A program made the position numbers and the translations under genes. A DNA stretch of 38,505 bases from Spirochaetales bacterium (GTDB lineage: Bacteria; Spirochaetota; Spirochaetia; DSM-2461), in assembly GCA_016936555.1 (NCBI GenBank), contig JAFGXR010000016.1, positions 1 to 38,505 on the forward strand, written 5' to 3'. This document shows, in pieces, positions 1 through 38,505 of this stretch (its first letter is position 1; each line of letters begins with the position of its first letter). The notes under the pieces were generated by a model, which was not told the DNA's origin, searched no databases, and worked only from the letters and a program-made list of their open reading frames with translations.

Positions 1-1100
1 AATCCGCCGACGATGGTTCCCTTCTCTATTTCCACAGGGGGGTCGCAGGTTTTTGCCAGCTCGATCACCGCGGAGAAATCCTTGGAGCCGCCGGAAACTC
101 TCTCCCCGATATGCTTCACGCCGGGATAACCCGATGACCCGGTTGTGAATATTCTCTCTTTATAGGAATCCTTCACGGGAACGATGCAGTTCGTCGTCAT
201 GATAATGGGGCCGTTGAAAGAGGCGAACTCCTTGTCCTGTTTCCACCAGGCGTTCCCGTAATTCCCCACGAAGTGATCGTATTTCTTAAAGGCGGGATAA
301 TAATTAGCCGGCAGCATTTCGCTGTGGGTATAGACATCGACACCGGTCCCTTCGGTCTGTTTCAGAAGCTCTTCCATATCCTTCAGGTCGTGCCCGGAAA
401 TCAGTATCCCGGGATTTTTTCCCACACCGATATTAACTTCGGTGATTTCGGGGTTTCCGTAGGTCCCGGTATTGGCTTTATCGAGCAGAGCCATGGTCGT
501 CACAGCCAGTTCTCCGCATTTCAGGACCATGGCGACCATTTCGTCCATCGTCAGCTCTTCCGTTGTCGAAGCCATGGCTTCAAATATGAAATTATAGATG
601 GAAGGATCTTCGTACCCCAGGACATCGGCGTGTTCCGCGTAGGCGGCCATTCCCTTGACGCCATAGGTTAAAAGCTCTCTCAGAGAGCGCACATCTTCAT
701 TCTCCGTGGACAGAACCCCGATGGATGCGGCCTTGATGCCGTAAGCGGCTCTGTTGCTCACTGTCCAGGTCGCTGCATCGTGCAATCCCTCTCTTATAGC
801 GGCTTTTCCCGCCAGGCTATCTCTCAGTTCGAGCCCTTCGGCGATAAGGGCTTCAATTTTTTCATCATCGAAATTGGCATTGGTAATCGTCGCAAAGAGG
901 GCGCGGATTACAAACCTGCCGACAGAATTATCGATTTCCCCTTTTTCCGCCAGTTCTCTTGCGTAGATGGAAATCCCTTTTACCGTATAGACCAGAAGGT
1001 CCTGCAGATTGGAAGTCCCTTCGGGCTTGCCGCACATACCGATTCTGGTGCAGCCCCTGTTACCGGCGGCTTCCTGGCACTGAAAACAAAACATACTCAT
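1..1100 (-). CDS. hcp: Hybrid cluster protein (hydroxylamine/NO reductase-like), 3' end outside window
   Basis: Cytoplasmic iron-sulfur enzyme linked to hydroxylamine reduction and nitric-oxide detoxification. 366 residues are visible; the family is about 550, so the C-terminal third lies beyond the left edge. The N-terminal cluster ligands are C5, C8, C17 and C23, the C-x2-C-x8-C-x5-C spacing of the Desulfovibrio-type [4Fe-4S] proteins of anaerobes and not the wider spacing of enterobacterial Hcp. Hybrid-cluster ligands also fit: H237 (SGHDLKD), E261 (THSEML) and C305 (TTNCIVP), each shifted by seven from the Desulfovibrio numbering. The ATG is preceded by AAGGAGAG at good spacing. It diverges from a CRP/FNR regulator across 184 bp. 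Identification is secure; the in vivo substrate (NO, hydroxylamine or protein nitrosylation) cannot be decided from sequence. Confidence 0.96.
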
Positions 1101-1190
1101 TCTTTTCTCTCCTTGTAATTCCCAAGCCGGTTCAAAGCCGGTCGGTTCTGTTTACAGGAAAGAGAATATCAGTCTTTTTTTATCCATTCG

Positions 1191-1204
1191 GTAACATGTG
1201 TTAC
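1191..1204. promoter_or_regulatory. Palindromic site GTAAC-N4-GTTAC, probable HcpR operator
   Basis: The arms GTAAC and GTTAC are perfect inverted repeats around a 4-bp centre (ATGT). The site lies in the only intergenic region between hcp and the divergent CRP/FNR-type gene, 90 bp from hcp and 80 bp from the regulator. A GTAAC-N4-GTTAC consensus has been described for HcpR regulons in some anaerobes (from memory). I infer control of hcp and perhaps autoregulation. Confidence 0.6.
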
Positions 1205-1284
1205 AATTTCACAGAATTCTGAAAAACTTCATATTTTTTATGTTTTATATTAGAATGCAATGAACCGAACCGGAGACGTAAACA

Positions 1285-1968
1285 TTGATAGAAGAATACA
1301 TAAAGATTCTGACAGGCTGCCCTTTATTTTCCGGACTTGATGAAACAGACCTGGCGGAGCTGCTGGAGTCAGTCCCTTCGCAGATCCTGGCATACGATTC
1401 GGGAAATCTGCTTATGATACGAGGTGATGAATACACATCGCTGAAAATTCTGCTGGAGGGAGAAGTGTCCGCGGAGATTCAGGATTTTGATGGAAGAACC
1501 ATTAAAATAGAAAATCTGAAGGCACCTGATGCCCTGGCGACGGGAATTCTCTTTGCCGATGACAACACCCTGCCCGTTACCCTTGTCGCCCAGAATCCCG
1601 TAAAGCTCATGGCCATAAAAAAGGACGATGTCATCAGACTCGCCCAGAGCAACAGCCGCTTTCTGGTCAATTATTTCAGCGATTCGGGCAACAAGGTCGC
1701 CTTTCTGGCCGAAAAAATACGCCTTTTCCAATTCAAATCGCTGAAGGAAAAATTCGCCGGCTATATTCTCAGCCTGTCGTCGAAACAGAAAAGCGATATT
1801 ATAACGCTCCCCTATTCCCGGGAAAAGCTGGCGGAGCTCTTCGCCGTGGCCCGCCCGTCCCTTTCCCGGACCTGTTCCGAACTGGCGGATGAAGGGATAT
1901 TGAGGTTAAAGGGAAAGACTGTGGAAATTCTGAGACGGGAAGTATTAAGGCAGATTATTGATAGCTGA
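1285..1968 (+). CDS. hcpR: CRP/FNR-family transcription regulator, probable HcpR
   Basis: A 227-residue DNA-binding regulator with an N-terminal cyclic-nucleotide-binding-like beta-barrel (about 10-120, including LKILLEGEVSAEI), a dimer helix (about 125-150) and a C-terminal winged helix (about 155-225; SREKLAELFAVARPSLSRT is the recognition region). The start is TTG; GGAG lies nine bases upstream. No FNR-type N-terminal cysteine cluster is visible, so it is not a classical FNR. HcpR proteins sense NO/nitrosative stress, some through haem, and control hcp. The assignment here rests on the divergent hcp neighbour and the palindrome at 1191-1204. The gene converges on the surface operon, with only 21 bp between the ends and no clear terminator. 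Confidence 0.8.
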   Translation: MIEEYIKILTGCPLFSGLDETDLAELLESVPSQILAYDSGNLLMIRGDEYTSLKILLEGEVSAEIQDFDGRTIKIENLKAPDALATGILFADDNTLPVTLVAQNPVKLMAIKKDDVIRLAQSNSRFLVNYFSDSGNKVAFLAEKIRLFQFKSLKEKFAGYILSLSSKQKSDIITLPYSREKLAELFAVARPSLSRTCSELADEGILRLKGKTVEILRREVLRQIIDS

Positions 1969-1989
1969 TGTCTGAATGATGGGGCAGAA

Positions 1990-4776
1990 TCAAGGGAGAA
2001 GGGGCTGCTGCAAAAGATCATTTCCCTCGGACGGAGGCTCCCCGGTCGGAGAATCGGATAGCTCTTCGGTCATCTCCTGGATATCATCCTCATCGATAAA
2101 GATGATGGACCGGACCCGGGAGAAAACTCTGATTTCGATTTTTTCCTCATCTTCCGCATCCAGTTCCACGGTAATTTCGTCTTTTTCGAAATAATGATTC
2201 TCCGGCAGGGCTTTATTGTCAGCGCGGATATTCCAGATCCCCGGCCTGAGCCGGGAAACGAAAAATCTACCCCGCGAATCGGTGACAGCGTATTTCACAT
2301 CGTCCCCCTGGCTGAGTTCTATGAGCACACCGGATAATCCGTAGGGCTCCTCGTATTCCCTTTCTCCCGATTCATAATTGGCAAGAATGCGCTTCGGTTC
2401 ATAAACGGAAACCTGTCCCGCTATGGTGGAGGATTCAATAACTACCACATCGAGATGGTTTTCCTCACGGCTTTTGATTTTAAGGTTCTGAGGAAATTCA
2501 TCGGCGGTAATCAGCGTTTCATCGAGACTGGAACCGTCCAGATAGATTTCATAATCTCCCGGTTTAAGCGAATGAAAGACAAACCGTCCGTAGGAATCGG
2601 ATATGGCGACCGATGAGCCGATGCGCAATATGACATTTGGAATGGGTTCTCCCGTTTTCCCATAGAATACCGTTCCTTCAAGCCTCTCGATATCATCTCT
2701 CCGGAAGACAGGTATCTCCAGGGGAGTTCTGTACTCGACATTGAGGGAAAACGCCGTTTTGTCATCGGATTCCCGGGGAGGTGCATACCTGCCCAGAACC
2801 GAGAGGGTGCTGTCGTTGGAAAACCGGTGTCGGACACCCAGATTCAGCTCGTCCGATCCTGAGAAGTAGGAGGAGCGGTAATTGACGGTTTTGTAATTGA
2901 GACTTAAGGTCATGTCTGCCGGAAGACTGAGGCTCCAACTCAGACTGAAGAGAGAAAAGACCTTATCCAGGCTGTCCGCTTCATCCCGTGTGAAGGACAG
3001 GGATGAATTGACAGACTGCTTTTCTCCGAGAGGCAGATCAAGGGACAAACCGTATTTTTCGATATTCAGTTTCTCCGATGCTTCATAATCATCATATTTG
3101 CCATATTCGAGAAATGAATTCAATTTCAACTTTCCCACGGTTCTCGAAAACCTGATTCCCAATGTTTCACTGTCATACCACTTTTCCGGCAGAGGCAGCC
3201 TGTCATCGGCAAGGGCTGTCTTCCAGTAAGCCTGCAGTCCCGTCTCCCCGTTGACTTTCCAATTCAACCGTGTCTGAAGGTAATCCTGAAGTGCCGGATA
3301 CTCCCTGTCCAGATGGTTATAAGTTCTGCCCAAGGTGGCGGAAAAACTCAGGGACCGGTCCAGTTTAAAGGAAAGAACGGAATTAAAGAGGTCGATATCC
3401 TGATTGGTTCCGCCGAAGTCCGGGTCGGAATGGAGATATTTGAATCTGTAGGAAACTCTCTCGCCGCTTCCCCCCAGAGAAAGGGACCAGGAATCGTCTA
3501 TCACCTTTCCGGCCTCCGCCGCATATTCAAAATCGAGGACATTTTTGTCATGGGGAGTCACATGCCCCTCTAAGGAGAAAAAATCCTCCGAGCTCTCTTT
3601 GACTCTGTTCAGATAGTTCAGGGCGAACAGATTCTTCAGGGAAGGGGCGTAACCGGCGTAAAGCGCGGTTTCTTCAAAAAGGGGAACAGAGTCTTCATTC
3701 ATAAGATAAAAACTGCCCAGTGTAAAATCGCCCAGTTCCTTTTCAACGCGGACTCCTCTGCCGAATCGCGATGACTCCGTTAAGGCCGAGAGAGAGTAAT
3801 ACCCGTCGCCCAGTAAAACACTCCACTCATCCGCCTTGAGTTCAATCCGGTACTCTTCCCTTTCCTGGGTGAGCTGGCTCTGCCGGTTCAATGGCCGTTT
3901 GAAAAAAAAGGAGAAATCGGTATTGCCTTCGAGATCGAGACTCCCTTTTCCGCTCAACTCGAGCTGAATCCCGAAGAGGTCTGTTTCCCCGTGTTCAAAA
4001 ACGGGATCAATTGCCAGTGTGGCCGGTATGGTATGATAGGGTTCCTCTTTTCCCGTTACCCGGGGATACACATCCACCAGTGCTGCCCTGGAGACCGCCG
4101 CGACCTCATCGTCTTCGGGAATCACCTCCAGCCGGAAAAGGGTTCTGGCCGTTCGGCTCAGCCGGGGATCCGTTTCCACAAATACGTTCACGGTTCTGCT
4201 CTCCCCGGGAGACAGGGTGATATACCGTTTGTCCATGGAAAAATCAAAAGAGTCCTGTGCTGTTCCCTTAAGGATAAAGCGCATTTCCTCATTCCCCGCA
4301 TTCCGGATCCGGTAACTCAGCCGGAAGGTATCCCCGGCAATGGAAAACGCGGGCTGTTCGAGCAGTTCCAGGTCATAATCCCTTCGGGAGAGAACTTCAA
4401 CGGGAAAGATGAAGTAATCCAGCTCTTTCTGCGTATCGTGATTCGTAACGGTATATGTCAGCTCATGAATACCCGCCGGGGCGTCATGGGGGATATAGAA
4501 AGAGAGAAATGTCATCTCCTCGGCTTCAGGGCCGAGTTCGAGAGTTTCCTGTCCCATGACCAGGCGCCATCCTTCGGGGAGTTTAACATCAAAATCAAAG
4601 GAGTTTTCCCCGGCTTTTTTACTGGTGACAAAAAAAACCCGGGTCACGAGTGTACCGGGTTCAGAAACAATAGCTGTGAGATCAGCCGGTTTAATAAAAA
4701 AGGCAGCCTGGCCGGCCAGAAGAGCGCCGGAATAAATCAGGAGAATAAATGCTGACAGCTCCTTCTTCGATATCAA
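1990..4776 (-). CDS. Usher-like outer-membrane beta-barrel with C-terminal transthyretin-like domains
   Basis: A 928-residue exported protein, last gene of the surface operon. An N-terminal hydrophobic segment ending near LLAGQA is a likely signal peptide. Residues about 25-245 look like two Ig-like domains (regularly alternating strands; PHDAPAGIHELTYTV; LSPGESRTVNVFVETDP). Residues about 250-700 are rich in alternating amphipathic strands with aromatic ends, as in a large outer-membrane barrel (for example FGRGVRVEKELGDFTLGSFY). Residues about 705-880 hold two carboxypeptidase-regulatory/transthyretin-like repeats (SDSYGRFVFHSLKPGDYEI; TDSRGRFFVSRLRPGIWNI). Classical ushers have a similar order: N-domain, barrel, then C-terminal domains; I see no obvious plug domain. 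The start is TTG inside a 4-base overlap with the chaperone stop (TTGA), which implies translational coupling. The usher role is inferred from architecture and neighbours; a plain adhesin barrel is the alternative. Confidence 0.6.
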   Translation of the reverse strand: MISKKELSAFILLIYSGALLAGQAAFFIKPADLTAIVSEPGTLVTRVFFVTSKKAGENSFDFDVKLPEGWRLVMGQETLELGPEAEEMTFLSFYIPHDAPAGIHELTYTVTNHDTQKELDYFIFPVEVLSRRDYDLELLEQPAFSIAGDTFRLSYRIRNAGNEEMRFILKGTAQDSFDFSMDKRYITLSPGESRTVNVFVETDPRLSRTARTLFRLEVIPEDDEVAAVSRAALVDVYPRVTGKEEPYHTIPATLAIDPVFEHGETDLFGIQLELSGKGSLDLEGNTDFSFFFKRPLNRQSQLTQEREEYRIELKADEWSVLLGDGYYSLSALTESSRFGRGVRVEKELGDFTLGSFYLMNEDSVPLFEETALYAGYAPSLKNLFALNYLNRVKESSEDFFSLEGHVTPHDKNVLDFEYAAEAGKVIDDSWSLSLGGSGERVSYRFKYLHSDPDFGGTNQDIDLFNSVLSFKLDRSLSFSATLGRTYNHLDREYPALQDYLQTRLNWKVNGETGLQAYWKTALADDRLPLPEKWYDSETLGIRFSRTVGKLKLNSFLEYGKYDDYEASEKLNIEKYGLSLDLPLGEKQSVNSSLSFTRDEADSLDKVFSLFSLSWSLSLPADMTLSLNYKTVNYRSSYFSGSDELNLGVRHRFSNDSTLSVLGRYAPPRESDDKTAFSLNVEYRTPLEIPVFRRDDIERLEGTVFYGKTGEPIPNVILRIGSSVAISDSYGRFVFHSLKPGDYEIYLDGSSLDETLITADEFPQNLKIKSREENHLDVVVIESSTIAGQVSVYEPKRILANYESGEREYEEPYGLSGVLIELSQGDDVKYAVTDSRGRFFVSRLRPGIWNIRADNKALPENHYFEKDEITVELDAEDEEKIEIRVFSRVRSIIFIDEDDIQEMTEELSDSPTGEPPSEGNDLLQQPLLP

Positions 4777-5576
4777 TTTCCGACCTTCAACGTGTATTTT
4801 CCTCCGAAGAGGAGATCATCTCCGCAATCGGCAATCAGCAGGGCTCTGTAGGTTCCCTCTTCCACATCGCTTATGTCGATTGTTCTGTTTACCGATGTCG
4901 AAGGGAAGAGCCTCGCTTTCTCACCTTCGAATCTCCTTACGAATTCGCCGGCATCATTATAGAGTTCCACATAGAGCTGCGGTGTCAGCCATACCTCTCC
5001 GGGATTCTCTATGGTGATATTCAGAAATCTCCCGGTCTCATTTTTTATCAGACCGGTTCCGGTAAATTTCAGCTGCGGCGAAGCGGAACCTTTCAGATCG
5101 GTTATAATCTGAACTCCGAACCGGAAAATCTGGCGGATGGAGAGCGTTCCCGGCTCCGGATCCTGCAGGGAAGCAGCCACGGGCACGTCTTCTATGAAGA
5201 GCATACTCCAGAAAGTGCCCTTGAGACTCTCATCGTCAGGTACTCTGATGGTGCAGGTGATCTCTCCTCCGGCCCCGGGCCTGAGGACCAGGTTCTCGGG
5301 AAAAAAGGTTATCCACCGGGCATTCGTCCTTTCGTTTTCTTCCGGGTCTCTGTATATGACGGAGCCGTCGGGCTGAATGGCATAGTCCTTCAGATAAACT
5401 TTCACCGTTGCATCTTTCTCACCTTTGTTTAATAAAGATATTGTCTCCTCGTATTCCGCTCCGTTTGAAAGCAGCCTGTACCGGGTCAGGTCCCCTTCGA
5501 CGGCGATCTGTCCCTGAAGAGGAAACCACAGGATGAGGAGCAAAAAAGGCAGTAACAGTTTCTTATCTCTTTCCAT
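4773..5576 (-). CDS. PapD-like periplasmic chaperone (two Ig-like domains)
   Basis: A 267-residue exported protein with a strong signal peptide (LLLPFLLLILWFPLQG). Domain 1 (about 22-145) carries a pattern typical of pilus chaperones: a strand pair with NGAEYEETISLLNKGEKDA, then WITFFPENLVLRPGAGGEI and a following IRVPDDESLKGTFWSMLFIE strand. Domain 2 (about 150-267) is another all-beta module (GRFLNITIENPGEVWLTPQL). The expected role is to bind and cap exported subunits in the periplasm and pass them to an outer-membrane assembly protein. It lies between the two small subunit-like genes and the usher-like gene and overlaps the latter by four bases. GAGAGG lies 10 bases before the ATG. Sequence similarity to PapD/FimC is distant, so the call rests on fold pattern and context. 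Confidence 0.6.
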   Translation of the reverse strand: MERDKKLLLPFLLLILWFPLQGQIAVEGDLTRYRLLSNGAEYEETISLLNKGEKDATVKVYLKDYAIQPDGSVIYRDPEENERTNARWITFFPENLVLRPGAGGEITCTIRVPDDESLKGTFWSMLFIEDVPVAASLQDPEPGTLSIRQIFRFGVQIITDLKGSASPQLKFTGTGLIKNETGRFLNITIENPGEVWLTPQLYVELYNDAGEFVRRFEGEKARLFPSTSVNRTIDISDVEEGTYRALLIADCGDDLLFGGKYTLKVGN

Positions 5577-5592
5577 AGTTGTCGGACCTCTC

Positions 5593-6075
5593 TTACGGTG
5601 TATCGATTACGGTGAAATAGATGGTTGTGGAATAGGTATCAGCCGGGATAACTACCGAAATGCCGCTGAGCCGCAGCTGGATATCTATCAGGCTTCTGTC
5701 TCCCGTCCCGTCAAAAAAATACTGGTCTGTCGCGGTCAGTTCCAGAAAAAGACTGTCTCCCCCGCTTATCGTACCGGCACCGGATCCGCCGGATGTGCGG
5801 AGAAGCCCCAGAATCATATCGGAGTGCCACAACAGGTCCTCTTTGTGAACCTGCAATTCCCAGGCATCGCCAGAATCGATCAGATCCCCGATATCAAGGC
5901 TCACCTGATCGGCATTGCTCTGATACTGGGAATTGAGATCTCCACCGGCTCCGGAGGAGACATCGGAAGAATCAATACTCAGCGACCAGCTTCCGCTGAG
6001 ACTGATTGTGATAGCGGAGAGCGGATAGAACGGGAAGAGTAAAAGCACCAGTAGAAAAACATATCGCGCTCTCAT
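5593..6075 (-). CDS. Small exported protein, candidate fibre subunit B
   Basis: A 160-residue protein with a clear signal peptide (FLLVLLLFPFYPLSA) and a mature part of about 138 residues that reads as a beta-sandwich, rich in Ser, Gly and Asp and without cysteine. Its last residues (TTIYFTVIDTP) align with the end of the adjacent exported protein (YTITYTMIDSP), giving a shared T-I-x-aromatic-T-[MV]-I-D-[ST]-P ending. Chaperone-usher pilins also have a conserved C-terminal beta strand recognised by the chaperone. The gene starts 16 bases after the preceding stop with no good Shine-Dalgarno, so coupled translation is likely. I do not recognise a named family; the subunit role is inferred from context and the shared ending. 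Confidence 0.55.
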   Translation of the reverse strand: MRARYVFLLVLLLFPFYPLSAITISLSGSWSLSIDSSDVSSGAGGDLNSQYQSNADQVSLDIGDLIDSGDAWELQVHKEDLLWHSDMILGLLRTSGGSGAGTISGGDSLFLELTATDQYFFDGTGDRSLIDIQLRLSGISVVIPADTYSTTIYFTVIDTP

Positions 6076-6091
6076 ATCATAAGCACTGACT

Positions 6092-6664
6092 CTAGGGAGA
6101 GTCGATCATGGTATAGGTAATGGTATAGACTTCACTTGCCACAGTCACCATATTGGCGAATGTGCTTTCGTCTATGGTCAAAGTGCAGAAGACTGCCGGC
6201 CCCTGGGTCCCGCCGCTTCCCGTTGCACAGCTGGTAATGGTATCGATAATATCAACGGCCGTGTCAGCTACATAAGTCGTTCCCACTTCCAGACCGCCTG
6301 CCAGAGCCGTCCCCACGCCGCCGGTTCCCGTTGGTGCGCCGGCCCAGATATTCATCCTCAGACCGTCTCTCATCGTCGTATCGCAGCTTGCCTGAATGGT
6401 CTTTTCAGCTCCGGTGGCGACGACAACGGTGTACTGGAGATAGGTCGGTGTACCCGCAGGTGTTATCAGGGGCAATTCCCCGGGGGAAGCCGGGTCATCG
6501 ATAACAAAGGAGACGTCTGTTGCTGTCGTATGCTGAAACAGGGAGACATCATTTATCGTAATAGTCGTGGTTGAATCCCCGCCATCAACCTGCGCGCTCA
6601 GAAAGAATGGACTAAGTAGCAGAAGAAGGAGCAGGCAGGAGGCTCTGATTATTCTCTCAGTCAT
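6092..6664 (-). CDS. Small exported protein, candidate fibre subunit A
   Basis: A 190-residue protein with a long signal peptide (LLLLLLLSPFFLSA). The mature part is Thr/Gly/Val rich and all-beta in pattern, with three cysteines (in ASCDTT, TSCATG and VFCTLT). The C-terminus YTITYTMIDSP matches the ending of the next gene's product. I chose the ATG at 6664, not the in-frame ATG 21 bases upstream, because AGGAGG sits six bases before it. It is the second gene of the operon, 68 bp after the barrel gene. It is probably a structural subunit or tip protein of a surface fibre; it could also be an unrelated secreted protein. No database family is recognised by eye. Confidence 0.55.
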   Translation of the reverse strand: MTERIIRASCLLLLLLLSPFFLSAQVDGGDSTTTITINDVSLFQHTTATDVSFVIDDPASPGELPLITPAGTPTYLQYTVVVATGAEKTIQASCDTTMRDGLRMNIWAGAPTGTGGVGTALAGGLEVGTTYVADTAVDIIDTITSCATGSGGTQGPAVFCTLTIDESTFANMVTVASEVYTITYTMIDSP

Positions 6665-6732
6665 ATGAATCCTCCTATGGATCATAATTATAATTCTATC
6701 CCCGATTTGAATTTAATCAAATTCAGGTCAAT

Positions 6733-7458
6733 TCACTGGTCCGACGGACCTTTCCCTATTGATGAAATACTGATTGACGGACCGTAAATAACATGAAGAT
6801 CGTTGTTTATCCCTCCTTTTAAATCGACAGAGAGAAGCATTCTCTCATTGATTCGGAATGTAATCCCGGCGATAAGGCCTCCGCCGAACCCGGTGACATC
6901 CTCAAAGACCCGGTCCTCATAGGCTGTCGGGCCTGTTTCCGGTTCGGTTGTGAAGGATTGGGACCGGTAGGAAGCGGTCAAACCGATTCTTAAAGCCATA
7001 TCGGGATTCAGGACAAAATCCCGGAACAGGTCCGTGCCGACGGAAAAACCGGTGCCGCTTTTTATGAGTTCATTATCTGTCAGATAATCGCCTATCACTT
7101 TGTCTTTCCGGAAGGTTCCGAAAAGCGTGCAGGAAAGGGGAAAGAGATCATCCTGCTGGAGAACCGCGGCGCGGGCGGAGATCCCGAGCTGCAGATTCTG
7201 GGCGGGCAGGCTCTCGATCTCATCGAAATCCATTCTCAGATCAACCCCGAGAAACAGAAAATCCTCAACGACGAATCCGCCGATAAGAGCCACATCGTTA
7301 AAGGAAATATTATCCATGGAGACTTCGACGGCGAACTCCTGCCGGCTGCCGGAATCACCGGGGAAGCGGTTCTGGGCCGTAAGGGAAAATACGGAAAAAA
7401 CCAGATATGCCCCGAAAAGGAGAACTTTTTTTCTCTTTAAGCCATTAATCAAAAGCAT
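6733..7458 (-). CDS. Outer-membrane beta-barrel protein
   Basis: A 241-residue exported protein: signal peptide (LLFGAYLVFSVFSLTA) followed by about eight to ten amphipathic beta strands (LGISARAAVLQ, FSVGTDLFRDFVL, ALRIGLTASYRS, FGGGLIAGITFRI, LLSVDLKGGI). The size suits a small 8- to 10-stranded barrel. It is the first gene of the surface operon. The ATG at 7458 is preferred over the TTG one codon earlier because GAGG lies six bases before it. It may anchor the fibre or be a co-regulated surface protein; it is not recognised as a named family. Confidence 0.6.
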   Translation of the reverse strand: MLLINGLKRKKVLLFGAYLVFSVFSLTAQNRFPGDSGSRQEFAVEVSMDNISFNDVALIGGFVVEDFLFLGVDLRMDFDEIESLPAQNLQLGISARAAVLQQDDLFPLSCTLFGTFRKDKVIGDYLTDNELIKSGTGFSVGTDLFRDFVLNPDMALRIGLTASYRSQSFTTEPETGPTAYEDRVFEDVTGFGGGLIAGITFRINERMLLSVDLKGGINNDLHVIYGPSISISSIGKGPSDQ

Positions 7459-7475
7459 CAAACGCCTCTAACCTT

Positions 7476-7504
7476 ATTTTAGGTTAATCCTGTCCAAACC
7501 TCAA
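7476..7504 (-). promoter_or_regulatory. Probable sigma-70 promoter of the surface operon
   Basis: On the minus strand TTGAGG (7504-7499) is followed after exactly 17 bases by TAAAAT (7481-7476). Transcription would begin about 10 bases before the ATG at 7458, leaving a short leader that still holds the GAGG ribosome site. No other good promoter is seen inside the operon. Confidence 0.5.
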
Positions 7505-7917
7505 ATTCAGACGCCGGAGAGACAAAATTCCCCTACTCCTTGACCGCTCTTTTATAATCGGCAGGAAGATCCATAATCTTGCCGGAGAAGATAGAAAGAT
7601 CCGATAACCCCATTGCTCCGGCGACCGGGCATAAGCAGGATCTCCCGGAGGAGACACTCAAAGCCGGATGGCCCGACCTAAAGAAACGGTCAAGCTCGAT
7701 AGATTATCATTGTTTTCGATCAGTATCGATCTTAAGAACTGTGTCCGGTATTTTTCACAACGGGATAGGATCCTGCGGTTATATGATATCATTATTCAGG
7801 AAATGAACATACTTTTTTATCGTAGAAAGACATTCGGCATTCCAGATTGCCTGTCAGTATAAAAAGGCATAACAGGAGGGTGCCATCAATAAAATTATTA
7901 AATATTACGAATTCCTG
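7505..7917. other. Intergenic stretch without a convincing gene; holds repeat copy 1
   Basis: No supported coding region. Two overlapping open frames of 60-75 codons have no ribosome site and no recognisable product. The only structure noted is the first copy of a 65-bp repeat near 7804-7868. The stretch lies between the 5' end of the surface operon and the 3' end of a broken sugar-binding protein gene. Confidence 0.5.
7804..7868 (+). repeat. Imperfect 65-bp direct repeat, copy 1
   Basis: Aligns without gaps to 9646-9710 at about 50 of 65 positions by hand count; the best block is ATTGCCTGTCAGTAT. Read in one frame both copies end in a similar peptide (FGI-x-x-CLSV), so this may be the end of a duplicated, decayed gene or an old mobile-element edge. 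The copies flank the broken sugar-binding protein gene. Confidence 0.5.
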
Positions 7918-9021
7918 TTAACGTACTTGATCCAATATAATATCTATACTGAAATCATAATTCTTTAGTTCAGGATTGAGAAATCTCGAAAAACTGCGGA
8001 AGTCAATTTTGTCCCATTCATTTTCCTGCGCCAACTGCAGGTAACTGTTTACATTAAATCGATCAATGGAATACATTTCCGGCTTAGGGATGCTGTTTAT
8101 AAAATCTATACCATGATGGTAATCATATAAGAGAACAAGAGCCCAGGCACCATCCATAAAATGTCCGCCTACTGTTGTTACCATCTTTTCTTCAAGAACC
8201 AACTGGACAGCTCCACGGTCCCAATTGCATCCTGCGAAAAGAATATCCTTTCCCGGAGAGCCTCCCCTTTCCTCCAATGCCCGAATCGCTCCCTCAGCAG
8301 TAGCATCATTCACTCCCCAGACCACATTAATATGAGGATAACGGCTGTAAGCCAGTGACATTTTGCTCTTCGCAGTGTCCTCCGTCCAGTCTCCCGGAAC
8401 GATCTGAAGCAATCGAACACTGTCCCGGAATTCATTCACTGCTTTTTTAAGCCCCAGGACTCTCATATCCGATGCATGGGTTTGAAATGTTCCAGCTATG
8501 GCAAAAAGGTTAATCTTACCATCAGAATCTGTCATATTGGTTTGCAGGGCTCTCTCGATCAGCATTTTACCCATTTTGTATCCGGCAGATATATTATCTG
8601 GTATATATTGTCCGATCCAGTATTGATAAATCTCTCTGGGCTTTCCGTATTTCTCTATATCATGAGGCAGAACAAAACCATTATTCATCAGAAAGACTTT
8701 TACTCCTGCCTCTTCAACCATTTCAACAAGACTTCCAGCCGTGCTTTTTTCATTCCCTATCAGCAGGTAATCAGGTTTGTTATTCCGGGCAAGGGCAGCT
8801 CTGGCCTGCTCCTCTGTGTGGATGTGATTTCTATATGAATACTGGATTTCAAGGGCAATTCCAAGATCTTCGGCGGCAGGGATGATAAAATCAGTAGCCA
8901 TTTTCTAAAAGATATCATCGTCATCACCACCAGGATTGAGGAATAAAACTTTCATTTCTTCGCCGATAAGAGAAAAGTTCATTATAAACAATAGACAAAA
9001 AACGAGAATCTTACCGTGCAT
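7918..9021 (-). pseudogene. Periplasmic sugar-binding protein (RbsB/LuxP-like), interrupted by in-frame TAG
   Basis: A 368-codon frame encodes a type I periplasmic binding protein: signal peptide from the ATG at 9021 (KILVFCLLFIMNFSL), then VLFLNPGGDDDDIF, a TAG at 8907-8905 (codon 39), then MATDFIIPAAEDLGI and a complete two-lobe domain with EGAIRALEERG and GKDILFAGCNWDR. In relatives the TAG position usually holds Trp, and TGG to TAG is one base change. From the next ATG the 327-residue remainder would lack a signal peptide and the first strand, so it should not function in the periplasm. Without the stop the protein has normal family length. Alternatives are a sequencing error or suppressor read-through. 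No permease or kinase partner is adjacent. Confidence 0.75.
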
Positions 9022-9132
9022 CCGTTTCCAACACCTCTCTCTAAATCTTATAACATATAAGACCGTTTTGGTATTTAAATACAGATACGGTTTATCCGGC
9101 GAACCTGAGAGAGAAGTAATAAAGTTGTTAGT

Positions 9133-9218
9133 TTATTTATTATTCCGCTCCTGATGCAGAAACCAGTTGAACAGATAATCTTCAGAATAAATATCATTAT
9201 GAATATACAGATTCTTAC
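9133..9218 (-). pseudogene. 3' remnant of an alpha/beta-hydrolase esterase
   Basis: Minus-strand frame ending in TAA at 9133 reads IHNDIYSEDYLFNWFLHQER. This resembles the C-terminus of PHB-depolymerase-like esterases, where a His-containing loop is followed by a tyrosine and a W-(F/L)-L-x-Q-(K/E)-R end. A TGA lies a few codons upstream in the same frame, and no further homologous sequence is visible. Only about 28 codons survive, so the family call is tentative. Confidence 0.3.
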
Positions 9219-9474
9219 CTCAGGCGAAAGATGTTGTCAGTTTGTTTTATCTTACAGATTATTTTAACATCTCTTTGTAAAGATATGATGAGCGAATTGT
9301 TATTCCGTCTTTAATTACAGGAAATCAATCAGAACCACCGATGAGGACTAAATCCTTAGGAAAGCTTAGACTTTATGGAATGTTACGTTTAGCAAATTGA
9401 ATGGTCAGCGCGGGAATCAGGGGTGCCCCTATACCTGCTTAAGACTTCTCTGCGACGGGAATCAATTTCATCCA

Positions 9475-9617
9475 GTGCTTTCTGATTCCAACATTTTGAC
9501 CAGCTGGTATCCTTTCGCCCAGGGATAGGCTTCTATGGTCTGTTCCTATGTGCCCACCTGATGCCGTATTGCCTTCAGAAGTTCGACTGCAACACCTTTA
9601 AGTTCTCCTCTTTCGTA
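9475..9617 (-). pseudogene. Remnant of a GNAT-type acetyltransferase
   Basis: The minus-strand frame reads YERGELKGVAVELLKAI, then after a TAG, EQTIEAYPWAKGYQ. The spacing matches the acetyl-CoA binding motif A of GNAT enzymes followed by the common EAYP strand end. An internal TAG and a following TGA break the frame. The match rests on about 40 codons and is tentative. Confidence 0.3.
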
Positions 9618-9645
9618 CTATTTTGAATGAAAAGAATCAGGAAGT

Positions 9646-9710
9646 TGAACATTATTGATTATTGGTCAAAGCCATTTGGAATTCTATATTGCCTGTCAGT
9701 ATATAAAGCC
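9646..9710 (+). repeat. Imperfect 65-bp direct repeat, copy 2
   Basis: Second copy of the repeat at 7804-7868, same orientation, about 77 percent identical by hand alignment. Similarity continues weakly a few bases on both sides. It lies just upstream of a truncated membrane-protein gene. Confidence 0.5.
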
Positions 9711-9889
9711 AGAGCACGTGGCTGCTGTATTGCTTCAGATAGACGGCGGTTCATTTGTATTCAAATAGGCGCCCGGCATCAAAATTATTTCAGAAGCGCG
9801 GCATAAAAGCTTTCGGATAGAAAAAAACAACATCGCGCGTTACACTGATTATCTGGACAGTCTCGGGGAAACCGTTTAGAGGTCTCGAA

Positions 9890-10183
9890 ATGTACACGAC
9901 AGGGATTACAAAAGTTTTGGATCTAGGACTTATTGTTCCCTTAATTATATACACAATGATTCTTCTAACTAGAAAAAAGCCCATTGGTATCCTTTTTTTC
10001 AATATAATAATCGGTATCGGAATACTCATAGGATTCGTGGTTATTGGTCAGACTGTTTATCAGATGAACAAGCACATCGAACTGACTGTAGGAGAAGTTG
10101 TTGTAAAAGGTTTGATTTTCTCCTTGTTGTCGATTGCCGGAATAATATATCAATTAAAAATTGCCCTGAGAATAAACCGCTGA
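9890..10183 (+). pseudogene. Short membrane protein, probably a C-terminal remnant
   Basis: 97 residues with three hydrophobic segments (about 11-27, 31-52, 70-92) joined by short polar loops. The start YTTGITKVLDLGLIVPL resembles an internal region of larger uncharacterised membrane proteins that carry a (Y)TT-x-(V)T-x-VLDLG-(I)-(I)VP block. The frame is open about 20 codons upstream of the ATG (reading TLIIWTVSGKPFRGLE) with no ribosome site at either point. I infer that the N-terminal half has been lost. A genuine small membrane protein cannot be excluded. Confidence 0.4.
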
Positions 10184-10303
10184 TAGTAATAGTTCAGTGG
10201 CTGGGATGAAGATAAAACTGCCTCCGTATTGACAGTGAACCAACGCCAATCCGATTTCATAGGTTTCTCTGGAGTTCTTGTATATCAGTTCTGAAAAAAA
10301 GAA

Positions 10304-10345
10304 TTGACATGTATAGGGAACTGAGACATTATGGACACGTGTCCA
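10304..10345 (+). promoter_or_regulatory. lacI-type gene promoter with overlapping palindromic operator
   Basis: TTGACA (10304-10309) and CATTAT (10327-10332) are separated by 17 bases. The perfect 14-bp palindrome TGGACACGTGTCCA (10332-10345) begins on the last base of the -10 box and covers the expected start point. Its central CG matches the usual LacI-family operator symmetry. A near copy lies before the next gene at 11374. Autorepression is inferred. Confidence 0.65.
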
Positions 10346-11358
10346 CAAGGAAGGCCAAAACAAATATCACCCGAAAGGATGTCGCCGAAAAAGCCGGAGT
10401 CTCAGGAGCGGTAGTCTCCAGAGTCCTCAATAATTCGGGCTATGTGGCGGAAGAAAAAAGAAAAAGAGTTCTCAAAGTCATAAAGGAATTAGGATACAAT
10501 CCCAATCCCGTAGCTGTCTCTTTGAAAAAAAACAGAACCAGACAGATACTCTACTATGTAAGGGACCTGGGCAACTACTACTACATGGAAATGTACAGAG
10601 CCATGAACCAGTATGCCTTTTCGAAGAATTACATATTTATTCTGGCCGGATTTATAGATGGGAACAAGGTGTCCGGGCTCATGGTTGATGGGGTTCTCCT
10701 GCCATCGGAAGATATGGCTGTTCCGGAAATCCTCGAATCCCTGAGAGTTCCTGTTGCCTTAGTCGGATATGAAAGGGATACACCTGCTGACATATCCAGA
10801 ATAGATATATCAGTAGGAGAGACCATGACGCTGGCTCTGGATTATCTCAGGGACCTGGGTCATGAGAAGATTGCCTTTGCCTGTTTATCTATAGAGGATA
10901 AAAATGAGCCGAGATACAAAGAATATTTAAAATGGATGTCTTCCCGGCTCGGCAATGAAGTTGATAGATATATTCTCGGTTCGCCGGGAGAGCATGATTC
11001 CATGGGCAATCTCAATTATTTTGAAATCGGCAAGGCTTGCGCCCGGAATTTTCTGGAAAGGAAATTGGATGCGACAGCCGTGGTCTGTTTTAATGATGAT
11101 ATGGCTATCGGGCTGATGAGCTTTATTCAGCAAGAAGGAGTGAAAATTCCGGATCAGCTCTCTGTCGTGGGCATTGACGGACACCAGGGCGGAGCCTATT
11201 CATCCCCCCCCCTGACTACAGTTTCCATGGAAATGGAACAGCACGGCCGGGAATGCGCCAGGATGATTATCGATAAAATCGACGGGGTGGAAACTGCTGA
11301 ACAGGTTGTCATACATCCAAAACTGATTATAAGAAATAGTGTGGCCAGGATGTCCTGA
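10339..11358 (+). CDS. LacI-family transcriptional repressor
   Basis: About 339 residues from a GTG at 10339, the usual LacI-family length. The N-terminal helix-turn-helix is clear (ITRKDVAEKAGVSGAVVSRV) with the hinge helix (NPNPVAVSLKK); the rest is a periplasmic-binding-like effector domain (DGVLLPSE; VCFNDDMAIGLMSF; VVGIDGHQGG). An upstream in-frame ATG at 10309 lies within the likely -35 box and has no ribosome site, so I prefer the GTG, although that would leave an almost leaderless message. Palindromic operators at its own promoter and before the downstream GH2 gene suggest control of both. The inducer is unknown and is probably a sugar released by the adjacent hydrolases. Confidence 0.9.
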   Translation: MSTRKAKTNITRKDVAEKAGVSGAVVSRVLNNSGYVAEEKRKRVLKVIKELGYNPNPVAVSLKKNRTRQILYYVRDLGNYYYMEMYRAMNQYAFSKNYIFILAGFIDGNKVSGLMVDGVLLPSEDMAVPEILESLRVPVALVGYERDTPADISRIDISVGETMTLALDYLRDLGHEKIAFACLSIEDKNEPRYKEYLKWMSSRLGNEVDRYILGSPGEHDSMGNLNYFEIGKACARNFLERKLDATAVVCFNDDMAIGLMSFIQQEGVKIPDQLSVVGIDGHQGGAYSSPPLTTVSMEMEQHGRECARMIIDKIDGVETAEQVVIHPKLIIRNSVARMS

Positions 11359-11366
11359 TTTTTTCA
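11347..11366 (+). terminator. Weak terminator-like hairpin after the LacI-type gene
   Basis: CAGG-ATGT-CCTG followed by a run of T residues overlaps the stop codon of the repressor gene. The stem is only four to five base pairs, so it would at most attenuate read-through into the GH2 gene, which has its own operator just downstream. Confidence 0.25.
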
Positions 11367-11373
11367 ACCCGCA

Positions 11374-11387
11374 TGGACACGTGTTCA
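11374..11387. promoter_or_regulatory. LacI-type operator upstream of the GH2/GH43/transporter genes
   Basis: TGGACACGTGTTCA differs from the perfect palindrome at 10332-10345 in one of 14 positions, including an identical CACGTG core. It lies 24 bases before the GH2 start codon, where a bound repressor would block transcription. It was found by comparing the flanks of the repressor gene. Confidence 0.65.
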
Positions 11388-11399
11388 TATATGTGATAG

Positions 11400-14627
<3,228 letters not shown>

Positions 14628-15881
14628 ATGATATTGAACGGCAACCTCTTTCCCGAGCTGGGCCTTACGGACCCTCACGTGCTTATCGAAGGGGATAAAC
14701 TCTATCTGTACTGCGGACACGATAAGTCCATGGAAACAGAGAACGAATGGATCATGGACAGATGGGAAGTCTGGTCAACTTCCGATCTGGTTCGCTGGAA
14801 CAGGGAAACGACGATTTTACCCACAGACACATATATCGGGAATCAGCCCAACTGCTGGGCAGGAGATATAGCCAGCAAAGACGGGAAGTGGTATTGGTAT
14901 TTCTCAAATAAAAACATCAATATCGGTGTGATGACCGCATCCTCGCCAGCGGGGCCTTTTATCGATCCGCTGGGAATTCCGCTCATTCCTGAAGATCTTG
15001 TAGATAGCCCGGTTTACGATTGCGATGTCGTAGAAGAACGAGGAAGGCATTATCTGATCTTCGGATGCAACCGCTACTATGCCGTACCCCTTGCCGGAGA
15101 TCTGATTTCTCTGGACGGACCGCCTGTAGAAATAAAGGTCAGGGGTACCGACAGGTTGGATGACAAACCGTGCCCCTTTAAAAGAGATGGGAAATACTAC
15201 CTCGTATGGGGGAGCCATTACGCCATGGCCGATAGTCTTTTAGGGCCCTATGAATATAAAGGCCCCTTTCTGAAAGGCGGTCACGGAGATGTTTTCAACT
15301 GGAAAGGGAAGTGGTACTGCATGCAGGAAAATCTGGATGTAAGTCTGTTTTTCCGGGGCATGTCTCTGAAAACAATAGAATTCAATGTTGACGGAACAAT
15401 CATTGTTCCCGATGATGATGAAAACTACCCCCCCGGGGGACGTATCTGGGATTTTTCCCGATCCGCCCTGGGCTGGAGGGCTCTGAAAGGGACAACACTT
15501 CAATGGAACACCGATGGATGCCTGGAAGGCAGGCTGGACGGGAAAGAGGATCCTCTGATAATAAGCCCCTCCTACCCCATCACGAATCTGGATAAATATA
15601 AAAATGTGTCTATTCTCATGGATTATTCAGGAGACGGTACAGAGGGGCTTCTGGCTTTCCAGAGTTGGAACGGTTCGTGGGACAACTATAAAGAAGTGGA
15701 ACCGTTTATAACTGAAGACAACTCTGTCGCTTTTTCCATTCCCTATGGAAACAATAAGGAAATCAGAATAAATATGTCCGGGAATTCCGGCTGGACAGGT
15801 TCATTGAAGCGGCTTCTTATAAAACCGGCCATTGGATCCCGTTCGGGAACATGGCGGATACGCTCCATAAGCATCAGCTGA
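14628..15881 (+). CDS. GH43-family glycoside hydrolase
   Basis: 417 residues without a signal peptide; the start codon follows the GH2 stop directly (TAAATG), so the two are co-translated. Residues about 1-290 form a five-bladed beta-propeller of the GH43 type: D15 in LTDPHV (general base), the CWAGDIASKDGKWYWYFS blade, and DCDVV near 127-131 (pKa-modulating Asp). The general-acid position reads DDKPCPFKRDGKYYLVW, where most relatives have an E two residues before the proline; here it appears to be Asp. A C-terminal beta-sandwich follows (about 295-417; FQSWNGSWDNY). The family acts on arabinosides, xylosides or galactosides; the exact substrate is not evident. It probably acts with the adjacent GH2 on imported oligosaccharides. 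Confidence 0.85.
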   Translation: MILNGNLFPELGLTDPHVLIEGDKLYLYCGHDKSMETENEWIMDRWEVWSTSDLVRWNRETTILPTDTYIGNQPNCWAGDIASKDGKWYWYFSNKNINIGVMTASSPAGPFIDPLGIPLIPEDLVDSPVYDCDVVEERGRHYLIFGCNRYYAVPLAGDLISLDGPPVEIKVRGTDRLDDKPCPFKRDGKYYLVWGSHYAMADSLLGPYEYKGPFLKGGHGDVFNWKGKWYCMQENLDVSLFFRGMSLKTIEFNVDGTIIVPDDDENYPPGGRIWDFSRSALGWRALKGTTLQWNTDGCLEGRLDGKEDPLIISPSYPITNLDKYKNVSILMDYSGDGTEGLLAFQSWNGSWDNYKEVEPFITEDNSVAFSIPYGNNKEIRINMSGNSGWTGSLKRLLIKPAIGSRSGTWRIRSISIS

Positions 15882-15895
15882 AATTGGTCAGATTT

Positions 15896-15928
15896 GTGCT
15901 ATAAAGGTCAATTCCGTCACGTATACGG
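15896..15928 (+). promoter_or_regulatory. Possible promoter element and imperfect palindrome before the ABC genes
   Basis: An extended -10-like TGC-TATAAA (15897-15905) is followed by CCGT-CACGTAT-ACGG (15914-15928), an inverted repeat whose middle CACGT resembles the core of the LacI operators upstream. It could allow extra control of the transporter genes. The match is partial and no clear -35 is present. Confidence 0.3.
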
Positions 15929-15956
15929 CTGAAAAAAGTCGCCTTAGTATAGCAGC

Positions 15957-16868
15957 ATGATCAAGAAACAGTCCTTTTTGAAAAACAAAACACTTTACTG
16001 GATGATCGCCCCGGCGGTCATCTACTTCTTCGTGTTTTCCTATCTTCCCATGGCCGGGATTATAATTGCATTCAAGAACTACTCTTATGTGAAAGGAATA
16101 TTCGGAAGCGCCTGGAGCGGTCTGCAGAATTTCCGCTATCTCTTCTTTACCGGCGACATTTATTACGTTACGAAAAACACACTGTTTTACAATTCCGTTT
16201 TTCTTTCCGTAAACACGGTTCTGCAGGTATTGGTCGGAATCATTCTGGCCGAACTGGCCAGCAAATCTTTTAAGAAAGTAGCGCAGTCCATGATTTTCCT
16301 TCCTTATTTTATCTCATGGGTCGTCGTAGGCGCCTTCGTTTACAATATCTTCAACTACGAATTCGGATCGCTCAACACGTTTCTCGCCTCAATCGGGCAA
16401 AAGCCGCTGGATGTCTACGGAAACAAAGAAGTGTGGAAGTATATCATAACCATGTTCAAATCCTGGAAAGATATCGGTTACGGTTCCGTACTCTATCTGG
16501 CAGCCATCAGCAGCATCGATCAGGAGATGTATGAATCGGCGCATATGGACGGTGCCAACATTTTCCAGAGGATTCGATTTATCACTCTGCCGGCTCTAAA
16601 ACCCACCATGATCATTTTGGTGCTCCTGGGGATAAGCAATATCTTCAGGGGGGACTTCCAGATGTTTTACAACATCGTGGGGAGCAACTCGCTACTCTAT
16701 AAGTCGACCGATGTCATCGATACCTATGTCTTCAGATCGCTTATGAAATTACACGATTTCGGCATGGCGGGAGCGGCGGGGCTATATCAGTCCGCACTCT
16801 GCTTCCTCATCATCGTGTCAGTCAACTACATCGTAAAAAAAAGCAATCCCGATTACGCCCTTTTTTAG
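15957..16868 (+). CDS. ABC sugar transporter permease (LplB type)
   Basis: 303-residue inner-membrane protein with six hydrophobic segments, opening with the family signature WMIAPAVIYFFVFSYLPMAG. The ATPase-contacting EAA loop is YESAHMDGANIFQRIRFI followed by TLPALKP (about 194-218). It is a binding-protein-dependent importer subunit of the LplB/YteP group, which transports plant and microbial oligosaccharides. It pairs with the permease 25 bp downstream and the binding protein at 17834. No ATPase gene is present in the window; a shared MsmX-like ATPase elsewhere is likely. Confidence 0.93.
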   Translation: MIKKQSFLKNKTLYWMIAPAVIYFFVFSYLPMAGIIIAFKNYSYVKGIFGSAWSGLQNFRYLFFTGDIYYVTKNTLFYNSVFLSVNTVLQVLVGIILAELASKSFKKVAQSMIFLPYFISWVVVGAFVYNIFNYEFGSLNTFLASIGQKPLDVYGNKEVWKYIITMFKSWKDIGYGSVLYLAAISSIDQEMYESAHMDGANIFQRIRFITLPALKPTMIILVLLGISNIFRGDFQMFYNIVGSNSLLYKSTDVIDTYVFRSLMKLHDFGMAGAAGLYQSALCFLIIVSVNYIVKKSNPDYALF

Positions 16869-16893
16869 AGAGCGAACTATAGCAGGAGTTACA

Positions 16894-17784
16894 ATGATGA
16901 GTCGAAGAAAATCTATTGACGAAAAAATATTTCATTATAGCGGATATGTGTTTATTTCCATTCTGGCGTTTCTATGTCTTCTCCCTTTTGCCCTGGTCAT
17001 ATCGGGATCTGTCACTGCAGAGAAATCCATACTCATGGATGGTTACTCACTCATCCCCAGAGAGTTTTCCATTGAAGCCTATAAAATTCTTTTCAAAGCT
17101 CCCGAATCTTTATTGAGAGCCTATTTCTCTACTGTTCTAATCACAGTCAGCGGTACTTTCGCCGGACTCTTTCTTATAGCCATGACCGCTTATGTCCTGC
17201 AGAGAAGGGATTTCAAATACAGGAACGCCTTCTCCTTTTATTTCTTTTTCACAACTCTCTTCAACGGGGGGCTGGTTCCCTGGTATATCCTCATGGTTCG
17301 CTATCTCGGACTGAAAAACAGCTATCTGGCGGTAATACTGCCGGGCCTGTTCAATGTCTTCTACATCATTATCATGCGGAGCTTTATGAAGCAGATTCCC
17401 GACGCTATTACAGAATCGGCAAAAATAGACGGCGCAGGGGATTTCAGGATCTTCCTGCAGTTAATCATGCCGATATCTAAACCGTCGCTTGCCACCATAG
17501 GACTCTTTATGGCTCTTTATTACTGGAACGACTGGTTCAGCGCCATGCTCTTTCTGGAAAACGAATCCATATTTCCACTTCAGTACTATCTCTACAGAGT
17601 TCTCAACAGCCTGGATTTCGCCAACAGCGCCGTTGCGGCATCGGGCATCCCCATGCCCAAAATGCCTTCCGAGTCATTCAAGCTCGCCATGACAGTCGTG
17701 GCGACCGGACCGATCATTCTTGTCTTTCCCTTTGTTCAGAAATACTTCGTAAAAGGTCTGACTGTCGGGGCCGTAAAAGGTTAA
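16894..17784 (+). CDS. ABC sugar transporter permease (LplC type)
   Basis: 296-residue inner-membrane protein, partner of the preceding permease. Six hydrophobic segments; the EAA loop is ESAKIDGAGDFRIFLQLIMP followed by ISKP (about 186-210). The C-terminus ends in KYFVKGLTVGAVKG, the usual LplC/YtcP ending. AGGAG precedes the ATG. Confidence 0.93.
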   Translation: MMSRRKSIDEKIFHYSGYVFISILAFLCLLPFALVISGSVTAEKSILMDGYSLIPREFSIEAYKILFKAPESLLRAYFSTVLITVSGTFAGLFLIAMTAYVLQRRDFKYRNAFSFYFFFTTLFNGGLVPWYILMVRYLGLKNSYLAVILPGLFNVFYIIIMRSFMKQIPDAITESAKIDGAGDFRIFLQLIMPISKPSLATIGLFMALYYWNDWFSAMLFLENESIFPLQYYLYRVLNSLDFANSAVAASGIPMPKMPSESFKLAMTVVATGPIILVFPFVQKYFVKGLTVGAVKG

Positions 17785-17788
17785 TTAT

Positions 17789-17803
17789 CCGGTGCCAAAC
17801 CGG
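17789..17803 (+). promoter_or_regulatory. Intercistronic stem-loop between permease and binding-protein genes
   Basis: CCGGT-GCCAA-ACCGG is a five-pair stem with a five-base loop, just after the permease stop, without a T run. Such structures often protect mRNA ends and help express the binding protein more than the permeases. The role here is inferred. Confidence 0.35.
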
Positions 17804-17833
17804 TAATATAAAAAAATTAGTTGGAGGAACTAA

Positions 17834-19348
17834 ATGTTAAAAAAAATTGTCCTGATCCTATTGGGCCTATTCGCTCTTTCCGGGCTGGCTTTCGCCGGCG
17901 GGCAGAACGAAGGTGCAGCTGACGGGAGCGGAGAACTGAAACCTGTCAAACTGAAGATGTATCTTCTGGGAGACAAGCAGAAAGATTTCGATATGGTTTA
18001 CGAAAAGGTCAACACCAAACTGAAGGAAGATATTAACGCCGAACTGGAAGTCGTATTCCTCTCCTGGGGAGATTTTACAAACAAATATCCTCTTCTATTT
18101 GCAGCCGGAGAAGAGTTTGACCTTATTTATACATCCAATTGGGCTTTCTATGCACAGGAGGCGACCAAAGGCGGTTTCCTTGAATTGACCGAAGAGATGA
18201 TCAAGAACTATGCACCCAGAACCTGGGAGAATACTCCCTCATCATCATGGGAACAGGTTAAAATAAACGATAAAGTATTTATGCTTCCTTACACCAAAAG
18301 GGAGTTCGGCCATTTTGTATATGTCGTCAGAGGCGACCTGATGGACAAATACGGCTTGGATAACATAGAAACCATAGATGACTTCGAAAAATATCTGGAT
18401 GTTATAGCTGAAAACGAAACAAATATGATCCCTTACGACGATGGATCCGAGGCCAACCGCTTCATGCTACCGACTATAGGGATTAATTATGCCAATGATC
18501 TGCCGCAGCAACTCAGCAATGACTTTATCTTGGGATACAATGTATACGATAAGGATGGAAGCGTTGAACTGATCAACAGGGTGACGATGCCGGAATATCT
18601 GGAATATGCTGAAAAAATGGTTGGCTGGAATGCAAAAGGGTATTGGTCCAAGAACGCTCTGGTTAACAAAACCAGGTCAAAAGATAGCTTTGCAAATGGA
18701 AAAAGCGCCGCAGCTATTCTGAATCTCGGAGATGCAAACACCCTGTATATGGAGCTTATAAAGTCTCATCCCGAATGGGATATGAGGGTTTTTGATGCTA
18801 CAGATGGAGCGCCCTCCATGCCTAATCCGGCGATTCAGAATGGCATGGCAATCAATGCTCTGTCAAAAAACCCGGAAAGAGCACTTATGCTCCTGGATCT
18901 CTTTAAAAATGACAGAGAGTACTACGACTTGACAAACTACGGTATAGAAGGAATTCACTACGAGTCCGTTGGAGACGAGGAGTTTATCGCCCTTGACGCC
19001 GCGGAATCTTTCCCGCCGGTATCCGCCTGTCCCTGGGGATGGATGAGCCCGATGGAAAGAAGGCTTGTCGGCGGCTTGCCCAATTATGATGAGATTCTAA
19101 ACAACTGGGAGAAAGAGGCAATGACCCACCCTCTGCAGATGTTTAATTTTGACGATTCGAATGTGAAAAACGAGTGGGCGGCCTGTTATAATATCGTCCA
19201 GAACTATGATTCGGCGATCCAGATGGGGTTCGGAGGTGCGGACACGGCGGAACTGTATAACGAGTACGTGGATGCGCTGAATAAAGCTGGTATCCAGCGG
19301 ATCATGGAAGAAATGCAGAAACAGGTCAATGATTTCCTATCAAAATAA
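17834..19348 (+). CDS. Extracellular sugar-binding protein, LplA type (family 1, DUF3502-like C-terminus)
   Basis: 504 residues with a signal peptide ending AFAGGQ, a signal-peptidase-I site; no lipobox cysteine is present, so the protein should be soluble in the periplasm. The mature protein has the two-lobe family 1 fold (FLSWGDFTNKYPLLFAAGEE; FANGKSAAAILNLGDANT). The last 90 residues (NYDEILNNWEKEAMTHPL onward) match the DUF3502-type C-terminus seen in LplA-like proteins. A strong GGAGG lies seven bases before the ATG. It supplies ligand to the two upstream permeases; the ligand is probably the oligosaccharide cut by the GH2/GH43 pair. Confidence 0.93.
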   Translation: MLKKIVLILLGLFALSGLAFAGGQNEGAADGSGELKPVKLKMYLLGDKQKDFDMVYEKVNTKLKEDINAELEVVFLSWGDFTNKYPLLFAAGEEFDLIYTSNWAFYAQEATKGGFLELTEEMIKNYAPRTWENTPSSSWEQVKINDKVFMLPYTKREFGHFVYVVRGDLMDKYGLDNIETIDDFEKYLDVIAENETNMIPYDDGSEANRFMLPTIGINYANDLPQQLSNDFILGYNVYDKDGSVELINRVTMPEYLEYAEKMVGWNAKGYWSKNALVNKTRSKDSFANGKSAAAILNLGDANTLYMELIKSHPEWDMRVFDATDGAPSMPNPAIQNGMAINALSKNPERALMLLDLFKNDREYYDLTNYGIEGIHYESVGDEEFIALDAAESFPPVSACPWGWMSPMERRLVGGLPNYDEILNNWEKEAMTHPLQMFNFDDSNVKNEWAACYNIVQNYDSAIQMGFGGADTAELYNEYVDALNKAGIQRIMEEMQKQVNDFLSK

Positions 19349-19363
19349 AACCTGAAAAAAAAG

Positions 19364-19393
19364 AAACCCACATCATGTCCGGTGTGGGTTTTT
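19364..19393 (+). terminator. Rho-independent terminator after the transporter operon
   Basis: A nine-base-pair stem AAACCCACA / TGTGGGTTT with a 10-base loop runs straight into a run of five T residues. It lies 16 bases after the binding-protein stop and separates the transporter operon from the two-component genes. Confidence 0.85.
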
Positions 19394-19425
19394 CCAGTAT
19401 GGAAAGGGAGTGTATAATTCATTTC

Positions 19426-20940
19426 ATGGAATACAAAATCCTGATCGCTGAAGATGAAAAGCATACGAGAAACTGTCTTGAAAAGTTTGTCCCCTGGGCG
19501 GACCTCAATATATCTGTCCTCGATTTCGCCACGGACGGGGAAGAAGCCTGGAACATGTTTTCCCGCGGTTCTTACGATCTGGTTCTCACCGATATAAGAA
19601 TGCCAAGGATGAACGGCATCGAGCTTTGCAGGAAGATAAAGAGTGCGAACTCCCGAATACCTGTAATTTTTCTCAGCGGTTATAGTGACAAGGAATACCT
19701 CTTTTCAGCCATTTCGCTTCAGGTTCTGCAATACATTGAGAAACCGATAGATTACGGTGAAATGGAAACAGTCCTGCGCCAGGCCGTCGCTGAACTGGAA
19801 AATACAAAACTGGAATCGGAGATAAGAAAAGCGGGACATTCCGATCTCCTATATAAACTATGCTCTGGTGAATCATCACAGGACATAAGCGATTCTGCGA
19901 TCAAAGAGAGCTTTCCAGATCTGGATATGGAAAACAATTTCTGCTGCCTGCTGCTGACATGGCTGGGTCCGGAAAAGGACGCTATAGACGCGAACTACAT
20001 TATTCAATATTTCAAACAGCGAGGGATAGCCCTTGTGGCGGCTCAGAAAAGCTCGGGGGAGATTCTCGCCGTCCTATCTTCCCATGAAGCGAATCAGAAC
20101 AGGCTGTCTCAAGAAATCCTGGCATTTCTGAAAGATAAGTCAAACGAGTTTTTTATAACTCTGGGCTCTTCCGTTCCGACGATCCGGAATCTGTATCAGT
20201 CCTACTCTGAAGCGCGGAAACTGCAGGACAAGCGCTTTTATCTCAACATCCCGGCCTTTCGCCGTATCGGACCGGAACCGCCCCGCCGTTTCGGAGAGGG
20301 CGAAGAAGCTCTATCATCATTTAGTGAAATCGTAACTGAGGGCAGCAAGATAAAACTTTGCACTTTTATTGATAATCTCACAATAAAGATCCGATCAAAA
20401 GAAGACACGGAAATAGAAATGATTCAGGATCTGTTTATAAATCTGGCAAATATTCTCCCCAAAGCCGACTCGGAGAACGCCGGTCCAATCAAATCCGACA
20501 GGGCGGAAATGTGCTGGAAAAAAATAACTTCCTGCCGATCCCTCGATCAACTTCTTGAATATCTGAAGGAGGAGACGATAAAACACTTTGAGAAAGCGGA
20601 GAAAGACCGTCAGGGAAATCAGAAAATCAGACAGATAAAACAGTTTATTGAAGAGAATCTCAATAATCCCGATCTGTCAGTTCAGGCAATCTGCAATACG
20701 ATATATCTTTCCAGTGAATACATGTCCCGTTTTTTCAAACAGCAGACCGGAGAGTCTCCAAGCCAATTCATCAGCAGCCGCAGGATCGAAAAAGCCAAAG
20801 AACTGTTGAGGGATCCGGAAATGAAAATTTATGAAATAACAGACTCGGTCGGTTTAAGAGATTCGAATTATTTTACCAGAATCTTTAAAAAGCATACGGG
20901 TATGACTCCCAGAGAATACCGGAACAGGCAACTGAAGTAG
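19426..20940 (+). CDS. Response regulator with AraC-type DNA-binding domain (YesN type)
   Basis: 504 residues. Receiver domain (1-120): acidic pocket E9-D10, phospho-acceptor D56 (LVLTDIRMPRMNG), and K/P near 107-108 (YIEKPIDYGE). A central region of about 270 residues follows, then two AraC helix-turn-helix motifs (about 400-502; LSVQAICNTIYLSSEYMSRF and IYEITDSVGLRDSNYFTRIF). In-frame ATGs at 19375 and 19399 are rejected: the first lies inside the terminator hairpin and both would add residues before the first receiver strand. The chosen ATG has GGGAG 15 bases upstream, unusually far. The kinase gene begins two bases after the stop. Regulators of this kind usually activate adjacent sugar transporter operons. 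Confidence 0.9.
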   Translation: MEYKILIAEDEKHTRNCLEKFVPWADLNISVLDFATDGEEAWNMFSRGSYDLVLTDIRMPRMNGIELCRKIKSANSRIPVIFLSGYSDKEYLFSAISLQVLQYIEKPIDYGEMETVLRQAVAELENTKLESEIRKAGHSDLLYKLCSGESSQDISDSAIKESFPDLDMENNFCCLLLTWLGPEKDAIDANYIIQYFKQRGIALVAAQKSSGEILAVLSSHEANQNRLSQEILAFLKDKSNEFFITLGSSVPTIRNLYQSYSEARKLQDKRFYLNIPAFRRIGPEPPRRFGEGEEALSSFSEIVTEGSKIKLCTFIDNLTIKIRSKEDTEIEMIQDLFINLANILPKADSENAGPIKSDRAEMCWKKITSCRSLDQLLEYLKEETIKHFEKAEKDRQGNQKIRQIKQFIEENLNNPDLSVQAICNTIYLSSEYMSRFFKQQTGESPSQFISSRRIEKAKELLRDPEMKIYEITDSVGLRDSNYFTRIFKKHTGMTPREYRNRQLK

Positions 20941-20941
20941 C

Positions 20942-22653
20942 ATGGCGAAAAAAAGAAACCACATTTCCACAAAACTACTACTCTCCTACCTGGCCCTCAT
21001 TTCCGTTACTTTACTGGCATTCACCTTATTCACCACTTCGACTTATTCAAAAACCATTATCCTTCAGACAGAAAATTCCATTAACCAGCTATTGGATCAG
21101 ACAGACTCATACCTCACATTTAAACTGGAATATGTAATAAACACGGCGACTGTCATTGCCATGGATCAGACGCTGAATAATATGATCAGCCGGAATCCCC
21201 TGGAGATGAGACTCATAGACCAGATAGCTGATATAGACGATTTGGAAGTATTACTGGGATCATTCAATCCCTTCGGGATCATCGAGAATATTACTTTATA
21301 CGTAAATCCGGGATTTTACTGGTCTCAAGAAGGACACCGCTTCAAGGGACTGGATGAAGCGATAGAAGCTCCCTGGTATGCCGAGTTTTCCCATATGAGA
21401 AGAAGAATTTATTGGGCCAATTATATGAATGAAGCCGATCAACCTTCATTTTCGCTAATACGCAATATAGTCGATCTCGATGATAGCCGAAAAATCCTGG
21501 GCATAGTAAAAATCGATCTGAGCCTCGCCGATCTCAAATCCATGCTGAGAAGAGCCCTTGTAAACCAATCCAGCTCTTCCGCTCTTATTAATGGCGAAGG
21601 ACAGATCGTTCTTCAGGAAGGAGACCTCGACGGCTCTGCCTTGCTAAAGGGATTATCCCTGACCGGCGACCGGCGGACCTGGGAGCTTAGAGATATAAAT
21701 GGCGAAGCCTATTTCACAGGTTTGCGCGACCTGGATCTTACGCCCTGGTCGATAGCGACGTTCACGCATTACGATGACGCCATGTCACAGAACAGGAGAC
21801 TTCGGAACGGGCTGCTTGTCTTTGTAATCGTCGTGGGTTCATTTTCCTATGTACTATCATTTCTCTTCTCGAGAAATATCATCAACAGGATGAATATTCT
21901 GATTCGCGAAATGAGGAAAGTACAGAAAGGTGATTTTTCGGTTGAGCTGGAAAACTTCGGACGGGACGAGATAGGAGAGATCGCCGAGGATTTCAACTTC
22001 ATGATAAACCGCGTATCAGACCTAATGAAGGAAAAGTACCAGTCCGGTCTCGATCTGAAAGGCGCCGAGCTCAAAGCCCTTCAAGCTCAGATAAACCCTC
22101 ATTTTCTATACAACACCCTGGAGCTTATCAACTGCTCGGCTATGGAGAACCAAATCCCTCATATTTCAGAAATCGTCCGGAAGCTGGCACGGTTTTACAA
22201 ATTAAGTTTAAGCGGCGGCAGAGAGATCGTAAGCCTGAAGGATGAGCTGGAGCATGTAAACACATATGTGCAACTACAGAATTTGCGTTTTGACAATGCC
22301 GTCAAGTTCATCATTGATGTTCCGGAAGAACTTCTCGCCGTAAATGTTCCGAAAATTCTCTTTCAGCCTCTGGTCGAAAACGCCTTGATTCACGGCATAT
22401 TGATGAAACCGGAAAAGACCGGAACCATTTCCTTACTGGGAAGAGGCAAAAAAGATGGAATACTCTTTACTCTGACAGATGACGGGACAGGCATGGAGAT
22501 GGAGCGACTGTCTCATCTTTTTGAAGTTTCGGCCAAGGACCCATTGAAAGGGTACGGCATCAAGAACATCCGAGACAGACTCAAGCTTACCTACGGAGAG
22601 AAGAGCTATATCGATTTCGAGAGCTTCCCCGGTTCCGGAACAGTAGTTAACAT

Positions 22654-22675
<22 letters not shown>
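20942..22675 (+). CDS. Sensor histidine kinase (YesM / LytS-type HisKA)
   Basis: 577 residues. Membrane segment about 12-33, an extracytoplasmic sensor region to about 278, a second membrane segment about 281-301, HAMP linker (to about 357), then the His_kinase domain with H387 in INPHFLYNTLELIN and an HATPase domain with N480 (LVENALIHG) and GYGIKNIRDRLK. This is the normal layout of kinases that sense extracellular sugars, sometimes through the binding protein. It forms one transcription unit with the response regulator. The 3' end overlaps the convergent GH140-like gene by 22 bases. Confidence 0.93.
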
Positions 22676-27127
<4,452 letters not shown>

Positions 27128-27180
27128 TCAAAATAGCAGCTCTGGTAAAAAAGATGTGCAGAATGGTATTATTGAATGTA

Positions 27181-28035
27181 ATGTTTCCAGGAGTAGATAA
27201 TTTTTCAGCAAATCTAATTCAAGTGTTCCGTTCCGTCGGTACCGAAGAAACCGGAAGTCAGATCGGTTACGGGTTTATGCGTAAACCGGGGATTGTGGTA
27301 GACGAAGAGAATTCCGTGTTCCCTTACTATTCATGCAGCTATATTATCCGCGGAGAAGGTACATATATTGACGAACAGGGGAAAAAATACACACTTTCTG
27401 CCGGTTATCTTTTCCAACGGTTTCCCGGGAAAAGGCATTCTACGATAATAAATCCCCATAGCGACTGGGCGGAGTGTTTTGTGGATTTCGGAAAAAACAT
27501 CTATGCCGATTTCCTGCTCAGAATGAATTTCATAGATCCTGAAACACCTGTTCTCCGGAGCAGGGAATCTTCGGATATAGAACAGAAAATATGGAATATG
27601 ATGAATAAACTGGAATCATCCGATGAAGGAGATCTCCCGGATTTAACGATAGAGAGCCTCAGTCTTCTCAGGAAGCTGATTAATTCCAGTCGGGAGTTTT
27701 CCGGAGGGAAAGGCCTGACCTCTCAGATCGAACAAAGCTGCAGAGACTTTTCTGAAAATCACAATTTCCGGCAGGATCTTCACAAATACTGCAAAGAGAG
27801 AGGTATCGGATATGAATCATTCAGAAAGCAATTTAAAAAGATTACAGGTTTGTCCCCTCTGAAATACATAATCCGCAGCCGCATCGATAACGCCAGTTAT
27901 CTCTTATTGATGACGTCAAAATCAATCGGAGAAATCGCTGAAGAACTCGGATACAAATCCCAATATGAGTTTTCTGCACAATTTAAAGAAATCATTGGAT
28001 CATCACCACGGAATTACCGGAAGAAAAAAGGATAG
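27181..28035 (+). CDS. AraC-family transcriptional regulator
   Basis: About 284 residues: an N-terminal cupin-like sugar-sensing domain (about 20-130; SCSYIIRGEGTYIDEQGKKY) and a C-terminal pair of helix-turn-helix motifs (about 185-282; the second reads SIGEIAEELGYKSQYEFSAQ and ends in GSSPRNYRKK). The start is uncertain: ATG 27181 fits homologous lengths, an in-frame ATG at 27154 is also open, and neither has a clear ribosome site. A TGG-TATTAT extended -10 near 27162-27170 supports the later start. It diverges from the GH2 gene and is the likely activator of the GH2/GH140 pair. Confidence 0.88.
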   Translation: MFPGVDNFSANLIQVFRSVGTEETGSQIGYGFMRKPGIVVDEENSVFPYYSCSYIIRGEGTYIDEQGKKYTLSAGYLFQRFPGKRHSTIINPHSDWAECFVDFGKNIYADFLLRMNFIDPETPVLRSRESSDIEQKIWNMMNKLESSDEGDLPDLTIESLSLLRKLINSSREFSGGKGLTSQIEQSCRDFSENHNFRQDLHKYCKERGIGYESFRKQFKKITGLSPLKYIIRSRIDNASYLLLMTSKSIGEIAEELGYKSQYEFSAQFKEIIGSSPRNYRKKKG

Positions 28036-28054
28036 GACCGATTGAGAGAAGTAA

Positions 28055-28330
28055 TCATATCTCCGAAGGTGTATAGCCAAAGTGCTTTTTAAAAGCCCGT
28101 GCGAAGTGCTTTGGATAACTATAGCCCAATAAAGAAGATACTTCTCGTATTTTAAAGTTCCGGTTCTGCAGAAGGTCTCTGGCAATATCCATTTTTCTTT
28201 TGATTTGATAGTCGCGGAAAGACTGACCCGTTTCCTCTTTGTATAATTTGCTGAAATAGGAATAACTGATTCCCAGAAATTCTGCTACTTCCTGCATATC
28301 GCATGAGAGGTGATCTTCCAGATAGAAGTG
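28055..28330 (-). pseudogene. 5'-truncated AraC-family regulator
   Basis: Only the C-terminal DNA-binding domain remains: MQEVAEFLGISYSYFSKLYK and FKIREVSSLLGYSYPKHFAR, ending FGYTPSEI. The same frame reads HFYLEDHLSCD just before the first Met, then becomes unrelated sequence near 28330, where the truncated GH39 gene begins on the other strand. About two thirds of a normal AraC-type protein is missing. The residual 80-codon frame from 28297 has no ribosome site. Confidence 0.75.
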
Positions 28331-29363
28331 GTTCTTTGAAGTTTGGAATGAACCAAATCATGGAGGATTCTTTTCAGGAAGCCGAGATGACTACTTTAAA
28401 CTATACCAATACACATCAAAAGCTGTAAAAAGCGTTAATAATCTTTATCAGGTTGGCGGTCCTGCAACAGCAGGACTGGATCCCAATTGTATGAAAGATA
28501 TGATTGATATCTGTTATCGAGAAGATATTGCTTTGGACTTCATTTCCACCCATAAATACGGAGCAAATATTGGAGCATTTACCGGGGATTTTGATCCTGA
28601 ATTAGTCGTAATTGACCGGAATGTCATTGTAAAAGATGCAACAGATCTGAAACAGATCGTAGGTGAATCTTCCTTGCCGGATATCAAGATTTTTTTTACT
28701 GAATGGGGTTCATCATATCTGCTTCCCGACCCCCATCATGATGATTACCGGCTCGCATCATTTGTCCTCGATACAATAGTTAGAGTGGAGGGAAAAGCCG
28801 ATTTATTGAGTTACTGGACTGTATCGGATATATTCGAAGAAGGTGGTCCTCCAAAAGATGAATTTCATGGAGGTTTCGGACTTCAAACTATCAATGGAAT
28901 CAAAAAGCCTGTTTGGTATGCATTTGAATATCTTTCTCGATTGGGTCCCGTTTTAGTCGACAGAGGTGAGAATTATATAATATGTAAAGACTGTAAAGAA
29001 AACATTCAGTTGCTTTATTGGAACTTCACATTTGGGGATCAGATATCTTCAAAACAAATGTATTCTTTTGATGAACCACCGGAAACACTGTCCGATGAAT
29101 GTTTTCAGATAAATGACCTTAAGAATGGAAGCTATACAATGGAACTCTATAGGACAGGTTATTACTCCCACAATCCTATAAAAATGTATAGAGAAAAAGG
29201 ATGGTCCGGAAGTCTGGAAAACCAAATGATCGAGTTATTAAAAGCAGAGTCTCATGGAAGTCCGGAATTTAAGAGTTCAATAATAATTAAAGATCATATT
29301 TTCAATTACACGATTCCTATGCATGAAAATGATATTGTATTGATAACTCTAACCGTTGATTAA
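28326..29363 (+). pseudogene. 5'-truncated GH39 glycoside hydrolase
   Basis: 345 codons of a GH39 (beta-xylosidase / iduronidase-like) enzyme. The frame opens at 28326 with KWFFEVWNEPNHGGFFSG, which holds the acid/base Glu (NEPN, codon 28350-28352), continues through LYQYTSKAVKSVN and VGGPATAG, and includes the nucleophile Glu in IFFTEWGSSYL (28701-28703). The first 100 or more residues of the barrel and any signal or start region are absent, and a TAG directly precedes the homologous frame. An ATG at 28491 would give a 290-residue protein lacking the acid/base, so a functional product is unlikely. It is a remnant of the same glycan system. Confidence 0.8.
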
Positions 29364-29449
29364 GTAAATTTATTGTAGATTTTGATTAGCTTCATCCACG
29401 TTTTGTACAGGTATAATTCAACTAAGTTAATTAACTATGGAGGAATTAT

Positions 29450-30130
29450 ATGAGAAAACAATTACTGCCTTCTTTTGGGATTCTATTATTTGCTGCTCTA
29501 TTCATTATCAGCTGTGATGTAACACCTGAGATTGTAATCACCGGCGAATGGCTGGAGAATGAAGGAGAGGCCCCGACAGGAACAAACCTTATTACAAATG
29601 GAGAATTTGATGATGTCGTCAGCGGCGTTCTTGATCCGGGCGATTACAATAACTGGAATAACTGGAATGTGGCATTTACACCCTCGGTGTCCGGATGGTC
29701 CAGTATTTTTCCACCTTCTGGAAGTGACACAGGATATGGAGATTCAGATTTTGATGCTGTAATATCATGGGGTCCTAAAAATTACAGCTACATATTAACA
29801 CAGGAAATAAGTTCTCTGAATGCAGGAGAATATCAAGCATCGATGATGTTCCTGGCTGGTGCCGGAAACTATGAAAAAATTACAATTGAGGTGATCGGTG
29901 ATTCGGATGGATCACTTGGTTCATTTACACACTCCCTGGATAATAGCCAGGTTGCGGAAGCCACTTCCAATGATGTGACCTGGCAAAACAGCAACTGGAG
30001 CCGGGCAATTTGTAACGTAACAGTAGGATCAACTCAATCAGCGACTCTGAGAATTCAAATAGAAATTGGAGAAGGCGGTGTTAATCCTTATACAAGATTG
30101 GACGACGTGTTTCTCGTAGCTGTTCAATAA
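29450..30130 (+). CDS. Lipoprotein with carbohydrate-binding-module-like beta-sandwich
   Basis: 226 residues. Signal sequence with lipobox FIISC (lipid-attached C22), then an Asp/Thr linker and a jelly-roll-like domain beginning NLITNGEFDD and ending TRLDDVFLVAV. That start and end pattern (NG-x-F-D ... LDDV) is typical of CBM4/9-type and related modules that bind soluble glycans. GGAGG precedes the ATG, TATAAT lies about 33 bases upstream, and a good terminator follows, so it is a single-gene unit. It probably captures glycan at the cell surface. No enzyme motif is seen. Confidence 0.7.
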   Translation: MRKQLLPSFGILLFAALFIISCDVTPEIVITGEWLENEGEAPTGTNLITNGEFDDVVSGVLDPGDYNNWNNWNVAFTPSVSGWSSIFPPSGSDTGYGDSDFDAVISWGPKNYSYILTQEISSLNAGEYQASMMFLAGAGNYEKITIEVIGDSDGSLGSFTHSLDNSQVAEATSNDVTWQNSNWSRAICNVTVGSTQSATLRIQIEIGEGGVNPYTRLDDVFLVAVQ

Positions 30131-30162
30131 GTGACTGACATTCTGAATCAATATTAAAAATA

Positions 30163-30223
30163 AAAAATCCGTCTCACTCTAACATTTGTTTTCTACACTG
30201 AGAATAAAGTGAGATGGATTTTT
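30163..30223 (+). terminator. Terminator hairpin after the lipoprotein gene
   Basis: A long stem (AAAAATCCGTCTCACT pairing with AGTGAGATGGATTTTT, one G-T pair) closes a loop of about 29 bases and ends in T residues. The A/T flanks on both sides would let it work in either direction. Confidence 0.75.
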
Positions 30224-30701
30224 CTTAATATAAACAGAACGGTTACAACAACAGCAAAAATCATTATTTATAAGTCTACCGGGCAACTCTCCTAACTAGA
30301 ATACCAGAATAAATTTGCAGCAGCCTCCTAATTGTAATTAGGCTCTTCCTGATTAAGAATGTGGTGATAATCAGAAGGCAGATTTTAGAGGCGATCCATG
30401 TGGACAAAATCGGCTCGATTAAGAGCCTTCAGATAGGGGTAAAGTCTTTTGAAATCCGGTTTTTCAGAATTGTATAAAAATGAGCTTTATAGACCGCTCA
30501 GCCCGCAACAGGTGCATAACAAACATCAGGGGGAGTATTATTCTCTTTCCATAGTGGATAAGCCAATAATATACCAGGAGACAGACGTCCTCCGGAACAA
30601 TACTGTAAAAAATGCAGGACCGCAACTTCAACAATTCCCAACCATGATTGATCCTCCTGTTCGGAAAACCTGATTTGACCTGTATATTGGAGCTTATCAG
30701 A
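30224..30701. other. Intergenic stretch without a supported gene
   Basis: 478 bases with no recognisable gene. A 74-codon open frame on the plus strand (30449-30673) has no ribosome site and no family resemblance. A short palindrome CCTAATT-GT-AATTAGG lies at 30327-30342. It is probably degenerate sequence. Confidence 0.45.
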
Positions 30702-31208
30702 TTATTCTGTTTTTTTAGATATCCGTTCGTTTTTATATTCAGGGAGCGTGGGAAGAGCAGCTTCCGTTATTAATACGGCATGTCCGAATCCGTCTCGGCA
30801 TGCAATTTTCAGATTACCGTGAAACTCGGCTTCGCTGTCAATTACATACATGATGTAGTTCCGCTGGAACCTGATTTCTATTTCTTCTCCCCTTCCAAAA
30901 GGATTTATCTGTACCTCGACATCTATTTCTCCGTAGTTTATACCTCCGAAGATGAATGCTTCTGGCCTCTCCATCTCTCCTGAAGGATATAAACTGTACC
31001 CGATTTTCATAGCCTTGTCGGATATAAAATAAAAATCCTGCAGGACTTTCCATTCTTTTGTTTCTCCATGAACCCGAAAAGCTCCGGGCCAATCCTCTCT
31101 CAAAATAAGTCCTACAGTTTGATAGGACCCGTCCTCCTTAATCCCCAATCCCGCGAATGGTCTGAAGGTAGCTTTTTCACTGGCGGGTCCATGTCCCTTG
31201 AAATACAG
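30702..31208 (-). pseudogene. 3' fragment of an unrecognised gene
   Basis: A 168-codon open frame without an ATG start: it begins after a TAA with LYFKGHGPASEKATFRPF; a TTG at 31148 is the only plausible start and lacks a ribosome site. The sequence alternates beta strands with conserved-looking Gly and aromatic residues (DFYFISDKAMKIGYSLYPSG; EAFIFGGINYGEIDVEV) and resembles the C-terminal sandwich domain of a larger enzyme. I do not recognise the family. The codon pattern is coding-like, so I treat it as a truncated gene; a short functional gene is less likely. Confidence 0.4.
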
Positions 31209-31372
31209 TTAATTCACATCGATCATATCACTCCCGAATTCATTCACAGCCATGGGAGAAAAAGTAATTGCTCAAAACAGTTTTCGGTTGTGAGTAATCA
31301 ATCAGATTCCGTAAGGCAGAACAACTTAAAAATCTCTGAGACACAATTATATCCTTTTTTTTATTATGATTA

Positions 31373-32950
31373 TTACTGTATCTCGAATGCCCCAATATCA
31401 GGGCCCGCCCCTGAGAAAGTGCGTAAACCTGTATCAAATCCGGCGTCAATCAGAAGACTATCCGATTCCGGCTTGTAATAACTGTCCCAAAAGTCACCAA
31501 CTGAGGTGAAGTCTGGTGTTCCTTCAAGATTGCCTGTTTCAACTTCGGTTACGATATTGGCACCCGCATCAATAGACAAAAGAGTTGAGGCTCCGGCTCC
31601 ATCATCAAGGAAGTTATTTTTCAGAGTCAGATCGACAATAGCGCCCGTTACCCTCACAGCATTTGATGCGATATTACCAAAGTAGTTATTGAACACATTT
31701 AATCCATCCATCGTTGAAGCTATTGTTTCCTGTTTAAACCATATTCCCGTTGCTGTTTCATCGATGACATTATGCATAATGGTAATGTTGGAAAAGTCAT
31801 AAGCTTTTGAGTTGGCGATAAATATCCCGGCACCCCCGTTCCAGGCAGACGATGGACTATTCATATGGCGGATAATATTACCTTCGATTAAGACATTCTC
31901 CTTAACGGCAGCCCACAGAGCTATCCCGAACCCCTTCCCGGAAATGTAGTTATTCCGGATAACAGCTCCTTTTGCTGCCAGTTCAACACCCTCCTTCTGG
32001 CTCGAATTGCCGATAGACTCAATATGGGAATCCTCAAGAAGGATATTGACAGCATCGGGATCAGGGGAGAAAAAATCCTGATTGACCAGAGAAATCCAGG
32101 TATTGGCTGTAACTCTTGAAATCCTGTTTCCCTCATAGAGGTTCCATAATTCAATGGCTATGTCTTCACCCCATAAAGTGTCGCTCTCCGGAACAGTAAT
32201 TGTACAATCTTCAATAACTGTATTTTTTAGATATCCATCTTTATAGAATTTAATTCCGTATCCTTCGTCTTCGATTATTTCTATATTTCTGATTATGGCT
32301 CCATCAAGTCCGCCGATATTGAGGCCGCCCGTTGAATAGGTTTGAAGGTCTGCCGATGTGTTCTCAAAGCGGCAATCCAGAACCTGGATTCCAGTTGCCC
32401 ATTCCCCCGCGTCGGGAATTATTTTGAGTCTATCGTCAATAATAACGGCTCCCATGATATCGATGTTTTTAAATTCCATATTCTGAATTTTTACATCGCT
32501 TCTCCCTTCGATCCACAGGCCTCCATAGAGAGATCTGTTTGTTCCGTCTATTGTGAAATCGCTTATGGATTGGGCTCCGACAGAACCTGAATCCGATTCC
32601 AGAACTATAAGAAACTGATCAGACAACTCTGACTTTACGATTGTATTCCCTACTCCGGCTCCACGAACCGATACTTCAGGTGGTATTATGATTTGTTTAT
32701 TCTCCACATATTCACCTTCAGCAAGTACAATTGAGGCAGAAGATAAAACATCCAGGTTTTCAGCCGCATACGCTAATGTCTTTATGGGTTTCTCTAAAGT
32801 TCCCAGTCCGGATTCGTCTGAACCGTCGGGTGATACGTAAACCGTATCGATGGGCATTAATGGAGGATTTCGCTCCAGTTCGAGATTTGCATTCTGGCAG
32901 GAAGAGTAAATAAAAATTAAAAATAAAAATAAGAAATGTCTAATTTTCAC
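31373..32950 (-). CDS. Surface lipoprotein with right-handed beta-helix (pectate-lyase-like fold)
   Basis: 525 residues. Signal peptide with lipobox YSSC (C18), a PDGSDESGLGTLEKPIKTLA start typical of parallel beta-helix enzymes and adhesins, then many 20-25-residue coils with Ile/Val-Asn patterns (IIRNIEIIEDEGYGIKFY; VLIEGNIIRHMNS; NVFNNYFGNIASNAVRVTG) and an LIDAGFDTG / PDIGAFEI end shared with DUF1565/choice-of-anchor-type proteins. It could be a polysaccharide lyase, a glycoside hydrolase or a binding protein; no catalytic set is identifiable by eye. GTG start with AGGAG eight bases before. It follows the barrel gene by 11 bases. Confidence 0.75.
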   Translation of the reverse strand: MKIRHFLFLFLIFIYSSCQNANLELERNPPLMPIDTVYVSPDGSDESGLGTLEKPIKTLAYAAENLDVLSSASIVLAEGEYVENKQIIIPPEVSVRGAGVGNTIVKSELSDQFLIVLESDSGSVGAQSISDFTIDGTNRSLYGGLWIEGRSDVKIQNMEFKNIDIMGAVIIDDRLKIIPDAGEWATGIQVLDCRFENTSADLQTYSTGGLNIGGLDGAIIRNIEIIEDEGYGIKFYKDGYLKNTVIEDCTITVPESDTLWGEDIAIELWNLYEGNRISRVTANTWISLVNQDFFSPDPDAVNILLEDSHIESIGNSSQKEGVELAAKGAVIRNNYISGKGFGIALWAAVKENVLIEGNIIRHMNSPSSAWNGGAGIFIANSKAYDFSNITIMHNVIDETATGIWFKQETIASTMDGLNVFNNYFGNIASNAVRVTGAIVDLTLKNNFLDDGAGASTLLSIDAGANIVTEVETGNLEGTPDFTSVGDFWDSYYKPESDSLLIDAGFDTGLRTFSGAGPDIGAFEIQ

Positions 32951-32961
32951 AAATAAAACTC

Positions 32962-34146
32962 CTAAAGAGACAATTTCGCAGTCGCTTCAACATAACCTGC
33001 AGAAGCCGGTGAAGCTAAAAAGTCACCACTGTAGTAGCCCAGAGAGAATTCTGTATTTTCAATGGCTCTGACAACCCATTTTGCAATAGCCTTAAGTGAC
33101 ATATCCATATTGGAATTCATTGTATATGCGACTGATGGAAGGATGCTCTGTCTTGTTCCAAACAAGATCTCATATTCAGCGCTTGCTTTCAGATCCCAAA
33201 CTAATGGCGAAGTGTTTAATATATCAACAAGCGATCCGGTTAAACTGATTCCCAAATGATCAACCAGACCTTCTACTGTAGGTTCAACAAAACTCATGGA
33301 TAATGATAAATCGCTATCCATTCCATAGAATGCCTGAATAGAAAGATTAGAACTTAAATCATCATTGTTTTTTGGTGAAAAATGTAAGGCCATTTTTAAT
33401 CCGGCATCAAAATCGAACTCATCTTTATACCTGAAGTCTACAGCGGGCTTTATGGTCAGCCCTTCGAGAACATAGAACTCAAGAGGTATTTCGATCCCTC
33501 CGTAAAACAAGATTTCAGGTGAGTAGCTGAAAGCAAAGCTGCCTCTTGTCTCAATAAGATAATCAAACAGGAAAACAGTTACATTTGTTCCAAAACAATA
33601 ATCATTATCAGTGTTTTCACGCCAGTCCGATCCGTTTTTTGATGAGAACAGAAGCTCTGCTTCAAAAGGAACAGCGGGATTCATATACCCCAATGTTGTT
33701 CCGTGTGTATAATCGGTAAATCCTGAAAACAGAATATCACCATCATTGTCAGCTGCAATATTTACATTTTTATTGAATGCCCAACTCGGTTTGCTGTAGA
33801 TCCCTAAAGAAAAAGAATTATAGATAAGCTTGGCAACAATATTACCGCTTACCGATGAAGACAGACTGCTGCCGCTGTCCTGAGTCATCATCCATTCAAG
33901 ATCCTCAATCTCTATAGATCCGAATAATCCTTCACCGCCAGCTTTTGGCGTTATTTTCGACAGTAAGGGAAATTCCATACTGAGCGCTGCGGAATTGACG
34001 AAACCACTTGCTTTCGTATCAAAATCAAATCCCCAGGTTAAACTCGCATATCCGCCGACAGTTATCGGAGATTCAGACGGCTCTACTTCAAAAGCACTTA
34101 AATTCAGGCTCGCAAATAACAAAAGAAGCAAAAAAATCTTTTTCAT
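32962..34146 (-). CDS. Outer-membrane beta-barrel, porin-like
   Basis: 394 residues: signal peptide (IFLLLLLFASLNLSA), then a run of amphipathic strands with aromatic girdles (ITVGGYASLTWGFDF; LIETRGSFAFSYS; FDAGLKMALHFS; ASAEYEILFG) ending in a final strand VEATAKLSL, as outer-membrane barrels do. The estimate of 16-18 strands suits a porin. GAGGTGATT precedes the ATG. It is co-transcribed with the beta-helix lipoprotein and divergent from an ABC importer, so passage of an oligosaccharide across the outer membrane is the likely role (inference). Confidence 0.7.
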   Translation of the reverse strand: MKKIFLLLLLFASLNLSAFEVEPSESPITVGGYASLTWGFDFDTKASGFVNSAALSMEFPLLSKITPKAGGEGLFGSIEIEDLEWMMTQDSGSSLSSSVSGNIVAKLIYNSFSLGIYSKPSWAFNKNVNIAADNDGDILFSGFTDYTHGTTLGYMNPAVPFEAELLFSSKNGSDWRENTDNDYCFGTNVTVFLFDYLIETRGSFAFSYSPEILFYGGIEIPLEFYVLEGLTIKPAVDFRYKDEFDFDAGLKMALHFSPKNNDDLSSNLSIQAFYGMDSDLSLSMSFVEPTVEGLVDHLGISLTGSLVDILNTSPLVWDLKASAEYEILFGTRQSILPSVAYTMNSNMDMSLKAIAKWVVRAIENTEFSLGYYSGDFLASPASAGYVEATAKLSL

Positions 34147-34256
34147 CTATAAATCACCTCATCATTAATATTTTTATTCTTATTTATGATGGATAATTGC
34201 CTCTGTAAAGAATATTCAGATCCATTCAGTGTTTAGGTCAATATATCGTTGATGAT

Positions 34257-35228
34257 GTGAAGTTGAACCAGAAAGATATTGAAGTTAACATAATCAACAT
34301 GAACTATGTGAAAAATACTAAAAAGAAAATAAAGGTTCCGGAATTGCACATTATGATAATGCCGGGAATTATTCTTTTATTTATCTTTGTCTATGTTCCC
34401 ATGTGGGGCATTATCATTGCCTTTCAGGATTACAAGCTTCATAAAGGTTTTTCCCAGGCGGAATGGGTCGGGATGAAACACTTTATATCTCTTTTCACCG
34501 ATAGAGCTTTTCCCAGAGTTTTACTCAACACTCTCGTAATCTCCCTGAAAAGATTATTCTTCCTCTTTCCCACTCCTATCATTCTGGCGCTGATGCTTAA
34601 TGAAATCAAAGTGAAGAAGTTTAAGAGCGTGCTTCAGACGATCAGTTACCTGCCCCATTTTATTTCATGGGTAATAGCGGCCGGATTCATCTTTTCATTT
34701 CTAGCTGTAGACGGGGGCGACTTGAACGGAGTTATGATGTGGATGGGAATCATTGATGAACCGCTCAACTTCCTGTCCAGGCCGGATTGGTTTCACACAA
34801 TACTCATTTCATCAAACATATGGAAAACAACCGGATTCGGAGCCATTGTCTATCTGGCTGCCATTGCCGGGGTAGATCCCGCTCTTTATGAAGCGGCCCA
34901 GATGGATGGACTGAATAGATTCAAACAGACAATACATATAACCCTGCCGTCGATTGTTCCGGTAATCATTGTATACCTGATTCTGACACTGGCCAGCATC
35001 CTGACCGTGGGATTCGAAGATATTCTGCTCCTGACCAAACAGATGAACAACGCCATTCTCAGAAGCAAGGCGGATGTCATCGATACATACGTTTTCAGAA
35101 TGGGACTCAGCATGGGCCGTTATTCCTATGCAACCGCCGCGGGCTTATTCAAAGGCCTGGTGAGTGTCGTTCTTCTCTGGTTAGGAAATAGAATGGCAAA
35201 AGCGTTGGGACGAAATTCACTCTGGTAG
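34257..35228 (+). CDS. ABC sugar transporter permease (LplB type), second system
   Basis: About 323 residues from a GTG at 34257; an ATG at 34299 gives a more usual N-terminus, and neither start has a good ribosome site. Six membrane segments follow IMPGIILLFIFVYVPMWG. The EAA loop is YEAAQMDGLNRFKQTIHI followed by TLPSIVP. It diverges from the barrel/beta-helix pair across 110 bp, which probably carries both promoters. Distinct from the LplB-type permease at 15957; both need an ATPase from elsewhere. Confidence 0.92.
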   Translation: MKLNQKDIEVNIINMNYVKNTKKKIKVPELHIMIMPGIILLFIFVYVPMWGIIIAFQDYKLHKGFSQAEWVGMKHFISLFTDRAFPRVLLNTLVISLKRLFFLFPTPIILALMLNEIKVKKFKSVLQTISYLPHFISWVIAAGFIFSFLAVDGGDLNGVMMWMGIIDEPLNFLSRPDWFHTILISSNIWKTTGFGAIVYLAAIAGVDPALYEAAQMDGLNRFKQTIHITLPSIVPVIIVYLILTLASILTVGFEDILLLTKQMNNAILRSKADVIDTYVFRMGLSMGRYSYATAAGLFKGLVSVVLLWLGNRMAKALGRNSLW

Positions 35229-35236
35229 GTTTAAAA

Positions 35237-36130
35237 ATGAAACGAGCAAAAGACGATTTAATATTTGAGATTATAGTCACCATTTTACTGCTAATATTTA
35301 CAGCGACTATGTTATATCCATTTCTGAACAGCCTGGCAATATCCTTCAACGAAGCAAATGATACGGCACGGGGAGGCATTTCCATTTTTCCCAGGAAATT
35401 CACTCTGTTGAACTATCAGGTAGTTCTGGCTAATGCAGAGATTTACCGGGCCTTTGCCATATCGGTAATCAGAACCTTTATAGGCACTCTCCTTTCCGTA
35501 TTGGTCACGGCCATGCTGGCCTATGGTTTATCTAAAAAAGAATTGAAAGGCCAGAAAATATTTATGGGCTTCTGTGTTGTAACAATGTATTTTAATGGAG
35601 GGTTGATACCTACTTATGTTGTTATCAAATCCCTGAATCTGCTAAATACTTTCTGGGTTATGATCCTCCCATTAACTGTTAATGTATTTAACATGATTAT
35701 ATTCAAAGCCTTTTTTGAAAACCTTCCCAAAAGTATCGAAGAGTCCGCAAAAGTTGACGGCGCCGGATATTTCACAATATTTACACGGATAGTTGTTCCG
35801 ACATCCAAACCTGTGCTGGCGACAATATCTCTTTTTGTGGCTGTCGTTCATTGGAATTCCTGGTTTGATGCCAGTATTTATATAACAAACAAAAACCTTT
35901 TACCGATCCAGACGGTTTTGCAGAAAATCATCAACTCCAACGTCATGAATGATCAGTTGAGTAAGATGAATGCCAATGCTGCGGAAATGATGAGAATCTC
36001 CAGCCAGGTCAGTACAGAATCTCTTCTTATGGCCACAATGATGGTTGCGACGATACCGATTCTCATGATCTATCCTTTTCTTCAGAAGTATTTTGCAAAA
36101 GGTGTTCTGCTTGGTTCAGTTAAGGAATAG
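35237..36130 (+). CDS. ABC sugar transporter permease (LplC type), second system
   Basis: 297-residue inner-membrane protein starting eight bases after the previous stop. EAA loop ESAKVDGAGYFTIFTRIVVP followed by TSKP; C-terminus KYFAKGVLLGSVKE, the usual LplC ending. An insert after IINSNVMNDQLSKMNANAAE is typical of this permease group. Confidence 0.93.
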   Translation: MKRAKDDLIFEIIVTILLLIFTATMLYPFLNSLAISFNEANDTARGGISIFPRKFTLLNYQVVLANAEIYRAFAISVIRTFIGTLLSVLVTAMLAYGLSKKELKGQKIFMGFCVVTMYFNGGLIPTYVVIKSLNLLNTFWVMILPLTVNVFNMIIFKAFFENLPKSIEESAKVDGAGYFTIFTRIVVPTSKPVLATISLFVAVVHWNSWFDASIYITNKNLLPIQTVLQKIINSNVMNDQLSKMNANAAEMMRISSQVSTESLLMATMMVATIPILMIYPFLQKYFAKGVLLGSVKE

Positions 36131-36138
36131 GAGGGATA

Positions 36139-37755
36139 ATGTTTAGAAAGAATTTTTTGATATTACCGGTGATTTTACTTATTTTAAGTCTTACCGCCTG
36201 CTCAGGCAACCCGGGAAACAGTAAAAGCTCACAAGGTAATGAAGAAACGAAATTGTCGTTCAGCTGGTTTATAGTTTATGACTGGTTCAGTCCGCCCAAC
36301 GCCTGGGGCGCAGACCCGGTATCAGGTTGGCTCAAAGAGAACAAAAACGTTGATATAGATTGGGTATCCTCCGGAGGAGCTTCGGCAGACAGACTCCGCC
36401 TGATGATAGCCACTGAAGATCTCCCTGATGTCATCTGTACGGAAAGAGGTCCCGGAGTCGGCAAATTAATAGAATCGGGAATGGTGCTTCCTTTAGATCC
36501 TTATCTGGATAAAATGCCGAATCTCCTAGAATGGGCGGGAAAGGAAAATCTTGAACAACTCCGCCATACCGATGGTAAATTGTACGTGTTTCCGAACTGG
36601 TATATAAATCCACAGATGGATTCCGGAAATGGAGCGACGGGATGGGCTGTAAATACAGTTATTTACAACGAGATGGGACGTCCGCCCCTGGCGACTTTCG
36701 ACGATTTGGAAAAATACCTCCTTAAGGTTAAGGAGCGTTATTCTGACGTAGTTCCTATGGAAGTCTGTGATGGTTTCCAGATTGCACCGCTGGTATTCCG
36801 TGCCCAGGATGAAAACATGTTTGATTATATGTCCTACGCCCTGGGGACACCGGAAAATAATGCATTCACATATGTTTTTAAAGACCCCTATGTCATTGAT
36901 ACGTATAAGTATTTAAGCCGCTTATTCAGAAATAAGCTCATTACCCAGGACGCCTTTACCCAGACCCGGGATCAGGTGGTAGAAAAGCTTACAAACGCCC
37001 GTGTAGCGGTAGTCTGTTCTTACGATCTGACGGGTATAGTTGGAGACGCCAATAATAATAATGATATTTCAGAGGATCTCTATGATGTTATATGGCCGCC
37101 TGTTGCGGCGGGAGTTGATCCTCAAAAAGTCACTCTATCCGGATACACAACTTTAGGCTGGAATGTGAATTTGTTCAGTATAAAAGCCGAAGACCGTATG
37201 GAAGAGATACTGACATATCTGGATTGGCTGACGGGACCGGAAGGCCAGAGAATTCTCACATATGGCCCGAAAGGCTATTTCTGGGATGAAATGGATGAGA
37301 AGGGAATACCTTTTTGGAATGAGAAATACCAGAATGCGACAGGTGCCGAACGGAGCGCTGCTCAGACTTTTCAATGGAATTGGGTAGGTAATACCTCCTG
37401 GGTAGACATGGGGAAGGTCGCAGCCAACGCAAGACTGCCGAAAGATCAGCAGGATCAGAATGTCCGGTGGCAGGGTGATGTCCTGTGGAAAACTGTACGG
37501 AATGAAAATGAATTTGCCTATACCCGTCCGGCAGACGACAGCGATATCGGTATGATTGGAACGATGATGCTCGATCTCTATGAGGAAGCACAAATCTACG
37601 CAGTCTTTGCAGAGAGTGATGAAGAAGTCGAGCAGATTCTCAACGAATACCACGAGGAAATGATTAATTACGGTTACGACGAGTATCTCGCCCATTATAC
37701 AGAATTATGGCAGAACCAAGTGGAAAAAATAAGAAACATAAGAGAGGGGAAATAA
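36139..37755 (+). CDS. Extracellular sugar-binding lipoprotein (family 1), second system
   Basis: 538 residues. Signal peptide with lipobox LTAC (C21), so membrane-anchored, unlike the binding protein at 17834. Two-lobe family 1 domain (LRLMIATEDLPDVICTERGP; LTYLDWLTGPEGQRILTYGP). GAGGG lies before the ATG. The TAA stop shares a base with the next ATG (TAATG). Ligand unknown; the context suggests an oligosaccharide released by the beta-helix lipoprotein or by other secreted enzymes. Confidence 0.92.
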   Translation: MFRKNFLILPVILLILSLTACSGNPGNSKSSQGNEETKLSFSWFIVYDWFSPPNAWGADPVSGWLKENKNVDIDWVSSGGASADRLRLMIATEDLPDVICTERGPGVGKLIESGMVLPLDPYLDKMPNLLEWAGKENLEQLRHTDGKLYVFPNWYINPQMDSGNGATGWAVNTVIYNEMGRPPLATFDDLEKYLLKVKERYSDVVPMEVCDGFQIAPLVFRAQDENMFDYMSYALGTPENNAFTYVFKDPYVIDTYKYLSRLFRNKLITQDAFTQTRDQVVEKLTNARVAVVCSYDLTGIVGDANNNNDISEDLYDVIWPPVAAGVDPQKVTLSGYTTLGWNVNLFSIKAEDRMEEILTYLDWLTGPEGQRILTYGPKGYFWDEMDEKGIPFWNEKYQNATGAERSAAQTFQWNWVGNTSWVDMGKVAANARLPKDQQDQNVRWQGDVLWKTVRNENEFAYTRPADDSDIGMIGTMMLDLYEEAQIYAVFAESDEEVEQILNEYHEEMINYGYDEYLAHYTELWQNQVEKIRNIREGK

Positions 37756-38462
37756 TGAGAAAATATGTATTATGCGCAGCGGTATTTGCATTTTCAGCCA
37801 TTTCAATTTTATCTGCACAAAACGCAGGCGCCATGGATATAGCAAATTGGAAAGCCTATAAAGCAGTAGAATCAAGAATGGAAGAACAGCCCGAAAATAT
37901 CGAAGCGACCAGTGAAGGGTTAAAACTGTCGGGCTTTCATCTGGGCGGAAATGCCCAGTACTCTCTGGCATCTTCTGTCGCCAATGAGTTTAAAGATGAG
38001 CTTATAACGATGAAAATGATATTCGATGGAGAATTTGTCTCTCCTGATGCGTCATTCATTTTCCTGGCGCTGAGAGGTACAAGTGAATCAACTATTTTCT
38101 GGTCACAGCAATGTTATGCCTTTCTCTTCAAAGGCACAAAAATCGAAGTCCAGAAACATGGAAGAGGGACCAATCCGAACCATCAGCTGAATTATTCCGA
38201 ATTTTCCGAACTGGGCTTTGATAAATTCCCTGTGGGAGAAGAAGTCGAGATCAAGTACGGCGTAATAAATAACGGAAGAATTCCCGAATGGGTTCTATAC
38301 ATAAACGGAGTGGAGATATTCAGAGGCCCCGATAACCGATACGGACAGAGGGTTAACTATAACCCGAATATGCTTCTTCAAGTGGGTATGTGTGCTACAA
38401 ACAAAGAGGTACTGGGCGATAATACTTCCAGGTCCAGCCTGCTTATCACCAGTATTGAATAG
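37755..38462 (+). CDS. Secreted beta-sandwich protein at the end of the ABC operon
   Basis: 235 residues from the ATG at 37755, preceded by GAGAGGGGAAAT; in-frame codons upstream belong to the binding-protein tail. Signal peptide (AAVFAFSAISILSAQ) and a single all-beta domain with features of concanavalin-A-like lectin/glucanase folds (LITMKMIFDGEF; AYAFLFKGTKIEV-like strands; EWVLYINGVEIFRGPD). Translational coupling to the binding protein suggests a role in binding or cutting the same glycan. No catalytic motif is certain, so enzyme versus lectin is open. Confidence 0.75.
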   Translation: MRKYVLCAAVFAFSAISILSAQNAGAMDIANWKAYKAVESRMEEQPENIEATSEGLKLSGFHLGGNAQYSLASSVANEFKDELITMKMIFDGEFVSPDASFIFLALRGTSESTIFWSQQCYAFLFKGTKIEVQKHGRGTNPNHQLNYSEFSELGFDKFPVGEEVEIKYGVINNGRIPEWVLYINGVEIFRGPDNRYGQRVNYNPNMLLQVGMCATNKEVLGDNTSRSSLLITSIE

Positions 38463-38505
38463 TCCCATTCGCCAATTAGTTTACATGAGCCCCTCCTAGT
38501 TATAG

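Follow-up and report, generated by a model that had tools for sequence, protein, structure and literature searches.

What does a set of genes do that is arranged like a chaperone-usher operon when its proteins fall outside the Pfam families that define such operons? This is the question raised by a cluster on the minus strand of the window, the whole stretch of 38,505 nucleotides analysed here from a contig of a Spirochaetales bacterium. An earlier note on this DNA had read the cluster as five exported proteins packed on one strand, in the order subunits, chaperone and usher, with sequences far from the classical PapD and FimD families. We show here that the order, the export signals and the folds of the two large components are as that reading has them, and that four of the five genes form a core kept across many phyla. 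Taken together, the operon probably specifies a pathway akin to chaperone-usher systems, of a donor-strand class that had no name before, which would assemble surface fibres. The features to which we refer are the following.

1990..4776, minus strand: usher-like outer-membrane protein, 928 aa
2119..2688, minus strand: two C-terminal beta-sandwich domains of the usher-like protein, residues 697-886
2701..4038, minus strand: modelled 26-strand barrel of the usher-like protein, without plug insertion, residues 247-692
4066..4701, minus strand: N-terminal Ig-like pair of the usher-like protein, residues 26-237
4773..5576, minus strand: PapD/WxLIP-like two-domain periplasmic chaperone, 267 aa
5094..5147, minus strand: F1-G1 loop and G1 strand of the chaperone, candidate donor strand, residues 144-161
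5593..6075, minus strand: subunit 2, pilin-like small secreted protein, 160 aa
6092..6685, minus strand: subunit 1, pilin-like small secreted protein, 197 aa
6733..7461, minus strand: accessory putative small barrel outside the conserved core, 242 aa

All five genes, which together span positions 1990-7461, are open and begin with signal-peptide-like starts. Their tight packing, described earlier as joints of 4 to 68 bp, is confirmed: the small barrel gene and subunit 1 are separated by 47 bp (68 bp when subunit 1 is taken to start at its inner ATG), 16 bp lie between subunits 1 and 2 and again between subunit 2 and the chaperone, and the chaperone and usher-like genes overlap by 4 bp. The GC3 of the operon genes is 0.56-0.59 and the GC content of the window is 45%. 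The one good promoter that had been placed ahead of the operon did not survive scrutiny. The candidate near 7504-7476 matches the consensus at 9 of 12 bases, and about 1.3 such sites are expected by chance in that stretch, so that it is no better than chance.

The earlier note had staked its reading on a two-domain PapD-like fold of the 267-residue protein. The AlphaFold2 model, built with 63 family members, has this fold: it consists of two beta sandwiches, with a pLDDT of 93.1 and a low-confidence loop at residues 131-150. In Foldseek searches the WxLIP of Enterococcus faecium ranked first (3.5e-14), followed by full-length chaperones of the PapD type, with CfaA at 3e-10 and CsuC, Caf1M and FimC near 1e-8. 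VIA-align gave the same leading match, with Z-scores of 16.6 for WxLIP, 13.5 for CfaA and 13.4 for FimC (about 13 to 13.5 for these two), and 12.9 for CsuC. At the level of sequence, WxLIP was the sole credible match of the family profile among solved structures (3e-6), and FimC taken as a single sequence gave no profile match. The profile also matched that of 21 spirochaetal chaperones positive for PapD_N, over 205 columns covering both domains (hhalign E 9e-7). The matches to WxLIP in sequence and fold, together with this profile match, link the chaperone family to both PapD and WxLIP. PapD_N itself (PF00345) has no match in the chaperone of the window, and none is among the Pfam matches listed for the 63 members.

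The part of the chaperone that might be lent to a subunit has the expected pattern. Along G1, positions 145, 147, 151, 153, 155 and 157 are hydrophobic in fractions of 0.86-1.00 of the 63 members, and positions 146, 148, 152 and 156 are polar. Classical chaperones anchor the carboxylate of the subunit through two basic residues. In archaic and alternative chaperones the conserved Arg89 is the anchor (PMC4654587), and its equivalent in the PapD_N-positive spirochaetal set is likely to be the conserved arginine of that set. In the profile alignment, this arginine falls on a gap near W123-S124 of the window chaperone, which has no clear equivalent of Arg89. An arginine on G1, Arg152, is invariant across the members.

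The 928-residue protein forms a barrel in its AlphaFold2 model, as had been proposed. In this single model (pLDDT 87.3, pTM 0.66) a signal peptide is followed by two Ig-like domains (matching NPCBM_assoc and FixG_C), the barrel, two C-terminal transthyretin/CnaB-like domains and a disordered tail; Pfam matches in the protein as a whole include CarboxypepD_reg, FixG_C and SpaA. Known ushers have a 24-strand barrel with a plug domain. The modelled barrel, at residues 247 to 692, counts 26 strands that follow one another without an inserted domain, hence without a plug, and this places the protein outside the Pfam usher family. That the protein would carry an additional Ig pair at its N-terminus, lack a plug and have transthyretin-like domains at its C-terminus had been suggested beforehand, and the Pfam matches and the model confirm it.

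How close is this protein to FimD and PapC? They are its top full-length PDB matches in Foldseek, over about 770 columns (E 2.7e-16 for FimD), with low TM-scores of about 0.3 that we attribute to a different placement of the domains. The general plan is also the same, i.e. an outer-membrane barrel with an N-terminal module and two C-terminal beta-sandwich modules, but the N-terminal module is of another Ig type. The barrel by itself ranks differently. By geometry, in a VIA-align list that concerns mainly residues 247-687, MtrB (6r2q_B, Z 21.9) and TonB-dependent receptors stand above FimD (9fw9_D, 17.3). Comparison with a viral fold library gave only repeat-like and porin matches. There is no PF00577 match in the protein and its profile has no detectable similarity to FimD; the sequence link to PF00577 ushers is confined to the C-terminal end, in a profile comparison with an alignment of four usher sequences.

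The two small proteins belong to families of 38 (subunit 1) and 40 members (subunit 2), which are distantly related to each other: hhalign gives 2.9e-8 for the whole sequences and 1e-4 for the mature parts, against 0.12 for the reversed control. The N-terminal strand of subunit 1 alternates strictly, with hydrophobic fractions of 0.95, 0.03, 0.97, 0.08 and 1.00 at successive positions, and in both families the sequence closes with h-x-[FY]-T-h, which lies two to four residues ahead of the stop. Two traits of chaperone-usher subunits, an N-terminal exchange strand and a C-terminal F strand at the terminus, are present here as sequence patterns. The same C-terminal ending is common to archaic-type spirochaetal subunits. 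Homology to these was not detectable on mature sequences, the significant-looking hhalign scores of the whole proteins having come from the signal peptides. Pfam gives no match for either subunit, and no WxL match is listed among the 78 subunit members scanned; membership in the WxL, DUF4402 or SCPU families was discarded on these grounds. Profile searches of the PDB with the subunits returned nothing credible.

To what extent is this arrangement kept elsewhere? Searches of genome contigs with the single sequence gave no matches and a profile was required. When a public genome collection was scanned with the profile, 179 relatives were confirmed; the best 80 of these were kept, and the chaperone frame was recovered in 75. 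Among these 75 loci, the usher lies directly downstream of the chaperone on the same strand in 71, with a median gap of 9 bp, and at least one subunit gene is found within 6 kb in 67. The place of the usher right after the chaperone, kept across phyla in 71 of 75 loci, excludes chance as the source of the arrangement. The order of subunits, chaperone and usher, which had been likened to chaperone-usher pili, recurs in these phyla. The conserved core comprises four genes (subunit 1, subunit 2, chaperone and usher-like barrel) and extends over about 20 diderm phyla, which rules out a system specific to spirochaetes. Eighteen phylum-level groups are named in the tree, among them Bacteroidota, Thermodesulfobacteriota, Myxococcota, Synergistota, Planctomycetota, Verrucomicrobiota, Bacillota (Orenia) and Pseudomonadota (Chromatiaceae), and the scan of public genomes also found relatives in Elusimicrobia. 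Draconibacterium orientale FH5T and Orenia metallireducens are carriers that have been cultured. Deinococcus deserti carries a copy of the operon on its plasmid 2; in the single annotated record that we checked, its genes are labelled hypothetical protein, FimB/Mfa2 family fimbrial subunit and carboxypeptidase regulatory-like protein. Local neighbours aside, no additional family of genes turns up repeatedly beside the 75 loci.

Closer to the window, 12 of 395 genomes of the same class have a strong match to the chaperone that spans the protein wholly or for the most part, and there is a truncated match besides; a profile search at 1e-10 matched 15 of the 395, some of them weakly or partially. 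Both subunits, chaperone and usher occur together at most of these loci. None of the three other genomes of the genus gave a match in the profile search, which indicates a patchy distribution of the operon. Of the five-gene order for which the earlier note proposed a search, the four-gene core is conserved and the fifth gene is not. Homologues of the small barrel are present at only three related loci (L009, L038 and L037), all spirochaetal, and there they lie after the usher. For this reason we discarded it as a core part; it is an accessory gene. The chaperone and the subunits are covered by no family in Pfam or NCBIfam, and we found no earlier description of the system in the open-access literature.

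Could the system simply be a branch, however divergent, of the archaic (sigma) family of chaperone-usher pathways, its mechanism unchanged and its structure nothing new? Csu and CFA/I, as archaic and alternative systems, share with it the gene order, a PapD-like chaperone of two Ig domains in which hydrophobic residues alternate along G1, and an usher barrel followed by C-terminal beta-sandwich domains. The profile match to PapD_N-positive spirochaetal chaperones, the match of the C-terminal end of the usher and the identical C-terminal motif of the subunits all speak in its favour. Yet, the same genome has, on another contig (C131), a distinct locus that encodes an SCPU-like protein besides a chaperone matching PapD_N and an usher matching PF00577, and it is only on this contig that the genome matches PapD_N and PF00577. 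The system of the window thus adds to an ordinary archaic-type system and does not replace it. Moreover, the branch that divides the window-type chaperones from the PapD_N-positive ones in the tree has a length of about 7 changes per column, and the modelled usher differs from those of Csu and CFA/I in its 26 strands (against 24), its lack of a plug, its two N-terminal Ig domains and its CarboxypepD_reg-type C-terminal domains. We therefore consider a mere archaic branch unlikely.

The leading matches of the chaperone point in another direction, towards the WxL clusters of Gram-positive bacteria. In a diderm counterpart of these, the two-Ig protein would be a lasting scaffold that complements the small proteins with a strand, and the barrel would export or anchor single complexes for display, with no fibre. 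Among solved structures, WxLIP (DUF916-DUF3324) is nearest in both sequence and fold, with two Ig domains in like order. A WxL cluster typically combines a single WxLIP with two small proteins of Ig-like type, as in the set of the window, and a hairpin strand of WxLIP is predicted to complete WxL (PMC10599100), much as the long loop of the window chaperone may complete a small partner. But the C-terminal membrane helix of WxLIP is found in 0 of 63 chaperone members, no WxL match is among the Pfam matches listed for the subunit members scanned, and a large outer-membrane barrel nearly always follows in these diderm hosts, whereas the Gram-positive clusters lack one. The alternating N-terminal strand of subunit 1 also fits exchange. 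These differences leave such a counterpart quite improbable. The barrel could finally be a porin- or MtrB-like channel for other cargo, the Ig proteins being unrelated surface proteins. MtrB also has a barrel of 26 strands, and the barrel alone scores best against it and against TonB-dependent receptors. Against this, chaperone and barrel are almost always paired, and have subunit genes beside them, in about 20 phyla; FimD and PapC are the best full-length matches; and no additional gene family recurs nearby. The system differs from MtrB in its lack of cytochromes, its extra Ig and C-terminal domains and its neighbours. We give this explanation hardly any weight.

On this evidence, the system works like a chaperone-usher pathway, yet it stands outside the known families. 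It is outside the known chaperone-usher pathway because it lacks PapD_N, PF00577 and, in one model, the barrel of 24 strands with a plug; it is outside the WxL clusters because it has neither the membrane helix nor the WxL partners. The parts and their order suggest chaperoning by a donated strand and passage out through the barrel; the analogy is with chaperone-usher pili and with the pairing predicted for WxLIP and WxL. Under a chaperone-usher-like pathway of this kind, subunits 1 and 2 would be exported by Sec, and in the periplasm the two-Ig protein would cap the unfinished subunit by lending it the G1 strand (donor-strand complementation). The complexes might then be recruited by the N-terminal Ig domains or by the C-terminal beta-sandwich domains of the usher-like protein, and the subunits would pass through the wide, plug-less barrel. 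Outside the cell, the strand of the chaperone would give way to the N-terminal strand of the subunit that follows, and polymerisation would yield a surface fibre or mesh with a presumably adhesive role.

One might go further and regard these operons as a fourth, unnamed chaperone-usher-like class, with a chaperone of the WxLIP type and a barrel of 26 strands without a plug, in about twenty diderm phyla, in which case PapD in diderms and WxLIP in monoderms would descend from one ancestor used in donor-strand surface assembly. We find this broader proposal plausible and see it as evenly balanced. If the pathway is what we propose, a whole class of surface-fibre machines would have been overlooked, its parts being outside the defining Pfam families, and many poorly known diderm phyla would gain a testable organelle of adhesion or biofilm formation. 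A plug-less barrel of 26 strands would pose the question of how the pore is gated. Finally, the link with WxLIP would open the common origin of donor-strand assembly in diderms and monoderms to testing.

The surroundings of the operon and a further chaperone-usher locus of the same genome are as follows.

3-1100, hybrid-cluster-like protein, named from its own sequence
1285-1968, Crp/FNR-type regulator (Pfam)
7918-32950, carbohydrate-use region: LacI-type regulator, two GH2 beta-galactosidases, GH43, apiosidase-like protein, beta-helix protein
Contig C131, L011:9173-14252, second chaperone-usher locus: small subunit, PapD_N chaperone, PF00577 usher, SCPU-like protein

The protein encoded at 3-1100 looks like a hybrid-cluster protein, and its gene is divergent from that of the Crp/FNR-type regulator. 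The stretch holding both genes (1-1968) and the usher gene (1990-4776) meet tail to tail, and the former is probably a separate nitrosative-stress unit. The gene content of the carbohydrate-use region looks like plant-glycan degradation.

PapD_N chaperones occur in 20 of 198 genomes of the class Spirochaetia, and few papers in an open-access literature search mention the chaperone-usher pathway and spirochaetes together. Genome G059 carries a second usher-like frame on contig C57 (L010:6501-8744), and the flanks retrieved around it gave no chaperone match.

Related loci vary in their organisation. Gene order differs at Bacteroidota loci including L097, L102, L104, L105, L114 and L121, where subunit genes flank the chaperone-usher pair on both sides. 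At five loci of Rhodothermota and Bacteroidota (L068, L071, L072, L109, L116), large proteins of 977-2433 aa are encoded upstream of the subunits; these may be tip adhesins or unrelated, and the one that was scanned has a Por_Secre_tail domain.

In a small set, the profile of the window-type chaperones also matches the PapD_N-positive chaperones of loci L130, L132 and L135, at between 1e-6 and 2e-5. At the level of sequence, these three are bridges between the window-type and the PapD_N-positive group.
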